Both the position numbers and the translations under genes were made by a program. Below are positions 1 through 64,000 of a stretch of 64,000 nucleotides of DNA, piece by piece. Each line of letters starts with the position of its first letter. Position 1 is the first letter of the stretch. The notes under the pieces are model-generated. The model had not been told where the DNA came from. It did not search any database and worked only from the letters and a program-made list of their open reading frames with translations. Source of the DNA: Clostridiaceae bacterium (GTDB lineage Bacteria > Bacillota > Clostridia > Peptostreptococcales > Tindalliaceae); the NCBI GenBank assembly GCA_024635995.1, contig JAGXHW010000036.1, forward strand, positions 1-64,000. The letters are read 5' to 3'.

Positions 1-353
1 AAAAAATACTCCATGAGTTTGGCAAACAGCCCCAGGCCCAGGTGGTAAAAGCCGCCTATTATTTTCCCACTCTGAAGGGACGGGGTGCTAAGACCACCTA
101 TGTGCAGACACCAGTGTTGAAAGCCTCCCTGAACAAGGTGTTAACCAGCCTGCTGAACGCGGTGGCGGCAGGGGTCTTTATGGACTGGGGTTCTGCTTTT
201 GACCGGAAGTGGGAAGATTTTCGGCCTGTTTTGCAGCAGAACCCGGGGGAAGAACTGCGAAAGGATATGATTGTCCGGGTGGAATTACTGGAAAAGGGAG
301 AACCATGGATAGAAGCCTTACACAACCTGTTGGAGGTGACAAAATATGACTGA
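1..353 (+). CDS. AddB-like PD-(D/E)XK nuclease, C-terminal end (partial)
   Basis: An open frame enters from the left edge and stops at 353, so only the last ~116 residues are seen. The phrase AYYFPTLKGRG followed by a helical tail resembles the end of AddB / PD-(D/E)XK nuclease-family proteins that pair with AddA-type helicases in double-strand break repair. The nuclease active site must lie upstream of the window. No cysteine is present in the visible part, so the C-terminal cysteines that hold the Fe-S cluster in classic AddB are not seen here. The stop overlaps the next gene by 8 bp, which indicates translational coupling in one operon. The identification leans on the neighbour; the fragment alone is weak. 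Confidence 0.6.
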   Translation, partial: KILHEFGKQPQAQVVKAAYYFPTLKGRGAKTTYVQTPVLKASLNKVLTSLLNAVAAGVFMDWGSAFDRKWEDFRPVLQQNPGEELRKDMIVRVELLEKGEPWIEALHNLLEVTKYD

Positions 354-3300
354 TCACGGACAATCGTTGGCTGACCAGCAGGCAAGGGATGAGATCAGCA
401 AAAACTTTGCACAGAACATGTTGGTGGAGGCAGGTGCCGGTTCAGGTAAAACCACCAGCCTGACGGAACGCATGGTGGAAGCCGTGGCCCAGGGCTATGT
501 GAAAGTGGAACACATGGCGGCCATCACCTTTACACGAAAAGCCGCCTACCAGCTGAAAGAAAAATTTCAGGAGGTGCTGGAGAGAAAGCGGCAGGAAGAG
601 ACGGACCCTCAGCGGATACAGCGGATGGAAGAAGCCCTGCAGCAACTGGCCCTATGCTTCATCGGCACCATCCACTCTTTTTGTGCTTCTCTGCTGCGGG
701 AGAGGCCTGTGGAAGCAGGGATTAACCCTGACTTTACTGAACTGGATGAGGTGGCAGACCAACATGCCCAGGAACAGGTTTGGGAGATGCTGTTGAAGTC
801 ACTGGCAGTCCATAAGCCGGAATTGCTGGACAAGCTGGCAGCCATTGGGGTTGACCCCATGGACGTAAAAAACGCTGCCCAGGTGCGCATTGCCTTTCCG
901 GAAGTGAGAATCCATACAGAAACAGTTGAAAAACCGGACATTGAATGGCTGAAACAACAAATCATCGATTTTGTGGAAAGGGTTCTGCCTTTTTTGCCCA
1001 TGAGTGAGCCTGAAAAAGGATGGGATTCTCTGCAGGAGGCCGTGTTAAAAGCCCAGGGAATGCTGGACCATTTTGACATGACATCTGACGCAGCCGTGAT
1101 GGACCTGGCGGCCCTCTTTGACAAAAACTTACGAGTCACATTGAACCGATGGGAGGACGCCGGGGAAGCCAAGAGACTGAGGGATGACACAGCCCCCAGT
1201 TTTGTGGACACCGTTATCCATCCTGCCATTTTGCACTGGCAGGCCTACTGTCACCCCCTCATCACAGAACTGGTGGAGGAAGCGGCCGCCTTTTACAGCC
1301 AGCTTCGGCGCCAGCGGGGGTGGGTTAATTTTCAGGACCTGTTGTTGACCACCACAGCCATGCTCCGGGAAAACCCGGAAGTAAGGCAGCATTTTTCCGA
1401 AAAATACCAATGCATTCTGGTGGACGAATTCCAGGACACAGACCCCATCCAGGCAGAGATGCTCCTATTCCTCACAGGCACTGACTGGGAAGAAAAAGAC
1501 TGGACAGCCATTCATCCACGGCCAGGTGCCCTGTTTCTGGTGGGGGACCCCAAGCAGTCTATCTACCGGTTTCGCCGCGCAGACATTGATACCTACCACC
1601 AGGTAAAAAAAATCATTGAAAACACGGGAGGAAAGGTACTGGAACTGACCTCCAACTTCCGTTCACTGCATGCCCTCAGCCGGCACATCAACCCACTGTT
1701 TCAGGAAATTTTACCGGCGATCGATACACCGGAACAGGCAGCCTATGCGCCTATGTTAACCCAGCGGGAAGGGGATGCGGGTTGCCTGCAGGGTGTGTTG
1801 ATGAACCCTGTTTCGCCTGAATGTGGTAAAAAAGATGAAATCATTGAGGAAGATGCCTGGCACATTGCCAGACTGATCCGGCAGTGGGTGGACACGGGAC
1901 AGCCAATAGGCACCGTAGAAAAAACAGCCTCCTATGGTGATTTTCTTATCCTCACCCGCTACCGGGACGGTCTTTCTCAGTACACCTCCCAATTGGAAGC
2001 CAAGGGCATTCCTTACCGGGTCACCGGCAGCAGTGTTTTTGGGGAGTTGCCGGAAATACAGGAAAGTGTCACCTTGTTGCAGTACCTGGCGCAACCCGGG
2101 AATGAAATTCTGGGCATGGCCGTGTTGAGAGGCCTCTTTTTTGGCTACAGCGACCAGGAACTGTACCAACATCGACAGCAAAAAGGAAGCTTTCGGCTTT
2201 ATGGGAAACAGCCGGAAGGATATGAACTGCAACCGGCTTTTCAACGGCTGCAGAAATGGCATCAAGCTTTGCAGCACCAACCTCTCAGCGTGGTGCTGGA
2301 GAAGATCCTGGATGAAACAGATTTAATGCCTGCAGCATGGCTGGAGGAAGGCGGCCGGGTGCGTTGCGGACATGTGGTATACCTGATGGAAGCCATCAAG
2401 CAGGAAGAGGCGGCGGGCAACACCACACTGCAGGGCATACTTGAAAAGGTGCAGGACCTGGCAAAGCGGGGTGTGGAGGAAGAACTGGACATTACCGGTG
2501 AAGAAGACGTGGTGAGGGTCATGAACCTGCACAAAGCCAAAGGGCTTGAGTCTTCTGTGGTGTTTCTTGCCCACCCATGCAAGCAGGTATCATGGCCGCC
2601 ACAATACCATATACAGCGGGATGGGAAGGATGTTGTGGGGCATTTTGTGTACACTGTAAAAAAGGGTAGTTTCGGCAGCAAAACCCTGGGAAAAACCGTT
2701 GGCTGGGAAGAATGGGAAGCCGTTGAAACCACTTTTCTGGACGCGGAGGAAGACAGACTGCTCTATGTGGCCGCCACCCGGGCAAAGCACCTGCTGGTGG
2801 TCAGCAGTGCCAGTAAAAACAACAAAAACCCCTGGTCACGGATCCTACAGAATTTGGAAGAGGACCGGGTGGTGGAGATGGCAGCGGTTGAGCCTGCTTC
2901 CAAACAGGAGGCAATCACCACTACAGTATCACCCTATGAACCCTTGCCGGAAGAGCCTTGGGTGGAATTGCTTTCCCAACCGACTTACCAGCGGAGAACC
3001 CCCACTGACACGGATCAAAAGAAGTTGGAAGAAATGTGGCAGGTGGATCGGGAAGTAGGTGGTGGAAAAGCCTGGGGGACCGTGGTGCATAAGCTGCTGG
3101 AATATCTGGTGAAGCATCGGAAAGACATGACCCTGGAACAGGTTTCCAGTTTACCCATGGCCCAGTGGCTGGAGGAGTCAGCACTTCCTGTTGAGGCTGT
3201 TTCGGAACTGATCCTGACAGCCAAGAAAATGATGCATTCAGCACTGTGGCAGCGACTCAACCAGGCCGACAACGTCTATGAGGAAGTGCCCTTTCACCTA

Positions 3301-3567
3301 TGGGTAACAGAAAACCATCTTCTGGCAGAAACGATGCCGGAAGATGCCACTTTTCCTGTGTACTATGCCGGTGTCATTGATTTGGTGTTCAGGGAAGGTG
3401 AAGCGTGGGTCATTGCAGACTATAAAACGGACAGGCCAAAAGATCCTTCCGGCTACCAGGTTCTTGAAGTGCTCTATCAAAAGCAATTACATCAATACAG
3501 GCTTGTGTGGGAACATGTCACAGGCGAACAGGTAAAAGAAACACTGGTTTATTTTCTCAACCAGTGA
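346..3567 (+). CDS. AddA-like UvrD/RecB-family helicase-nuclease
   Basis: This 1073-residue protein is a superfamily 1A helicase fused to a RecB-type nuclease, expected to process double-strand DNA ends for recombinational repair together with the upstream AddB-like protein. Visible motifs are the Walker A GAGSGKT (30-36), Walker B DEFQDTDP (360-367), GDPKQSIYRFR (400-410), MNLHKAKGLE (726-735) and LYVAATRAK (806-814). The C-terminal nuclease shows GVID (1009-1012) and DYKTD (1025-1029), the metal-binding part of PD-(D/E)XK. It is somewhat shorter than Bacillus AddA (about 1230 residues). The ATG is preceded by GGAGGTG at good spacing and overlaps the upstream stop by 8 bp. The family is clear; whether it should be called addA or another COG1074 paralog is less certain. 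Confidence 0.9.
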   Translation: MTDHGQSLADQQARDEISKNFAQNMLVEAGAGSGKTTSLTERMVEAVAQGYVKVEHMAAITFTRKAAYQLKEKFQEVLERKRQEETDPQRIQRMEEALQQLALCFIGTIHSFCASLLRERPVEAGINPDFTELDEVADQHAQEQVWEMLLKSLAVHKPELLDKLAAIGVDPMDVKNAAQVRIAFPEVRIHTETVEKPDIEWLKQQIIDFVERVLPFLPMSEPEKGWDSLQEAVLKAQGMLDHFDMTSDAAVMDLAALFDKNLRVTLNRWEDAGEAKRLRDDTAPSFVDTVIHPAILHWQAYCHPLITELVEEAAAFYSQLRRQRGWVNFQDLLLTTTAMLRENPEVRQHFSEKYQCILVDEFQDTDPIQAEMLLFLTGTDWEEKDWTAIHPRPGALFLVGDPKQSIYRFRRADIDTYHQVKKIIENTGGKVLELTSNFRSLHALSRHINPLFQEILPAIDTPEQAAYAPMLTQREGDAGCLQGVLMNPVSPECGKKDEIIEEDAWHIARLIRQWVDTGQPIGTVEKTASYGDFLILTRYRDGLSQYTSQLEAKGIPYRVTGSSVFGELPEIQESVTLLQYLAQPGNEILGMAVLRGLFFGYSDQELYQHRQQKGSFRLYGKQPEGYELQPAFQRLQKWHQALQHQPLSVVLEKILDETDLMPAAWLEEGGRVRCGHVVYLMEAIKQEEAAGNTTLQGILEKVQDLAKRGVEEELDITGEEDVVRVMNLHKAKGLESSVVFLAHPCKQVSWPPQYHIQRDGKDVVGHFVYTVKKGSFGSKTLGKTVGWEEWEAVETTFLDAEEDRLLYVAATRAKHLLVVSSASKNNKNPWSRILQNLEEDRVVEMAAVEPASKQEAITTTVSPYEPLPEEPWVELLSQPTYQRRTPTDTDQKKLEEMWQVDREVGGGKAWGTVVHKLLEYLVKHRKDMTLEQVSSLPMAQWLEESALPVEAVSELILTAKKMMHSALWQRLNQADNVYEEVPFHLWVTENHLLAETMPEDATFPVYYAGVIDLVFREGEAWVIADYKTDRPKDPSGYQVLEVLYQKQLHQYRLVWEHVTGEQVKETLVYFLNQ

Positions 3568-3637
3568 ACAGGGAGACCAGGTATTGTTCATCCGGGCATG
3601 CTGAAATTGGGAAAAAATTGAAAGGATGGGGATTCAT

Positions 3638-4438
3638 TTGAAATTTGGTATATGTGTGAACCTGTTGAAAACAACACCGACAGACACGGGCATCGGCCTG
3701 ATGGGGAAGATTGCTGCATGGGGATATGACTATATTGAGTTGGCAATGAGTGACATCATGACACTCAGCGATGAGGCTTTTGCAGCTTTGGCAGAGCAGG
3801 TGAAAGAAGGGGATCTACCCTGCCGTGCCTGCAACTGTTTTTTTCCTCCACACCTGAAACTGACGGGAGAAGCGGTGGACCAGGAGGCTGTGAAAGTGTA
3901 TTATACCCAGGCTATTGTGAGAGCAAAGGCACTTGGCGCCCAGTACATTGTTTTTGGAAGCCCCTGGTCCAGAGCCGTTCCGGAGGGTTTCTCCAAAGAA
4001 AAGGCTTACCAGCAGCTGCTTGAACTGTGCAGGGAAATGGGTTCTGTTGCTGAGAAGAACGATCTCATCATCGCCGTTGAGCACAACAACAAAACAGAAA
4101 CCAATCTATTGAACCAACTCCACGAAGTGGGCAAACTGGTTGAAGAAGTTGACCATCCTCACATAAAGGTATTGGTGGATTATTACCATATCAAGGCAGA
4201 AAATGAACCCATAGCCTCTGTCGTGCGCTATGGTGATTTAATTGTTCATTCACATTTTGCCCGCTTTGAAGGGCGAGGTTATCCAAAAGTAATGTCCGAA
4301 GACCTGCTTTATGAGCCCTATATCAACGCATTGAAAGAGATTGAGTATACAGGGGGCATCAGTGTGGAGGCTTATTCAGAGGATTTGGAATCAGAAGCGC
4401 CTGCAGCCCTTGCTTTTTTCAAAAAGCACTTTCTTTAG
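3638..4438 (+). CDS. Sugar phosphate isomerase/epimerase (TIM barrel)
   Basis: A ~266-residue AP-endonuclease-2/xylose-isomerase-like TIM barrel. Divalent metal ligands are expected in VEHNN, LVDYYH, HSHFARFEG and SVEAYSED, the usual Glu/Asp/His/Glu positions of this superfamily. I prefer the TTG start at 3638 because GGATGGGG lies 6 nt before it and the protein then begins MKFGICVNLL as relatives do. The in-frame ATG at 3626 would overlap its own AAAGGA ribosome binding site. It precedes iolE and a Gfo/Idh/MocA dehydrogenase, so an inosose or related sugar isomerase role (IolI-like) is a fair inference. The substrate cannot be read from sequence. Confidence 0.85.
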   Translation: MKFGICVNLLKTTPTDTGIGLMGKIAAWGYDYIELAMSDIMTLSDEAFAALAEQVKEGDLPCRACNCFFPPHLKLTGEAVDQEAVKVYYTQAIVRAKALGAQYIVFGSPWSRAVPEGFSKEKAYQQLLELCREMGSVAEKNDLIIAVEHNNKTETNLLNQLHEVGKLVEEVDHPHIKVLVDYYHIKAENEPIASVVRYGDLIVHSHFARFEGRGYPKVMSEDLLYEPYINALKEIEYTGGISVEAYSEDLESEAPAALAFFKKHFL

Positions 4439-4496
4439 AATACAACAATTCTCTTGACAAGGAGAAATGAAAGGATTAATCTATAAATATGAAAAG

Positions 4497-4530
4497 AATG
4501 AAACTTGAAACGAAACCAAAACGAAACTAA
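4497..4530. promoter_or_regulatory. Direct repeats upstream of iolE, possible operator
   Basis: The 138-bp gap before iolE holds repeated GAAAC units. Two near-identical 12-mers, AAACGAAACCAA (4508-4519) and AAACGAAACTAA (4519-4530), lie 11 bp apart, about one helical turn, with another GAAACTTGAAAC just before them. Direct-repeat operators at this spacing are plausible for a sugar-responsive repressor such as an IolR/DeoR-type protein. A TTGACA at 4454 has no -10 at normal spacing. Confidence 0.35.
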
Positions 4531-4576
4531 GAATGCGATGAGGCTCTACTGCTTCAACTCATGAAAGGGGTATATT

Positions 4577-5464
4577 ATGAAAATTCAGTACGGTTGTGCA
4601 CCCATTAACTGGTCCAACGATGATTTGCCTAGCTTGGGAGGAGAACTCACCTACCAACAGTGCCTGAGCGAGATGGCCCTGGCAGGGTTTACCGGCAGCG
4701 AGGGCGGTATCAAATACCCGAAGGAATTTGATGTCATTAAAAAAGCCATTGACCTGCGGGGAATCACCATCTGCAACATGTGGTTCAGCACGGAATTTAC
4801 CTTGTTTAATAACGAAGACACTATCCAGCGCTTTGAAAAGCACCTGGATTATACCTACGGATTAGGCGCCCGGGTGGTAGGTGCCGGGGAATGCGGCGTG
4901 ACCATCCACGGCGATGAATCCATGCCGCTGTTTTCCAACCGGCCTGTCCTGGATGACAGTCAGTTTGAAAACCTGGCCAGTGGTCTGAATGAGCTGGGCA
5001 AAATGGCTCAGGCAAAGGGTATGAAGCTGTGCTTTCACCCCCACGCAGGGACGGGGATTGAAACGAAGGAAGAAATTGACCGGTTAATGGCAATGACCGA
5101 CAAAGAGACAGTGTTTCTCCTCTTTGATACCGGGCATTTGACCCTGGCAGGGGAGAATCCGGTGGAGGTGCTGGAGCAGCACTTGGACCGGGTTGCCCAC
5201 ATTCACATTAAGGATGTCCGACGGTCGGTGTATGAAGCTGTGAAAGAACAGGACAGGAGCTTTCTCTGGGGGGTCAAAAACGGAATGTTCACCGTTCCCG
5301 GAGATGGGGACATGGTTGACTGGGATGGGATTTTCAACCTGATTAAAAACAGTTCCTATGAGGGATGGATAGTGGTGGAGGCGGAACAGGACCCAGCAAA
5401 AGCGGATCCCCTGGAATACGCCATCATGGCCAGAAAATTTTTAAAAGAAAAGCTTGGTCAGTAG
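4577..5464 (+). CDS. iolE: Myo-inosose-2 dehydratase
   Basis: A 295-residue TIM-barrel protein expected to dehydrate 2-keto-myo-inositol (scyllo-inosose) to 3D-(3,5/4)-trihydroxycyclohexane-1,2-dione, the second step of inositol breakdown. The N-terminal GCAPINWSNDD (6-16) followed by LPSLGGE is highly characteristic of IolE. The metal-site regions CFHPHAGTG, LLFDTGHLTLAG, HIHIKD and VVEAEQD are all present, and length matches the family. The ATG follows AAAGGGG at proper spacing. It sits between a TIM-barrel isomerase and a Gfo/Idh/MocA dehydrogenase, both sensible partners. The rest of the classical iol pathway (iolB, C, D, G, J) is not in this window. Confidence 0.9.
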   Translation: MKIQYGCAPINWSNDDLPSLGGELTYQQCLSEMALAGFTGSEGGIKYPKEFDVIKKAIDLRGITICNMWFSTEFTLFNNEDTIQRFEKHLDYTYGLGARVVGAGECGVTIHGDESMPLFSNRPVLDDSQFENLASGLNELGKMAQAKGMKLCFHPHAGTGIETKEEIDRLMAMTDKETVFLLFDTGHLTLAGENPVEVLEQHLDRVAHIHIKDVRRSVYEAVKEQDRSFLWGVKNGMFTVPGDGDMVDWDGIFNLIKNSSYEGWIVVEAEQDPAKADPLEYAIMARKFLKEKLGQ

Positions 5465-5500
5465 AATCGCTGGGTTAAACCCTGAAGGAGCGGATGGAAA

Positions 5501-6673
5501 ATGTTCAATGAAGAAAAGCGGTTTGGCGGACCTATTCCATGGGGCATGGTGGGCGGTGGTCGTGGAAGCCAGATCGGCTATATCCACCGGTCGGCAGCTT
5601 TGCGGGACAATCATTTCAACCTGGTAGCCGGCGCCTTTGACATTGACGGGGCACGGGGCCGGGAGTTTGGGGTTAATATCGGAGTGGCAGCTGATCGCTG
5701 CTATGACTCCTATGAAGCCATGTTTGCGGCAGAAGCAAACCGGGAGGACGGCATAAAAGCGGTGACCATCGCCACTCCCAACCACACCCATTATACGATC
5801 AGCAAAGCAGCCCTTAATGCCGGGCTGCATGTGGTGTGCGAAAAACCGCTTTGCTTTACTTCTGAGCAGGGGGAAGAGCTGGCGCGTCTGGCTGAAAGCA
5901 AAGAGCGGGTGGTAGGTGTCACCTACGGGTATGCCGGCGCCCAAATGGTTCACCAGGCACGAAACATGATTAAGCGTGGCGATTTGGGGGACATTCGAAT
6001 CATCCAGATGCAGTTTGCCCACGGTTATCACTCTTCTGAAGTGGAAACCAGTGATCCGGGGACAAAATGGCGGGTAAATCCTGCAACGGCAGGACCCAGC
6101 TACGTGCTGGGCGATATAGGCACCCATATCCTGTTTATTGCGGAAACCATGGTGCCGGAGCTTCGCATCCAGCGGCTCCTTTGCACACGGCAAAGCTTTG
6201 TGAAAAGCCGTACCCCGCTGGAGGACAACGCCACGGTACTGATACAGTTTGAACAGGGGATTGTTGGAACCTTGTGGGCCAGTGCTGTCAATGCGGGATC
6301 CATGCACCAGCAAAAGATCCGGGTGGTGGGTTCAAAAGCCAGTTTGGAATGGTGGGATGAACGACCTAACCAGCTGCAGTATGAAATTCAGGGACAGCCG
6401 TCCCAAACCCTGGAGCGGGGGATGGGCTATCTGTACAACGAGGATGAAGCGGTGGCTGACAACCGGATTGGAGCCGGCCACGTGGAGGGTTTGTTTGAAG
6501 CCTGGTCTAACCTATATCATCGTTTTTCCACTGCCATGCACCTGAAAGACCAGGGCATGCTGGAACCGGATTACTGGTTCCCCGGGATAGAAGATGGCAT
6601 TGAGGGCGTCCGTTTTGTGGAAAACTGCGTTAAATCGGCTGATAACGGCGCTGTCTGGGTGGATTATTTATAG
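5501..6673 (+). CDS. Gfo/Idh/MocA family oxidoreductase
   Basis: A 390-residue NAD(P)-dependent dehydrogenase. The N-terminal Rossmann fold shows GMVGGGRGS (15-23), and the family signature EKP lies at 114-116. The C-terminal Gfo/Idh/MocA alpha/beta domain holds the conserved GDIGTHI region. It follows iolE by 36 bp and is probably co-transcribed. Inositol 2-dehydrogenases belong to this family, so oxidation of an inositol isomer to the keto compound used by IolE is a reasonable inference. Substrate specificity within the family is not readable from sequence, and other sugar dehydrogenases are possible. A terminator follows at 6691. Confidence 0.88.
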   Translation: MFNEEKRFGGPIPWGMVGGGRGSQIGYIHRSAALRDNHFNLVAGAFDIDGARGREFGVNIGVAADRCYDSYEAMFAAEANREDGIKAVTIATPNHTHYTISKAALNAGLHVVCEKPLCFTSEQGEELARLAESKERVVGVTYGYAGAQMVHQARNMIKRGDLGDIRIIQMQFAHGYHSSEVETSDPGTKWRVNPATAGPSYVLGDIGTHILFIAETMVPELRIQRLLCTRQSFVKSRTPLEDNATVLIQFEQGIVGTLWASAVNAGSMHQQKIRVVGSKASLEWWDERPNQLQYEIQGQPSQTLERGMGYLYNEDEAVADNRIGAGHVEGLFEAWSNLYHRFSTAMHLKDQGMLEPDYWFPGIEDGIEGVRFVENCVKSADNGAVWVDYL

Positions 6674-6690
6674 AAAGAATCTTGTTTATG

Positions 6691-6727
6691 AGACTGTTTT
6701 CCTGGAATGAGGGAAGGCAGTCTTTTT
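6691..6727 (+). terminator. Intrinsic terminator after the inositol-type cluster
   Basis: AGACTG and CAGTCT with inner TTTCC/GGGAA pairing form a hairpin followed by TTTTT, 17 bp after the dehydrogenase stop. Confidence 0.8.
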
Positions 6728-6744
6728 CAGTCTTAAAGCTGGAT

Positions 6745-6773
6745 TAGACAAATACTTCCAGACAGCGTAGAAT
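6745..6773 (+). promoter_or_regulatory. Sigma-A promoter for corA
   Basis: The -35 box TAGACA (6745-6750) and the -10 box TAGAAT (6768-6773) are separated by 17 bp. Each matches the consensus at five of six positions, and the corA start lies about 50 bp downstream. Confidence 0.65.
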
Positions 6774-6826
6774 GAAAATAAACAGTCAATCATTGAGAGA
6801 TGTGAGTAAAAGGAGTGAGTGATGGC

Positions 6827-7888
6827 ATGAGTATACACGATCCGTTTAATGTGTTGCATGGAAAAAAGAAATATACGAGTGAAATGCCAGGGACAATTGT
6901 GTATACTGGCCAGTATAATGATGTGGAAATTTCCATTGAATGTATTGAGTACAATGAAGATGAAATCTTGCGAAATCAAGTAAAGGCTGTCACTGGTCCA
7001 TTTGATGATAACAAGGTTTACTGGTTTAATGTGATAGGCCTGCATGATATCAGATTGATTAATGAAATTGGAAAAAGCTTTAACCTGCACCATATGGATT
7101 TGGAGGACATTGTGCAGGTTTCTCAATGGAGTAAAATTGAGGTGAAAGACCAGTATTTCTTTTCCATCTTTAAAATGATGTATCTGAAGGGGACAGAAGT
7201 TATCCATGAACATTTAGCGATTGTACAGAAGGATAATGTGATCATCACATTTCAGGAAACACAGGGAGATGTTTTTGATGATGTGCGTGAACGACTGGAT
7301 AAAAAATATGGCAGAATCAGAAGTATGGAAAGTAACTATTTATTCTATGTGCTGATTGATGCATTGGTCGACCAGTACTTTGCCATTGCCAACAATATTT
7401 CGTCGGACTTCAATGAAATTGAGATGAAAATACTGGACAATGACTTTAGAAACCGGGAGCGGGTGTATCATTTAAGGAAAGAATTGCTTTATTTGAACAG
7501 TGCCATCTTACCCATCAAAGACTCAGTGACATCTTTGCTAAAACAGGACAGTGCTTTGATAAGTGATGATTTACGGCCGTATTATAACGACTTATTGGAA
7601 CATGTGAGCCAGGTTTCAGATTCCCTTAAAGCCTACAAGGAAATGACAAACAGCCTGCATGAAATGAACATGTCAAATGCAAGCAATGAAATGAACAAGA
7701 CCATGATGACCTTAACGATCTTTTCTGTCATTTTTATCCCCTTGACGTTTTTAACCGGGGTGTTTGGAATGAACTTCACATACTTGCCCGGGCTTCATGT
7801 GTCATCGGCTTTTTATCTGTTTGCCGCTGCATGTATTCTCATTGCTACAGGCATGTTGCTTTTTTTCAAATTTAAAAAGTGGAATTAG
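6827..7888 (+). CDS. corA: CorA family magnesium/cobalt transporter
   Basis: A 353-residue divalent cation channel of the inner membrane. It has a large N-terminal cytoplasmic domain, a long helical stalk, and two C-terminal membrane segments. The CorA signature GMN is at 314-316 (FGMNFTYLPG), at the end of the first membrane helix, and the protein ends in a basic tail KFKKWN. The ATG at 6827 is chosen because AGGAG lies 11 nt upstream. The in-frame GTG at 6815 overlaps that ribosome binding site. It has its own promoter and is followed after 30 bp by an SDR gene. Whether Mg2+ or Co2+ is the main substrate is unknown. Confidence 0.95.
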   Translation: MSIHDPFNVLHGKKKYTSEMPGTIVYTGQYNDVEISIECIEYNEDEILRNQVKAVTGPFDDNKVYWFNVIGLHDIRLINEIGKSFNLHHMDLEDIVQVSQWSKIEVKDQYFFSIFKMMYLKGTEVIHEHLAIVQKDNVIITFQETQGDVFDDVRERLDKKYGRIRSMESNYLFYVLIDALVDQYFAIANNISSDFNEIEMKILDNDFRNRERVYHLRKELLYLNSAILPIKDSVTSLLKQDSALISDDLRPYYNDLLEHVSQVSDSLKAYKEMTNSLHEMNMSNASNEMNKTMMTLTIFSVIFIPLTFLTGVFGMNFTYLPGLHVSSAFYLFAAACILIATGMLLFFKFKKWN

Positions 7889-7918
7889 CATTGGGAGATT
7901 GAGACAGGAGGTAAAAGG

Positions 7919-8650
7919 ATGTTTAACGATAAAGTGGTGATTGTGACAGGAGGTGCCAGGGGCATTGGTAAAGTGATCAGCCAGTGTTTCAGGGATGAAG
8001 GGGCGCATGTATGTGTCATCGACAAACTGGCCAACGATTATTTTGTGGGAGATTTGGCAGAGAAGCAAGTACTGTATGATTTTTCGGAGAAGGTTATCAA
8101 CCAATACGGCCGGGTGGATTATCTCATCAACAACGCGGCCTTGTCAATGGGAGGCATTGAAGACTGCTCCTGGGAAGATTTTAATTACGTGCTGCACACG
8201 GGTGTGACAGCCCCCTTCATGCTGACAAAGCTGCTGAAGGATTATTTTACAGAAGGAGCAGCCATTGTCGATATTTCTTCCACCAGGGACAGAATGAGCC
8301 AGCCCAACACAGAAAGTTACACGGCTGCCAAAGGGGGTATTTCGGCCCTGACCCATGCATTAGCCGTTAGTCTGTCAGGTAAGGTGAGGGTCAACGCTGT
8401 CAGCCCAGGCTGGATCGACACTGAAGACAACCAGTGGGAAGAGGCAGACAAGGCCCAGCACTCTGCCGGCAGGGTGGGAACGTCCCGGGACATCGCCAAC
8501 ATGGTGCTGTTTTTATGCAGTGATAAAGCAGGTTTTATCACCGGGGAGAACATCACCGTTGACGGAGGCATGACGAAACTGATGATTTACCATGATGATC
8601 ATGGTTGGCAGTATGGAAAGGATGAACCAGATGAAAAAACTGATCATTGA
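7919..8650 (+). CDS. SDR family oxidoreductase
   Basis: A 243-residue classical short-chain dehydrogenase. It shows the cofactor motif TGGARGIG (10-17), the LINNAA structural motif, a catalytic Ser near 121 in DISSTR, and the Tyr-Lys pair YTAAK (134-138). The C-terminal SPGWIDT and NITVDGG stretches are typical. FabG-like or sugar/alcohol dehydrogenase activity is likely, but the substrate is unknown. The 3' end overlaps the next gene by 20 bp, which suggests coupled translation with the B3/B4-domain protein. Confidence 0.93.
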   Translation: MFNDKVVIVTGGARGIGKVISQCFRDEGAHVCVIDKLANDYFVGDLAEKQVLYDFSEKVINQYGRVDYLINNAALSMGGIEDCSWEDFNYVLHTGVTAPFMLTKLLKDYFTEGAAIVDISSTRDRMSQPNTESYTAAKGGISALTHALAVSLSGKVRVNAVSPGWIDTEDNQWEEADKAQHSAGRVGTSRDIANMVLFLCSDKAGFITGENITVDGGMTKLMIYHDDHGWQYGKDEPDEKTDH

Positions 8651-9353
8651 ACCATCCCTGTGGGAACTGTTTCCTGACAGTGAAGTGGGGGTTTTATTGC
8701 TGGAGGAAGTCAACAACACTGAAGCACACCAGCAACTTCACAGGGAAGCCATCGAAAAACTGTTGCAGGAGGCGGGAGAAGAAGCAAGGAAATACCTGAC
8801 AGAACCGGTCGTAAGCCAGAACCCGGTGGTGGCTGTGTGGCGGGAGGCTTTTTCTAAATTCAAAACGAAAAAAGGGGTGCGCTCTTCCATTGAGGCACTG
8901 CTGAAACGCATCGATAAAGGCACCGGGGTGGGCAGTATCAGCCCTTTAGTGGATGTGTACAACAGTATGTCTTTGCGGTATGCATTACCCTGCGGAATGG
9001 AAGACCTGGACACCATCCAGGGAAACCTGCGGCTGGCGGTGAGTGAGGGGGGCGATGATTTCTTTGCGCTGGGCGATGAAGAAGCCAGCGAAACCCTTCC
9101 TGGAGAGGTGTGTTACCTGGATGATGCGGGGGCTGTGTGCCGTTTCTGGAACTGGCGGGATGGTCAGCGAACCATGATCACGAACCAAACCAAAAGAGCC
9201 ATTGCTGTGATTGAATCTGTGGACCCTTCCCGGCACGATGTGTTGTTGGAAGCGCTGGATACCCTGGCGCAATGGGCGGAAGAACTGGGTATAGGAAAAG
9301 TTTACAAAAAAGAAATCTTAAGTCGAGAGAACCCGTCAGTGGAATTGGAATAA
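8631..9353 (+). CDS. B3/B4 tRNA-binding domain protein
   Basis: A 240-residue protein built mainly of a B3/B4 domain, the editing-type fold found in the phenylalanyl-tRNA synthetase beta chain. Stand-alone versions may edit or bind aminoacyl-tRNA; their role is poorly known. The stretch VWREAFSKFKTKKGVRSSIE followed by IDKGTGVGSISPLVDVYN is typical of the family. The ATG at 8631 is chosen over upstream in-frame ATGs (8592, 8613, 8622) because GGAAAGGA ends 8 nt before it. It overlaps the SDR gene by 20 bp. Confidence 0.85.
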   Translation: MKKLIIEPSLWELFPDSEVGVLLLEEVNNTEAHQQLHREAIEKLLQEAGEEARKYLTEPVVSQNPVVAVWREAFSKFKTKKGVRSSIEALLKRIDKGTGVGSISPLVDVYNSMSLRYALPCGMEDLDTIQGNLRLAVSEGGDDFFALGDEEASETLPGEVCYLDDAGAVCRFWNWRDGQRTMITNQTKRAIAVIESVDPSRHDVLLEALDTLAQWAEELGIGKVYKKEILSRENPSVELE

Positions 9354-9374
9354 GCCTGACAGGTGTGCTACAAT
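9345..9374 (+). promoter_or_regulatory. Possible promoter for the secreted NAGPA-domain gene
   Basis: TTGGAA (9345-9350) and TACAAT (9369-9374) are 18 bp apart and lie just upstream of the ribosome binding site at about 9398. It overlaps the end of the preceding gene, so the call is tentative. Confidence 0.4.
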
Positions 9375-9408
9375 GAAGCATCATTTAGAATGAGCCAGGA
9401 GGAAAAAC

Positions 9409-10545
9409 ATGAAAAAGAGTTATGTAGTGCTGTTTATCGTAATGATGTTATGTTTGTCATACATGCCTTCATTTGCCAGTTCCATTTCCGGGAGTGTTTC
9501 TCATACCGGGATGTTAATACAGGGGAAAAGCATAAATGTGGCAACAATCAATTTTAATGATCCCGACATACGGTTTGATGTTGTCAAGGGAAACAACACA
9601 GTGGCTGGGTGGGAAGAGTTTTCAAGCATAATTAACAGAACCAAACCCGTTGCGGCCATCAATGGAAATTATTTTAATGCCTACGCCACAGACGAAATAG
9701 ACATTCGACCTTGGGGTTATATTTACCAGGATGGGAAGCAAATCAACAGCGGTGCGACTCTAAACAGGGGTTCATTCGCAGTGACCTATGACCGGGAAAT
9801 TATTATTAACAACGGGGAAGCGTTTCCAAAAGACAACATTGAAACAATGGTGGAAGCGGGACCGCTGCTGATTTTGAACGGGAAAATAGTGTATGATCCA
9901 TCTACCAGCGGGTTTACTGAAGACAAAATAAACCTTAACCCGGCACAACGTTCAGCCATTGGTGTGAAAGAAGACGGCAAGGTGGTAATGGTAACGGGGA
10001 GCAACCTTCGAATGACTGAATTGGCTGCCATTATGTATGAGCTGGAGTGTGTCGCGGCAACCAACCTTGATGGAGGTGCCTCATCAGCCCTGTATGCCAA
10101 TGGCACCTATTTGACAAATCCGGGACGTAAGCTGAACACCGTATTGGTGGTTCATGATGACCAGGCGCAACAGAACAATTACGAACCTGTTACTGAAGAC
10201 ATACAAATCTATGTCAACGGGAAAAAACTGGCGCTTTCTGTGCCGCCAATGATTGTTAATTCCAGAACCATGGTGCCTGTTTCAGCAATCTCCCAGGCAC
10301 TGGAGGCTGAAGTTGAGTGGGATGCCGTCAAAAGACAGGTGCACATCAGGCAGGGTGAAGTAACATTGGTCCTGATGATTGACTCGATCACTGCGGTAGT
10401 GGATAACAGCATTGTCACACTGGAAGCGCCGGCCATGATTGCACATTCACGAACTTACGTGCCGCTTTCTTTCATAGCTAATGCTTTTGATGCCGATATC
10501 AGTTGGGACGCTGCCACACGCAGTGTCTTCATTGAAACTGAATAA
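9409..10545 (+). CDS. Secreted phosphodiester glycosidase-like protein with copper amine oxidase-N type repeats
   Basis: A 378-residue exported protein. Residues 1-24 form a signal peptide with a basic start, hydrophobic core and SFAS cleavage region. Residues ~50-250 match the NAGPA (phosphodiester glycosidase) domain: AAINGNYFNAY, RSAIGVKEDGKVVMVTG, TNLDGGASSALY and the NTVLVVHD end. The C-terminal ~120 residues hold two copies of the stalk-like domain seen at the N-terminus of copper amine oxidase (IVNSRTMVPVSAI and IAHSRTYVPLSFI), often wall-associated in Clostridia. A cell-surface role in glycan or phosphodiester turnover is likely; no substrate can be assigned. Confidence 0.88.
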   Translation: MKKSYVVLFIVMMLCLSYMPSFASSISGSVSHTGMLIQGKSINVATINFNDPDIRFDVVKGNNTVAGWEEFSSIINRTKPVAAINGNYFNAYATDEIDIRPWGYIYQDGKQINSGATLNRGSFAVTYDREIIINNGEAFPKDNIETMVEAGPLLILNGKIVYDPSTSGFTEDKINLNPAQRSAIGVKEDGKVVMVTGSNLRMTELAAIMYELECVAATNLDGGASSALYANGTYLTNPGRKLNTVLVVHDDQAQQNNYEPVTEDIQIYVNGKKLALSVPPMIVNSRTMVPVSAISQALEAEVEWDAVKRQVHIRQGEVTLVLMIDSITAVVDNSIVTLEAPAMIAHSRTYVPLSFIANAFDADISWDAATRSVFIETE

Positions 10546-10634
10546 GTGTGGAGTGATGATAGTAGGGTGTCGGGAAAATGATCATGGAAGGTTTAAAACC
10601 TATAAGCTAATGGATTCGCTGAAAGGTGATGAAC

Positions 10635-11531
10635 ATGGATATATTGTTGGGCTATGCATGCCTGAACACGTCAATTCCACTCAAAATGAAAACATTGCGG
10701 CTGGCCACGTATCTGTCAAAGGGAGATGAATACCTGAAAGGGCTCGTCGTCAATAATTTGCTGTACCTGAAAAACTGCCTGGAGTGGAACGCAGAACATG
10801 GCATTCGTTTTTTCAGGGTTTCCAGTGACGTTGTGCCTTTATCAACGCACCCTGAAATGACATACCCATGGTGGAAAGATGAAGAGATCAAAGCCCTGTG
10901 TTATGAAATAAGAGGGTTTTCCAATAAACAGGGGATGCGGCTCTCCATGCATCCGGGGCAGTACACGCTGCTTAATTCTCCCAGGGAAGATGTGGTGGAA
11001 CGGTCGGTGGAGGACTTGAAGCATCACCAAGTGTTTGGGGATATGATAGGGGTACGGGAGCTCATCACCCATGTGGGCGGTGTTTATGGTGATTCAAAAG
11101 AAGCGATGTACCGCTGGGCCCGGGTATACGAAAGTCTTCCGCCTGAGGTCCGCAGCCGCTTGCGCCTGGAGAACGATGACCGGAGTTTTACCATTCAGGA
11201 GGTACTGTTTCTTTCAGAAAAAACCGGGGTGCCAGTTGTTTTTGATTACCATCATCACCGCATTCTTCCTTCCCTGGATGCAGGTGTTGCTTTGGAGCGG
11301 TCTTTTGCCACCTGGAAGGGAATTGATGACCCAAAGATTCATTTATCTTCTGGAAGGACTGGTAAGACGGACCGTCACCATCATGACTTTATTCTGACAG
11401 AGGATTATGAGGCCTTGCTGTCCTTGCTGCCGGCAGCGGTAGGTAAGGAGAATCAAACAGTTTATATTATGTTTGAGGCCAAATTGAAAGAACAAGCAGT
11501 CATGAGAATAAAAAATACTGCCACGATATAA
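10635..11531 (+). CDS. uvsE: UV damage endonuclease UvsE
   Basis: A 298-residue TIM-barrel endonuclease of the UvdE family, which nicks 5' of UV photoproducts and abasic sites and so begins alternative excision repair. Typical segments are LGYACLN at the start, RFFRVSSDVVPLSTH, MRLSMHPGQYTLLNSP, ITHVGGVYGDSKEA, RLRLENDD and VVFDYHHH, which supply the metal ligands. The ATG at 10635 is preceded by AAAGG at 8 nt. The upstream in-frame GTG and ATG at 10626/10629 lie on or beside that site. The 3' end runs into a bidirectional terminator. Confidence 0.93.
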   Translation: MDILLGYACLNTSIPLKMKTLRLATYLSKGDEYLKGLVVNNLLYLKNCLEWNAEHGIRFFRVSSDVVPLSTHPEMTYPWWKDEEIKALCYEIRGFSNKQGMRLSMHPGQYTLLNSPREDVVERSVEDLKHHQVFGDMIGVRELITHVGGVYGDSKEAMYRWARVYESLPPEVRSRLRLENDDRSFTIQEVLFLSEKTGVPVVFDYHHHRILPSLDAGVALERSFATWKGIDDPKIHLSSGRTGKTDRHHHDFILTEDYEALLSLLPAAVGKENQTVYIMFEAKLKEQAVMRIKNTATI

Positions 11532-11549
11532 ACAATGGCAGTATTTTTT
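11508..11549. terminator. Bidirectional intrinsic terminator between uvsE and the FAD-Rieske gene
   Basis: AAAAATACTGCCA and TGGCAGTATTTTT form a perfect 13-bp stem with A and T runs on both sides. It can serve the convergent genes on both strands and overlaps the last codons of uvsE. Confidence 0.85.
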
Positions 11550-11563
11550 GTGGGCGGTAATTA

Positions 11564-13132
11564 TTAAATGTCTTCTTCTTCAAGATCTTTTAGCGCAGGA
11601 CCCTCTATGACAATGCCCCTTGCGCTGAACCTGGAGCCATGACACGGACAGTCAAAACTTTTTTCAGCGTCGTTGTACTCAAGGTCACATCCCATATGCG
11701 GACATACTTTACTGTGGGTATAGACTTCTCCATTTTCATCCCTGAAGGCGGCAACCTTTTTGCCGGCTATCCTCATGACAGCTCCCTGATTGGGTTCCAG
11801 CTCTGATAGTTCTATGTCGGATGAGCCAAATTTGGATTTTACCATTTCTTTTGCCACATTCAGATTGGCTTTTAAAAAGCTTCCCATGTTAGAGGGTATT
11901 TCTCCCCTGGAAGGATTGAAAAGCTCTGTATAACTACTCTTGTCATCTTGAGTAATTGTTTCTTCTCTGGTTACTTCCTTTTCTTTGATCATTGAAGTTA
12001 TCAAATCAGCTGCGAAGCTGCCGTTGGTCATGCCCCATTTATTATAGCCTGTGGCGATGTATACATTCTCATAATCAGATGAGAGCCGGCCTATATAGGG
12101 TATCAGATCCACACTTTTATAGTCCTGGGCCGACCAGCGATAGGCAACCTGTTCTACATTAAAATGCGTAAAGGCAAAATGTAACAGACTTTCATAATCA
12201 GCCATCTCCGATTCTTTTTGACCCACCTTATGTCCCTGGCCTCCCACCAAAAGATATCTTTGGCCATCGGTGTCTGAAAACCTGATGGAATAAGGGGCAG
12301 CCTCCTCCATGGATATGAACATTCCCTCATTGGATTGGGTATTTTTGGTGCCATAGGCGGTAAGGTACGACCGGAAGGGTTCCAACCTTGCAAAGTACAT
12401 GGAATTTGCATCAAAAAAAGGATAGCCCGACGCTACTATGACGCTGTTTGCTTCTATATTATACCTATCTTTAGTCTCGACGGTATAAGGTCCCTTACTC
12501 TTAATGTCCACAGCCATCGTATCTTTATAGATTCTTACATTGTGTTCCAGAAGATAGCGCAACATAAAACGCAGGTATTTGACAGGATTAAGTTCGAACT
12601 GATCATCTACCTTAAGAGCTGCTTTATACCCAAGGTTATGGGGATCTTCATAGATCAGATCGCTTTGCACATTCATATTCTCATACGCTTTTTGTTCTTC
12701 TTTAAGCGTTTCAATCTCACTTTGATCTTTCGCATAAACACAGGCATAGGTTTGTTTAAAGTCACATTCGATATTGTTTTCCTGGATGATGTCTTTGACA
12801 AGTCTCATTCCTTCCATTTGAGCCTTGTAATAAAGTATTGCCTGGTCAGCCCCATCATTATCCATGATTTGATGATAGATGAGAGAGTGCTGGAATGTGA
12901 ATTTGGCTGTGGTATTCCCCGATGCCAGGCTGAGAGGCGTTCTTTTATCGATAAGCATCACATCAATATTCTGTTTTGTAAGAAGATAGGCGGCCGTAAT
13001 GCCGGTAATACCGGCTCCAACAATAAGCACATCGGTTTGTTCATTTTCAGTGAGCGGTGTCAGCTCAACTCCAATACCATCCTTCAACCATAATGAAAGC
13101 ATAGGGTTTTCCAATACTAACTTATTTAACAT
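11564..13132 (-). CDS. FAD-dependent oxidoreductase with C-terminal Rieske [2Fe-2S] domain
   Basis: A 522-residue fusion. An N-terminal DAO-type FAD domain carries GAGITG (39-44). A C-terminal Rieske domain carries the ligands C477-x-H479 and C495-x2-H498 (CPHMGC and CPCHG). The layout matches B. subtilis YhfW-type proteins, which are amine- or amino-acid-oxidase-like enzymes of unknown substrate. A good GAGGTG ribosome binding site precedes the ATG. It is divergent from an aldehyde dehydrogenase gene, and the two share a short promoter region with an inverted repeat. A redox or stress role is an inference from the family and context. Confidence 0.92.
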   Translation of the reverse strand: MLNKLVLENPMLSLWLKDGIGVELTPLTENEQTDVLIVGAGITGITAAYLLTKQNIDVMLIDKRTPLSLASGNTTAKFTFQHSLIYHQIMDNDGADQAILYYKAQMEGMRLVKDIIQENNIECDFKQTYACVYAKDQSEIETLKEEQKAYENMNVQSDLIYEDPHNLGYKAALKVDDQFELNPVKYLRFMLRYLLEHNVRIYKDTMAVDIKSKGPYTVETKDRYNIEANSVIVASGYPFFDANSMYFARLEPFRSYLTAYGTKNTQSNEGMFISMEEAAPYSIRFSDTDGQRYLLVGGQGHKVGQKESEMADYESLLHFAFTHFNVEQVAYRWSAQDYKSVDLIPYIGRLSSDYENVYIATGYNKWGMTNGSFAADLITSMIKEKEVTREETITQDDKSSYTELFNPSRGEIPSNMGSFLKANLNVAKEMVKSKFGSSDIELSELEPNQGAVMRIAGKKVAAFRDENGEVYTHSKVCPHMGCDLEYNDAEKSFDCPCHGSRFSARGIVIEGPALKDLEEEDI

Positions 13133-13155
13133 TTATTATCACCTCACTCATATCA

Positions 13156-13264
13156 ATACCCTGAGTAAAAAAATATTCCCACTAATTCTTACGATAATGG
13201 TGAGGGGATTCTTAAACGGAAGCAGTGAACTTAAATTGTGGGTTTTCTTCCGGCTTCAGGGTAT
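13156..13264. repeat. Inverted repeat ATACCCTGA / TCAGGGTAT in a divergent promoter region
   Basis: A 9-bp arm (13156-13164) recurs as its exact reverse complement (13256-13264) between the divergent FAD-Rieske and aldehyde dehydrogenase genes. Read from each gene, the arm gives GGGTAT at a -10-like position, which resembles the -10 of sigma-B-type promoters. It could equally be a regulator half-site. No convincing -35 at standard spacing is seen for either gene. Confidence 0.4.
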
Positions 13265-13304
13265 GAAAGGTTTACACGTCAACAATATTTGAGGAGGGAA
13301 AACC

Positions 13305-14684
13305 ATGGCGCAAGATATTAATCAACTTTTTCAAGATCAGAGAAGCTACTTCGACAGCGGTGCCACCCGCACCACGCTCTTTCGTCTCAAACAGCTGCGT
13401 GCGCTAAAGCACATGGTTAAAGATCAGGAAGAAGCTCTTTTAGAGGCTCTCTGCAAAGACTCGGGAAAACCGGCTTTTGAAGCTTATACCGGGGAGATTG
13501 GACTGTTCTATGAAGAGGTAAACAGGAGTATTACTCACCTTCAATCATGGGTTAAGCCAAAAAAAGTTTCAACGCCCATGGTGCTTGAACCAGCGAAAAG
13601 CTGGATTCAGCCTGAACCGAAAGGGGTTGTTCTGATCCTCGGCCCATGGAATTATCCCTTTCACTTAATAATGATACCCTTGGTTGGTGCCATGGCAGCC
13701 GGTAATTGTGCTATGGTAAAGCCATCAGAACAGACCCCTCGTACGGCGGCTCTCATTCAATCGATGATTGAAAACACTTTTGAACCCGGGTATGTGACGG
13801 TTGTCAGAGGTTCCGGGGCAGAGGTTGGGCCTAAACTGATCCAACCCCATCGATTTGATCATATTTTCTTTACGGGAAGTGCAGCAGTGGGCAAAGAAAT
13901 CCTTGCTATGGCAGCCCCACACCTGACACCCGTCACCCTTGAACTGGGCGGTAAAAGCCCTGCCATTGTAGCTGAAGACGCCAACCTTGAAGTGGCGGCC
14001 AGGCGTATTATATGGGCAAAGTGTTACAACGCAGGTCAAACTTGCATTGCACCGGATTACCTGCTGGTGCACCAGAAAGTGAAGGATGAACTGTTGCGTC
14101 ACATGGTGGAAGTTATTCATTCTTTTTATGGCCCAAACCCTTCCAAAAGTGACAGTTACAGCCGGATCGTCAACCAGAGGCGTTTTGACAAACTGGTCGG
14201 GTATCTTTCGGATGGTACGCTGGTGACTGGTGGAGAGGTTGACAGGGACCAGCTGTTCATTGCTCCCACAATCCTGGATGAGATTACCCTTGAAGATGGG
14301 GTGATGCAGGAAGAAATATTTGGACCGATTCTACCGGTGATCACCTTTAGCGAACTTCATCAGGTGGTGGAAACCGTGCGACAACATCGCTATCCACTAT
14401 CACTCTATTTATTTACTGAAAACCGACAGATAGAGAAAATGATCATTGAGTCTCTGGAGTTTGGAGGCGGGTGTATCAATAACTGCATCGTTCATCAGGT
14501 CAATCCTCATTTACCTTTTGGTGGAATTGGCAACAGCGGTATGGGTCGTTATCACGGAGAAGCCTCCTTCCAGCTTTTCTCCAATATGAAGGCCATGATG
14601 CGAAGCTGTGCTTGGCCAGACCCTTCTCTTCGGTATGCCCCGTATGACGATGAAAAACTGAGTCTTGCCAAATTGTTACTGTAA
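13305..14684 (+). CDS. Aldehyde dehydrogenase (class 3 type)
   Basis: A 459-residue NAD(P)-dependent aldehyde dehydrogenase of the short class-3/YwdH type. The general base Glu213 is in LELGGKSP and the catalytic Cys247 is in NAGQTCIAPDY. The cofactor-binding GPWNYPFHL and FFTGS segments are present, as is the C-terminal LPFGGIGNSGMGRYHG. It lacks the longer N-terminus of class 1/2 enzymes. A GAGGAGG ribosome binding site precedes the ATG. It is divergent from the FAD-Rieske gene and is followed by the CDGSH gene, so a role in detoxifying fatty or aromatic aldehydes during stress is plausible but unproven. Confidence 0.94.
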   Translation: MAQDINQLFQDQRSYFDSGATRTTLFRLKQLRALKHMVKDQEEALLEALCKDSGKPAFEAYTGEIGLFYEEVNRSITHLQSWVKPKKVSTPMVLEPAKSWIQPEPKGVVLILGPWNYPFHLIMIPLVGAMAAGNCAMVKPSEQTPRTAALIQSMIENTFEPGYVTVVRGSGAEVGPKLIQPHRFDHIFFTGSAAVGKEILAMAAPHLTPVTLELGGKSPAIVAEDANLEVAARRIIWAKCYNAGQTCIAPDYLLVHQKVKDELLRHMVEVIHSFYGPNPSKSDSYSRIVNQRRFDKLVGYLSDGTLVTGGEVDRDQLFIAPTILDEITLEDGVMQEEIFGPILPVITFSELHQVVETVRQHRYPLSLYLFTENRQIEKMIIESLEFGGGCINNCIVHQVNPHLPFGGIGNSGMGRYHGEASFQLFSNMKAMMRSCAWPDPSLRYAPYDDEKLSLAKLLL

Positions 14685-14843
14685 ACAGCAATTTCTTTGA
14701 TGCATTGCAAATGTGAATCTGTTGAGTAACGCTGGTACATTAATAGACAAATGGGTATGCCAGCGATTGGTTGGGTATGCATCTAGAGAAGATGGTAAAG
14801 TTAATGGTATTGATAAGTGAAAAAACTGAGGAGGAGAACAACG

Positions 14844-15491
14844 ATGTCATCCAAACCAAATAAAAAACCAACGCCAATGATTGTTACAACGAAATATAGC
14901 AATTATCTGGTTACCGATCTTGAAACCCTGAAAAAATCTGATGGCTCTCAGCTTAAAACCGATCCGGTGACGGCCTTGTGTCGCTGTGGTAACTCTGAGC
15001 ACAAACCCTTTTGTGACGGCTCCCACAATGACCATGGAGGGTTGAATGAGGTTAAGAAGGAGGGCGGCATGCCAGACAAGGTGAAAGCCTATGAAGGCAA
15101 AGACATCATCATCTATGATAACCGGGGCGTCTGTTCCTTTGATGCAAGCTGTACCCGGCTGCTGCCGTCTGTGTTTAAAAAAGATGAGCGCCCCTGGATT
15201 GACCCCAATGGTGCCTCGGTTTCAGAAATTATTGATACCATCGAAAAATGCCCTTCAGGCGCACTCAGCTATGGGATCGGCAGCCGCCGCTACCAGGACC
15301 TGGAGCGGGAGCCGGCCATCCAGACCAGAAAAGACGGGCCACTGGAGATCACGGGAGGTATACTCTTAAAAGACGACCAGGGTTCTCAGCCTGAAAGCAG
15401 CGAACACTACACCCTCTGTCGCTGTGGAAAGTCAAAGAACAAACCATTCTGTGATGGAGAGCATGAAGATCATGAATTTAAAGCCGATTGA
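14844..15491 (+). CDS. Double CDGSH iron-sulfur protein with central Fer4_19-like domain
   Basis: A 215-residue protein with three metal modules in order. The N-terminal CDGSH [2Fe-2S] motif has ligands C46, C48, C57 and H61 (LCRCGNSEHKPFCDGSH). A middle divergent mono-cluster ferredoxin domain has RGVCSFDASCTR and IEKCPSGAL. A second CDGSH motif near the C-terminus reads LCRCGKSKNKPFCDGEH. The ATG at 14844 follows AGGAGGAG by 7 nt; the in-frame GTG at 14817 has no such site. Such proteins probably carry electrons or store and transfer clusters. It ends at a bidirectional terminator. Confidence 0.93.
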   Translation: MSSKPNKKPTPMIVTTKYSNYLVTDLETLKKSDGSQLKTDPVTALCRCGNSEHKPFCDGSHNDHGGLNEVKKEGGMPDKVKAYEGKDIIIYDNRGVCSFDASCTRLLPSVFKKDERPWIDPNGASVSEIIDTIEKCPSGALSYGIGSRRYQDLEREPAIQTRKDGPLEITGGILLKDDQGSQPESSEHYTLCRCGKSKNKPFCDGEHEDHEFKAD

Positions 15492-15531
15492 TGGTGCTGA
15501 TCAAACCTGGCTAACGAATATCCGACTTACA

Positions 15532-15577
15532 AAACGCCCTGTGCTTTGCCATTTTGGCAGAAGTCGCAGGGCGTTAC
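15532..15577. terminator. Bidirectional terminator between the CDGSH gene and lpdA
   Basis: AACGCCCTG pairs with CAGGGCGTT around a 28-nt loop that holds its own TGCCA/TGGCA hairpin. It lies between the convergent CDGSH (+) and lpdA (-) genes. Confidence 0.7.
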
Positions 15578-15591
15578 TGTGTGTTGTGGTG

Positions 15592-16974
15592 CTATTTCAC
15601 TGTACCATGGATTGGTTTGTCGGTAAGGGCCAGGGCCGCTTCCATGACGGTTTCCGACAGAGTGGGATGAGGATGAATGGCTTTGGCCACATCGTACACC
15701 GTGCTTTCCAGCTGCATGGACATCACAGCTTCAGAAATCATGTCGGTGGCATGTGCGGCTATGATATGGGTCCCAAGAATTTCACCGTATTGCTGTTCAG
15801 CAATGACCTTGATAAAACCCATGCTTTCCCCTTCCGCCAGGGCTTTGCCGTTGGCACTAAGTTTAAATTTACTCTCCTTCACATCAAACCCCTGCTCTTT
15901 GGCTTCTTCAGCGGTTAAGCCCACAGAGGCAATCTCGGGGAAGCTGTAAATGCAGTTAGGCACAATGCGGTATTCCATGATGGTATTGTTACCGGCGGCG
16001 TTTTCTGCTGCCACAATCCCTTCTGCACTGGCCACATGGGCCAATTGGTATTTTCCATTAACATCGCCAATGGCGTAAACATGGGGCAGGCTGGTTTCCA
16101 TCCGTTCATTGGTTTCCACAAAGTCTTTGTGGAGGGTCAGACCAAGGGTTTCAAAAGAGTCCAGGTTGGCTTGCATGCCCAGGGCCAGCAGTACTTTGTC
16201 GCAGGCCAGGGTTTCCTCTGTGCCATTGTGTGTGTAACGGATGGTTTCTTTTTCGACAGCATTGATCTGTGCATCTGTTTTGATCACAACACCATGGTCT
16301 TTCAGGTGCTTTGTGAGGAGTGCCCCCATTTCACTTTCAACTTCACGAAGCAGCTTACCGGAGCGTTGGATCATAGTGATCTCAACCCCCAGGGCATTAA
16401 ACAGGGTGGCATATTCAACGGCGATGACACCGCCACCCAATATGACCATTTTTGAGGGCAATGTGTCCTGGGACATCACTTCTTTGCTGGTTAGCACAAA
16501 ACCTCGTTCAAGGCCTTCTGCAAGGCCGGGGATATCCGGATGTTTGGGGTGTGCCCCGGTGGCGATGATAAACCGGGGGGCTGTCAGTTGGTCATTTCCC
16601 ACCTGCAGGGTGTGGGGGTCTTGGAAAAAACCTTTTTCATGATAGACAGTGACACCATTTTTCTCGAGAAGATGGGAGACGCCTGTGGTCAGCTGCCGGA
16701 CAATGCGGTCTTTCCGCTGAAGCATCACAGGCCAGTCGGGACGCACTTTTTCCTGATTGATGCCCTCAATTCCAAAGAAGGAGGCTTTTTTGATGTCCTG
16801 AAACACCCGGGCGTTTTTCAGCAGTGCCTTGGTGGGGATGCATCCCCAGTTCAGGCAGACACCGCCCAGTTCTTCTTTTTCAACCAAAGCGGTTTTCAGG
16901 CCCAGTTGTGAGGCCCTGATGGCCGCCACATAGCCTCCTGGCCCGCCGCCAAGTATTACCAGGTCATAGTTCAC
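15592..16974 (-). CDS. lpdA: Dihydrolipoyl dehydrogenase (E3 of pyruvate dehydrogenase)
   Basis: A 460-residue flavoprotein that reoxidises dihydrolipoamide on E2 with NAD+. The FAD motif GGGPGGYVAAIRA (9-21), the redox-active disulfide C40/C45 in GGVCLNWGCIPTK, the NAD site GGGVIAVEYA, and the C-terminal active-site HPHPTLSE are all visible. It is the last gene of the minus-strand E1alpha-E1beta-E2-E3 order, 13 bp after E2, so it is dedicated to this complex. Confidence 0.96.
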   Translation of the reverse strand: MNYDLVILGGGPGGYVAAIRASQLGLKTALVEKEELGGVCLNWGCIPTKALLKNARVFQDIKKASFFGIEGINQEKVRPDWPVMLQRKDRIVRQLTTGVSHLLEKNGVTVYHEKGFFQDPHTLQVGNDQLTAPRFIIATGAHPKHPDIPGLAEGLERGFVLTSKEVMSQDTLPSKMVILGGGVIAVEYATLFNALGVEITMIQRSGKLLREVESEMGALLTKHLKDHGVVIKTDAQINAVEKETIRYTHNGTEETLACDKVLLALGMQANLDSFETLGLTLHKDFVETNERMETSLPHVYAIGDVNGKYQLAHVASAEGIVAAENAAGNNTIMEYRIVPNCIYSFPEIASVGLTAEEAKEQGFDVKESKFKLSANGKALAEGESMGFIKVIAEQQYGEILGTHIIAAHATDMISEAVMSMQLESTVYDVAKAIHPHPTLSETVMEAALALTDKPIHGTVK

Positions 16975-16987
16975 GGTGATTCTCCTT

Positions 16988-18313
16988 TCATCGCAGTAAC
17001 AGGTCTTGGGGGGATGTCAGGCTTCGGGTTAAGTCCTGCATAAACCGGCCTGCGTCGCCGCCGTCCACAATACGGTGGTCGAAAGCCAGGGTCAGGGGCA
17101 TCATCCATCGAATGGCCACCTGGCCGTCCTGTACCACCGGTTTTTGTGCAATGCGTCCGACGCCTAAAATGGCCGCTTCAGGATGGTTGATAATGGGTGT
17201 GCCAAAACTGGCGCCGAAAGATCCGTAGTTGGTGATGCTGAAGGTGCTGCCTTTTACCTGTTCCAATTTAAGAGTTCTTTCACGGGCCGCCTTACCCAGG
17301 CTTTCCGCCTCCAGTTGCAGTGCCAGAATGCTCTTTTGATCAGCGTTTCGAATCACGGGAACCATCAGACCTTCCGGAGTGTCAACCGCTATGCCGATGT
17401 GGTAGGCTTTTATCAACACCAGTTCCAGGTTGTCTTCATCCAGTTGGCTGTTAAACCGTGGATGGGCCATCAAGGCAGTGGTAAGCGCTTTGATGATAAA
17501 GGGCAGGTAGGTGAGTTTTACCTGGTGTTCATCGATAAACAGGTGTTTCACTTTTTCACGGTATTCGACCAGGTCTGTGACGTCGATTTCATCCATGGCC
17601 GTTGTGTGGGGGATAGAAGAAGTGGATTGCACCATTTTTTTCATGATGGCTTTTCGTAAATTGGAAAGTTTTACCCGTTCCATCTGATCTCCGGCAGGGG
17701 TGGACGCCGGGGCCTTGGTTGATGACTTCGTTGTTTCCGGCTGGGGTGATTGACTGCGGTTAATGTCTGCTTTCATGACACGTCCCGCCGGCCCTGTGCC
17801 TTTGACCTGGCGGATGTCAACACCCAGGTCCTGGGCCATTTTCCGTGCCACGGGGGTAGCCAGCACTTTTTCGCCTGTCTCTGCCTGTGGCTCAACCGAA
17901 GGAATCCCTTCCCGGCTGGTCTCCATCACTTCATTGGAGACGTCAAGAGCTCCCACCACACCGGCGTTCTCTTCTTCCGGTTTTTCTTGCTGATCGTTGG
18001 TCGTTTGGATAGTGTCTTTTTCATCTGCTTTATTGACTTCGGTCTCTGCAATGTCTTTGGCCTTGGTATCTTCTTCTTCACCGCCACGAAAGGTTACCAG
18101 CACGTTCCCCACGGTGATGGTTTCTCCCACTTTGCCATGACAGCGTTCCACAACACCATCAACAGGGGAGGGCATTTCTGTGGTTACTTTGTCCGTTTCC
18201 ACTTCGCAGAGGGAATCGCCTTCCTGCACTTTGTCTCCAGGCTCGACCAGCCATTTCAGGAGTACACCTTCGGTGACGCCTTCGCCAATGTCGGGAAATT
18301 TGAATTCAATCAT
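16988..18313 (-). CDS. pdhC: Dihydrolipoamide acyltransferase (E2 of pyruvate dehydrogenase)
   Basis: A 441-residue E2 with a single lipoyl domain (lipoyl Lys42 in VETDKVTTEMPSP) and a long acidic, flexible linker (~80-150). A peripheral subunit-binding domain follows (ATPVARKMAQDLGVDI...GPAGRV, ~152-190). The C-terminal catalytic acyltransferase core ends with DHRIVDGG, which holds the catalytic His. It transfers the acetyl group from E1 to CoA. It lies 11 bp after E1beta and 13 bp before E3. Branched-chain E2 proteins look similar; the pyruvate assignment rests mostly on E1alpha. Confidence 0.93.
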   Translation of the reverse strand: MIEFKFPDIGEGVTEGVLLKWLVEPGDKVQEGDSLCEVETDKVTTEMPSPVDGVVERCHGKVGETITVGNVLVTFRGGEEEDTKAKDIAETEVNKADEKDTIQTTNDQQEKPEEENAGVVGALDVSNEVMETSREGIPSVEPQAETGEKVLATPVARKMAQDLGVDIRQVKGTGPAGRVMKADINRSQSPQPETTKSSTKAPASTPAGDQMERVKLSNLRKAIMKKMVQSTSSIPHTTAMDEIDVTDLVEYREKVKHLFIDEHQVKLTYLPFIIKALTTALMAHPRFNSQLDEDNLELVLIKAYHIGIAVDTPEGLMVPVIRNADQKSILALQLEAESLGKAARERTLKLEQVKGSTFSITNYGSFGASFGTPIINHPEAAILGVGRIAQKPVVQDGQVAIRWMMPLTLAFDHRIVDGGDAGRFMQDLTRSLTSPQDLLLR

Positions 18314-18324
18314 CTTTGATCCTC

Positions 18325-19308
18325 CTAGGTTAGAAATTGGATGGTTTCCAGCGCTTTCATCACGATTCGCTCAGTGGACGGTAAATAATGTTGTTCACCC
18401 CGGGGAAGGGGTATGATGGTGCTGAACCCGGTGACCCGCGCCGGTGGTGCTTCCAGGTACAGAAATGCTTTTTCAGTCAGCATGGTCACCAGCTCGGAAC
18501 CTGTGCCAAAGCTGCGGGGTTCTTCGTGAACAATGACCACTCGTCCGGTTTTCTTGACGGATTTGACAAGGGTTTCGCTGTCATAGGGTGAGATGGTGCG
18601 CAGGTCAATGACCTCCGGCGAAAGGCCTTTTTCCGAAAGGACAGCCGCCGCTTTTCTGGTTTCCTGCATCATGGCGCCCCAGGCAATAAGGGTGATGTCG
18701 GTGCCTTCCTGTTCCACCTTGGCTTTTCCAATGGGAATCTGATAATCATCTTCAGGCACTTCCTGTTTAAAGGCCCGGTAGATGCGTTTGGGTTCCATAA
18801 AGATCACCGGGTCAGGAGAGCGGATGGCGGACGATAACAACCCTTTGGCGTCATAGGGAGTGGAAGGGATGACCACTTTGATGCCGGGAATATGGGCAAA
18901 AAGAGCTTCCATACTTTCGGAGTGGTGTTCCAGTGCCCGAATACCGCCTCCATAGGGGAAGCGGATGACCATGGGCAGTGTGTAACGGCCACGGCTGCGG
19001 TTACGCATCCTGGCAACATGGCTGATAATTTGGTTAAAGGCAGGGTAGACAAAACCACCGAATTGCATCTCCACAACGGGGATCATGCCATTGATGGCCA
19101 TGCCAACGGCCGTGCCCACAATGGCGGATTCTGCCAGAGGGGTGTCCATGGAGCGGTGTTCGCCAAATTCCTGCTGAAGCCCTTCCGTTGCCCGGAAGAC
19201 GCCTCCTTCATAGCCCACGTCTTCGCCATAGACCACCACCCGTTCATCACGGCGCATTTCCTGACGAAGTGCCAGGTTTACTGCTTTAAGCAGGTTTAGT
19301 TCCGGCAT
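18325..19308 (-). CDS. pdhB: Pyruvate dehydrogenase E1 component, beta subunit
   Basis: A 327-residue transketolase-like subunit that forms the alpha2beta2 thiamine diphosphate-dependent E1 with the upstream gene product. Family segments VVVYGEDVGYEGGVFRAT, DTPLAESAIVGTAVGMA, RFPYGGGIRALEHHSES and PSTPYDAKGLL are intact. Its ATG overlaps the E1alpha stop in TAATG, so translation is coupled, as expected for stoichiometric subunits. Confidence 0.95.
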   Translation of the reverse strand: MPELNLLKAVNLALRQEMRRDERVVVYGEDVGYEGGVFRATEGLQQEFGEHRSMDTPLAESAIVGTAVGMAINGMIPVVEMQFGGFVYPAFNQIISHVARMRNRSRGRYTLPMVIRFPYGGGIRALEHHSESMEALFAHIPGIKVVIPSTPYDAKGLLSSAIRSPDPVIFMEPKRIYRAFKQEVPEDDYQIPIGKAKVEQEGTDITLIAWGAMMQETRKAAAVLSEKGLSPEVIDLRTISPYDSETLVKSVKKTGRVVIVHEEPRSFGTGSELVTMLTEKAFLYLEAPPARVTGFSTIIPLPRGEQHYLPSTERIVMKALETIQFLT

Positions 19309-20402
19309 TATTGTTGCCCCCTTTCCTTCCAGGCCAGGTAGTTTTTGTAATCATCGAGTTCCTCCTGAAGCTGAGGCGTCATTTTGCTGTACATGTTTTC
19401 GAAAATTTCTTCCGGCTTCATATCGGAATTCTGCTCCACCTGTTTAAACACCTGATCGACTTCTGCAATGTATTCTTTTCGCCAGGTTTCAATTTCTTCC
19501 TCTGACACAAGCTTTTTATTTAGGCAGTACTTGGTCAGTCGGGCGATGGGGTCTTTTCCTTTCCAGCTGTCCAGTTCCTCATCAGAGCGGTACCGTTTTG
19601 GGTCATCACTGGTGGTGTGAGCTCCCATACGGTAGGTGTACGCTTCTATGAGTGAGGGGCCGCCGCCAGTACGAGCGCGTTCGGCGGCTTCCATGGATGC
19701 GGCGTACATGGCGAAAACATCATTGCCATCCACTTGAATGCCCGGCATGCCGTATGCCACGGATTTTTGTGCCAAAGTGTGTGCCCTTGTCTGCTTGGAG
19801 CGGGGCATGGAAATGGCAAACTGATTGTTTTGGCAGATGAATAGCACCGGTGTTTGGTAGGCGGCAGCCCAGTTCATGGCTTCACTAAAATCGCCCTGGG
19901 AAGTGGCGCCGTCTCCGAAATAGGTTATGGTGATTTCGGTAGTTCCTTTCAGTTTCGATGCCCATGCAATGCCCACTGCGTGTAACAACTGGCTGGCGAT
20001 GGGTACTGATACTGGTAGGATTTTAAGGTCCTCTGCCATGTGGCTGCCCCGTTCGTTACCGTACCAATAGGTAAACATTTTATCCAGGGGCATGCCCCGC
20101 CACAGCATCGCGCCCAGTTCACGGTAGGCAGGCACCATCCAGTCTTCTTTTTCCAAAACCGAAATGCTGCCGATGGTGGCAGCTTCCTGGCCTATGTTTG
20201 GTGCATAAGTCAGCATTCTTCCCTGTCGCTGGTACATAACCAGTTTCAGGTCAATCTCCCGGGCTTGCAACATGGTGCGCAGCATTCTGATGATGGTTTT
20301 TTCATCCAGGTTCGGCATTAAATCAGGGTTAACAATGTTGCCGGTTTCATCCATGACCTGAAAGCGTTTTTCTTCCAAAGGGTTATAATTTTCAAAAATC
20401 AA
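19308..20402 (-). CDS. pdhA: Pyruvate dehydrogenase E1 component, alpha subunit
   Basis: A 364-residue thiamine diphosphate enzyme with the cofactor motif GDGATSQGDFSEAMNWA...NN and the phosphorylation-loop-type YRMGAHTTSDD. The N-terminus (FQVMDETGN, MLTYAPNIGQEA, VPAYRELG) aligns with Gram-positive PdhA. I place the start at TTG 20402: GGAGGTG lies 7 nt upstream, and the product begins (M)IFENYNPLEEKRFQ. The longer ATG-initiated frame from 20498 encodes an atypical hydrophobic leader. It is the first gene of the operon. Branched-chain or acetoin E1alpha is less likely on sequence character. Confidence 0.93.
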   Translation of the reverse strand: MIFENYNPLEEKRFQVMDETGNIVNPDLMPNLDEKTIIRMLRTMLQAREIDLKLVMYQRQGRMLTYAPNIGQEAATIGSISVLEKEDWMVPAYRELGAMLWRGMPLDKMFTYWYGNERGSHMAEDLKILPVSVPIASQLLHAVGIAWASKLKGTTEITITYFGDGATSQGDFSEAMNWAAAYQTPVLFICQNNQFAISMPRSKQTRAHTLAQKSVAYGMPGIQVDGNDVFAMYAASMEAAERARTGGGPSLIEAYTYRMGAHTTSDDPKRYRSDEELDSWKGKDPIARLTKYCLNKKLVSEEEIETWRKEYIAEVDQVFKQVEQNSDMKPEEIFENMYSKMTPQLQEELDDYKNYLAWKERGQQ

Positions 20403-20501
20403 TTTAATCCACCTCCTTCTTCTTAAGATACCTAAAGTGGGGTATGCAGTAACATAAAAATACATAAACAAATGAAATTTATAGAAGAAAAGATACATCC
20501 T

Positions 20502-20528
20502 GTTTGCAGGAATGAGTCAGATGGGTAT
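20502..20528 (+). promoter_or_regulatory. Sigma-B-like promoter upstream of otsAB
   Basis: GTTTGC (20502-20507) and GGGTAT (20523-20528) are 15 bp apart, close to the sigma-B pattern GTTTAA-N12-15-GGGTAT. They lie ~70 bp upstream of the trehalose gene. Trehalose synthesis is a common general-stress target, so the fit is biologically sensible. Whether the genome encodes such a sigma factor is unknown. Confidence 0.4.
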
Positions 20529-20600
20529 GACATGGATAGAATTTAAGTGAACGGTAAAGATCCAGGTATAGAAAGAGCTACGTATGGAGGAGATGGTTTT

Positions 20601-22811
20601 GTGAGTAAGCTGATTATTGTTTCTAATCGACTGCCTGTGACAGTTGATAAACAGGAGGAGGATTTCGTATATCAAAAAAGTCTGGGTGGACTGGCGACCG
20701 GGTTGAAATCTTATCACGAAAAAGCGGATAGTCTGTGGATTGGCTGGCCAGGCATTGTTGACAACGATCTGAAAGAACAGGATAAAGAAAATATTCGAGA
20801 AAAATTGGAATCGGAATATGGCTGTCTGCCGGTGTATTTTAGTGCAGAAGAGAAGGAAAATTATTATGATGGTTTTTGCAACAACACACTCTGGCCTTTG
20901 TTCCATTATTTTGCCAACAAAGTGGAGTTCAATACAAACACCTGGGAAGCCTACAAACAGGTAAATGAGAAATTTTTCAATATGGTGGATGAGGTAATGG
21001 AAGAAAATGATCAGGTATGGGTCCATGATTATCAGCTGATGCTACTGCCAAGGTTGATCAGGGAAAAATACCCCCAGGCGCGCATTGGTTTTTTCCTTCA
21101 TATTCCTTTTCCTTCCAATGAGCTTTTTCGGTTGATGATCTGGCGTGAGGAAATATTGGAAGGCGTACTGGGGTCAGACCTGGTTGGATTTCATACCTTC
21201 GACTATGTGAGGCATTTTCTCAGCAGCACACGCCGGCTGCTGGGGTTGGACAATCATTTAAACACGTTGCATTATGGGGAACGGAACATCAGAGTGGATG
21301 CTTTTCCCATGGGCATTGATTATGAAAAGTTTAATCGGGAATATACTGACACGGAATACCTGGAAGAGATGAAGGTGATCCGGGACAGTAAAGGAGAGAT
21401 GAAACTGATTTTGTCTGTTGACCGGTTGGATTATACCAAGGGAATTCCTGACCGGCTAAAAGCATTTGATGCTTTTTTGCAGTTGTACCCTGAATACGTG
21501 GGGAAAGTGAGGTTTATTCTGATTGTAGCCCCTTCCAGGGAAAAGGTGGATTCCTATGAAAAACTGAAACGTGATATTGAGGAACTGGTGGGAAACATCA
21601 ATGGAAAATACAGCACTGTCAATTGGGTGCCTGTCTGGTTTTATTTTAAACCCTTCAGCCAGAAAAGCCTCATTGCTTTCTACCGCAATGCGGATGTGTT
21701 GCTGGTTACCCCGTTGAGAGATGGGATGAACCTGGTAGCGAAAGAATACGCAGCTTCCCGGAGAGACCATGAAGGAATGATTGTCATTAGTGAAACGGCG
21801 GGAGCCGCCAGTGAATTGGGAGAATCGATCCGGGTCAACCCGCGTGATATGGCAGCCATTGCCCGAGGGCTTTACAAGGCTTTGGAAATACCCAGGGAAG
21901 AAAAGCACGTTATCAACCAGATCATTCACCAACGTCTCAGGCGTTACAGTGTGGATATCTGGGCATCAGACTTTTTAACCAGTCTGCAAAACCTTGAAAA
22001 CACACCTGCCTTTAAAAAAGGTGTCGTTAACATTGACCAGCATGAGGAAACGTTAATCAATGAATACCAGCAGGCAAATAAAAGCATGATCTTACTGGAT
22101 TATGACGGTACTCTCGTTGGATTTACTTCCATACCTGATCAGGCAAAGCCAGATCCCTCGCTGAAAAAGTTATTGTCTGATCTTGGAAATGAATCTCAAA
22201 ACACCCTGGCCATTGTCTCAGGGCGTGACCGACAAACCCTGGAAAAATGGTTGGGAGACCTACCTTTGCACTTAGTGGCTTCTCACGGACTGTGGGTTAA
22301 AAAACAAGGCAATGACTGGAAAATGACCATGGTGTTGGAGGACCAGTGGAAACCGGCAGTGAACGAGGTGCTACAGCTTTACAGTGACCGCATGGCTGGT
22401 TCTTTTATTGAAGAAAAAGACTATTCCGTCGCCCTGCATTACCGTAAGTGCGACCCGGACCTGGTGGGCGGCAAACTGAGCGAGATCAAGGACGCGCTGC
22501 TGACCATGGTGCAGTCCATGAGCCTGGGGGTTCTGGAAGGCAACAAAGTACTTGAAGTAAAGGATGTGCGTGTGAATAAGGGAATGGCTGTGACAAACCT
22601 GATGAAAGAAGGTTCTTATGATTTCATCCTGGCGGCAGGTGATGATACAACCGATGAAGATTTATTTGCGGCACTCCCCTCAGAGGCGCATACCATTAAA
22701 GTGGGATTCGGCAATACCCGTGCCGCATACTATGTAAACGACTGGAAGGCCATGCGGTCGTTGTTGCGAAAATTGGAAGGGTCTAATGGCGATGCGGGTG
22801 ATGACAAGTAG
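20601..22811 (+). CDS. otsAB: Bifunctional trehalose-6-phosphate synthase/phosphatase
   Basis: A 736-residue fusion. Residues 1-~480 form a GT20 trehalose-6-phosphate synthase ([55 protein letters not shown]). Residues ~490-736 form an OtsB HAD phosphatase with nucleophile motif DYDGT (500-504) and [12 protein letters not shown]. Together they make trehalose from UDP-glucose and glucose-6-P, an osmo- and stress protectant. I choose the GTG at 20601 because GGAGGAGA lies 7-10 nt upstream. The longer frame from GTG 20547 would start before that site. It is transcribed divergently from the pdh operon. Confidence 0.94.
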
Positions 22812-22952
22812 CAGTTTCTATGTTCCATCAAGTATCAAAGATTTAACTTCTTCTTCTTTCTTAGTGTAATGAAAACTGTTTGTTAGTACCTAAACAAAAA
22901 TTTTCCATATGCAAAACTATTATTGAATTCTGAAGGAAGGTTGTATAAAATT

Positions 22953-23342
22953 ATGTTGTATACGTACCAGCTTCAAACAAAAAAGGAACATTTTCATGAC
23001 ATTACCAAGCAGGTGCAGGACGCTGTAAAGGAAAGTGGAGTAGAAGAGGGTACCTGCTTGGTGTTTTGCCCCCATACCACCGCCGCCATCACTATTAATG
23101 AAAACGCGGACCCGGATGTGGTGTCAGATTTATTGGTGGGTATTGAGAAAGCGTTTCCTGACAGGCGTGAATTCAGACATTTTGAAGGAAACTCTGCAGC
23201 GCATCTGAAAGCCAGCTGTGTGGGAGCCAGTGAAACGCTGGTGATCAGCCAGGAAAAGCTTTTACTGGGAACCTGGCAGGGCATTTATTTTTGTGAATTT
23301 GACGGCCCCCGCAACAGGACTTTTTATGTTAAGATAACATAG
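22953..23342 (+). CDS. YjbQ family protein (UPF0047)
   Basis: A 129-residue small cytosolic enzyme of the YjbQ/UPF0047 family, described elsewhere as having secondary thiamine-phosphate synthase activity. Conserved HTTAAITINENADPDV supplies His/Glu ligands. EGNSAAHLKAS, then LLLGTWQGIYFCEFDGPR are the other signature blocks. The ATG at 22953 follows GAAGGAAGG; a TTG-initiated longer frame from 22923 contains that site. It appears to be a single gene. Confidence 0.9.
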   Translation: MLYTYQLQTKKEHFHDITKQVQDAVKESGVEEGTCLVFCPHTTAAITINENADPDVVSDLLVGIEKAFPDRREFRHFEGNSAAHLKASCVGASETLVISQEKLLLGTWQGIYFCEFDGPRNRTFYVKIT

Positions 23343-23451
23343 CAACAGGAAGATCCTTCAGCTAATTTTGCTGTTGGGAAATTGATACAAACCAATTTAA
23401 ATAGGACGTAGGTCCCTCGACAGAACGCTTATGTACGTGGTATGCTTACAT

Positions 23452-23592
23452 TCATCCGATAATGGCAAACCAGATGAAAATCTGGGACGCAAAGCTACAG
23501 GGCCTTCTTTCACATTGAAGTGGCAGCCAGCTACCGAAGATTACATGTGGGTTATGGTCTTCTGCCTGATCGGTGGGAGGCTTTTTTTGTTT
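23452..23592 (+). ncRNA. c-di-GMP-I (GEMM-I) riboswitch with overlapping terminator
   Basis: The leader of the next gene holds the GEMM-I core. It shows GGCAAACC (23464-23471), a P2 stem CCAGAT/ATCTGG closed by a GAAA tetraloop, then GGGACGCAAAGC, and a P3 stem whose 3' side is GGCAGCCAGCTACCGAA. The base aligned to G20 of the V. cholerae Vc2 aptamer is G, which fits c-di-GMP rather than 3',3'-cGAMP. The 3' strand AGCCAGCTACCG (23525-23536) can also pair with CGGTGGGAGGCT (23571-23582), directly followed by seven T, with GAAGA/TCTTC extending the helix. Aptamer folding and this terminator therefore exclude each other, which predicts an ON switch. Confidence 0.88.
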
Positions 23593-23642
23593 CAAAATCT
23601 TCTCATGTCATTCGGATGAATCAATCATAGAGGAGGAATAAG

Positions 23643-24386
23643 ATGAAACGTAAAAAGAATTATGCAGTGGTAACAGTGGTACTATTATTGGTTATGATGT
23701 TGAGCATTACAGGATTTGCAGAAGACCTTACTGTAGAAGTTATTGATGGCACAGAAGAAGTGACAGAAGAAATCACTGAGGAAGGCGTGACTGCAACCAT
23801 CGTCGTGGATGGTGAAGAGGAAATTGTATTAACGGTTGACGCTGAGGGAAAGATTATCTCTGCCGACTATGCGAAAGACCTGAATGAAGAGGAAGACACA
23901 GAGGAAGATAATCCGCTGGCTGACCTGGTGGACAAAACCTTGTTAGAGGGCCTTGAGGCTCTCAATGACACTGAAGAATCAATGGCTTATTCAGTTACCA
24001 TTTATTCAGATGACAATGAACTGATTGATTGGCTGGAACAATTGCTGGAAGAGAAATTTGGTGAATGGATTGAAATTGATTCCATTAAATTGGTCGATTT
24101 AGACAACCCCAATGCGTTGCGTTTTATGATGGCTCAGGAATTGGGCATCACACCTGGCAAAATGAATTTGCTGGAAAAATTGGGTAAAGGCTATGGAGAA
24201 GATGCACTGATTTACTACGCAGCATGGGCTGAGAAATCGGTTAAAGAAATAATGGCTGCTGTTAAGGAAGAGCGAAAAGGAAGCGAAGAAGTTACCGCTT
24301 CAATCACAGAAGAAACACAGACCGAAAACAGCAACAAGCCTGTGAAAGCCCCCAAAACCAATAATGGCAAGGGTAATAAGAAATAA
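23643..24386 (+). CDS. Secreted acidic protein under c-di-GMP riboswitch control
   Basis: A 247-residue exported protein I cannot place in a named family. Residues 1-24 are a signal peptide (KRKK start, hydrophobic core, TGFA-ED). The mature part is very acidic, with Glu/Asp runs (~35-95) and repeated TEE units. It ends in a Lys/Asn-rich basic tail. A segment near 180-220 (ELGITPGKMNLLEKLG...WAEKSVKEIMAAVKEE) resembles, from memory, a C-terminal motif in clostridial RsgI-like anti-sigma proteins, but no anti-sigma domain is seen. A strong AGAGGAGG site precedes the ATG. Control by c-di-GMP suggests a surface or biofilm role. Confidence 0.85.
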   Translation: MKRKKNYAVVTVVLLLVMMLSITGFAEDLTVEVIDGTEEVTEEITEEGVTATIVVDGEEEIVLTVDAEGKIISADYAKDLNEEEDTEEDNPLADLVDKTLLEGLEALNDTEESMAYSVTIYSDDNELIDWLEQLLEEKFGEWIEIDSIKLVDLDNPNALRFMMAQELGITPGKMNLLEKLGKGYGEDALIYYAAWAEKSVKEIMAAVKEERKGSEEVTASITEETQTENSNKPVKAPKTNNGKGNKK

Positions 24387-24408
24387 AATGATATAAATCT
24401 TGTAATGT

Positions 24409-24449
24409 AAGAGCCTATCATGGAATTGATGATGATAGGCTCTTTTTTT
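24409..24449 (+). terminator. Intrinsic terminator after the riboswitch-controlled gene
   Basis: AGAGCCTATCAT and ATGATAGGCTCT flank a short loop and are followed by seven T. The rest of the 339-bp gap (24387-24725) is AT-rich with a possible TTGCAA-N16-TAAAAT promoter near 24605-24632 and shows no gene. Confidence 0.92.
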
Positions 24450-24725
24450 GTACTGTTGAATATTTTAAGTGTGTTATCCATAGCATAGGGTAATAACAAA
24501 ATGAAGCAAACTGTGTTGAATTATTAGCAGGTACTATATAATTACAAATGTTTGGGAATGTGCTTCCTTATGATATTCCAGTGAAAAGTCTTTATTGAAG
24601 TGATTGCAATGTAAAGACTTCATGATAAAATGGTATTGTAGTGTTGATGAAGGGTATTTATACAACTTAATGACCTATTGCAGTGGATTAAGATAATTCT
24701 TCAACATAGGAGGATGAATATAATT

Positions 24726-25808
24726 ATGGTCTACCAGAATAAATATTTCAAATTAACAGTGTGGGCTTTGTTGATTGCCTTATTCCTTTACCTGCTTAGC
24801 CAACTAACCTTTATTCTCAATCCTATCGGTAAAATCGTAACAATTGTTTTATTGCCCATTATAATCGCCAGTCTTTTTTACTATTTACTTAGACCCGTGG
24901 TGAGGTATTTAGTTAGTAAGAAGGTAAATAAAACTGTTGCTTCTTTGGGCGTCTTGTTGGTGCTGGCCGGATTGATTGTGGTTTTGGTAATCTACGCTGG
25001 GGGTACCATTCAAGCAGAATTTAGCAGCTTTTATGATACACTTCTGGAATATGTGCAGCAGGCACAGGAAAAAGCAAATGAGTTGATGGAGCAAGATGAA
25101 TTCTGGATTTTTTCGATGGAAGACATGGAAACCCGTCTAACAAATTCAGCTGAAATGGTTTTTGGGGTATTGGGTGAGAATCTGTTTGGTTGGATTGGCA
25201 ATATTACTACCTTCACTACCATTTTAATTTTAATCCCGGTTGTTGTCTTCTTTTTGCTTAAAGATGAAAAACACTTTTATGATAAAACCATTGCACTCAT
25301 ATCTCCAGAGAATCAGATCAGAACGATTGCAATGTTAAAAGAGATGGACAATGCGTTGTCCATGTATTTCGTGGGACAATTGATTGTGGCTTTCGTTTTA
25401 GGTGTACTCACGTATGTGGGTTACCTGATTATTGGGTTGCCCAACGCCTTGTTCCTTGCCACATTTTCTATGTTTACGTCGATCATACCCTTTCTGGGAC
25501 CATTGCTTGGTATTTTACCAGCCATTTTTATTGGCTGGACAGTGGACATGTTCATGGTGGTGAAAGTCATCATTGTGCTTGCCGTTACGCAGCAGTTGGA
25601 AGGAAACGTGGTCAGACCGCAAATTATGGGCAATCGTTTGGAAATTCATCCAATAGTGATTATCTTTCTCGTCATCATCGCCATTACATTGTATGGTTTT
25701 ATAGGAGCATTTTTTGCCATACCGTTCTACGCCATCTTGAGGATTTTTGTTAGGAATATTCTGCGAAATAGAAAGCAGAAGGATAGCAGTTCTTCCGAAA
25801 TATCATAG
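24726..25808 (+). CDS. AI-2E family transporter (PerM/YdbI-like permease)
   Basis: A 360-residue polytopic membrane protein. Two hydrophobic helices at the N-terminus and a third after a short loop are followed by a soluble helical segment (~95-160). Further membrane helices carry the family blocks IIGLPNALFLATFSMFTSIIPFLGPLLGILPAIFIGW and EGNVVRPQIMGNRLEIHPI (shown as separate conserved regions). Members have been linked to autoinducer-2 export or Na+/H+ antiport; function here is unknown. The ATG at 24726 lies 12 nt after AGGAGG. An ATG at 24714 abuts that site. A terminator follows at 25825. Confidence 0.9.
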   Translation: MVYQNKYFKLTVWALLIALFLYLLSQLTFILNPIGKIVTIVLLPIIIASLFYYLLRPVVRYLVSKKVNKTVASLGVLLVLAGLIVVLVIYAGGTIQAEFSSFYDTLLEYVQQAQEKANELMEQDEFWIFSMEDMETRLTNSAEMVFGVLGENLFGWIGNITTFTTILILIPVVVFFLLKDEKHFYDKTIALISPENQIRTIAMLKEMDNALSMYFVGQLIVAFVLGVLTYVGYLIIGLPNALFLATFSMFTSIIPFLGPLLGILPAIFIGWTVDMFMVVKVIIVLAVTQQLEGNVVRPQIMGNRLEIHPIVIIFLVIIAITLYGFIGAFFAIPFYAILRIFVRNILRNRKQKDSSSSEIS

Positions 25809-25824
25809 GAGCTATCATTGACGT

Positions 25825-25862
25825 CTCCTCTTACAAAGGGTAAAGGGGAGGCTATTTTTTTA
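25825..25862 (+). terminator. Intrinsic terminator after the AI-2E transporter gene
   Basis: CTCCTCTTAC pairs with GTAAAGGGGAG (one wobble), and a run of T follows. Confidence 0.65.
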
Positions 25863-25884
25863 ACATAAATACGGAGGTTAAGTC

Positions 25885-27336
25885 ATGAAAAGAATGATGT
25901 TGCACCAGGGTTTGTTATGGATGGCAATGGTGTGCGTACTGACCATAGGCATGGTGCCAGTATGGGCAGCCACCAAAAATCTGTCGACAGAAGAGATTCA
26001 TTTTAATGCCATTGTGGTGGATACCCATAACGACACCATGATGAAAGTCATCGATGAGGTTTCCTGGCTACCACTCGTAGACCTTGGTGGAAGCATACCT
26101 GCTGACTTTCAACTGGATTTACAGAAAGCAGGTAAAGGTGGACTCGATGTGGCTTTTTATGCTGCTTACACCGACTACCGGGTTGATGCGCTCCATACTT
26201 CAGCCAGAACCAACAGCCGGTCACTGGCACTGATCAACGCCTTGTACTGGAATGTGGGTCAAAATGACAGCATGGTGTTGGCTAACACTCTCCGGGACAT
26301 TGAAATGGGAGTGGAAGAGGGTAAACATGTGTCAATAGCATCACTTGAAGGGATGTACCAGTTTGGTACCAGCAATGCCATCGAACTGCTTCTCCAATAT
26401 TATGACCTGGGAATCCGATCGGCGGGCATCGTCTGGAACAACCCCAACTCTTTAGGATCAGGTACAAATGTGGCTAACAACGTACCGGATGCCGGTTTGA
26501 CGGAGATTGGCAAAGAAGTGATCCGTGAGATGAACCAGATGGGCATCATTGTTGATGTGTCACATATGAATGAAGCTACCTATTTCGATACCATGGCCAT
26601 TGTACAAGCCCCGGTGATGGCTTCGCATTCCGGTGTGGATGGCGTGCGGCCACATGTGAGAAATCTTTCCGATGAACAACTGCTGGCATTAAAAGATAAC
26701 GGCGGCGTGACACAAATCAACTTTTGGAGTACCGCTGTGGCTAATATAGGCCAAGAGGCGAATATTGTAAGGTTGGCCGACCACGTTGATTATGTGGTGC
26801 AGCTTATTGGGGTTGGTCATGTGGGCCTGGGTTCCGATTTTGATGGTGCCCCCATGCCGGTGGATCTGCCGGATGCATCTTACCTGCCTAAACTGACTGA
26901 AGAGCTGGTGAACAGGGGTTACTCTCAGGAAGATCTGGGAAAAATTTTGGGTGGCAACGCCCTGCGAGTGTTAAAAGAGGTGGAATTTTTTGCAGAGAAG
27001 CCTGTTGAATCTATTGCAAGAGGTTTCGGATTCTCCATCATGTCTGACCTGGTGATGGGGCAAATGATCAGTGACACAAAACCCCTATTGACTGCAAGGG
27101 TGATTGGACATAGCGGTGGCTTTATTGAACCGGCAGATTTTAAAGTGATTGTTGATGGAGTCGTTTATGAATCGGATTTTGAAGCATCCTCTGGTGTTTT
27201 GTCCCTGCAGATGCCCACAGAGCTTCTGGGGCAGGGAGTAATTCCGGATAGCGGAAACTTCCATGTGGTGACCTTTGAAGGCAGTAATCGGTATGGGGCA
27301 TTTGACAGGAAAACGGTGATTTTCTATATACGTTAA
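25885..27336 (+). CDS. Secreted membrane-type dipeptidase (peptidase M19)
   Basis: A 483-residue exported zinc dipeptidase of the renal dipeptidase family. Residues 1-31 form a signal peptide (VPVWA-A). The metal-binding HxD is H48-x-D50 in VDTHNDTMM. Later blocks IVDVSHMNEATYFDTM, MASHSGVDGVRPHVRNLSD and VGLGSDFDGAPMP complete the M19 site. About 100 extra residues at the C-terminus (GHSGGFIEPADFKVIVDG... to VIFYIR) form an added domain of unknown role. It probably hydrolyses dipeptides outside the cell. A near-copy of its last ten codons survives as a fossil at 35700. Confidence 0.92.
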   Translation: MKRMMLHQGLLWMAMVCVLTIGMVPVWAATKNLSTEEIHFNAIVVDTHNDTMMKVIDEVSWLPLVDLGGSIPADFQLDLQKAGKGGLDVAFYAAYTDYRVDALHTSARTNSRSLALINALYWNVGQNDSMVLANTLRDIEMGVEEGKHVSIASLEGMYQFGTSNAIELLLQYYDLGIRSAGIVWNNPNSLGSGTNVANNVPDAGLTEIGKEVIREMNQMGIIVDVSHMNEATYFDTMAIVQAPVMASHSGVDGVRPHVRNLSDEQLLALKDNGGVTQINFWSTAVANIGQEANIVRLADHVDYVVQLIGVGHVGLGSDFDGAPMPVDLPDASYLPKLTEELVNRGYSQEDLGKILGGNALRVLKEVEFFAEKPVESIARGFGFSIMSDLVMGQMISDTKPLLTARVIGHSGGFIEPADFKVIVDGVVYESDFEASSGVLSLQMPTELLGQGVIPDSGNFHVVTFEGSNRYGAFDRKTVIFYIR

Positions 27337-27337
27337 A

Positions 27338-27373
27338 ACCGACCACTTCCTTATCAGAAGCGGTCGGTTTTTT
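27338..27373 (+). terminator. Intrinsic terminator after the dipeptidase gene
   Basis: ACCGACC-ACTTC pairs with AGAAG-CGGTCGGT, then six T. The stem begins two bases after the stop codon. Confidence 0.92.
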
Positions 27374-27436
27374 CAATTTATGTCTTTGGGTTTGAACAGA
27401 ATCTTCTTTTTTTCGGTTGGTATATGGTCAACTTCC

Positions 27437-29941
27437 TTAGATGAACAGGTTGACGTCAGATTCTTCTGCGGCACCCAGGTAGCTAGCAACGCCCCCGAAT
27501 TCGATGCCATCGATCAGCTCTTCCTCCGTGATCCCCATCAGGTCCATGCTCATGTTGCAGGCGATCATCTTGACGCCGTTGTCGAGAGCCATCTGTAGCA
27601 ATGTTTCCACCTGATCGACATTATTGTCCTTCATGATCTTTCGGATCAACTTGGCGCCCACACCCATGAAGTTCATGCGGCTAAGACCCAATTTCCCAGT
27701 GCCGCGGGGCATCATGGCTGCAAAAGCCTTTTGGATAAAGGATTTCTTAACATTGATTTTCTCAGGACGTCTCAGGATGTTCAAGCCCCAGAAAGTGTAG
27801 AACATGGTGACTTCTCGACCCATGCTGACGGCACCGTTGGCGATGATCAGCGAAGCGATGGCCTTGTCCAGTTCACCGCTGAAGACCACCATCGTCTTGT
27901 TCATCTTGGCTGGTGTCATAGCACCACCCTTAGTAGGGGCTGGTTTCTTCGTTCCCTTCACAAGACGGGCGACGAATTCCCGCTCCTTCTTGCCGGCCTC
28001 CAGAAGTGTATTGTCTGTGCGCTTACACCAGGTATCGATATCTCGAACAAATCCAGGATCCGTGGCGCGCACTTCAAGTACATCCCCGTCCTTCATTTCT
28101 TTGATGCTCTTCGAGACCTGCATGATGGGGCCGGGGCACGAGAGACCGCAGGCATTCAATTTAATGACTTCGACGTTATCCTCGCTAAAATGTGATGGTT
28201 CCGGCTCCTCGACATCTCCAGATTCCGAGTAATTGAGAGCGGGTGAGGAGGTGACACCGCCACACTTCGCCCCATCCTCCTGACAGTAGACGCTGGAGTA
28301 CGTTGAATATCCACCGGCCAGATTTTTTGCCTTGAAACCATTCTGCATGAGAATTCTCGTGGCGATATAGCCCCGGACACCAATGGCACAGTAGACGACG
28401 TAGGTCTTGCTTTTGTCCAGCTCATCAAAGCGTTTGCGTAATTCACCAACAGGAATGTTAATGGAGCCTTCGATGTATCCCAGATCCCGCTCCTGGGGTT
28501 CACCGATATCCAGCACCACTGTGTTTTCATCCAGGTCATCCATCTGGTCCCAATTAACCGTCTCCACGGTACCGTCAAGCATATTTTCGCCGACAAATCC
28601 TGCCATATTGACGGGGTCTTTTGCGGAAGAGTAAGGAGGCGCATAGGCCAACTCCAGCTCTTTCAAATCGTAAACTGTGGCACCTAACCGCATGGCCGTG
28701 GCGATGACATCAAGCCGCTTGTCGACGCCTTCATACCCAACGACCTGGGCACCCAGGACCTTGCCTTCAGGTTTCGTGAAAATCACCTTCATGGTCATGG
28801 GAATAGCACCGGGGTAATAGCCAGCATTTGACTTGGAGTGCGTCATGGATACCAAATAATCTTCGCCGTAGACCTTACCCTGCTTTTTAAGCATCTTTTC
28901 ATTGATACCCGTTGAAGCCACCGTCAGATCGAAGACTTTTGCGATGGATGTTCCCTGAGTTCCTTTATAAACTTCTTTATCGCCATATGTCAAGTTGTTG
29001 GCACAGATCCGACCCTGCTTGTTCGCTGGCCCAGCCAAAGGAATCATTGTTTTTCCGCCGTTTACATAGTCAATGATCTCAGCAGCATCACCGATGGCAT
29101 ATACACCCTCCGCGTTCGTGCGGAGATATTCATCCACAATGATGCCGCCTCGTTGATTCAACGCAATGCCAGAGTCCTTCAGGAAGGCCGTCTGTGGTCG
29201 TACGCCGATGGAAAGCATTACCATGTCCGCTTCCACCTTCGTTCCACTCTGGAGTTCAACGGTGGTTGTTTCACCTTCTGTCACAAATTGTTTGACGCCA
29301 TCGCCCAGGTGCAGTTTTACACCATGGGTGCGCAGGTGCTGGTGTACTTGTTGGGCCATTTCGAAATCGATGGGTGCCATGACCTGATCCAACATTTCCA
29401 CTAGGGATACCTCAATACCCAGATCAGCCAGATTCTCGGCCATCTCGATACCGATAAAGCCGCCACCGATGACCACGGCACGCTTCGGTTTCTTTTCATC
29501 CACAAAAGATTTGATCTTATCTGTATCCGGAATCGTCCAGAGTGTGAAGATGTTTCCCTCATCAATACCGGGGATTGGCGGACGAAGTGGTTCAGAACCT
29601 GGTGAAAGCACCAGTTGGTCATAGGTTTCTTCGTAGGTTTCTCCCGTAGCATGGTTTTTCACCACAACTGTCTTATTCTTGTCCTCCACCTTCAACACTT
29701 CGCTCTGTACACGTACTTCTATGTTGAAACGCGCGTTGAAGTTTTCTGGTGATTGGACGAGCAGTGCCTCTCGTTGTTCAATGACACCACCGATGTAATA
29801 GGGTAGACCACAGTTGGCAAAAGAAATGTACTCACCCTTCTCGAACAGGATGATCTCGGCCGATTCATCGACCCGTCGGAGTCTCGCCGCAGTACTTGCG
29901 CCACCAGCGACACCACCGACAATCAGGATTTTTTTGGACAT
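27437..29941 (-). CDS. CoA-disulfide reductase / rhodanese / TusA / DsrE fusion protein
   Basis: An 834-residue multidomain sulfur enzyme. Residues 1-~450 are a pyridine nucleotide-disulfide oxidoreductase of the CoA-disulfide reductase/Nox type, with GGVAGGASTAARLRR (9-23) and the single active Cys44 in FANCGLPYYIGG. A rhodanese domain (~465-560) has Cys518 in VYCAIGVRG. A TusA domain follows, with Cys602 in CGLSCPGPI. A DsrE/F-like domain fills ~665-834. The chain suggests reduction of CoA- or protein-bound persulfides and sulfur relay. The ATG at 29941 follows GGAGG by 6 nt. The promoter carries a CsoR/CstR-like palindrome. Confidence 0.93.
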   Translation of the reverse strand: MSKKILIVGGVAGGASTAARLRRVDESAEIILFEKGEYISFANCGLPYYIGGVIEQREALLVQSPENFNARFNIEVRVQSEVLKVEDKNKTVVVKNHATGETYEETYDQLVLSPGSEPLRPPIPGIDEGNIFTLWTIPDTDKIKSFVDEKKPKRAVVIGGGFIGIEMAENLADLGIEVSLVEMLDQVMAPIDFEMAQQVHQHLRTHGVKLHLGDGVKQFVTEGETTTVELQSGTKVEADMVMLSIGVRPQTAFLKDSGIALNQRGGIIVDEYLRTNAEGVYAIGDAAEIIDYVNGGKTMIPLAGPANKQGRICANNLTYGDKEVYKGTQGTSIAKVFDLTVASTGINEKMLKKQGKVYGEDYLVSMTHSKSNAGYYPGAIPMTMKVIFTKPEGKVLGAQVVGYEGVDKRLDVIATAMRLGATVYDLKELELAYAPPYSSAKDPVNMAGFVGENMLDGTVETVNWDQMDDLDENTVVLDIGEPQERDLGYIEGSINIPVGELRKRFDELDKSKTYVVYCAIGVRGYIATRILMQNGFKAKNLAGGYSTYSSVYCQEDGAKCGGVTSSPALNYSESGDVEEPEPSHFSEDNVEVIKLNACGLSCPGPIMQVSKSIKEMKDGDVLEVRATDPGFVRDIDTWCKRTDNTLLEAGKKEREFVARLVKGTKKPAPTKGGAMTPAKMNKTMVVFSGELDKAIASLIIANGAVSMGREVTMFYTFWGLNILRRPEKINVKKSFIQKAFAAMMPRGTGKLGLSRMNFMGVGAKLIRKIMKDNNVDQVETLLQMALDNGVKMIACNMSMDLMGITEEELIDGIEFGGVASYLGAAEESDVNLFI

Positions 29942-29997
29942 GTTGGACCTCCTCATAAATCAGGTATATAGTTTGTTAAAGAATAGATTAAAATACG

Positions 29998-30018
29998 CAC
30001 CCCTCTCCTGGGGGGTAG
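29998..30018. promoter_or_regulatory. CsoR/CstR-like operator
   Basis: CACCCCTCTCCTGGGGGGTA is an ACCCC-N-GGGGT palindrome just downstream of the -10 of the sulfur fusion gene. It resembles the C/G-rich operators of CsoR-family repressors, among which CstR senses persulfides. The regulator gene is not in this window. Confidence 0.55.
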
Positions 30019-30025
30019 CCATTTT

Positions 30026-30054
30026 ATCATATAAGATGAACTCTCTTTTGTCAA
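30026..30054 (-). promoter_or_regulatory. Sigma-A promoter for the sulfur fusion gene
   Basis: On the minus strand TTGACA (30054-30049) and TATGAT (30031-30026) are 17 bp apart, with the C/G-rich palindrome just downstream where a repressor would block transcription. Confidence 0.8.
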
Positions 30055-30122
30055 GTAGATATGAAAAAAGGGCGCTCCCCTGGAAAAGTATTGATAGATA
30101 TCGATAATCAATTGACAAACAA

Positions 30123-30151
30123 TTGACAATGTGACTTGTTTTCTGTATTAT
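30123..30151 (+). promoter_or_regulatory. Sigma-A promoter for the ECF S-component-like gene
   Basis: TTGACA (30123-30128), a 17-bp spacer, and TATTAT (30146-30151). The -35 lies in the second of two CAATTGACAA repeats (30109-30118 and 30120-30129, period 11 bp), so the repeat may be regulatory. Confidence 0.8.
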
Positions 30152-30247
30152 GTAGTTTATAGCCCGGACAAATAGACTACAATAAATGTGATGGCGAAAA
30201 ATCTGAAAAGCATTGTGGTAAAAATTTGAAGAGAAAGGATTTTTGAA

Positions 30248-30781
30248 ATGTCGCAACATATCGAAAAAACAGTAAATGAAACAAATCAGCGGTTGGCTAA
30301 AACAGGGGTACTGCTGGCGCTGGCATTATGTTTTCAGATTGGTTTAATGCCTTTTGCCCAACCAGCTGTTGGACCGCTGGTGAATATGACTTTGTTGATT
30401 GCTGCCATTGTTGTTGGCCCTGGACGGGCCGTGATGATTGGTTGTTTAACTCCGTTCATGGCATTTATGCTGGGAATTATGCCTTTAGCGGTATTGGTAC
30501 CTGTGGTCATGCTGGGAAATACAGTATTGATCATTGTGTTTCACTATGCATTTATCAAAATGTCAAAGCGATATCAGCTTATTCCTGTAATGACTGGCGC
30601 TCTTGCAAAATTTTTTGTGATGGCTACCACCATTCGTCTGATGGCATATTTGTTCATGCCTGGGCTTCCAGCCAAACTAATACAGGCTTTTTCACTGCCT
30701 CAATTATACACAGCAATGTTAGGTGGAATCATGGCACTGCTCATACTACGATATTTACCTGAACCGCTTCAGAGCCATTAA
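30248..30781 (+). CDS. ECF transporter S component-like membrane protein
   Basis: A 177-residue integral membrane protein with about five or six hydrophobic helices and short loops, starting after a ~20-residue polar N-terminus. The pattern AxTGVLLALALCFQIGL, then PLVNMTLLIAAIVVGPGRAVMIGCLTP is typical of substrate-binding S components of energy-coupling factor vitamin transporters. The cognate ECF ATPases are not nearby, which is normal for group II systems. The substrate is unknown. It has its own promoter and lies upstream of the hydrogenase operon, but a 229-bp gap separates them, so co-regulation is not shown. Confidence 0.75.
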   Translation: MSQHIEKTVNETNQRLAKTGVLLALALCFQIGLMPFAQPAVGPLVNMTLLIAAIVVGPGRAVMIGCLTPFMAFMLGIMPLAVLVPVVMLGNTVLIIVFHYAFIKMSKRYQLIPVMTGALAKFFVMATTIRLMAYLFMPGLPAKLIQAFSLPQLYTAMLGGIMALLILRYLPEPLQSH

Positions 30782-30959
30782 GCCAATGCCAGTAATCTTA
30801 CATAAAAAAACAATATAGTACAAGGTTTCACCAACATGTAAGCTGCAGAAAGGAGGATGGGTTGTGGTTGCTCAATAAAAAGAGGAACTATGTTTCGTTT
30901 CTGTCTGGGTTACAGGCCTGGAAAAAAAGAACAGTTCAAAGAAAGCGTTGGGTCTTGAA

Positions 30960-30977
30960 TAGTTAATGTTTTAACCA
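30960..30977. promoter_or_regulatory. Rex-type operator upstream of the hydrogenase operon
   Basis: TAGTTAATGTTTTAACCA matches the Rex consensus TTGTTAA-N4-TTAACAA at all but two symmetrically placed positions. It lies ~35 bp before the first hydrogenase gene. Rex is the NADH/NAD+-sensing repressor known to control fermentation and hydrogenase genes in Clostridia. Confidence 0.6.
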
Positions 30978-31010
30978 TTTGGAGAGTACATTTTGAAAGG
31001 AAGGTGTATT

Positions 31011-31544
31011 ATGTCACAACCAGAATTGCAACTTGAAGACAGCATTCCAGCGACTACAGACCTGCCAATGGAACACTATAAGACGCTGGCGAGTTATATT
31101 GGTGGTTTGGAGGATAAAAAAGGTTCTCTGATCAATGTCCTGCATAAGGCACAAGAATTGTTTGGCTACCTGCCGAAAGAAGTACAATTGTTTATCGCCA
31201 GAAAACTGGACATGCCGGCTGCAAAGGTTTTTGGTGTGGTTAGTTTCTATTCATATTTTACAACGGAACCTGTTGGAAAATACACAATAAGCATTTGCAT
31301 GGGAACTGCCTGCTTTGTGAGAGGTGCAGAAAAGGTTTTAGAGGAGTTCAAAAAAGAGTTGGACATTGAAAATGGTGAAACAACAAAAGACGGTCTGTTT
31401 ACCATGAAAGATGTTCGTTGCATAGGAGCTTGTGGTTTAGCGCCTGTTGTCTTTCTTGATGACCAGGTATTTGGGCATGTTACAGTGGATGGTGTTAGAG
31501 AGATCTTGAAAAAGTACAGAAAGGAACATGAACATGCAGATTAA
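31011..31544 (+). CDS. hndA: NuoE-like [2Fe-2S] subunit of NAD(P)H-linked hydrogenase (HndA-type)
   Basis: A 177-residue thioredoxin-like ferredoxin subunit. The four ligands of one [2Fe-2S] cluster are C96 and C101 (CMGTAC) and C137 and C141 (CIGACG). Length and order match NuoE/HndA/HydC-type proteins. It should accept or pass electrons next to the FMN subunit in the cytoplasmic complex. The ATG at 31011 follows AAGGAAGGTG; the TTG at 30993 in the same frame contains that site. It is first of four clustered genes and overlaps the next by 11 bp. Confidence 0.92.
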   Translation: MSQPELQLEDSIPATTDLPMEHYKTLASYIGGLEDKKGSLINVLHKAQELFGYLPKEVQLFIARKLDMPAAKVFGVVSFYSYFTTEPVGKYTISICMGTACFVRGAEKVLEEFKKELDIENGETTKDGLFTMKDVRCIGACGLAPVVFLDDQVFGHVTVDGVREILKKYRKEHEHAD

Positions 31545-31926
31545 CTCCTTAGACCAATTAATTAAAATCAGAGAAGGTGCGATGAAAAAAGTCAACCTGA
31601 GAGAAAGCGGAGAAGATGCAGAATCTATCACCGAATTGATGGTTGGCATGGCAACCTGTGGCATTGCGGCAGGCGCCCAGGAAGCGCTAGACGCATTACT
31701 TGATGAAATAGAGCAACAAGCCCTAGAGAACATACGGGTGGTAAAGGTTGGATGTATTGGTTATTGCCATTCCGAACCCTTGGTACAGGTAAATATGCCC
31801 GGTGGAGAACCCATTATTTATGGTAATGTTGATGCTGAACGTGCTAAGGAGATTATCCAAAGGCATGTCATGAAAAAAGAACTACTGGATAACGCAATTT
31901 TGAATAAAACCTTTAACAAAGCATAA
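31534..31926 (+). CDS. hndB: (2Fe-2S) ferredoxin domain protein (HndB-type subunit)
   Basis: A 130-residue thioredoxin-like protein. It carries an ATCGIAAGA segment with one Cys and GCIGYCHSEP with two more, consistent with a small [2Fe-2S] ferredoxin subunit as in HndB. The ATG at 31534 is preferred because AAGGAA ends 7 nt upstream; the ATG at 31528 is too close. The start overlaps hndA, which suggests coupled translation. The Cys count is lower than in the NuoE-type subunit, so a fourth ligand may come from elsewhere. Confidence 0.88.
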   Translation: MQINSLDQLIKIREGAMKKVNLRESGEDAESITELMVGMATCGIAAGAQEALDALLDEIEQQALENIRVVKVGCIGYCHSEPLVQVNMPGGEPIIYGNVDAERAKEIIQRHVMKKELLDNAILNKTFNKA

Positions 31927-31950
31927 ATTTGGTCAAGGAGGATAATTGTC

Positions 31951-33753
31951 ATGGATCGAATGAGAAGTCATATCATGGTCTGCGGAGGAACAGGGTGCAC
32001 CTCTCCTGAATCAGAAGTGTTAATAGATGCCTTGAAATCGGAATTGGAGAAGGTGGACTATGAAAAAGAAGTAAATGTTATTAGAACAGGGTGTTTTGGG
32101 TTATGCGACCAAGGTCACGTTGTCAAAATGTACCCCGACAATATTCATTATGTTAACGTTAAAAAAGAGGATGCCAGGGATATTGTCAATGAACACATTG
32201 TTAAAGGACGTCCGGTGTCCCGGCTCATGTATGTTGCACCTGAAGAGAAGAAAAATGAAAACAAAAAAGATCAGACGGGTTTTTCTAAAAAACAATATCG
32301 GATTGCCCTACGGAATTGCGGACTCATTGACCCGGATGATATATATGATTACATTGCGTTCAGGGGATACGAAGGGTTGGCCAGAGTTCTTGAGGAGAAG
32401 ACTCCCTCAGAAGTCACTGAAATAGTTAAGCAGGCAGGGCTTCGAGGCCGTGGCGGTGGAGGTTTTCCGACAGGTATGAAGTGGAAGTTTACACTGAGGT
32501 CACCAGGAAATGAAAAATACATTATTTGCAACGCTGACGAAGGAGATCCGGGCGCTTTTATGGATCGGTCAATTTTAGAGGGTGACCCGCATTCAGTGAT
32601 TGAAGCCATGGCTATCGGTGGTTATGCCACTGGTGCAAACACAGGTATTGTTTATATAAGAGCTGAGTACCCCCTTGCGATCAAACGGCTTCAAAAAGCC
32701 ATTACCCAAGCCAGAGAATTGGGGTTGCTGGGAAAAAATATATTCAATTCACAATTTGATTTTGACATAGAAGTGAAATTGGGTGCAGGCGCTTTCGTTT
32801 GTGGTGAAGAAACCGCTTTGATTCAGTCCGTTGAAGGTTCAAGGGGAGAACCGATGAAAAAACCCCCCTTTCCGTCAGAATCTGGCTATTTGGGAAAACC
32901 AACGACGGTTAACAATGTGGAAACACTTGCCAATATTCCGTCTATCATACTGAATGGAGCAGATTGGTTTAGTGGCATTGGAACAGAGTCGTCCAAAGGG
33001 ACGAAAGTGTTTGCTCTTGCCGGTAATGTAAAAAATGTTGGTTTGGTTGAAGTTCCCATGGGAACAACACTCCGAGAGATCATTTTTGATATCGGTGGCG
33101 GCATTCGTGGTGATAAAGAATTTAAAGCGGTTCAAACAGGCGGTCCTTCTGGCGGAGTTATCACAAGTGCTGATTTGGATACACCCATAGATTATGAGTC
33201 TTTAAAGAAAATTGGCTCCATAATGGGATCAGGGGGTATGATTGTCATGGATGAGGACACCTGTATGGTGAACATCTCTAAATTCTTCCTTGAGTTCACC
33301 CAGGACGAGTCTTGTGGTAAATGCACACCCTGTCGAGTGGGCACAAAAAGAATGCATGAGATTCTTGATAAAATTACCAAAGGCCAAGGTTCGGAAGAAG
33401 ACCTGGACCTCTTGGAAGAATTGGCTCCCATGATTAAGGATTCAGCCCTGTGTGGTTTGGGGCAGACAGCACCTAACCCTGTTTTATCAACACTTCACTA
33501 CTATAGAAATGAATATGAAGATCATGTGATACACAAACGATGTACTGCCAATGCATGTGAGGCCTGGAACAAATATTATATCGATCCTGGAAAATGTATC
33601 GGTTGCTCTTTGTGTGCTAAAGCCTGCCCGGTACACTGTATTGCGGGTGCTGCGAAAGAAATACATGTGGTGGACTCAGCAAAATGTATTTCTTGTGGGA
33701 TCTGTTTCCGTGCATGCAAGTTTGATGCAGTTATTAAGCCAATGGAGAGGTGA
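31951..33753 (+). CDS. hndC: NuoF-like FMN/NADH-binding hydrogenase subunit (HndC-type)
   Basis: A 600-residue subunit that binds NAD(H), FMN and several Fe-S clusters. The N-terminal ~95 residues form a thioredoxin-like [2Fe-2S] domain (CGGTGCTSPES, TGCFGLCDQG). The NuoF core holds the FMN/NADH site GRGGGGFPTGMKW, ADEGDPGAFMDRS and GAGAFVCGEETAL, and the [4Fe-4S] motif ESCGKCTPCRVG. The C-terminus adds two ferredoxin clusters (CIGCSLCAKACP and CISCGICFRACK). This architecture is that of electron-bifurcating hydrogenases. A clear AAGGAGG precedes the ATG, and the stop meets the hndD start region. Confidence 0.95.
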   Translation: MDRMRSHIMVCGGTGCTSPESEVLIDALKSELEKVDYEKEVNVIRTGCFGLCDQGHVVKMYPDNIHYVNVKKEDARDIVNEHIVKGRPVSRLMYVAPEEKKNENKKDQTGFSKKQYRIALRNCGLIDPDDIYDYIAFRGYEGLARVLEEKTPSEVTEIVKQAGLRGRGGGGFPTGMKWKFTLRSPGNEKYIICNADEGDPGAFMDRSILEGDPHSVIEAMAIGGYATGANTGIVYIRAEYPLAIKRLQKAITQARELGLLGKNIFNSQFDFDIEVKLGAGAFVCGEETALIQSVEGSRGEPMKKPPFPSESGYLGKPTTVNNVETLANIPSIILNGADWFSGIGTESSKGTKVFALAGNVKNVGLVEVPMGTTLREIIFDIGGGIRGDKEFKAVQTGGPSGGVITSADLDTPIDYESLKKIGSIMGSGGMIVMDEDTCMVNISKFFLEFTQDESCGKCTPCRVGTKRMHEILDKITKGQGSEEDLDLLEELAPMIKDSALCGLGQTAPNPVLSTLHYYRNEYEDHVIHKRCTANACEAWNKYYIDPGKCIGCSLCAKACPVHCIAGAAKEIHVVDSAKCISCGICFRACKFDAVIKPMER

Positions 33754-33758
33754 TTGTA

Positions 33759-35501
33759 ATGGAAATGATCAATGTTAAAATTAATGAATCTTATACGCAG
33801 GTTCCCGAAGGCACCACCATTTTGCAAGCTGCATCTAAATGTGGTGTGCATCTGCCGACGTTGTGTCATATGGATTTAAAAGAATTCGGTATCACAAATA
33901 ACGCATCCTCCTGCAGGGTGTGCATGGTTGAAGTGAAAGGACGACCGTCCCTGGTAGCATCATGTTCAGAGTTGGTCAAAGACGGTATGGTGGTCACCAC
34001 AGATTCATTGAGAGCCATCAAAGCGCGGCGCATGTCCGTTGAACTGCTGCTATCTAATCATCCAAAAGATTGCTTGATATGTCCGAAAAACCTGGAATGT
34101 GATCTGCAGAGTCTGGCCCAGGAGTTGGGTATCAGGGAAATAAAATGGGAAGGCGCCCAGATGAATCATGAAAAAGACCAATCCAGCTATTCCCTGGTGA
34201 AAGACTTGAATAAATGCATCATGTGCCGCCGCTGTGAAACGATGTGTAATGAGGTGCAAACCTGTGGCATCCTATCGGGGGTTAATCGTGGGTTTGATGC
34301 TTACGTGGGACCTGCCTTCAATTTGCCCATGGCTGATACTTCCTGTACATTTTGTGGGCAATGTGTTGCGGTTTGTCCCACTGGGGCCCTGACAGAAGTT
34401 AACAACACAAACTTGGTTTGGAGGGCATTGAGTAACAAGAAGAAGCATGTGATAGTGCAGGTAGCTCCTGCCATTCGTGTGGCTATTGGAGAGCTGTTTG
34501 GCATGGAACCCGGGGAAATTTCAACGGGGAAAATTGCATCTGCCCTACGAAGAATGGGTTTTGATGCAGTTTTTGATACTGATTTTGCAGCAGACCTGAC
34601 GATCCTGGAAGAAGCCTCGGAACTGGTTCATCGAATCACTCACCAGGGGAAACTACCCATATTGACAAGTTGCTGCCCAGCTTGGGTAAAATTTTTCGAA
34701 CATCAGTTTCCAGACATGCTGGATATTCCATCAACCTGTAAATCACCTCAGATAATGTTTGGAGCTATTGCAAAAAGCTATTATGCAGAAAAAAATAATT
34801 TGGATCCCCAAGACATCACAGTGGTCTCCATTATGCCCTGTCTGGCAAAAAAAGCAGAGGCCAAAAGGCAAGAATTAACCAAGGATGAAAACTCTAATGT
34901 GGATATCGTCATCACCACCCGTGGGTTTGCTGAAATGATGAAAGAAGCAGGCATTGATTTTGCCAATTTGGAAGATCAACCCTTCGATTCCTTGATGGGC
35001 GAAAGTACAGGAGCTTCCGTGATCTTCGGTACAACTGGAGGCGTCATCGAAGCGGCTGTCCGAACAGCTTACGAATGGATCACTGGTGAAACATTAGAGG
35101 ATGTTGAGTTTAAAAACCTGAGAGGCCTTGAAGGTATTAGGGAAGCAACGGTCACCATAGGAGACATGGATCTTAAAATCGGTATTGCTCATGAACTGGG
35201 AAATGCCAGAAAAATGCTGGAAGATATACGGGATGGTAAATCCCATTATCATGCCATCGAGATCATGGCATGTCCAGGTGGATGTATTGGCGGTGGTGGT
35301 CAACCATATCATCATGGTGATATGAATATTATCAAAAAACGGCAAGCTGCCCTTTATCTGGAAGACCAGGGTAAGAAAAAGCGCAAATCCCATGAAAACC
35401 AGGAAGTCAACCGGCTCTATCAAGAGTTTCTTGGGAAACCCTACGGAGAAAAAGCCCATGATTTGTTACACACACATTATGTTCCCAGAGAACGAATTTA
35501 A
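33759..35501 (+). CDS. hndD: [FeFe] hydrogenase catalytic subunit, group A3/A6 type (HndD)
   Basis: A 580-residue catalytic subunit. It has an N-terminal [2Fe-2S] domain (CGVHLPTLCHMD...CRVC), a His-ligated cluster region, two [4Fe-4S] clusters (CIMCRRCETMC and CTFCGQCVAVCP), and the H-cluster domain. The H-cluster Cys residues are C305 (TSCCPAW), C361 (MPCLAKKAEA), and C505 and C509 (MACPGGCIGGGG). It makes or oxidises H2 with electrons from NADH and ferredoxin via HndC. The ATG at 33759 follows GAGAGGTG. No maturase (HydE, F, G) genes are in the window. A strong terminator follows. Confidence 0.96.
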   Translation: MEMINVKINESYTQVPEGTTILQAASKCGVHLPTLCHMDLKEFGITNNASSCRVCMVEVKGRPSLVASCSELVKDGMVVTTDSLRAIKARRMSVELLLSNHPKDCLICPKNLECDLQSLAQELGIREIKWEGAQMNHEKDQSSYSLVKDLNKCIMCRRCETMCNEVQTCGILSGVNRGFDAYVGPAFNLPMADTSCTFCGQCVAVCPTGALTEVNNTNLVWRALSNKKKHVIVQVAPAIRVAIGELFGMEPGEISTGKIASALRRMGFDAVFDTDFAADLTILEEASELVHRITHQGKLPILTSCCPAWVKFFEHQFPDMLDIPSTCKSPQIMFGAIAKSYYAEKNNLDPQDITVVSIMPCLAKKAEAKRQELTKDENSNVDIVITTRGFAEMMKEAGIDFANLEDQPFDSLMGESTGASVIFGTTGGVIEAAVRTAYEWITGETLEDVEFKNLRGLEGIREATVTIGDMDLKIGIAHELGNARKMLEDIRDGKSHYHAIEIMACPGGCIGGGGQPYHHGDMNIIKKRQAALYLEDQGKKKRKSHENQEVNRLYQEFLGKPYGEKAHDLLHTHYVPRERI

Positions 35502-35562
35502 TGTAATCAAAGGAAACCCGGCAGTGACTTATACTTAGTCCTGAAATAGATCAGAAGACAAG

Positions 35563-35600
35563 AGTCTGGAAACGTAAACAAAACGTTTCCAGACTTTTTA
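35563..35600 (+). terminator. Intrinsic terminator after the hydrogenase operon
   Basis: AGTCTGGAAACG and CGTTTCCAGACT form a perfect 12-bp stem followed by five T. Confidence 0.95.
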
Positions 35601-35605
35601 TGTGG

Positions 35606-35738
35606 TTACTCGTTTTCAACCTGAAAAACCTGTAGGTTATTTATATAATGACTTGACAGCGGTACTGGAAGAAGCTGAAAAGAATGCGAACATTCGAGAC
35701 TTTTGACAGGGAAACGGTGATTTTTACATAAGTTGATT
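35606..35738 (+). pseudogene. Chimeric gene remnant: ADP-ribosylglycohydrolase piece joined to a dipeptidase tail
   Basis: Frame-preserving remnants without a start. From 35629 the codons read PVGYLYNDLTAVLEEAEKNA, very close to PVGFYFNDLTAVLKEAERSA of the intact ADP-ribosylglycohydrolase gene at ~39200. Directly after it, at 35700-35730, FDRETVIFT then stop matches the last codons of the dipeptidase (FDRKTVIFYIR, 27301-27336). The two pieces belong to genes that lie 3.5 kb and 8 kb away on either side. This points to old duplication and deletion events. Confidence 0.7.
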
Positions 35739-35806
35739 GACAACCACAGGAACCAGTGGCACGATAGAATTAGATGAAAAGTAAAGTGCATATTGACGGA
35801 GGTAAA

Positions 35807-35908
35807 ATGATGAACTATTATGAACTCCGTGTGGCAGGGCTAAGCCGCAATCTGCCAATCATACAGGTGGCAGACAATCTTGAAATTGCCACTTTTTCCA
35901 TTAAATGA
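35807..35908 (+). pseudogene. Truncated phosphoribosyltransferase-like N-terminal fragment
   Basis: A 33-codon frame with an excellent GGAGGTAAA ribosome binding site encodes MMNYYELRVAGLSRNLPIIQ and ends shortly after IATF. The beginning resembles, from memory, the N-terminus of a clostridial phosphoribosyltransferase family whose members continue for ~180 residues, so this looks like a truncated gene. The assignment is tentative. It may still be translated as a short peptide. Confidence 0.45.
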
Positions 35909-35987
35909 TTAAAGAATTCTGAAAGCATAATTTTTAGATTGTCCTGCCAGACCCTGTTGTAATCCAGTTATTATGGAGGTTTAAACT

Positions 35988-36461
35988 GTGCTAATCCGAT
36001 CATTCAAGCCCAATGAAATTGATTATGTTATCAACGTACATATGGATTTTTATAGAAAAAATTATGGTTTTGATGAAACATTTAGAAGCTATGTTGGGGA
36101 TGCCATTCATGAATTTTTGAAGACTTTTGATGAGAAAAAAGAAAACATATGGATTTTGGAAGAAGGTGGGAAACCTGCTGGATCCATCGCCATTGTTAAG
36201 GTTAATGATACAACAGCTCAATTGCGATGGTTTATCCTGGAGGAACATGTAAGAGGGATTGGACAGGGAAGAGCATTGATGGCTAAGGCAGTAGATTTCT
36301 GTAAAAACAATGGATATCAACAAATATATCTCTGGACTGTGAATCAATTGGATGCAGCGAGGTATTTATATAGTAATTTTGGTTTTAGAGTGACTGAAAA
36401 AGCTGATCATAAGATTTGGGGACAGTCACTGGTCGAGGAGCGATGGGATCTTATATTGTAG
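35988..36461 (+). CDS. GNAT family N-acetyltransferase
   Basis: A 157-residue GCN5-related acetyltransferase using acetyl-CoA; the substrate is unknown. The acetyl-CoA-binding signature is LEEHVRGIGQGRALMAKAVDF, here spanning strand 4 and helix 3 with the R-x-x-G-x-G/A pattern RGIGQG. Residues near LWTVNQLDAARYLYSNFGF are the usual C-terminal GNAT block. It often sits beside or fused to MarR regulators in relatives, but none is adjacent. The GTG start has GGAGG at good spacing. A terminator follows at 36502. Confidence 0.88.
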   Translation: MLIRSFKPNEIDYVINVHMDFYRKNYGFDETFRSYVGDAIHEFLKTFDEKKENIWILEEGGKPAGSIAIVKVNDTTAQLRWFILEEHVRGIGQGRALMAKAVDFCKNNGYQQIYLWTVNQLDAARYLYSNFGFRVTEKADHKIWGQSLVEERWDLIL

Positions 36462-36501
36462 CTAAAAAAGCTTTATTACAGGCAATTTATTTTGAAATAT
36501 G

Positions 36502-36533
36502 AGACCTTCCTGAATAATACAGAAGGTCTTTTT
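36502..36533 (+). terminator. Intrinsic terminator after the GNAT gene
   Basis: AGACCTTC and GAAGGTCT flank an 11-nt loop and are followed by TTTTT, immediately upstream of the next gene's ribosome binding site. Confidence 0.8.
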
Positions 36534-36550
36534 GAAAGGAGGAATCCTTC

Positions 36551-36922
36551 ATGGGAGTGACATTACTGATATCCGTGCCCAATGAAATTGAGGCAGGGAT
36601 GATTGAAACCTTGCTGGCTGAAGAAAATATTCCTGTGATCCGGAAGCAACGGGGCGCAGGACAATACCTGGAAATATACATGGGAATGTCAACCTATGGG
36701 ATTGATCTTTATGTGGCAGAAGAACATTTAGAGTTGGCGAAGGCTTTAGCTGGTCAAACCCAGGAACAAAGCGGTGAACTGGATGAAGAAATGGAACAGG
36801 CCAATCAACAACGCCAGAAAATGCGAAGAATTAGAAGCTGGTTGATTTTGCTGATGGTGGTACCAGGTTTGTTGTGGCTTGTTATTTTTAACCTTAAAAA
36901 CCTGATTAGTATTCTTAGATAG
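36551..36922 (+). CDS. DUF2007-like protein with C-terminal membrane helix
   Basis: A 123-residue protein. The N-terminal ~70 residues (LLISVPNEIEAGMIETLLAEENIPVI then GIDLYVAEEHLELAKALAG, two blocks) match the DUF2007 / putative signal-transducing fold. A short charged Gln/Glu linker (~75-98) and a single C-terminal hydrophobic helix (WLILLMVVPGLLWLVIF) follow. It is probably anchored in the membrane with the domain in the cytoplasm. Function is unknown. A GAAAGGAGG site precedes the ATG. Confidence 0.78.
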   Translation: MGVTLLISVPNEIEAGMIETLLAEENIPVIRKQRGAGQYLEIYMGMSTYGIDLYVAEEHLELAKALAGQTQEQSGELDEEMEQANQQRQKMRRIRSWLILLMVVPGLLWLVIFNLKNLISILR

Positions 36923-36937
36923 AAAGGAGCACATGGC

Positions 36938-37033
36938 ATGAAATACGAATGGATGGATCAATTTTGCTGCCAGCTGATTTTACATCCCTGCAAAAAAAGT
37001 GCAGAAGGAAATGTTGGAAGGCTGATAATTTGA
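36938..37033 (+). pseudogene. Possible MmcQ/YjbR-like N-terminal remnant
   Basis: A 31-codon frame after an AAAGGAG site begins MKYEWMDQFC, like the start of MmcQ/YjbR family proteins (about 115 residues). It then diverges and stops. It is either a fossil or a short peptide gene. Recognition rests on ten residues, so confidence is low. Confidence 0.3.
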
Positions 37034-37066
37034 TTAAATTCTAATTACAGCGAAGGAGGAAAAACA

Positions 37067-37618
37067 ATGATTTATGTGGCGCTACTTAGAGGGATTAATG
37101 TAGGAGGCAACAACAAAATTCCTATGAAAGAGTTGAAGAAAACCTTCGAAAAGAGGGAGCTGAAATCTGTCACCACGTATATCAATTCCGGCAATGTGGC
37201 GTTCGAATTTGAAGCCCGTGAGAATGAAGACCTGGAGCTTTTATTAAACCAGGCAATTCTTGAAGACTTTCAGTTAGATATATCCGTTATGATTCGAAGT
37301 ATGAATGAGTACGAAAAATTAATGGAAAGACTGCCAGAACACTGGAAAAACGATAGTGATATGAAGAGTGAGGTGCTTTTCTTGTCAGAACCATTTGATG
37401 GTGAAGAAACCCTGGAAGAATTGACCATCAAACCCGGCATTGACACGGTTTTGTATGTGCCGGGAGCGATTCTTTGGTCAGTCGATAGAAAAAACGTCAC
37501 CAAAAGTGGGTTGATGAAAATAGTTGGCACTAAGCTATACAAACAAATGACGATTCGGAATGTGAACACTACGCGCAAGATTTATGAGATTATGAAAAGT
37601 ATACAAACGAATACGTAA
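37067..37618 (+). CDS. DUF1697 domain-containing protein
   Basis: A 183-residue protein of the DUF1697 family, recognised by the N-terminal YVALLRGINVGGNNKIPMKEL, then YINSGNVAF, and the C-terminal MTIRNVNTTRKIYEIM. Length is typical. No biochemical function is established. An AAGGAGG site precedes the ATG by a normal distance. The gene seems to stand alone in an area of small accessory genes and fossils. Confidence 0.9.
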   Translation: MIYVALLRGINVGGNNKIPMKELKKTFEKRELKSVTTYINSGNVAFEFEARENEDLELLLNQAILEDFQLDISVMIRSMNEYEKLMERLPEHWKNDSDMKSEVLFLSEPFDGEETLEELTIKPGIDTVLYVPGAILWSVDRKNVTKSGLMKIVGTKLYKQMTIRNVNTTRKIYEIMKSIQTNT

Positions 37619-37657
37619 AACGAGATTTATAATCTACTGACGGGGAGAAACGATACT

Positions 37658-38842
37658 ATGGAGCTAAAGGATCAGGTAATGGCATATGAACAACAAATCA
37701 TTCAGTGGCGCAGGGACTTACACCAGATACCTGAAGTGGGATTGCACCTGCCCAAAACCGCGGCTTATGTAGCAGAAGAGCTGAAAAAGTTGGGGATTAC
37801 CTGCAAAAATAATGTGGGAGGCAGCGGCATCGTTGCCCTCATTGAAGGGGAAGCAAAAGGTAAAACCATTGCTCTCAGGGCAGACATGGATGCCCTGGCC
37901 ATTAGGGAAGAGACTGATCTGGAGTACGTTTCCACCAACGACAACATGCACGCATGCGGACATGATGCCCATACGGCCATGTTGCTGGGAGCGGCCAAAG
38001 TCTTGAAGGACAACCGGCATCTCCTGAAAGGCAATGTAAAACTTTTGTTTCAGGCAGCAGAGGAAGGGCCTGGTGGCGCAAAGCCCATGCTGGAAGAAGG
38101 GGCTTTTGAAAATCCCAAAGTGGATGCAGTATTAGGGTTGCATACTGGTGCTGTAGGGGGAGATATCAAAAATGGTCAGGTGGGCGTCTGTTTTGGTAAA
38201 ATGATGGCATCCATGGACCGTTTTGTGGTAAAAGTGAAGGGCAAAGGTTGCCATGGGGCATATCCTGAAAAAGGGGTGGACCCAATCGTAATAGCAGCAC
38301 AGATCATTGTTTCCTTGCAAAGCCTGGTGAGTCGTGAGGTCCAGGCAACAGAGCCGGCAGTTGTGACGGTTGGCAAAATTCATGGCGGCACCGCCTTTAA
38401 TATCATCCCTGATGAGGTGGAATTTGAGGGTACTGTGAGGTCCACTGATCACCATGTGCGTGAGTGGCTGGCCAAACGCATTGGCGAACTGACCCAAAGT
38501 ATCGCCCAGGGTATGCGGGGGCAAGTGGAATACGATTTTTATTATGGATACCCGCCTCTTGTGAATGACCCGGATTTTACCAGGGAATTCATTCTGTCTG
38601 TCAAAAAAGTGGTGGAAGAAGAGAACATTATGGAAGTGAAAATACCCGTCATGGGCGGGGAAGATATGGCCTATTTCCTGGAACAGGTGCCCGGCACCTA
38701 TTTCTTCCTGGGGTCTATTATGAAGTTGGATGGGGTGCAACACCCCCATCACAACAGCCGTTTTATGTTGGATGAAAGTGTTTTTGCCACGGGAACTGCT
38801 CTGTTAGCCCAGGGTGCAATTGACTGGCTGGACAACAATTGA
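37658..38842 (+). CDS. M20 family metallopeptidase / amidohydrolase
   Basis: A 394-residue cytosolic enzyme of the M20D subfamily (IAA-amino acid hydrolase, hippurate hydrolase, N-acyl amino acid amidohydrolase type). Metal ligands lie in RADMDAL, MHACGHDAHTAMLLGAA, and FQAAEEGPGGA, with later HTGAVGGD, TGTVRSTDHHVRE-like and GGEDMAYFLEQVPGTYFFLG blocks and the C-terminal HHNSRF. It removes acyl groups from amino acids or cleaves small peptides; the exact substrate cannot be read. It lies 39 bp after DUF1697 and 42 bp before the ADP-ribosylglycohydrolase. Confidence 0.93.
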   Translation: MELKDQVMAYEQQIIQWRRDLHQIPEVGLHLPKTAAYVAEELKKLGITCKNNVGGSGIVALIEGEAKGKTIALRADMDALAIREETDLEYVSTNDNMHACGHDAHTAMLLGAAKVLKDNRHLLKGNVKLLFQAAEEGPGGAKPMLEEGAFENPKVDAVLGLHTGAVGGDIKNGQVGVCFGKMMASMDRFVVKVKGKGCHGAYPEKGVDPIVIAAQIIVSLQSLVSREVQATEPAVVTVGKIHGGTAFNIIPDEVEFEGTVRSTDHHVREWLAKRIGELTQSIAQGMRGQVEYDFYYGYPPLVNDPDFTREFILSVKKVVEEENIMEVKIPVMGGEDMAYFLEQVPGTYFFLGSIMKLDGVQHPHHNSRFMLDESVFATGTALLAQGAIDWLDNN

Positions 38843-38884
38843 AACAGGTTCGCTGATTGAATTAGTGGAGATAGGAGGTTTGCT

Positions 38885-39670
38885 ATGTGGGGTGCAATCG
38901 CAGGTGATATCATAGGGTCAGTATATGAAAGACGACCTATAAAAACAACCAATTTCCCTCTTTTTACACAGGGAAATTGTTTCACCGATGATACTGTGAT
39001 GACAGTGGCTGTGGCGGATGCCTTGATGAGTGCGAATGAGAAGGGTGAAAGTTCCTATACTGAAAAGTTGCAGGCTTATGGGAGGAAATATCCCAATGCA
39101 GGTTACGGTGGCATGTTTTTCAGGTGGATTTTCAATCAACGGCCTGAACCCTATAACAGCTTTGGCAACGGTGCGGCCATGAGAGTTTCACCGGTAGGTT
39201 TTTATTTCAATGACCTGACAGCGGTGCTGAAAGAAGCTGAAAGGAGTGCAGCCATTACCCATAGCCATCCTGAAGGCATCAAAGGGGCACAGGCCACAGC
39301 AGCAGCTGTTTTTCTGGCGAGAACTGGTCACAGCAAGGAACAAATCAGGGAATACGTGGCAGACACCTTCGGCTATCAGTTAAACCGATCCCTCAATGAC
39401 ATACGACCCCATTATGGGTTTGATGTCACCTGTCAGGGATCTGTACCGGAATCCATTATTGCCTTTCTTGAGGCGGATGATGTGGAAACAGCCATCAGAA
39501 ATGCCATCTCCCTGGGTGGCGATGCGGATACCATGGCCTGCATAGCGGGGGGCGTAGCGGAAGCCTTTTATGGAGGCGTGCCAGAGTACATTTTGAAAAG
39601 AGTCAGGGAGTATCTGGACGCTGATTTACTGGAGCAGGTGGAAATGTTTTCGAGAGTGAAAATCAAATGA
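38885..39670 (+). CDS. ADP-ribosylglycohydrolase family protein
   Basis: A 261-residue all-helical enzyme of the DraG/ARH family, which hydrolyses ADP-ribose from proteins or small molecules using two Mg2+ ions. The N-terminal GAIAGDIIGSVYE, FTDDTVMTVA and the C-terminal GGDADTMACIAGGVAEAF supply the Asp/Asp/Thr metal ligands. The site seems complete, so it is probably active. No ADP-ribosyltransferase is adjacent. A diverged partial copy of its middle part is found at 35629-35688. Confidence 0.92.
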   Translation: MWGAIAGDIIGSVYERRPIKTTNFPLFTQGNCFTDDTVMTVAVADALMSANEKGESSYTEKLQAYGRKYPNAGYGGMFFRWIFNQRPEPYNSFGNGAAMRVSPVGFYFNDLTAVLKEAERSAAITHSHPEGIKGAQATAAAVFLARTGHSKEQIREYVADTFGYQLNRSLNDIRPHYGFDVTCQGSVPESIIAFLEADDVETAIRNAISLGGDADTMACIAGGVAEAFYGGVPEYILKRVREYLDADLLEQVEMFSRVKIK

Positions 39671-39732
39671 TAGCATCTTTTCATCATGGGTAATAATACT
39701 ATATAGTCAGGAAAAGTTGAGAGGGTGGTAAT

Positions 39733-40134
39733 ATGAAGCGAAAAGGATGGATATTCATGGTCATGAGTACCATTGTCATTATGCTGGCAGGCTGCGGTAA
39801 TGAAGTTGAAGCACCGGAGGCCATCAGCTTTCAAAGCATAACACCGGAAGAAGCAATGCAGCGGCTGGATAGTGATGAGGAGATCGTTCTACTGGATGTG
39901 CGAACCCCTGAAGAATATGCAGAGGGGCACATTCCTGAAAGTCATTTAATCCCTTTGCAGACATTGGAGAAAGAAGCGCCCCTTCAATTAGCTGACAAGG
40001 ATGTTCCCATCTTTGTTTATTGCCGGAGTGGAAATCGAAGCCTTGAAGCTGCAAAGATACTGGTGGAACTGGGCTACACACAGGTATATGACCTGGGGGG
40101 AATCATTGACTGGCCGTATGATGTTGTGAAATAA
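39733..40134 (+). CDS. Rhodanese-like lipoprotein
   Basis: A 133-residue exported protein. Residues 1-21 form a lipoprotein signal with lipobox LAGC (Cys21). The rest is a single rhodanese domain with VLLDVRTPEEYAEGHIPESHL and the catalytic loop CRSGNRS (Cys97). It probably handles sulfane sulfur on the outer face of the membrane. The start has a GAGGGTGG site. A terminator at 40163 ends the unit. Confidence 0.92.
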   Translation: MKRKGWIFMVMSTIVIMLAGCGNEVEAPEAISFQSITPEEAMQRLDSDEEIVLLDVRTPEEYAEGHIPESHLIPLQTLEKEAPLQLADKDVPIFVYCRSGNRSLEAAKILVELGYTQVYDLGGIIDWPYDVVK

Positions 40135-40162
40135 TCAACCAATATGTCTTAAGCGACATGAT

Positions 40163-40196
40163 AAAAGCAAGGGTGATGAGACTCTTGCTTTTTTTG
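40163..40196. terminator. Bidirectional terminator between the rhodanese and DUF1801 genes
   Basis: AAAAGCAAG and CTTGCTTTT flank GGTGATGAGACT, with A and T runs on the two sides. The genes converge here. Confidence 0.8.
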
Positions 40197-40205
40197 ATAT
40201 AATGG

Positions 40206-40628
40206 TTATTCTTCTGGGTAAAGGGCTTGAAGAAACTCGATGGACTGGGTGATCAACTGTTTTAATACATCAACATCGATGTCTGCCAACTTATTAATGT
40301 AGACACAGGCTTTTCCAGAGGTGTGCTTGCCCAGTTTTTTCAACAGTTTTTCCCGTTCAGAGTCGCCGGTGGCAAAGTAAAGGCTGATTTTAGATTTGCG
40401 TGGAGAAAACCCTACCAATGGCGCATCGCCTTCATGACCTGAAGCATATTTATAATGATAACGTCCAAACCCAATAATGCTGTCACCCCACATTTTGGGC
40501 GGGTGTCCTGAGCTTTCTGTGAAAATGTCCAGCAGCGCCAGAGCATCTTCTCTTTTTTTGTCTGACTCCACTTGTTGGATAAATGCCAAAACGTCCTGTT
40601 CATTTTCCTTTGTTTTCGCCTGGTACAC
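40206..40628 (-). CDS. DUF1801 domain-containing protein
   Basis: A 140-residue protein of the DUF1801 (YdhG-like) family, with the signature PPKMWGDSIIGFGRYHYKYASG and FSPRKSKISLYF. Members adopt a small alpha/beta fold of unknown function. The ATG has GGAGA upstream. It is next to a DUF1905/YdeI protein on the same strand, 37 bp away, and the two families often occur together. Confidence 0.9.
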   Translation of the reverse strand: MYQAKTKENEQDVLAFIQQVESDKKREDALALLDIFTESSGHPPKMWGDSIIGFGRYHYKYASGHEGDAPLVGFSPRKSKISLYFATGDSEREKLLKKLGKHTSGKACVYINKLADIDVDVLKQLITQSIEFLQALYPEE

Positions 40629-40664
40629 AGCTATTCTCCTTTCTAATACATATAAAACAATTAT

Positions 40665-41186
40665 TTATCCCAGCAGTACACCACTTTTTGACACGGCTGT
40701 TTCGGTGCATCGACTATAATCAAAGCAGCAGGGCCTTCTTTTTCCCGAATTTAACATGGAACACAATGTTTCAATTCTCCTTTGGCGTGTTGACGGATTT
40801 CTGGTGAAACGAATCCATCGAATCCACTCCCAACGGGCTTTGGTTGTCAGTTGATCCCATTGAGTTTGCAGCTCAGTGGATTCAAGAGAGCTTGATAAAT
40901 CCGGAGGGACAACGGGTTCGATCCAATCATCTGATTGTTCAACTGCCAAAGACACCGTTTCACCAACGTCAGCATGAACTGCTTCAAACAAAGTGTCACT
41001 CAATCGAAACCAATGGCTTCCGGTACCATCCGGTTCTAAGGTTGTTTCGAAATCAATATCATTCAAAATACCTTTAACCATGACCATACCCCTGGAAGAA
41101 AGGGCTTCGGTGGCATTTGGGGGGAATCGGATGATTTTCCATCCCTTTATGTCAAGAATTTTAGTTTCAAAGTGTATTGTTGACAT
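40665..41186 (-). CDS. DUF1905 / YdeI-type domain protein
   Basis: A 173-residue two-domain protein. The first ~95 residues are a DUF1905 beta-barrel (GWKIIRFPPNATEAL, MVMVKGILN, HWFRLSD). The C-terminal ~60 residues match the YdeI/OmpD-associated helical domain (ARWEWIRWIRFTRNPSTRQRRIE, then SGKRRPCCFDYSRC; two blocks). YdeI-type proteins have been tied to peptide or bacteriocin resistance, but function is not established. The ATG at 41186 is favoured over 41192 because AGGAG then lies 8-9 nt upstream. Confidence 0.88.
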   Translation of the reverse strand: MSTIHFETKILDIKGWKIIRFPPNATEALSSRGMVMVKGILNDIDFETTLEPDGTGSHWFRLSDTLFEAVHADVGETVSLAVEQSDDWIEPVVPPDLSSSLESTELQTQWDQLTTKARWEWIRWIRFTRNPSTRQRRIETLCSMLNSGKRRPCCFDYSRCTETAVSKSGVLLG

Positions 41187-41322
41187 GATCATTGCTCCTG
41201 TTCCATGTATAATATGATTAAATCATACCCGAAACATATCTTATTATTCCATGGAAAAGGCAATAAGGGGAGCCTGTTTATCCATTGATTTTGGTTCGAC
41301 GTCAGGCTACTAAATATAAACA

Positions 41323-41351
41323 GGCCCTATGCAGAAGTTCTGCATAGGGCC
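41323..41351 (-). terminator. Intrinsic terminator after megL
   Basis: A perfect 13-bp stem GGCCCTATGCAGA/TCTGCATAGGGCC with a 3-nt loop lies just beyond the megL stop and is followed on the minus strand by TGTTTATATTT. Confidence 0.88.
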
Positions 41352-41357
41352 ATAGTT

Positions 41358-42557
41358 TTACACCAAGGTACCCAGCACTTGCTCTAAATCTGCGATGATG
41401 TCTTCCGGGTCTTCCAATCCCACTGATAAGCGCACCAGGCCTTCGCTGATGCCGGCGTCAGCCAGTTCTTCAGGTGTATAGGTTGAATGAGTCATAGATG
41501 CTGGGTGTTGTATCAGTGTTTCGGCGTCGCCTAAACTGACGGCCAGACTGCACAGATGTACGTTATCCATCACTTTCTTACCACCTTCAAGACCACCGGT
41601 TACCTCAAAAGCAATCATGGCACCTGGTAATTTCATCTGACGCTTTGCAAGCTCATATTGAGGGAAATCTTCAAAACCGGGGTAGTAAATTTTTTCCACA
41701 GCAGGATGATCCTTTAAAAATGTAGCTACCACTTTGGCATTGGCACAGTGTCGTTCCATACGGATATCAAGGGTCTTCATACCCCGGGTGATGAGGAATG
41801 CGTTGAAAGGGCTAAGTGCTGCGCCTGTCATGTCTTTAAGTCCGAAGAAACGAACCTCATTCATCAGTTCCTGGGTTCCCACAACAAAGCCTGCAATCAC
41901 GTCGCCGTGACCATTCAGGTATTTGGTGGCGGAGTGAACCACTACGTCGGCCCCCATTGTCAGTGGTTTTTGCAGATATGGAGTGCAGAAAGTGTTGTCC
42001 ACCATCACCAGACAGCCTTCCTGTTCATGAGCGATCCTGGAAATAGCTTCCAGGTCAGTCAGGTCAAGGGTAGGATTGGCGGGGGTTTCCAAATAGACCA
42101 GTTTGGTGTTGGGCTTCATGGCTTTACGTACATTTTCAGGGTCTTTTGGGTCAACAAAGGTTACTTCCACGCCAAAACGTGTGATGCCGTGGCTTAGAAG
42201 TGCAAAGGTACATCCATAGATGGTTTCCGAAGAGACAATGTGGTCACCTGCTTTCACAATAGACCAGAGGGCAGAAGTGATGGCACCCATGCCAGAGGCT
42301 GTGGCAACCGCCGCTTCTCCTTCTTCAAGTAAGGCCAGCTTTTCTTCCACTTCTGAGCATGATGGGTTACCAATGCGGGAATAAATGTAGCCAGATTCTT
42401 CACCTGCAAAACAAAGACCGCCCTGGTCAGCGTTTTCGAAGGTAAAGGTGGATGTTTGGTAAATAGGTGTAGCCAATGCGCCCATGTCGTTTTTCTTGTG
42501 ACCACCGTGGATGCTTTGTGTGGCAAAACCCATTTTAGATAATGATTCTTTGTTCAT
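41358..42557 (-). CDS. megL: Methionine gamma-lyase
   Basis: A 399-residue PLP enzyme of the gamma-family that splits L-methionine to methanethiol, 2-oxobutyrate and ammonia. The PLP lysine is K212 ([11 protein letters not shown]), matching Lys211 of the P. putida enzyme. The methionine gamma-lyase hallmark Cys lies at C116 in [12 protein letters not shown]; cystathionine lyases usually lack it. N-terminal [11 protein letters not shown] and [13 protein letters not shown] are typical. It stands alone on the minus strand with its own terminator and a GGGAGG site. Cystathionine gamma-lyase is the less likely alternative. Confidence 0.93.
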
Positions 42558-42696
42558 GTTATGACCTCCCTAATTTTATGTTGCTGCTTGCGATTTAATT
42601 AACCAACCGCCATTACACTATAACATTAAACGTAAAAGGTTTAAACCAATTGTATAAAGCGGAGCAACTTGAGTTAATTTTTCAAAGAAAAAAATA

Positions 42697-42921
42697 TGAG
42701 TCAATCAAGTGGCACCGGGGCCTGTGTGGACTCCGCTTATACCATCTACATTTAGTGAAGAGCCTGTAGAAGAATGTGGAGCAGATACTCCTTTCGAAAG
42801 GCCGGGGCAGCCGATAGAGCTAGCAAAAGCGTACGTATTTTTAGCCTGGGAAAGAGCATCAAGCTATATTACAGGACAGACAATACACATTAATGGAGGA
42901 AAAATCGTTAATGGGGGATGA
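42697..42921 (+). pseudogene. C-terminal remnant of an SDR dehydrogenase
   Basis: An open stretch with no proper start encodes [15 protein letters not shown], then [19 protein letters not shown], and ends in [15 protein letters not shown]. This is the last ~70 residues of a YghA/YhdF-type short-chain dehydrogenase (normally ~290 residues). The Rossmann fold and catalytic Tyr-Lys are absent, and the frame begins right after a stop codon. It lies in a 716-bp gap between megL and the aconitase gene that holds no intact gene. Confidence 0.85.
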
Positions 42922-42996
42922 GTCCAGACACTGTTAGGGTGCCTGATAGGATACAATAATTAACACATAAAATGAAGAGACGATTAAAGTGCCAAG

Positions 42997-43029
42997 TGCC
43001 CTGTTCACAAGTGGATCGGGGCATTTTTT
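42997..43029 (+). terminator. Terminator-like hairpin, copy 1
   Basis: TGCCCTG pairs with CGGGGCA, then six T. It is almost the same sequence as the terminator at 47680, after the citrate synthase gene. Confidence 0.7.
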
Positions 43030-43151
43030 ATTTACGTGATGGAGAAAAAGAAAAACAATATAAGATAGATAGCAATATGATAAAAATGAATTGCAAAACA
43101 ATAAATATTGCAAAAATATGCATAAAAACGCAAAAAAACACCTTAAAATGC

Positions 43152-43180
43152 TTGACAATTTATTTTGTCTTGCATATAAT
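43152..43180 (+). promoter_or_regulatory. Consensus sigma-A promoter for the aconitase operon
   Basis: TTGACA (43152-43157), exactly 17 bp, and TATAAT (43175-43180), a full-consensus promoter. The flanks are AT-rich with several ATTGCA/ATATGCA motifs that may bind a regulator, since an unregulated consensus promoter would be very strong. Confidence 0.88.
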
Positions 43181-43273
43181 CAGTTTTAACATGAAATATG
43201 CAAGTTTTTAAAATAAAGTTGCAATTATTTCTATTTTGTCCGTTATTTTAAGGTAAAACAATTGGAGGTTGCC

Positions 43274-45205
43274 ATGTCGACAAATTTAGCCGTCAAAATT
43301 CTGAAATCACATCTGCTGGAAGGTGAACTGCAACAAGGTCATGAGATTGCCATTAAAGTTAACCAGACGCTTACCCAGGATTCGACGGGTACCATGGTTT
43401 ACCTACAACTGGAAGCCATGGGAATTAAAGAATTGAAAACAGATCTTTCTGTTGCCTACATAGACCATAATATGCTGCAAGCTGGGTTTGAAAACGCGGA
43501 TGACCATGCGTTTATCCAATCGGTGGCAGCAAAATACGGTATTGTTTTCTCCAAACCGGGAAACGGGATCTGTCATCAACTGCACCTGGAACGTTTTTCA
43601 AAGCCTGGGGATGTGCTGATTGGCTCTGACAGCCACACACCCACCAGCGGGGGTATGGGTATGCTGGCCATTGGAGCGGGAGGCTTGGACGTGGCAGTGG
43701 CCATGGCGAAAGGAAACTATTATCTTAAAATGCCTCGGATTATAAACATTCGTTTAGAAGGACAGCGAAAACCTTGGACCAGTGCCAAGGACATCATTCT
43801 GCACATCCTGGGAAAACTTACCGTCAAAGGCGGTGTTAACGCTATCCTGGAATATTCGGGCGAAAGTGTAAAACAGCTGTCAGTACCTGAGCGAGCCACC
43901 ATTACAAACATGGGAGCTGAACTGGGGGCAACCGCCTCGTTGTTTCCCAGCGATGAAATCACTTACGACTTTCTGAAGCGACAAGGTCGTGAGGAAGCCT
44001 ATAAACCATTGTCAGCAGATGAAAACGCTGATTATGATGAAACCATTATCATTCACCTGGACGAAGTGGTGCCTAGTGCGGCTATGCCCCACAGTCCGGA
44101 TAAGGTGGCAACCATCGCCGAACTTGGTGCCATCCCGGTGGACCAGGTGAACATCGGTAGCTGTACCAACGGTTCTTATGCTGATTTTATGAAGGTTGCT
44201 GGAATTTTGAAAGGTAAAAAGGTGCATCCAAGGGTGAGCCTTACCCTGAGCCCAGGTAGCAGTAATGTGCTGAAAATGTTGGCAGAAAATGGCGCCATGG
44301 CCGATCTGATCGGCGCAGGGGTAAGGCTGCTGGAAGCGGGATGTGGTCCTTGCATTGGCATGGGACAGGCACCTAAAAGTGGGGCAGTGTCACTGAGAAC
44401 CTTTAACCGAAACTTTAAAGGACGCTGTGGCACGGTGGACGCGGAAGTCTTTCTTGTCAGTCCGGAGACAGCGGCGGCCTCAGCGATAGCGGGTCACTTG
44501 ACAGATCCCAGGTCACTGGGAGAAGAAATGGTTATTGAAGAGCCGGAAGTTTATGCCAATGACGACGGCTATTGGATTACTAATTCCCCTGAACCCCGTA
44601 CGACCATTGAAATGGGTCCGAACATCAAGCCTGTGCCTCAGGGCACTCCCATGAAAAGGGAATTGGAGGCTGAAGTGTTGCTCAAAGCCGGGGATAACAT
44701 CACCACAGACGATATCATGCCCTCCAATGCTTCGTTGTTACCATTTCGGTCAAACATACCAGAACTATCCAAACAGTGTTTTAGCACCATTATCGATGAT
44801 TTCAGTGACCGTGCCCTTCGGGCCGGCCAGGGGATTGTGATAGGTGGCAACAATTATGGTCAGGGTTCCAGCAGAGAACATGCTGCGTTAGTGCCTCTCT
44901 ACCTGGGTGTAAAAGCGGTAATTGCCAAATCCTTTGCAAGGATTCATCAGGCTAATTTGATCAATGCCGGCATTTTACCCCTGGTCTTTGACAGAGAAGA
45001 GGACTATGGAATGGTCAATGAAGGTGATTCGCTCTTTATTAAAAATCTATCGGCTTTGGACGATAAAGGTTTCGTTACAGTGGTTAATAACAATACAAAA
45101 GAAAACTTTAAGGTAATCTTCCAGGGATCTGCCAGAGACGTGGCTATGTTGAAGGTTGGAGGAGCTTTAAATTACGCAGTGAAAGGAGAACGTAATGATG
45201 TATAA
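43274..45205 (+). CDS. Aconitate hydratase
   Basis: A 643-residue [4Fe-4S] enzyme that converts citrate to isocitrate. Its length is that of the shorter aconitases found in Clostridia and Thermotogales, rather than the ~900-residue AcnA. Cluster and active-site blocks GSDSHTPTSGGMGMLAIGAGGLD (in two parts), IGSCTNGSYADF, EAGCGPCIGMGQ and GGNNYGQGSSREHAAL are present. The ATG at 43274 follows GGAGG; the TTG at 43262 overlaps that site. It is first in an operon with isocitrate dehydrogenase (11-bp overlap) and citrate synthase. Confidence 0.93.
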   Translation: MSTNLAVKILKSHLLEGELQQGHEIAIKVNQTLTQDSTGTMVYLQLEAMGIKELKTDLSVAYIDHNMLQAGFENADDHAFIQSVAAKYGIVFSKPGNGICHQLHLERFSKPGDVLIGSDSHTPTSGGMGMLAIGAGGLDVAVAMAKGNYYLKMPRIINIRLEGQRKPWTSAKDIILHILGKLTVKGGVNAILEYSGESVKQLSVPERATITNMGAELGATASLFPSDEITYDFLKRQGREEAYKPLSADENADYDETIIIHLDEVVPSAAMPHSPDKVATIAELGAIPVDQVNIGSCTNGSYADFMKVAGILKGKKVHPRVSLTLSPGSSNVLKMLAENGAMADLIGAGVRLLEAGCGPCIGMGQAPKSGAVSLRTFNRNFKGRCGTVDAEVFLVSPETAAASAIAGHLTDPRSLGEEMVIEEPEVYANDDGYWITNSPEPRTTIEMGPNIKPVPQGTPMKRELEAEVLLKAGDNITTDDIMPSNASLLPFRSNIPELSKQCFSTIIDDFSDRALRAGQGIVIGGNNYGQGSSREHAALVPLYLGVKAVIAKSFARIHQANLINAGILPLVFDREEDYGMVNEGDSLFIKNLSALDDKGFVTVVNNNTKENFKVIFQGSARDVAMLKVGGALNYAVKGERNDV

Positions 45206-46190
45206 GGTGGTGTTGATTCCGGGAGACGGTATAGGACCGGAGGTGGCGGAAGCCACTCAGCGCATTGTGGAGGCAGCGGGGGTAAAGATCGACTGGATCG
45301 TTGAAGAAGCGGGAGCTCATGTTCTTGAAGCCACCGGAAAACTGGTGCCACAAAGTGTTTATGACGCCATCGAAAGATACGGCGTCGCACTGAAAGGCCC
45401 GATCACAACACCGGTAGGTACAGGATTCAAAAGCATTAACGTGGCCTTGCGTCAAAAATACAATCTTTTTGCCAATGTACGTCCTGTAAAAAGTTATCCG
45501 GGCATTGGACGGTATAGCGATGTAGACTTGGTAATCTTCAGGGAAAACACAGAAGACCTGTATGCCGGTCTGGAAAACAGGATTTCACCGGATGAGGTGC
45601 ATGGCATCAAAGTGATTACCCGACAGGCATCACAGCGAATTGCACAGGAAGCTTTCACCTACGCTCGCCAAATGGGAAGAAAAAAGGTTTGTGCCGTTCA
45701 TAAAGCTAACATCATGAAACAGGCAGATGGATTGTTCCTTGAAGCAGTGCGGGAAGTGGCAGCAGACTACCAGGACATAGATTATTCAGAGGTGATCGTG
45801 GATAACATGTGTATGCAATTGGTCATGTATCCGGAAAAATATGATGTTATTGTCACAGAAAACCTTTATGGAGACATTTTATCAGACCTTGCCGCCGGTT
45901 TGGTGGGCGGATTGGGGCTGGTGCCGGGAGCAAACATTGGCGACGACTGTGCCATTTTTGAAGCGGTGCACGGCAGCGCTCCTGACATTGCCGGACATGG
46001 CATTGCCAACCCGACAGCCCTTACACTCAGTGCAGCCATGATGCTGGATTACCTTGGAGAAAAAGAGTCTGCCCAGCGTATCCGTAAGGCAATTTGGGAA
46101 GTGCTGGAAAAGAAGGAGTCGCTGACACTTGATTTGGGTGGCGCTGCAAATACACAAACATTCACGGAGGTGGTTATCCATGCTTTATAA
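45195..46190 (+). CDS. Isocitrate dehydrogenase (NAD-type, isopropylmalate dehydrogenase superfamily)
   Basis: A 331-residue beta-decarboxylating dehydrogenase. The N-terminal [36 protein letters not shown] (as separate blocks), [22 protein letters not shown], and the C-terminal [20 protein letters not shown] are typical. The SINVALRQ substrate loop and the operon with aconitase and citrate synthase favour isocitrate over isopropylmalate. It makes 2-oxoglutarate, and the short form is usually NAD-dependent. It overlaps the aconitase gene by 11 bp and the citrate synthase gene by 11 bp. Confidence 0.92.
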
Positions 46191-47649
46191 TATGGCAGTT
46201 GAACAACCTGTAGAGGATAAAATGAAAAAAACTGTTACTGGTTCTGTTATTCGTCGCCTGAATAAAAAAAACGGGTCGGTATTCCACGAAAGAGATGTTT
46301 TTAAAGAACTGGTTGCGAAAGCCGAAGCAAACAATGTGATTGATCCCCGCTGTTATGACGAGTACCATGTGATGCGAGGGTTAAGACACAGCAACGGCAC
46401 CGGTGTGTTGGTAGGGCTTACGGACATTGCTGATGTGCATGGATATACCATGGTGGACGATGAAAAGGTGCCGGTGGAAGGTCAGTTATTCTACCGGGGA
46501 ATTGATATGACAGAACTGATGAGACACTGTCAGCAAGAAGGGCGTCATGGTTACGAAGAAACGACACACCTGCTTCTTTTCGGAGAATTGCCCACAGCAA
46601 GCCAATTGAAATCTTTCGGCGAGCTGCTGGATGTAAACAGGTCTCTGCCCAGGGATTTTACAGAAAACATGATCCTGAAATCTCCCAGCAAAGACATTAT
46701 GAACAAGCTGCAGCGCAGTATACTGGCCTTTTACTCCTGCGATGATAATCCAGATGATATCAGTGTGTTTAATGTTCTTCGGCAAAGCATCGAACTGATA
46801 GCCCGTTTTCCCACAGTTATATCCTATGGCTATCAGGCAAAAGCTCATTACTATGACGGTAAAAGCCTGTACATTCATTCGCCACAGCCAGGGATTGGCA
46901 CTTCAGAAAATGTGCTTCATATGATCCGAAAAGACAACCAGTACACCCAAACTGAAGCAGAAATCCTTGACCTATGTATGGTGATCCACGCTGAGCATGG
47001 AGGCGGTAACAATTCAGCCTTTACCAACCGGGTTGTATCCTCCAGTGGAACGGATACCTATTCGGCCATTGCCGCAGCTGTGGGTTCACTGAAAGGTCCC
47101 AAGCATGGTGGTGCCAACATCAAGGTGAAAGCCATGGTGGAAGACATTGAAAATAACTGTTCAAACTGGAAAAACCCGGAAAAACTAAAGGATTACCTGG
47201 TGAAAATTCTAAAAAAAGAAGCTTTCAGCGGTGAAGGGTTAATTTATGGTATGGGCCATGCAGTTTACACCCTGTCTGACCCCCGGGCGGAATTATTAAG
47301 GGACAAAGCGCTTGAACTGGCGAAGGAAAAACAAGCGGAAGAAAAGTTTCAGTTATACGCTAACATCGAAAGATTGACAAAAGAGATCTTTAAGGAAATG
47401 AGAGGGCCTGATTTCACAATTTGTGCCAATGTTGATCTTTATTCCGGCTTTGTGTATGAACTCATGGGTATTCCCCAGGAATTGTATACACCGCTGTTTG
47501 CAACAGCCCGTGTTGCCGGATGGTGCGCACACCGCATTGAGCAGATCATAAGCGACAACAGAATCATGCGGCCGGCTTACAAAAGTGTATGTCCCCTGAC
47601 AGAGTATGTGCCCCAGTCAAATCGGGGTATCTCAGTGGTAATGGATTAA
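46180..47649 (+). CDS. Citrate synthase (Si-type, long clostridial form)
   Basis: A 489-residue citrate (or 2-methylcitrate) synthase. The three catalytic regions are visible: HAEHGGGNNSAFTNRVV, GSLKGPKHGGAN and GMGHAVYTLSDPRAELL, with the C-terminal GWCAHRIEQ that binds CoA. It is of the common Si family, not the Re-citrate synthase related to homocitrate synthase seen in some Clostridia. The ATG at 46180 follows GGAGGTGG and overlaps the IDH stop. The full operon leads from acetyl-CoA and oxaloacetate to 2-oxoglutarate, so glutamate supply is the likely purpose. Confidence 0.93.
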   Translation: MLYNMAVEQPVEDKMKKTVTGSVIRRLNKKNGSVFHERDVFKELVAKAEANNVIDPRCYDEYHVMRGLRHSNGTGVLVGLTDIADVHGYTMVDDEKVPVEGQLFYRGIDMTELMRHCQQEGRHGYEETTHLLLFGELPTASQLKSFGELLDVNRSLPRDFTENMILKSPSKDIMNKLQRSILAFYSCDDNPDDISVFNVLRQSIELIARFPTVISYGYQAKAHYYDGKSLYIHSPQPGIGTSENVLHMIRKDNQYTQTEAEILDLCMVIHAEHGGGNNSAFTNRVVSSSGTDTYSAIAAAVGSLKGPKHGGANIKVKAMVEDIENNCSNWKNPEKLKDYLVKILKKEAFSGEGLIYGMGHAVYTLSDPRAELLRDKALELAKEKQAEEKFQLYANIERLTKEIFKEMRGPDFTICANVDLYSGFVYELMGIPQELYTPLFATARVAGWCAHRIEQIISDNRIMRPAYKSVCPLTEYVPQSNRGISVVMD

Positions 47650-47679
47650 ACCTATTAGCCAAGCGAAAAAATGTTACAG

Positions 47680-47709
47680 TGCCCTGTTCAAGTGGAACGG
47701 GGCATTTTT
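47680..47709 (+). terminator. Terminator after citrate synthase, copy 2
   Basis: TGCCCTGTTC and GAACGGGGCA form a 10-bp stem (one wobble) followed by TTTTT. It closely matches the hairpin at 42997. Confidence 0.92.
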
Positions 47710-47747
47710 CAAAAAATTTTAGTCCTTCAAAAAAATTGTAATTGTGC

Positions 47748-47776
47748 TTGCATTTTAATGCATAATCCGATAAAAT
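47748..47776 (+). promoter_or_regulatory. Sigma-A promoter for tryptophanase
   Basis: TTGCAT (47748-47753), 17 bp, TAAAAT (47771-47776). A ~150-nt leader follows with a CCGAAACG/CGTTTCGG hairpin (47784-47814) and a second weak hairpin near 47831-47850. Confidence 0.7.
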
Positions 47777-47925
47777 TTAAGTACCGAAACGTGGTTTGAC
47801 CGACGTCGTTTCGGCAATTAAATGACCGTATTGCGGGAATGAATCCCACAATGTGGTAAAATTCGACATTTCAAGTAGCACACAGAATAGAAACGATTAA
47901 CCAAATTGAAACAGGAGGCGAAAAA

Positions 47926-49305
47926 ATGACAAAGTATTATGCGGAACCTTTTAAAATCAAAATGGTGGAACCTATTAAAATGCTGACGAGAGAAGAACGG
48001 ATTGAAAAAATCAAAGAAGCCAATTACAACGTGTTTGGTCTTAAGTCTGATGACGTGTACATCGATTTACTCACAGACAGCGGAACAGGTGCTATGAGTG
48101 ACAAACAATGGGCTGGCATCATGGTGGGAGATGAGGCATACTCAGGCTCACGCAGTTACAGAAACCTGATTAAATCTGCACAGGATATTTTTGATTATGA
48201 GTATTTTCAACCGGTGCATCAGGGTCGAGCTGCTGAAAAAGTGGTAATGCCTATTTTTCTTGAGAAGGGTAAGGTGGCCATTTCAAACATGCATTTTGAT
48301 ACCACCCGTGCCCATGTGGAATTGGCAGGGGCCAGGGCAGTGGATTGTGTGATCCGCGAAGCGCTGGATACTGTCAATTATCATCCCTTTAAGGGCAACA
48401 TGGATAACGAACGCCTGGAAAAACTCATCGAAGAATATGGTGCAGAAAATGTTGGTATGATTATCATCACTGTTACCAATAACAGTGCAGGCGGTCAGCC
48501 AGTTTCCATGGAAAACATTAAAAAGACCTCGGAAATTGCCAAATCTTATAACATTCCGGTATGCATTGACGCAGCCCGTTACGCTGAAAATGCTTATTTC
48601 ATTAAGAAGCGTGAAGCGGGTTATGAAGATAAGTCCATTAAGGAAATTGCCAAGGAAATGTTCAGTTATGCGGACATCTTTACCATGAGCGCCAAAAAAG
48701 ACGCCATCATCAACATGGGTGGTCTGATCGGCGTGAAGAACGACGCAGAGATTTTTGAAACAGTGAAAGCCAGAACCATTCCTTTGGAAGGGTTTATTTC
48801 CTACGGCGGACTGGCGGGCAGAGACATTGAAGCCATGGCTATTGGACTGCAGGAAGGGACAGACTTTGATTACCTTCAATACCGTGTAGGCCAGATTGAA
48901 TATTTGGCAGCAAAACTGGACGAAGCAGGTATTGCGTTCCAATCTCCGGCAGGCGGCCACGCCCTTTTCATTGACGCCAAGAAGATGTTGCCCCAAGTTC
49001 CTTACTACGAGTTCCCAGCTCAAACCCTGGCCCTGGAACTTTATATCGAAGCGGGCATCCGTTCCTGCGACATCGGTTCTTACATGATGGGCAATAACCC
49101 TGACACAGGAGAGCAGATTGAGTCAGAATTCGAGTTCACACGGCTGGCAGTGCCTCGCCGGGTGTACACCCAGTCTCACCTGGACGTGATTGTGGAAGCC
49201 CTGAAAGCCATCAAGGAACGGGCATCAGATTTGAAAGGGTATAAAGTAACCTGGGAACCTGCTATATTGCGTCACTTTACAGCAAAGCTTATGCCTTTGG
49301 AGTAG
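47926..49305 (+). CDS. tnaA: Tryptophanase
   Basis: A 459-residue PLP beta-eliminating lyase that splits L-tryptophan to indole, pyruvate and ammonia. It shows [47 protein letters not shown], and the PLP-lysine block MSAKKDA with K258 the likely Schiff-base lysine. At the place where tyrosine phenol-lyases have their phenol-binding Arg (Arg381), this protein has Ile in [11 protein letters not shown], as in E. coli TnaA. That favours tryptophanase over tyrosine phenol-lyase. A strong AGGAGG site precedes the ATG. An IclR regulator follows after 82 bp. Confidence 0.9.
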
Positions 49306-49341
49306 CATTGGCGTATTATATGTGACAATCTGGATGATGAT

Positions 49342-49370
49342 CCCTCTCCCGATCTGGGAGGGGGACTCTT
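49342..49370 (+). terminator. Hairpin after tnaA
   Basis: CCCTCTCCC and GGGAGGGGG pair (one wobble) around a 5-nt loop. The following T-run is poor (ACTCTTT), so this may be a partial terminator or an RNA-stabilising hairpin between tnaA and the IclR gene. Confidence 0.55.
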
Positions 49371-49387
49371 TGAAATGAGGTGATGGT

Positions 49388-50140
49388 ATGAGTGACGGCA
49401 GCATACAATCCGTGATGAAAGCCCTGCAGGTACTGGAACTGTTTGCAGAGGAGCCGGGTTGGAATTTAACTGAGATCAGTAAGGAGCTTCGGTATCCCAC
49501 CAGTACCGCCCATAGACTGGTGATGACTCTGGAAGAGGCGGGCTATCTATACCGTGACCATGAGACGAAGAAATATTACCTGACCATCAAAACCTATTTG
49601 ATCGGCAGCAGGACAAAAATTGTAAGTTTGTTGAAAAAACAGGCTCAGCCACCTATCATAAAATTATCACAGAAGTTGAATGAAAGCGTGAATGTATCCA
49701 TTGTCCAAGGACTGTTTTCTGTAACTGTGTTAAAAGCAGATTCGGAAAGACAGTTTTCCGCGGTGCCTCATGTGGGTGATAAAGGCCATCTTCATGCCAC
49801 CTCTGTGGGCAAGTGTTTGCTGGCATTTAACAGCAACGGATGCTTTGACCAGTTTGCCAGTTCTCAGGAGTCTTTACATGCCTGCACAAAAAACACCATC
49901 ACAGATAAAAGGGTCCTATTACAAACGTTAGAAGCAGTAAAAAAACAGGGCTACGCTACCGATCAGGAAGAAGTGGAAGAAGGGCTGACCTGCATCGGGG
50001 CCCCCATTTTTGATCACCTGGACAACTGCATTGCTGCCATGAGTGTGTCTGTTCCCACGTTCCGACTGGGCGATAGAGAAAGAATTATAGCCATGGTTAA
50101 AGACGCGACGGAAGAAATTTCAATGAAATTTAGGTTTTAA
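49388..50140 (+). CDS. IclR family transcriptional regulator
   Basis: A 250-residue regulator. The N-terminal winged helix-turn-helix (SVMKALQVLELFAEEPGWNL, then STAHRLVMTLEEAGYLYRD) is joined to a C-terminal IclR effector domain (LHATSVGKCLLAF, ATDQEEVEEGLTCIGAPIFD). The family controls catabolic genes in response to small carboxylates or aromatics. It lies between tryptophanase and the opine dehydrogenase gene, so either could be its target; the sequence does not decide. Confidence 0.93.
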   Translation: MSDGSIQSVMKALQVLELFAEEPGWNLTEISKELRYPTSTAHRLVMTLEEAGYLYRDHETKKYYLTIKTYLIGSRTKIVSLLKKQAQPPIIKLSQKLNESVNVSIVQGLFSVTVLKADSERQFSAVPHVGDKGHLHATSVGKCLLAFNSNGCFDQFASSQESLHACTKNTITDKRVLLQTLEAVKKQGYATDQEEVEEGLTCIGAPIFDHLDNCIAAMSVSVPTFRLGDRERIIAMVKDATEEISMKFRF

Positions 50141-50167
50141 ATCTTGAGATCTACAATAAAATCGTGT

Positions 50168-50203
50168 AAACACTGCTGCCCAGATACGGGAGGCGGTGTT
50201 TTT
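50168..50203 (+). terminator. Intrinsic terminator after the IclR gene
   Basis: AACACTGCT and AGGCGGTGTT pair around a short loop, and TTTTTC follows. Confidence 0.75.
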
Positions 50204-50261
50204 CTTTGCAACTTGAATTCAATGAAAGTTAGGTCAAATACAAAATTAGATTAAATAAACA

Positions 50262-50309
50262 TTGATTTATCAGAAAAGTCGTTGTATTATGATTGTAGGA
50301 CAGCTGTAC
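50262..50309 (+). promoter_or_regulatory. Promoter and operator of the opine dehydrogenase gene
   Basis: TTGATT (50262-50267), a 17-bp spacer, and TATTAT (50285-50290) form a sigma-A promoter. The dyad GGACAGCTGTAC (50298-50309) lies just downstream of the -10. The same arrangement recurs at 52467-52514 before the TRAP transporter operon. Confidence 0.8.
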
Positions 50310-50349
50310 ATTAGAATATATAAACAAATTACATTAAGGAGGGTATAAT

Positions 50350-51468
50350 ATGATTGATGCAGTAAGAAATAAGCGACGATGGGCAGTGATTGGCGGAGGA
50401 AATGGTGGTCAGTCGGCTGCCGGACATCTTGGAATAATGGGATTTCCGGTCACTCTTTATGATGTGATGCAGGAAACTGTGGATGCCATTAACCACCAGG
50501 GCGGCATTCATGTGGACGGTGCGGTGAAAGGCTTTGGAAAAGTGGAGCTTGCTACTACCGATATTTCAAAAGCCATTGAAGCCGCTGAAATCATCATGGT
50601 GATTTTACCGGCTTTGTATCACCGCAGTGTGGCTAAAAATTTGGCACCGCATCTAAAAGAAGATCAGATCGTCTTCATTCATCCAGGTGCCACTTTTGGT
50701 GCTTTTGAATTTAAGCAAGTATTCCGTGAAGAAGGATGTACTGAAAAGATTGTGGTTGCGGAAGCCCAGTCTCTTCTCTACGCATGCCGGCTGAATAAAC
50801 TCGGCTATGCTTCTATCAAAGGAGTCAAAAATAATCTCATGGTGGCTGCGATTCCTGCCAACAAAACAGGTGAGGTGGTTGAGAAGTTGCAGGAAGCCTT
50901 CCCTGGCATGATCGCAGGTAAAAACGTGCTGGATACCAGCCTGAACAACTTGAATGCTGTGATGCATCCGGGGCCGACGGTTCTGAATGTATCGATGATT
51001 GAATCCCTCTACGACTGGCGATATTATTGGGACGGAATCACCCCCAGCATAGGACGGTTCATCGAAAATATGGACAAAGAAAGAATTGCTTTGGGCGCTT
51101 TGTTTGGGCTCCAAGTCCCCCCGGTGCTTAAGATGTATGAAATACTCTATGATGTTAAAGCAGATAACCTGTCAGAGGCTGTCAAACAAACCAAAGCTTA
51201 TGAAGAAGTGATGGGACAAAAACGTGTGGATACACGTTATATGTTGGAAGATATTCCCATGAGTCTGGTGCCCTTTGTCTCCATGGCAGAGCAGCTGGGC
51301 ACCCCCCATGAAATGATGGAAAACGTCTGTAAAATGGGGAGTTTCGTTTTGGATCAGGATTTAATTAGCGGAGGACGCACCATGAAAAAACTCGGTTTTG
51401 AAGGTCTGACAGTAGATGATATTATTGCTTATGCTGAAACAGGAGAATGGCTAGAGAAAGATCGATAG
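50350..51468 (+). CDS. NAD(P)-dependent octopine/nopaline dehydrogenase family protein
   Basis: A 372-residue opine dehydrogenase-type enzyme. The N-terminal Rossmann motif is GGGNGG (15-20) in WAVIGGGNGGQSAA. The C-terminal octopine-dehydrogenase domain holds the conserved NLNAVMHPGPTVLN and YYWDGITPSIGRFIENMDKER region with the catalytic His. Such enzymes join or split an amino acid and a 2-oxo acid through a secondary amine with NAD(P)H. The promoter shares its operator with the TRAP operon downstream, so the substrate may be what that transporter imports. The substrate itself is unknown. Confidence 0.9.
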   Translation: MIDAVRNKRRWAVIGGGNGGQSAAGHLGIMGFPVTLYDVMQETVDAINHQGGIHVDGAVKGFGKVELATTDISKAIEAAEIIMVILPALYHRSVAKNLAPHLKEDQIVFIHPGATFGAFEFKQVFREEGCTEKIVVAEAQSLLYACRLNKLGYASIKGVKNNLMVAAIPANKTGEVVEKLQEAFPGMIAGKNVLDTSLNNLNAVMHPGPTVLNVSMIESLYDWRYYWDGITPSIGRFIENMDKERIALGALFGLQVPPVLKMYEILYDVKADNLSEAVKQTKAYEEVMGQKRVDTRYMLEDIPMSLVPFVSMAEQLGTPHEMMENVCKMGSFVLDQDLISGGRTMKKLGFEGLTVDDIIAYAETGEWLEKDR

Positions 51469-51509
51469 CACTGCTTGGATGCTGCAGCAAGCTTCAATCG
51501 TAAAAGCAT

Positions 51510-51546
51510 AAAAGATAAGTCATTTTAAAAATGACTTATCTTTTTA
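51510..51546 (+). terminator. Intrinsic terminator after the opine dehydrogenase gene
   Basis: GATAAGTCAT and ATGACTTATC form a 10-bp stem flanked by A and T runs. Confidence 0.92.
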
Positions 51547-51575
51547 TTCACAAACTTGTTCAAATGTGGTACAAT
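51547..51575 (+). promoter_or_regulatory. Promoter for the FadR-type regulator gene
   Basis: TTCACA (51547-51552), 17 bp, TACAAT (51570-51575). No copy of the GTNCAGCTGNAC dyad is seen here, so the regulator does not obviously control itself through that site. Confidence 0.65.
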
Positions 51576-51611
51576 ATGACAATAAATGATTCAGAGAGAG
51601 GTGGTAATCAG

Positions 51612-52328
51612 ATGATTACACCGGCTAAAAAACAAAATTTGTATGAAGAGGTATCCAGGCAGATTATTGAGATGATCAGCAGTGATCAATGGAAGCCTGG
51701 CGAGAGAATTCTGGGTGAACTGGAGCTTTCCCGGCAGTTTCAGGTGAGCCGCAACTCGATCCGCGAGTCGATAAAAGCATTGGAGTTGGTTGGAATACTG
51801 GTGTCGCGAACAGGCATCGGTACTTTTGTGGCCAACCAGGCGCTTTTGAACATCAACAGCATGCTGTTATCGAATCTGATCGATGAAGAAAGCACTTTGG
51901 TGGAACTGATGGAAACACGCCTTATCGTCGAACCGGGGCTGACCTACCTGGCTGTGAAGCACGCCACGGAAAAAGACTTGGCAGAGTTGGAAAGTATCAT
52001 ACGAAAAGGTAAACAGGCACTGATCGAAAAGAATTACACTTTTGACATGGGATTTGAATTCCATAAAAAAATCTTTGCTATGTCCCATAACCGAATTCTG
52101 ATCAATTTACTGGACAGCATCACTGGTAGTTTAATTGTTACACGGGGTAAGGTTTTTTTCCATCATTTGAATGAGTATATTCTCAATTCTGAACTTGATG
52201 AGCACATGGAAATGCTGGATTGTATAAGGCAAAAAAATGCAGTGATGGCGAAGAACTTAATGCAGCGCCACATTGAAAACTCGTTAAACCTGATCATTGA
52301 AAGTGACATGATTGAAAGTGACATTTAA
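51612..52328 (+). CDS. FadR/GntR family transcriptional regulator
   Basis: A 238-residue FCD-type GntR regulator. The N-terminal winged helix has the full signature WKPGERILGELELSRQFQVS followed by RNSIRESIKALELVGIL. The C-terminal all-helical FCD domain (~100-230) has the usual Asp and His residues for a metal-bound carboxylate ligand (FDMGFEFHKKIF, EHMEMLDCI). The ATG at 51612 follows AGAGAGGTGG. Flanked by two promoters with the same dyad, it is the best candidate to bind them. Confidence 0.93.
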   Translation: MITPAKKQNLYEEVSRQIIEMISSDQWKPGERILGELELSRQFQVSRNSIRESIKALELVGILVSRTGIGTFVANQALLNINSMLLSNLIDEESTLVELMETRLIVEPGLTYLAVKHATEKDLAELESIIRKGKQALIEKNYTFDMGFEFHKKIFAMSHNRILINLLDSITGSLIVTRGKVFFHHLNEYILNSELDEHMEMLDCIRQKNAVMAKNLMQRHIENSLNLIIESDMIESDI

Positions 52329-52385
52329 ATCGCAGAATGGATTCCGGACTATCGCGGTAGGCTTATTATTGGAGCGGTGGAATAG

Positions 52386-52447
52386 CCAATGACTTTACGG
52401 TCAGGGTCATTGGTTGAAGGTTCATATTGACCGTTTTTTGTTTTTTT
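52386..52447 (+). terminator. Terminator with overlapping alternative hairpin
   Basis: CCAATGAC (52386-52393) pairs with GTCATTGG (52406-52413), while ACGGTCA (52397-52403) inside that hairpin can pair instead with TGACCGT (52428-52434), which is followed by a long T-rich run. The second fold is a terminator and the two folds compete. It ends the FadR transcript. Confidence 0.6.
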
Positions 52448-52466
52448 GTGATTCTTCAAAAAAAAC

Positions 52467-52514
52467 GTGCAATTCATTTAAAAGTATGGTAGTATGGTTG
52501 TAGTACAGCTGGAC
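52467..52514 (+). promoter_or_regulatory. Promoter and operator of the TRAP transporter operon
   Basis: GTGCAA (52467-52472), 17 bp, TAGTAT (52490-52495), then the dyad GTACAGCTGGAC (52503-52514). From the -10 through the dyad and the trailing ATTA it matches the opine dehydrogenase promoter at 25 of 29 positions. Confidence 0.78.
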
Positions 52515-52602
52515 ATTAAGAAAATTATACAAGTTTGCCCTATGAAAACTTTAAATCAGTAGTAAGCACCATGATCGTAACTATAAATATGGAGGTGGAA
52601 TT

Positions 52603-53130
52603 ATGAAAGGCGGTTCACCCTGGAAACGAGCCTTGGCATTTCTGGCAAAAACTCAGGAAATCATTACCATGTTACTGGCCATCGCACTTCCGGTACTGGT
52701 ATTTATCCAGGTCTTGCTCCGATATGTGTTCCAGATGCCGTTAATGGGAATTGAGGAATTAATGCTGTTTCCCATCATCTGGCTCTATATGATCGGAGGG
52801 GCTAATGCGTCACGCACCCGTGCTCATATTGAATGTGGTATTCTGACACTTTATATTAAGCGCGGACGCAGTAGAGCACTTTTCAACATCATCAGAATCA
52901 CCATCTCTTTTGTGGTTAGCTGCTGGCTGACCTACTGGGCTTACTGGTACTTTACGTATTCTCTTCGCTCCTGGAAATTAAGTCCATTGCTGCGTTACCC
53001 CATGTTTTTCGCAGAAATGATGGTTTTTATCGGATTGGTGTTGATGACGTTTTATACCATTATTGAACTGGTGGAAGTGTATAGAAAATCTTTTGACACA
53101 TTTAAAGAACCTAAACAGGAGGTGCTGTAA
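52603..53130 (+). CDS. TRAP transporter small permease (DctQ)
   Basis: A 175-residue membrane protein with four hydrophobic helices, typical of the DctQ small subunit. Segments LLAIALPVLVFIQVLLRY, then GIEELMLFPIIWLYMIGGA are conserved. TRAP systems use ion gradients to import carboxylates and related organic acids through a periplasmic or lipoprotein binding subunit. Its stop overlaps the DctM start in TAATG. GGAGGTGG precedes the ATG. The operon order is DctQ, DctM, DctP. Confidence 0.93.
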   Translation: MKGGSPWKRALAFLAKTQEIITMLLAIALPVLVFIQVLLRYVFQMPLMGIEELMLFPIIWLYMIGGANASRTRAHIECGILTLYIKRGRSRALFNIIRITISFVVSCWLTYWAYWYFTYSLRSWKLSPLLRYPMFFAEMMVFIGLVLMTFYTIIELVEVYRKSFDTFKEPKQEVL

Positions 53131-54443
53131 TGGATATGCTCACCATCGTGCTTATTGATGTCATTCTGTTGGTCTTACTCTTGATGTTCAGCATTCCACT
53201 GCCATACTGTTTCGGAGGAGCACTTGCCTTCATGGCCATCGCCGGAGGCGCTTCCATGCGCAGCATGATGCTCTGGGGATTCACCCAGATGATCAGCCCT
53301 ATTTTGCTGGCCAGTCCCTTGTTTATTTTGGCCGGGATGATCATGGCAAATAGTGGTGTGGCCAAACACCTTCTCAACTTTGCCGATATCTTTGTTGGCC
53401 GCATTAAAGGCGGTATCGGCGTGGTGGCAGTGACCACCTGTGCCATTATCGGTGCGATTTCAGGAAGTGGCTTCACCGGAGTGGCAGCGACAGGACCGGT
53501 CCTGATTCCGCGAATGGTGGAGAAGGGTTATCCACGGGGATATGCAACTGCACTTGTGACGGTATCTTCCGTACTGGGACTTCTGATTCCACCCAGTGTT
53601 ATCATGATTATTTACGGTTGGGTAACGGAGACATCCATATTGGCGGCCTTTCTTTCCACCGTTGGTCCCGGACTGGCCATTGTGATCTCTTTTTCGGTGA
53701 TTAACATGATATGGGTCCGAAGAATGCCCAACATTGAGTTGGAAGAAAAGCTGCCTGCCATCGAAATGCGAAAACAGAACATACAGCGTTCGATACGGGC
53801 ACTGCCGGGCCTCTCACTTCCTGTTATCATTCTTGGCGGTATCTACGGTGGGGTCTTTACTCCTTCTGAAGCCGCTGCAGTGGCAGCTGTTGTGTCGGTG
53901 CCCATCGGGTTTTGGATTTACCGTGAGATGACCTTTGGCAGTTTTCTAAAAGTTGTCAATGAATCTTCAGTATCTATTGGTGCCATAATGACCATGATCA
54001 TGTTCACCTTGATGCTGAGCCAGACCTATGTATTATTACGGGTACCACAGGCACTTATTGAAATAGTTTTTAATATTTCAACTAATAAAATTTTACTACT
54101 GATTGTGATTAATATATTCCTGTTCCTTGTAGGGATGATTGTAAATGATGTGACTGGAATGATTCTCATCGCACCGCTTTTACTTCCCCTGGTCACAGAA
54201 TTGGGAATCAGTCCCATCCATTTTGCGGCAATTATGGGCGTCAACCTGGCCATGGGTGGTGTGACACCGCCTTATGCCAGCATTCTCTACTTGGGCATGC
54301 GGATCGGTAAGTGCGAGTTCTCCGAGATCCTGAAACCAACCATGGTTTTCCTGTTACTGGGTTATCTGCCAGTTGTGTTTCTCACCACCTTCTGGGCACC
54401 CCTCTCCATGTTCTTGCCCACCTTGATGGGATTTGTCAAATAG
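53130..54443 (+). CDS. TRAP transporter large permease (DctM)
   Basis: A 437-residue polytopic permease with about 12 hydrophobic segments. DctM family blocks are visible, such as ISGSGFTGVAATGPVLIPRM, RGYATALVTVSSVLGLLIPPS, and MGVNLAMGGVTPPYA near the C-terminus. It forms the transport channel with DctQ. It is translationally coupled to DctQ by a 1-bp overlap and is followed after 69 bp by the binding protein gene. Confidence 0.95.
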   Translation: MDMLTIVLIDVILLVLLLMFSIPLPYCFGGALAFMAIAGGASMRSMMLWGFTQMISPILLASPLFILAGMIMANSGVAKHLLNFADIFVGRIKGGIGVVAVTTCAIIGAISGSGFTGVAATGPVLIPRMVEKGYPRGYATALVTVSSVLGLLIPPSVIMIIYGWVTETSILAAFLSTVGPGLAIVISFSVINMIWVRRMPNIELEEKLPAIEMRKQNIQRSIRALPGLSLPVIILGGIYGGVFTPSEAAAVAAVVSVPIGFWIYREMTFGSFLKVVNESSVSIGAIMTMIMFTLMLSQTYVLLRVPQALIEIVFNISTNKILLLIVINIFLFLVGMIVNDVTGMILIAPLLLPLVTELGISPIHFAAIMGVNLAMGGVTPPYASILYLGMRIGKCEFSEILKPTMVFLLLGYLPVVFLTTFWAPLSMFLPTLMGFVK

Positions 54444-54512
54444 ATGTGGAATTTGCCAAACATCAATGAAATAAAACATAAAAACATGAAATAAAACAAA
54501 GGAGGATTCATA

Positions 54513-55583
54513 ATGAAAAAAATGACCAGAAAAAATCTATCGATGTTATTGGTTCTTGCTCTCTTGTTGACGGCGGTATTGACTGGATGCGGCGGGGGAG
54601 AAGATCCTGCACCTGCTGAGCCTTCCGGTGATGCTGAGGAACCAGCCACTGGCGGCGGATTTAGTGAACGAAACATTAAAATCGGCCATGTACGACCTGA
54701 AGGAACATCTACAGATGAAGACACGAAAGCTTTTATTGACGAAATAACACAAAACACTGACGGCAATTTTACTTTCGAAGTGTATCCTAACAGTCAGCTT
54801 GGAGATTATTCACTTGTTCAGGAGCGAATTGGTATTGGTGACGTTGAAATGCAACTGGCACCTGCTGCACCCAATATGAACGCGGCTATCGTACTGCCAA
54901 GTGCACCCTATCTGGCCAGTACCTGGGATGAAGCCAAAGTAGTCTTTGCTCGAGACAGCCAACTTTATAATGCTATATCCGATATGTTTGCCGAAGAAAA
55001 TATCAAGATGTTGGCGGGTTATCCTAAGTATTTTGGCAGCATTATTACCACAAAAGAACCTGAGGCACCTGGCGATCCCAATGTTTCAAAGGGCCTCAAA
55101 ATAAGGGTTCCAGGCATCAAATCCTTTGAGCTGACCGCACAAGCACTGGGCTATCAGGCCACCCCCATTGCGTTTTCAGAAGCTTTTACGTCAATCCAGA
55201 CAGGGATCGTGGATGGAGCCATAGGATCTGGTGGTGAAGGTTACTGGAACAGTTTTCGTGATGTGACTGAGTATTACCTGCCAGTAAATTCACAGTTTGA
55301 AATCTGGTGGATCCAAATGAGTATGGATGTATGGAATGATTTATCCCCTGATGAAAAAGCAGTGGTGGAAACAGCTGCCAAGAACTTTGAAGATGCCCGA
55401 TGGGAAGTTGCACCTGATGAAGAAGAATACTATGAAAATCTGCTGGAAGAAAATGGCGCAGTGATCATTGAATTCACAGATGAAGAATACCAAGCCATGG
55501 CTGACAAGGTTCGAGCAGAGGTTTGGCCTGAAATCAAAGACGATTATGGTGCAGAACTCTTTGACGAAATCACACAAAGATAA
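54513..55583 (+). CDS. TRAP transporter substrate-binding lipoprotein (DctP)
   Basis: A 356-residue extracytoplasmic binding protein anchored by a lipid on Cys26 (LTGC lipobox) and followed by a Gly/Glu/Pro-rich linker. The DctP fold shows IKIGHVRPEGTSTDEDTKAF, GLKIRVPGIKSFELTAQALG and FSEAFTSIQTGIVDGA. The Arg in IRVPG is the residue that usually clamps the substrate carboxylate in this family. It captures the imported acid for DctQM. The identity of the ligand is unknown. Co-regulation with the opine dehydrogenase gene suggests an opine-like amino-carboxylate. Confidence 0.93.
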   Translation: MKKMTRKNLSMLLVLALLLTAVLTGCGGGEDPAPAEPSGDAEEPATGGGFSERNIKIGHVRPEGTSTDEDTKAFIDEITQNTDGNFTFEVYPNSQLGDYSLVQERIGIGDVEMQLAPAAPNMNAAIVLPSAPYLASTWDEAKVVFARDSQLYNAISDMFAEENIKMLAGYPKYFGSIITTKEPEAPGDPNVSKGLKIRVPGIKSFELTAQALGYQATPIAFSEAFTSIQTGIVDGAIGSGGEGYWNSFRDVTEYYLPVNSQFEIWWIQMSMDVWNDLSPDEKAVVETAAKNFEDARWEVAPDEEEYYENLLEENGAVIIEFTDEEYQAMADKVRAEVWPEIKDDYGAELFDEITQR

Positions 55584-55593
55584 AAACTATACT

Positions 55594-55737
55594 ATGTTGA
55601 TAGGAAAGAGAACATGGGCTCATTTGTATATTTTCACTTCAGGTTGGAATGAAGGTATGGTCAAAGAATATATGTATGTTTACCGGGCCCAGTTCTTTTT
55701 GCTCAATGCAAACAGAAAAATCACAAAGATGCAATAA
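55594..55737 (+). other. Unassigned short frame downstream of the TRAP operon
   Basis: A 47-codon frame (MLIGKRTWAHLYIFTSG at its start) follows DctP by 10 bp. It lacks a convincing ribosome binding site and recognisable family. It may be a remnant or chance frame. Confidence 0.2.
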
Positions 55738-55744
55738 ATATTTA

Positions 55745-55788
55745 GTCAAGGTTTGAGAATGGATATTCTTAAACCTTGGCTTTTTATT
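55745..55788 (+). terminator. Intrinsic terminator of the TRAP operon
   Basis: CAAGGTTTGAGAAT and ATTCTTAAACCTTG pair (one mismatch or wobble region), then TTTTTATT. Confidence 0.85.
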
Positions 55789-56222
55789 AGTGTATAAATA
55801 GTAAGGCTAAAAACATGAAAGATTTCGAGGAAGTTCAGTCATTACATATTTTAAGAATCGCAGCTTTCTTTAAGTGAGGAAGCTGGTATGGTGGCAACAA
55901 TCAAAAACCTATATAATATATTTAGTGAAGTCTAAGAAGCATCGCACATTAAATATCAAATTTATCCGATGACTACCACTGCTAAGACTCCCTCTTCTGC
56001 AAGAGGGAGATAAGCGGTGCTACGTCCATAGGTGAACAAACTAAGTATCTGCCACCAAATGGTACAATTGGGCCATCTACTTATGAATAACGCATTCTAA
56101 ACTTCTGATGGAGTTGAAACTTTACCAGAAGCTAAGCATCCTGTTTATAGTAATCACTCAAGCAAATTACGAGAGGGTGACATCAAGTATTTGTTGCATA
56201 TATTATGTAAGGAGGTAGCCTT
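55789..56222. other. Gene-poor stretch with hairpins
   Basis: No supportable gene is seen. Two hairpins stand out: CAGCTTTCTT/GAGGAAGCTG near 55861-55886 and a perfect 9-bp stem CTCCCTCTT/AAGAGGGAG near 55989-56011, followed by ATAAGCGGTGCTACG. Sequence of this kind can be the right end of an IS200/IS605-type element, but no transposase remnant or duplicated target is visible. The next gene's GGAGG site begins at about 56211. Confidence 0.3.
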
Positions 56223-56936
56223 ATGAACCTTGTTGAACAAATTATAAAAGAACTTTCATTTTATATTGATGAGGAAAAAGCGGACTATCTTCCAGGCTTT
56301 TTTAATGCAGTTCCAGGGGGCTATGGTGAGGGTGATTATTTCTTAGGTGTCACTGTGCCAAACCAGAGAAAGGTGGCTAAACAGTTTTACAGACAGGTTT
56401 CCCTGGATGAATTGACTATGTTGTTACAGGATCCATACCATGAATGCAGGCTCACGGCACTGTTCATGATGGTGCACCTGTATGAGCGTTTAAAAGACGA
56501 AACAATGAAACAGGCCGTGATAGACCTCTACCTGAACAACCTGGACTATGTGAACAACTGGGACTTGGTGGATTCATCAGCTTACAAGCTGCTGGGCCCA
56601 TACCTGGAACACCGTGACAGAGAGGTGCTTTACGAACTGGCTGCATCAGATGATCTTTGGCGGCAGCGTATTGCTATTATCTCCACTCTCTATTTTATTC
56701 GCCAACATGACTTTGATGATACCCTAGCTTTATCGGAATACTTGTTACACCACCCACACGACCTGATACACAAGGCCGTTGGATGGATGCTGCGTGAAGT
56801 GGGGAACCGCAACCTGGACAGGGAGCTAGCCTTTCTCAATAAAAACTACCGTGAAATGCCCCGGACCATGCTGATCTATGCCATCGAAAAATTTGAACCT
56901 CAGTTACGGCAGAAATATCTGAAGGGTACCATTTAA
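56223..56936 (+). CDS. DNA alkylation repair protein (AlkD-like)
   Basis: A 237-residue all-helical HEAT-like repeat protein of the AlkC/AlkD family, base excision glycosylases that remove alkylated purines such as 3- and 7-methyl adducts. Typical segments are GVTVPNQRKVAKQFYRQ, ECRLTALFMMVH, YVNNWDLVDSSAYKLLGPYL (the WDLVD block with the catalytic Asp), and LIHKAVGWMLREVG. Length fits AlkD. The next gene begins 28 bp downstream, so the two may be co-transcribed. Confidence 0.93.
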   Translation: MNLVEQIIKELSFYIDEEKADYLPGFFNAVPGGYGEGDYFLGVTVPNQRKVAKQFYRQVSLDELTMLLQDPYHECRLTALFMMVHLYERLKDETMKQAVIDLYLNNLDYVNNWDLVDSSAYKLLGPYLEHRDREVLYELAASDDLWRQRIAIISTLYFIRQHDFDDTLALSEYLLHHPHDLIHKAVGWMLREVGNRNLDRELAFLNKNYREMPRTMLIYAIEKFEPQLRQKYLKGTI

Positions 56937-56964
56937 CACATACAATCACAATGGAGTGATCAGA

Positions 56965-57828
56965 ATGGTTACAAAACAGAAAATTACCACTGCATCAGAA
57001 ATGACAACAGAGCACCTGAAAATTGACTGTCAAAACTGCTTTGGCTTGTGTTGTGTTGCCTTACACTTTTTTAAGCAGGATGGTTTTCCTATGGATAAAG
57101 AAGCGTCTGAACCCTGCATGCACCTTCAACAGGATTTTAGATGTGGAAAATACCTTCAGTTGGAGGAATTTGGCTATTCGGGATGCATGATATTTGACTG
57201 TTTTGGTGCCGGTCAGCAAGTATCTGCCATTACGTATGATGGAAAAAGCTGGCATGATTCAAAGGATAAGGCACAAATAATGTTTCGGGTGTTTCATGTG
57301 ATGAGACAGCTTCATGAACTGCTGTGGTACCTGTTCGAAGCCAGGTCACATGCCGTCACTCGGCCAATGGATGAAGTGATTATAAAAAGCATTGATGAAA
57401 CATTGGCGCTGACCAACGGCCAGCCCGAATCCATTCTCAGTATTAACATGGATGAACACCGCATGAAAGTGAATGAAGTTTTGCTCCAAATCAGTGAGTT
57501 GGTACGACAAGAGGCTGTGGGAAAACAGACATCAGGGAAGAGGCAAATAAAACTGCCGGCCCGAGGAGCTGACCTGGCTGGCAAAGATTTGCGTAACATT
57601 GAATTGAAAGGCGCCAATCTCCGGGGTGCCTTATTAATTGCAGCTAATCTTCATGGTTCAGATTTGTCCGGAACTGATGTAATTGGGGCCGATATGAGAG
57701 ATACAAACATCAAAGGTGCCAACCTTACAAAAAGCCTTTTTCTGACACAGGCTCAAATCAATGCAGCGCAAGGTGATGATACAACAAAATTGCCCCATTA
57801 TTTGGAGAGGCCGTCGCGATGGCGGTAG
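56965..57828 (+). CDS. Pentapeptide repeat protein with N-terminal Cys-rich domain
   Basis: A 287-residue protein. The N-terminal ~75 residues hold seven or more Cys in patterns CQNCFGLCC, EPCMHL, FRCGKYL and SGCMIFDCFG, which look like a metal or Fe-S site of the YkgJ type. A helical middle follows (~80-190). The C-terminus carries about ten pentapeptide repeats (ARGADLAGKDLRNIELKGAN and on), expected to form a right-handed beta-helix. The ATG at 56965 has GGAG about 8 nt upstream. Pentapeptide proteins can mimic DNA; function here is unknown. Confidence 0.85.
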   Translation: MVTKQKITTASEMTTEHLKIDCQNCFGLCCVALHFFKQDGFPMDKEASEPCMHLQQDFRCGKYLQLEEFGYSGCMIFDCFGAGQQVSAITYDGKSWHDSKDKAQIMFRVFHVMRQLHELLWYLFEARSHAVTRPMDEVIIKSIDETLALTNGQPESILSINMDEHRMKVNEVLLQISELVRQEAVGKQTSGKRQIKLPARGADLAGKDLRNIELKGANLRGALLIAANLHGSDLSGTDVIGADMRDTNIKGANLTKSLFLTQAQINAAQGDDTTKLPHYLERPSRWR

Positions 57829-57865
57829 TCATCAGATAAATAAATATTTTTTTCAAAATACCCCT

Positions 57866-57967
57866 GAAAAGGGAAGATACAATTTATCCCTGCTATTAGC
57901 CTGGCGAATTGCCAGTGCTTTGGAAAGCAGCATAGAAGAAATTTTTCTGTTTGAAGAGGAAATGTAA
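57866..57967 (+). pseudogene. C-terminal remnant of an XRE-type helix-turn-helix regulator
   Basis: The frame encodes KGRYNLSLLLAWRIASALE then SSIEEIFLFEEEM and stops. This is the last ~30 residues of a short Cro/CI-type regulator (about 68 residues, usually ending NGRYNPSLxLAxRIA...SIEEIFxxEEE). The recognition helices are missing. It lies in the 314-bp gap between the pentapeptide gene and tetR and is followed by a terminator. Confidence 0.75.
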
Positions 57968-57981
57968 GGGTTGGACAAATG

Positions 57982-58014
57982 ACCCTGTCAGAAGTATCCA
58001 CTGGCAGGGTTTTT
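57982..58014 (+). terminator. Intrinsic terminator after the XRE remnant
   Basis: ACCCTGTCAG and CTGGCAGGGT form a 10-bp stem (one wobble), then five T. Confidence 0.88.
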
Positions 58015-58063
58015 ACTTGTGAAAAACAGCCGAAAATATTTTCAAAATATTTTTGTGAAATGA

Positions 58064-58092
58064 TTGACAAATTTATTGTAAGGTGAGATAAT
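58064..58092 (+). promoter_or_regulatory. Sigma-A promoter of the TetR operon
   Basis: TTGACA (58064-58069), 17 bp, GATAAT (58087-58092). The operator dyad begins within the -10. Confidence 0.88.
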
Positions 58093-58125
58093 GTGACCAT
58101 AAGTCATATGACCGGCAGTCACATT
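58090..58125. promoter_or_regulatory. Nested TetR-type operator
   Basis: An outer pair AATGTGAC (58090-58097) and GTCACATT (58118-58125) and an inner perfect palindrome GTCATATGAC (58103-58112) share exactly the same centre (between 58107 and 58108). This is what one expects for autoregulation by a TetR dimer or pair of dimers, blocking the -10. Confidence 0.82.
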
Positions 58126-58142
58126 AAGGAAGGTGAAAATAT

Positions 58143-58742
58143 ATGCCAAAGGAAACATTTTTTAACCTGCCCCCTGAAAAACAGCAACGTGTTATCAAAG
58201 CAGCCGTTGATGAGTTCTCAAAGAGGCATTATAGCCAAGTCTCAATTAATGGCATCATAAGACAGGCGGACATTCCAAAAGGAAGCTTTTACCAGTATTT
58301 TGAGAACAAGGATGATGTGTATATTTACCTGTTTACTCAGGTAAGCGACTCCAAGATCGAGTTGTTTAACAGCCTTTGGAAAGAGATTCCCCGGCTGACA
58401 TTCAAGGAATATATGATGCATTATATTGAAGAACTGAAAAAACTGGGTGCCTCCGACGACCAGATGGCAAAGCTGAAACATGAGTTTCTCAATGAATGCC
58501 CCCAGGAAATTAAAAAGCAAATTTTGAAAACAGAAATGCCCAAGTCAGTCAAAACCTTCAATAAAGTAATTGAAGCGTATATGGAAAAGGGGGAGTTTCA
58601 TAAAGGCCTGGATACCAATGTGGCGGCTTATATTACTGTCATGAGCATCAGCAGCCTGGAACATTTTGATTACAGCGAGGGGGATGATGCCGTATCTGCA
58701 TTGGTAAAGATCGTCGATTTTCTTGTTTACGGTATGAGTTAA
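58143..58742 (+). CDS. TetR/AcrR family transcriptional regulator
   Basis: A 199-residue repressor. The N-terminal helix-turn-helix domain (FFNLPPEKQQRVIKAAVDEF, then INGIIRQADIPKGSFYQYFENKDDVYIYLF) is typical, with the signature GSFYQYF. The C-terminal ligand-binding domain is unassigned. A GGAAGG site precedes the ATG. It is the first gene of a three-gene unit with an alpha/beta hydrolase and a UvrA-like ATPase, and the nested dyad at its promoter suggests it controls all three. Confidence 0.94.
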   Translation: MPKETFFNLPPEKQQRVIKAAVDEFSKRHYSQVSINGIIRQADIPKGSFYQYFENKDDVYIYLFTQVSDSKIELFNSLWKEIPRLTFKEYMMHYIEELKKLGASDDQMAKLKHEFLNECPQEIKKQILKTEMPKSVKTFNKVIEAYMEKGEFHKGLDTNVAAYITVMSISSLEHFDYSEGDDAVSALVKIVDFLVYGMS

Positions 58743-58766
58743 TTGATTGAGTGGGAGGCGTGTAAA

Positions 58767-59651
58767 ATGAGTGGAATGAATCGTCATGGACTGATTGATA
58801 CGGTAGCCATCAGCGCAGGGGTGTTGTTTTTCCCCGGGTATTTCAGAAATAAGGTGGAGAGTGCCTCGTTTGAAGAACACTTTAAGGCTGTCTCTGTAAT
58901 TGTACCGGAATTGAAAGAGGAGAAGGAATATAACATCACAGCCTCGACCCTGGTGGGCGAACTGGATGCAGCTGTTCGAATGGCCCAGTGGAAGGGAGAA
59001 GATTATCCTACAGTGATCTACCATCATGGCGCCATGGAAATACCCTATGATTATGGGTTTAAAAACATATTTCCAATGGATAAAATGGAATTGCCAGTGA
59101 ATCTATTTTTAATCAGGGCCCCTTTTCATAGCCAGCGAAAGTCATTTATGAAAGGCATGGTGGCCACTGAAAACTGGCTAGCCATGATGGCCGTGTCCAT
59201 TTGTGTCATCGACCAGGTGATCGGGCAGGTTCGGTCTAAATCCGATAAAAAAATTCTGTTGGGTGGCACCAGTCTGGGAGGGTATATTTCTAACCTGCAT
59301 CACATTCATTTTAACACAGCAGATGTGTATACTCCGCTGTTGGCAGGGTTGGCTATGCATGACACTTTCCTTAATTCGGTGTATCGTAAAGCCGTGGATG
59401 ATTTTCCCAAATCCCAGCCGGAACTGATGACGAAGCTCTTTGATTTTCAGCCTGCCTTTGAACAGAGCGGTCATCTGCACAACAATGTGTTCCCCTTGCT
59501 TGGTAAACACGACGCAATCATTAGGTTTGAGATTCAACGGGATTCCTATGCAGGGCTTGAAGTGGAAACCATTGAAAAGGGGCACACCACAGGTGCGCTG
59601 TCCTATGAAGCCTTACGGAAGCACATGCTGGAGAAGGTGTTGCAACAATAA
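58767..59651 (+). CDS. Alpha/beta hydrolase-like protein
   Basis: A 294-residue protein with an alpha/beta hydrolase signature. The nucleophile elbow GGTSLGGY (Ser169), a preceding VIYHHGAMEIPYDYG, and a late EKGHTTGAL that could hold the catalytic His are visible. The remaining sequence is unlike common esterases, so the subfamily is unknown. The ATG at 58767 follows GGGAGG by 8 nt; the TTG at 58743 is less likely. It lies between tetR and the UvrA-like gene, 17 bp before the latter. Hydrolysis of a toxic or natural-product ligand is an inference. Confidence 0.82.
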   Translation: MSGMNRHGLIDTVAISAGVLFFPGYFRNKVESASFEEHFKAVSVIVPELKEEKEYNITASTLVGELDAAVRMAQWKGEDYPTVIYHHGAMEIPYDYGFKNIFPMDKMELPVNLFLIRAPFHSQRKSFMKGMVATENWLAMMAVSICVIDQVIGQVRSKSDKKILLGGTSLGGYISNLHHIHFNTADVYTPLLAGLAMHDTFLNSVYRKAVDDFPKSQPELMTKLFDFQPAFEQSGHLHNNVFPLLGKHDAIIRFEIQRDSYAGLEVETIEKGHTTGALSYEALRKHMLEKVLQQ

Positions 59652-59668
59652 AGAAAAGGAGCTGAACC

Positions 59669-62128
59669 ATGAACAACATCATCATAACAGGGGCAAGGGA
59701 AGGAAACTTAAAGAATGTTTCACTGGAAATACCCAGAAACCAGATGGTGGTGTTAACAGGTGTTTCCGGCTCAGGTAAATCCACTTTGGCAAGGGACGTA
59801 TTGTACCAGGAATGCCAGCGGCAGTACCTGGAGGCTATGGGATATCAGGGAATCCAAAAACCGCAAGTAGAAACCATCCAGCATGTGTCTCCGGCCATCA
59901 TTATTAACCAGACTGCCTATGCCAAAAACGCCAGGTCTTCAGTGGGAACCGTCACTGACATCTACACAGACTTACGGATGATTTATGAAAAACTGAGCCT
60001 CCGTAGTTGTCCCAATTGTCATGAGGAAATGGTGGCGGCAGATTGCAGGGAAGAAGTGGAAAAAGCCGAAGGGCAGTTCAAGGTGTTTCAACACTGCCCC
60101 CAATGTGGGCACAAAATGGATAAATTGACACGCTCCCATTTTTCCGCCAATACACGTGAAGGCGCCTGCTCAACCTGCCAGGGGTTGGGTGAAGTGCTGA
60201 ACATTAACCCGGTGAAGGTAATTGATGATACGTTGTCCCTTGAAGAGGGTGCTGTGGATTATTGGGATCATGCTTACAAAGACTACCAGATTGGTGTTCT
60301 GTATAAAACCTTTACCCACTATAGGATTGCCTATGAACCAGGTAGACCAGTTAAGGATTTTACCCAGGAACAGCGGGCTATGTTGCTGCATGGGTTTGAC
60401 AGTGAAGAAGTGAAGAAACTTTTTCCGGATGTGGTGCCTCCTAAAATGGTGACTTCCGGTAAATTTGAAGGAGTCTACACCACTCTGTGGCGGAGGCTTT
60501 CTGAAAAAGGGGGTATCATAAAACAGCTGGAAGGCTATTTTGCATCAGAAAAATGCCCTGCCTGCCTGGGTGAGCGACTTAATGAACTGAGCCGAAGTGT
60601 GACAGTACAGGAAACACGGCTTCCGGAACTGGTGCTGTTATCCCTGGAAGAACTACTGGACTGGATGACAGCGTTGGAATTATCCCTGGAAGGGCCAAAA
60701 CAAGTCATGGTGGCACCCTATGTATTAGATGTGAAAACCAAAATTCAGCGGATTGTCAAACTGGGATTGGGGTACTTAACCCTGGACAGACAAACCATGA
60801 CCCTGTCCGGTGGAGAAGCCCAGCGTATTAAACTGGCAGCTACACTGGATTCCACTTTAACAGGTATTCTCTATATTTTGGATGAACCCACCATTGGCCT
60901 TCACTCCAAGGACACACATGGTATCATTAAAATCCTTAAGGACTTGCGGGATCTGGGTAATACCATACTGGTGATTGAACATGACACAGACGTAATGCGG
61001 CAAGCAGACCACATTATTGACATAGGCCCGGGATCGGGAAAATTTGGAGGAAAGATTATTGGGGAAGGATCACTGGATCAGCTGATGAACATGGCATCCT
61101 CTGTGACGGGGACTTATCTAAAAGCGCCAACCAAACCGGTCAGGACTTACCGGAAAGGCTCCGACAAAATGATCTGGGTAAAAAATGCCACCATGCATAA
61201 CCTGAAAAACACAGACGTTACCTTTCCTGTTGGCTGCCTCACCAGTGTCACCGGTGTTTCGGGATCAGGAAAATCCACTTTGGTGTTGGACATTATGGCC
61301 AAGGTGGGAGAAGTAGAGGACAAGGGGTGCAACCAGGTGCTGGGCACAGAGGTGTTCCATCAGGTGATCACTGTGGAGCAATCACCGCTCACCAGGATGA
61401 AGCGTTCCAATGTGGCCACTTATTCCGGCATGTATGCAGAAATCCGTAAAATTTTCGGAGATCTCCCTGATGCTAAAAGTAAGAAATTAACCACACGCCA
61501 TTTTTCCTTTAATACCAAAGGGGGACGTTGTGAACACTGTGAAGGGTTGGGCTATGTTACCAGTAACATGCTCTTTTTTGAAAATGTGGACGTGTTGTGC
61601 CCTGTATGCGGTGGAAATCAGTTCAATGACCAGGTGCTTTCGGTGAAATACCATGGGTATTCCATCAAAGAAGCACTGAGTCTGTCGGTGGATGAGGCCC
61701 TGGAAGTGTTCAAGGACCAACCGAAGATTGTCAAAATACTGAAATTGTTGTTGGATGTGGGGTTGGGATACCTTGAGCTGGGACAAACCCTGACCACCCT
61801 GTCAGGTGGGGAAGGCCAACGGCTGAAATTGGCAAAGGAACTGGTAACCAGCAGCAACCACAAAAACCTATACCTGATTGATGAGCCTACCACCGGACTA
61901 CATCCCCTGGACGTGGAGCATTTTCTCAAACTATTAAACCGCATGGTGGACGCCGGGAACACGGTGATTGTTATCGAACATAACCAGCAGGTGATTGAGG
62001 CTTCTGACTGGGTCATTGACTTGGGTCCAGGTGGAGGAATACACGGCGGACAGGTGATTGCAACGGGAACCCCCCTTACAATAAAAGAAAATCCTGGCTC
62101 AGTTACGGGACAGTTTCTGCAAGTGTAG
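59669..62128 (+). CDS. UvrA-like excinuclease ABC ATPase (short UvrA paralog)
   Basis: An 819-residue twin-ABC ATPase of the UvrA family. The first Walker A is GVSGSGKST (31-39) and the second GVSGSGKST begins at 529. Signature LSGGEAQRIKLA and LSGGEGQRLKLA and Walker B DEPT (405-408 and 738-741) complete both sites. Zinc-type Cys pairs occur in CPNC/CPQC, CSTC and CEHC/CPVC. It is ~120 residues shorter than canonical UvrA, so part of the UvrB-binding/insertion region is reduced, as in UvrA2/DrrC-like proteins linked to drug or DNA-adduct resistance. No uvrB or uvrC is near. Confidence 0.93.
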   Translation: MNNIIITGAREGNLKNVSLEIPRNQMVVLTGVSGSGKSTLARDVLYQECQRQYLEAMGYQGIQKPQVETIQHVSPAIIINQTAYAKNARSSVGTVTDIYTDLRMIYEKLSLRSCPNCHEEMVAADCREEVEKAEGQFKVFQHCPQCGHKMDKLTRSHFSANTREGACSTCQGLGEVLNINPVKVIDDTLSLEEGAVDYWDHAYKDYQIGVLYKTFTHYRIAYEPGRPVKDFTQEQRAMLLHGFDSEEVKKLFPDVVPPKMVTSGKFEGVYTTLWRRLSEKGGIIKQLEGYFASEKCPACLGERLNELSRSVTVQETRLPELVLLSLEELLDWMTALELSLEGPKQVMVAPYVLDVKTKIQRIVKLGLGYLTLDRQTMTLSGGEAQRIKLAATLDSTLTGILYILDEPTIGLHSKDTHGIIKILKDLRDLGNTILVIEHDTDVMRQADHIIDIGPGSGKFGGKIIGEGSLDQLMNMASSVTGTYLKAPTKPVRTYRKGSDKMIWVKNATMHNLKNTDVTFPVGCLTSVTGVSGSGKSTLVLDIMAKVGEVEDKGCNQVLGTEVFHQVITVEQSPLTRMKRSNVATYSGMYAEIRKIFGDLPDAKSKKLTTRHFSFNTKGGRCEHCEGLGYVTSNMLFFENVDVLCPVCGGNQFNDQVLSVKYHGYSIKEALSLSVDEALEVFKDQPKIVKILKLLLDVGLGYLELGQTLTTLSGGEGQRLKLAKELVTSSNHKNLYLIDEPTTGLHPLDVEHFLKLLNRMVDAGNTVIVIEHNQQVIEASDWVIDLGPGGGIHGGQVIATGTPLTIKENPGSVTGQFLQV

Positions 62129-62239
62129 ACTCTATCTGCAATAGGTTTGGTAGGTTGACAGAAGAATAAAGTTTTGGTATAACTTTAGTGGTGAAGGTTA
62201 AAGAAAGTCATAAATCGTATGTCGAAGGAGGATTCATCG

Positions 62240-64000
62240 ATGCAAACGAAACAATTTCAGGCTGAAACAAAAAGATTACTGGAAATTGTCATCAATTCTA
62301 TCTATACCAACAAAGACATTTTTTTGAGGGAACTGATTTCAAATGCCAGTGATGCCATTGACAAAGTGTACTACAAGGCCCTGACAGACAATTCCATCGT
62401 CTTCAACCAGGATGACTATTACATTAAAGTGAACGCTGATAAAGAAAAGCGTCAGTTAATCGTCACTGACACAGGCATTGGAATGACGGCAGAGGAATTG
62501 GAAGAACAAATTGGCACCATTGCAAAAAGCGGTTCCTTGTCCTTTAAGAGTGAAAACGAACTGAAAGATGGTTACGACATCATTGGACAATTTGGTGTGG
62601 GCTTCTATTCTGCTTTTATGGTGTCAGATGAAGTGACCATCATCAGCAAAGCTTTTGGCAGTGACCAAGCTCATCGCTGGCAATCCCAGGGGGCTGATGG
62701 ATATACCATTGAACCCTGTGAAAAGGAAGAAACAGGCACCCAGATTATCCTCACCATAAAGGAAAGCACTGAGGATGATGATTACGACCAGTACCTGGAA
62801 GAATACAAACTGCGTTCTCTGATTAAAAAGTATTCTGACTTTATCCGCTACCCCATTAAAATGGACATCACCCGTTCTCAGAAAAAAGAAGGTACTAAAG
62901 ACGAATACGAAGAAGTGGTTGAAGAGCAGACCATCAACAGCATGGTGCCCATCTGGAAGAAAAACAAGAACGAATTGAAGTACGAAGATTACCAGGAATT
63001 CTATTTTGAAAAACATTTTGGCTTTGATAAGCCTTTGCGACACATGCACATTACCACTGAAGGAACCGTTTCTTATAAAGCCGTGCTTTTTGTACCTGAA
63101 AAAGCTCCCTATGACTTTTACACAAAAGAGTATGAAAAGGGTCTGGAATTATATTCCAATGGCGTGTTGATCATGGACAAATGCCCGGACCTGTTACCAG
63201 ATTACTTTAGTTTTGTTAAAGGGGTGGTGGATTCGGAAGATCTTTCCTTGAACATTTCCCGGGAAGTATTGCAGCAGGACCGTCAGCTGAAGGTGATTGC
63301 CAAGAGCATCAAAAGCAAAATTCAAAAGGAACTGCTGGACACCCTGGAGCATGAGCGGGAAGCTTATGAAACCTTTTACAAAGCTTTTGGGCGTCAGTTA
63401 AAATATGGGTTGTACAGCGATTTTGGAACTCACAGGGACGATCTGCAGGACCTGATCCTGTTCCATTCCTCCAAGGAAAACAAATTGGTGAGTCTGGCAG
63501 AATACGCAGAGGGGATGCCGGAGGATCAGAAAGCCATCTATTACGCTACTGGTGACTCCATTGACCGCATCGAAAAAATGCCCCAGACAGAAATGGTGAA
63601 AGAGAAAGGGTACGAGATTCTTTATTTCACTGATGACGTGGATGAATTTGCCATTAAAATGCTGCGGGAATACAAGGAGAAAGAGTTTAAGTCTGTCTCC
63701 AGCAGTGACCTGGACCTGGACACCGAAGCATCAGAAGAATCTGAGGAAACAGAAAAGGAAAACAAAGACCTGTTCACACAAATGAAAGAAGTGTTGGCTG
63801 GCCAAATAAAGGAAGTAAGAGCCTCCAAGCGACTGAAGCATCATCCTGTGTGCCTGGTGAATGAAGGGGATATTTCCATTGAGATGGAGAAAGTGCTGAA
63901 CACCATGCCCCAGGAGGAAGAAGTGAAGGCTGACAAGGTGTTGGAAGTGAACACACATCATGAAGTGTTCACATCACTTCAACAGGCTTTCCAGAATGAC
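62240..64000 (+). CDS. htpG: Molecular chaperone HtpG (Hsp90), 3' end outside the window
   Basis: A 587-codon open frame runs off the right edge. It is the bacterial Hsp90 chaperone, an ATP-driven dimer that folds and stabilises client proteins. The GHKL ATPase domain shows [23 protein letters not shown] and [14 protein letters not shown]. The middle domain has [20 protein letters not shown] and [11 protein letters not shown] with the ATP-contacting Arg. The visible part ends in the C-terminal dimerisation domain, with only a short stretch missing. The ATG follows AAGGAGG. Confidence 0.96.

Follow-up and report, generated by a model that had tools for sequence, protein, structure and literature searches.

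The 64,000-nucleotide stretch of Clostridiaceae DNA analysed here (the window) carries a c-di-GMP-I-type leader ahead of a gene for an exported acidic protein. Three questions follow: which ligand the leader senses, whether the ligand turns the gene on or off, and what kind of protein is controlled. The features of the locus are listed below by coordinates, strand and identity.

23404..23415, no strand assigned: palindrome GGAC-N4-GTCC, upstream of the promoter
23417..23446, +: promoter-like TCGACA-N18-TATGCT with TG before the -10; predicted start at ~23453
23453..23467, +: aptamer 5' strand (P1/J1-2, including G20), complementary to 23563-23575 (in the terminator) and 23607-23619 (after the terminator)
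23454..23539, +: complete c-di-GMP-I (GEMM-I) aptamer, from covariance models; P2 loop GAAA at 23476-23479
23536..23562, +: candidate antiterminator hairpin, GAAGAU (23536-23541) with GUCUUC (23557-23562)
23556..23582, +: intrinsic terminator hairpin GGUCUUCUGCC-UGAUC-GGUGGGAGGCU, without aptamer overlap; U run at 23582-23588
23607..23619, +: post-terminator anti-aptamer element (UGUCAUUCGGAUG), able to pair with the 5' strand of the aptamer over ~13 bp (-16.5 kcal/mol)
23630..23637, +: ribosome-binding site GAGGAGG, predicted to be less accessible with the aptamer imposed
23643..24386, +: open reading frame of the acidic exported protein (247 aa), in which residues 159-212 are, by profile comparison, homologous to the RsgI C-terminal module
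24409..24450, +: gene-end terminator, hairpin at ~24409-24444 (-19.4)

The aptamer and its ligand pocket

Judged by its sequence, the window leader holds a genuine c-di-GMP-I aptamer, and c-di-GMP sensing is predicted. The Infernal search with Rfam RF01051 that the original prediction had proposed scores 72.1 bits at 23454-23538 (+) against a curated cut-off of 35 bits, and cmscan places RF03167 (c-di-GMP-I-GGC) at 23455-23539 with 67.3 bits (E 9.8e-14; cut-off 59); the complete GEMM-I core with its GAAA loop, noted at the outset, is thus recovered by both models. The pocket nucleotides are G23464 (G20), A23491 (A47) and C23534 (C92), in Vc2 position numbers, and this combination indicates an ordinary c-di-GMP pocket.

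The best Rfam label for the aptamer is c-di-GMP-I-GGC, a name that presumably stands for G20/G47/C92, and this favours a sensor of some other ligand, either a GGC variant or a cGAMP sensor. The window is similar overall to RF03167 and exceeds its curated cut-off, but reads GGACGCA where the family consensus is GGACGCG, so that the G of the 'GGC' variant is replaced by A at the A47 position. Nor is position 20 the A of the cGAMP riboswitches (GEMM-Ib): Geobacter aptamers with A20 are cGAMP-selective, and A20G flips their selectivity to c-di-GMP (PMC6456294). We regard a ligand other than c-di-GMP as very improbable.

Of the six GEMM-I aptamers in this genome, four (L003 on contig C5, L004 on C10, L005 on C30 and L006 on C20) carry A20, the state that is cGAMP-selective in Geobacter; those of the window and of C12 (L001) carry G20. 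A single RNA class may serve the organism to sense two cyclic dinucleotides. The A20 aptamer at C10:5697-5772 (-) (L004/L022) has a terminator arm overlapping the aptamer, is predicted to be an ON switch and stands before pilB, pilT and pilC-like type IV pilus genes. The A20 leaders on C20 (L006/L024) and C5 (L003/L021) are almost identical; one stands before the gene for a 1641-aa helicase, judged by eye to be RecQ/UvrD-like, and the other before a helicase-like start that ends after ~49 codons. Downstream of the G20 aptamer on C12 (L001/L020) is the gene for a 791-aa secreted protein with repeats, in the vicinity of capsule/exopolysaccharide-type genes. GGDEF domains are matched 17 times in the genome.

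Terminator, aptamer and the direction of control

The local terminator at 23556-23582 has 11 contiguous bp and a 5-nt loop (-13.8 kcal/mol) and begins 17 nt past the aptamer. The seven T reported originally are present at 23582-23588, and at this same U run a second hairpin can end, formed by 23525-23536 with 23571-23582 (4 bp, a 2x2 mismatch and 6 bp). The original prediction took the latter for the terminator, mutually exclusive with the aptamer. The pairing is possible on paper, at -13.3 kcal/mol alone and -18.9 with inner pairs, and does exclude the aptamer; it is not the best terminator, however, occupying at most 7% of the free ensemble in sampled growing transcripts, and mutual exclusion does not extend to the local hairpin, which lies outside the aptamer.

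When the aptamer pairs are imposed on growing transcripts the local terminator has a probability of 1.0 from 23582 on, compared with 0.2-0.5 in the free ensemble (0.1-0.5 when the comparison with the other leaders is included), by nearest-neighbour energies that leave out tertiary contacts and kinetics; aptamer formation is therefore predicted to favour termination. In free-ensemble transcripts extending to 23575-23578, 23456-23460 is paired with 23569-23573 in 98-99% and 23464-23467 with 23563-23566 in 85%, such that the aptamer 5' strand, G20 included, holds both terminator arms. The candidate antiterminator hairpin has a 5' strand overlapping aptamer P1 and a 3' strand that is the terminator 5' arm. 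An ON switch calls for a folded aptamer that excludes the terminator stem, and in silico the stem forms fully with the aptamer in place; the arrangement found, an aptamer-independent terminator disrupted by alternative pairing of the aptamer strands, is that of an OFF switch. Because the terminator is in every sampled structure with the aptamer, and the aptamer strands pair with its arms without it, an OFF switch is predicted.

Homologs for comparison of the leaders came from protein searches; a scan of the genome collection gave one relative. The leader of L015 (MAG Clostridiaceae S18.Bin088), whose protein matches that of G001 from the same genus, is nearly identical to that of the window and so is not independent evidence. 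At L015, panC and a gene for a GGDEF protein with a degenerate signature (CKNDKF) lie between yjbQ and the riboswitch (427-2741), and both are absent at the corresponding place in the window. The leaders of L028, L032 (these two of one genus) and L040 are diverged, with different platform sequences, and in each the terminator is wholly outside the aptamer; TATACT/TAATAT-like boxes occur at a place similar to that of the window promoter. Imposing the aptamer changes the terminator probability from 0.76 to 0.99 in L028, from 0.74 to 0.85 in L032 and from 1.0 to 1.0 in L040, and the predicted switching is weak in these three because the free ensemble already terminates. The original assignment to the c-di-GMP-I class and to transcription attenuation is supported by these data, whereas its ON direction is not supported, given the effect of the imposed aptamer and the same layout in three divergent leaders.

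The ON reading, in which a c-di-GMP-stabilised aptamer would block the 23525-23536/23571-23582 hairpin and allow read-through, gains from the fact that this pairing is real and that a related aptamer of the same genome, on C10, has such a layout: its terminator arm is the aptamer's own CCGAAG, and the terminator is lost when the aptamer is imposed. In a duplex test the aptamer 3' strand and terminator 3' arm of the C10 leader are complementary at p 0.0025, unlike the four family leaders, in which the same match, needed for an ON switch, is at chance level (combined p 0.92); complementarity of their aptamer 3' strands to the terminator 5' arm and loop is weakly positive and no more than suggestive, with no single leader significant (p 0.07-0.18) and a combined p of 0.04. 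With a shorter-range terminator still forming at the same U run on the folded aptamer, we consider an ON switch unlikely. It is also conceivable, if slightly less so, that a real aptamer sits on a near-constitutive platform, either terminating in both ligand states or dominated by the promoter and palindrome. One U run ends both hairpins, predicted switching is weak in L040 and L032, a palindrome lies upstream in four family leaders, C. difficile CD630_19900 is controlled mainly via its promoter, and B. thuringiensis Bc1 gave no c-di-GMP response in vitro; against this, the window itself is predicted to switch strongly and the leader features recur beyond shuffles.

The OFF reading is extended by a second match to the aptamer 5' strand, downstream of the terminator. 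Its complementarity to 23607-23619 in the window has p 3e-4 against shuffles, with -12.3 (p 0.004-0.017) in L028, p 0.08-0.09 in L032 and p 0.17-0.19 in L040, and 2e-5 to 8e-5 for the four leaders combined. Imposing the aptamer lowers the mean unpaired probability of the GGAGG site from 0.28 to 0.08 in the window, 0.19 to 0.09 in L015, 0.65 to 0.10 in L028, 0.74 to 0.19 in L032 and 0.20 to 0.05 in L040, and the drop exceeds that of post-terminator-shuffled controls in all four leaders tested (p 0.026, 0.013, 0.020 and 0.026; 150 shuffles each). Complementarity and accessibility, in post-terminator tests designed after the sequences had been inspected, together suggest a translational layer acting in the same direction as termination, that is, coherent control of both.

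The best explanation, and in our judgement a probable one, is thus a c-di-GMP-I riboswitch predicted to work as a two-layer OFF switch with an RsgI-type target (see below); from the folding models we infer that the gene is off with c-di-GMP. Without c-di-GMP, aptamer strands 23453-23467 (5') and 23535-23541 (3') would occupy the terminator at 23556-23582 by pairing with its arms and loop, so that polymerase would read through; the 5' strand would then pair with 23607-23619, which would make the ribosome site more accessible. When c-di-GMP is present, the folded aptamer would keep both strands, the terminator would form, and any read-through RNA would have a more occluded ribosome site. Since the folded aptamer is predicted to bring both termination and occlusion, the target gene should be on at low c-di-GMP.

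The class I c-di-GMP riboswitches of C. difficile are uniformly OFF switches as reported (PMC6200980), and the window shares their aptamer architecture, G20/A47/C92 pocket and terminator platform, with repression at high c-di-GMP predicted here. It differs from OFF-type RF01051 members in its target family and its very short P1 at the transcript start, and adds the post-terminator anti-aptamer element and predicted ribosome-site effect. Bc1 of B. thuringiensis likewise has a long platform with proposed effects on transcription and translation, but these are reported as opposed (incoherent; PMC11218506), whereas the window layers are predicted to act in the same direction.

The target gene probably forms a monocistronic unit, because its own terminator hairpin stands 3' of it. 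The GGAC-N4-GTCC palindrome or one-mismatch forms of it precede the predicted start by ~45-60 bp in the window (23404-23415), L015 (2763-2774), L028, L032 and L040, and are possibly an operator; the palindrome is absent upstream of L031 and the Acetoanaerobium gene. Further copies in the window (6392 and 33939) sit inside genes, and a regulon is therefore not claimed.

The target protein and its kinship to RsgI

The product, 247 aa long, begins with what by eye resembles a signal peptide, MKRKKNYAVVTVVLLLVMMLSITGFA-ED, and has an acidic body and a lysine-rich tail; its mature part is 25.8% D+E with a net charge of -37, in agreement with the exported, highly acidic target described originally. 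Searches of Pfam and NCBIfam gave no family, with no match to Pfam RsgI_M and none to RsgI_N at E<=1. A profile of the protein, by comparison, retrieves two groups, full RsgI proteins (with RsgI_N and RsgI_M by Pfam in the two checked) and stand-alone exported proteins, which have in common the segment RF.MAQELGITPGKMNLLEKL...KSVKEIMAAVKEERK. In hhalign the segment matches profile A1 over 54 columns (probability 98.4%, E 6e-15) and profile A2 over 88 columns (probability 98.8%, E 6e-17). These profile alignments make the C-terminal module (A.ELGITPGKMNLLEKL..KSVKEIM) a homolog of the segment that follows the periplasmic domain in the RsgI anti-sigma-I factors (Pfam RsgI_N, RsgI_M), here carried by a stand-alone exported protein, and the earlier statement that the protein could not be assigned is superseded.

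In RsgI the shared segment lies at the end of the periplasmic domain construct for which 8hep and related structures were solved, and what precedes the segment in the window protein can be aligned loosely with the same domain. Unlike RsgI, the window protein has an N-terminal signal peptide in place of the internal membrane helix and cytoplasmic, sigma-binding domain, has a riboswitch in front, and is without the Asn-Pro (DVNPS) autocleavage motif, with IVVDGEEEI in the aligned place. Its strand and helix order resembles that of the RsgI periplasmic structures 8hdj, 8hep, 8t9n and 8u9o in a low-confidence prediction only. The structure prediction proposed earlier yielded AlphaFold models with pLDDT of 43 alone and 40 with L015, and Foldseek with these models found nothing below E 0.1; 8hdj, the periplasmic domain of RsgI2, came up only at E 0.6-1.0 and is not counted as evidence. 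Profiles A1 and A2 of the secreted family, searched against PDB sequences, returned nothing significant. The same genome has one ordinary RsgI-like gene, adjoining a sigma-70-region-2 gene on contig C8.

Recurrence of the riboswitch and target, and implications

A c-di-GMP-I aptamer is directly upstream in six of seven stand-alone loci (window, L015, L028, L031, L032 and L040), a count in which two Acetoanaerobium genomes are taken as one and the L031 gene is decayed; the Acetoanaerobium homologs are stand-alone proteins without a riboswitch. At RsgI-type loci the aptamer was found in 0 of ~26 (1.5 kb flanks examined), and a class-wide profile search returned mostly full RsgI proteins without a riboswitch. 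The association of riboswitches with stand-alone as against RsgI loci has a Fisher p of 6e-6 with relatedness ignored; by genus it is four of five. The genomes of the family have 3-10 such aptamers each, which makes chance adjacency very unlikely. None of the papers searched connects c-di-GMP-I riboswitches with RsgI. L031 (1209-1812) has an intact aptamer (79.7 bits) before a secreted-protein gene decayed by a stop and a frameshift, and no U run was found after this aptamer.

It is tentatively possible, though doubtful at present, that these loci constitute a recurrent Clostridia unit, in which a coherent two-level c-di-GMP OFF switch (termination and ribosome-site occlusion), the aptamer 5' strand being matched by two successive elements (terminator and post-terminator), would control a family of soluble proteins that are related to the outer domain of RsgI but not cleavable. 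We infer a surface or envelope role for the target protein; predicted expression at low c-di-GMP, export, the acidic body and the lysine-rich tail would be consistent with a protein of the cell surface or wall in the non-sessile state. The earlier argument for a matrix component of sessile life depended on the ON direction and, like it, is not supported. As a hypothesis from homology, the protein could be a decoy or partner of RsgI.

The locus joins a known riboswitch class to a target family linked to RsgI and to a possible two-level platform. The predicted sign of control is reversed: in place of a matrix component produced when c-di-GMP is high, the target is a protein produced when c-di-GMP is low. 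The locus also offers a repeated, testable case of a riboswitch with possible effects on termination as well as translation, and places a previously unassigned secreted family beside RsgI, whose outer domain triggers SigI signalling. If the recurrent unit is real, the RsgI-like family could bind the cell-wall or polysaccharide partners of RsgI and so tie c-di-GMP to SigI-type envelope sensing.
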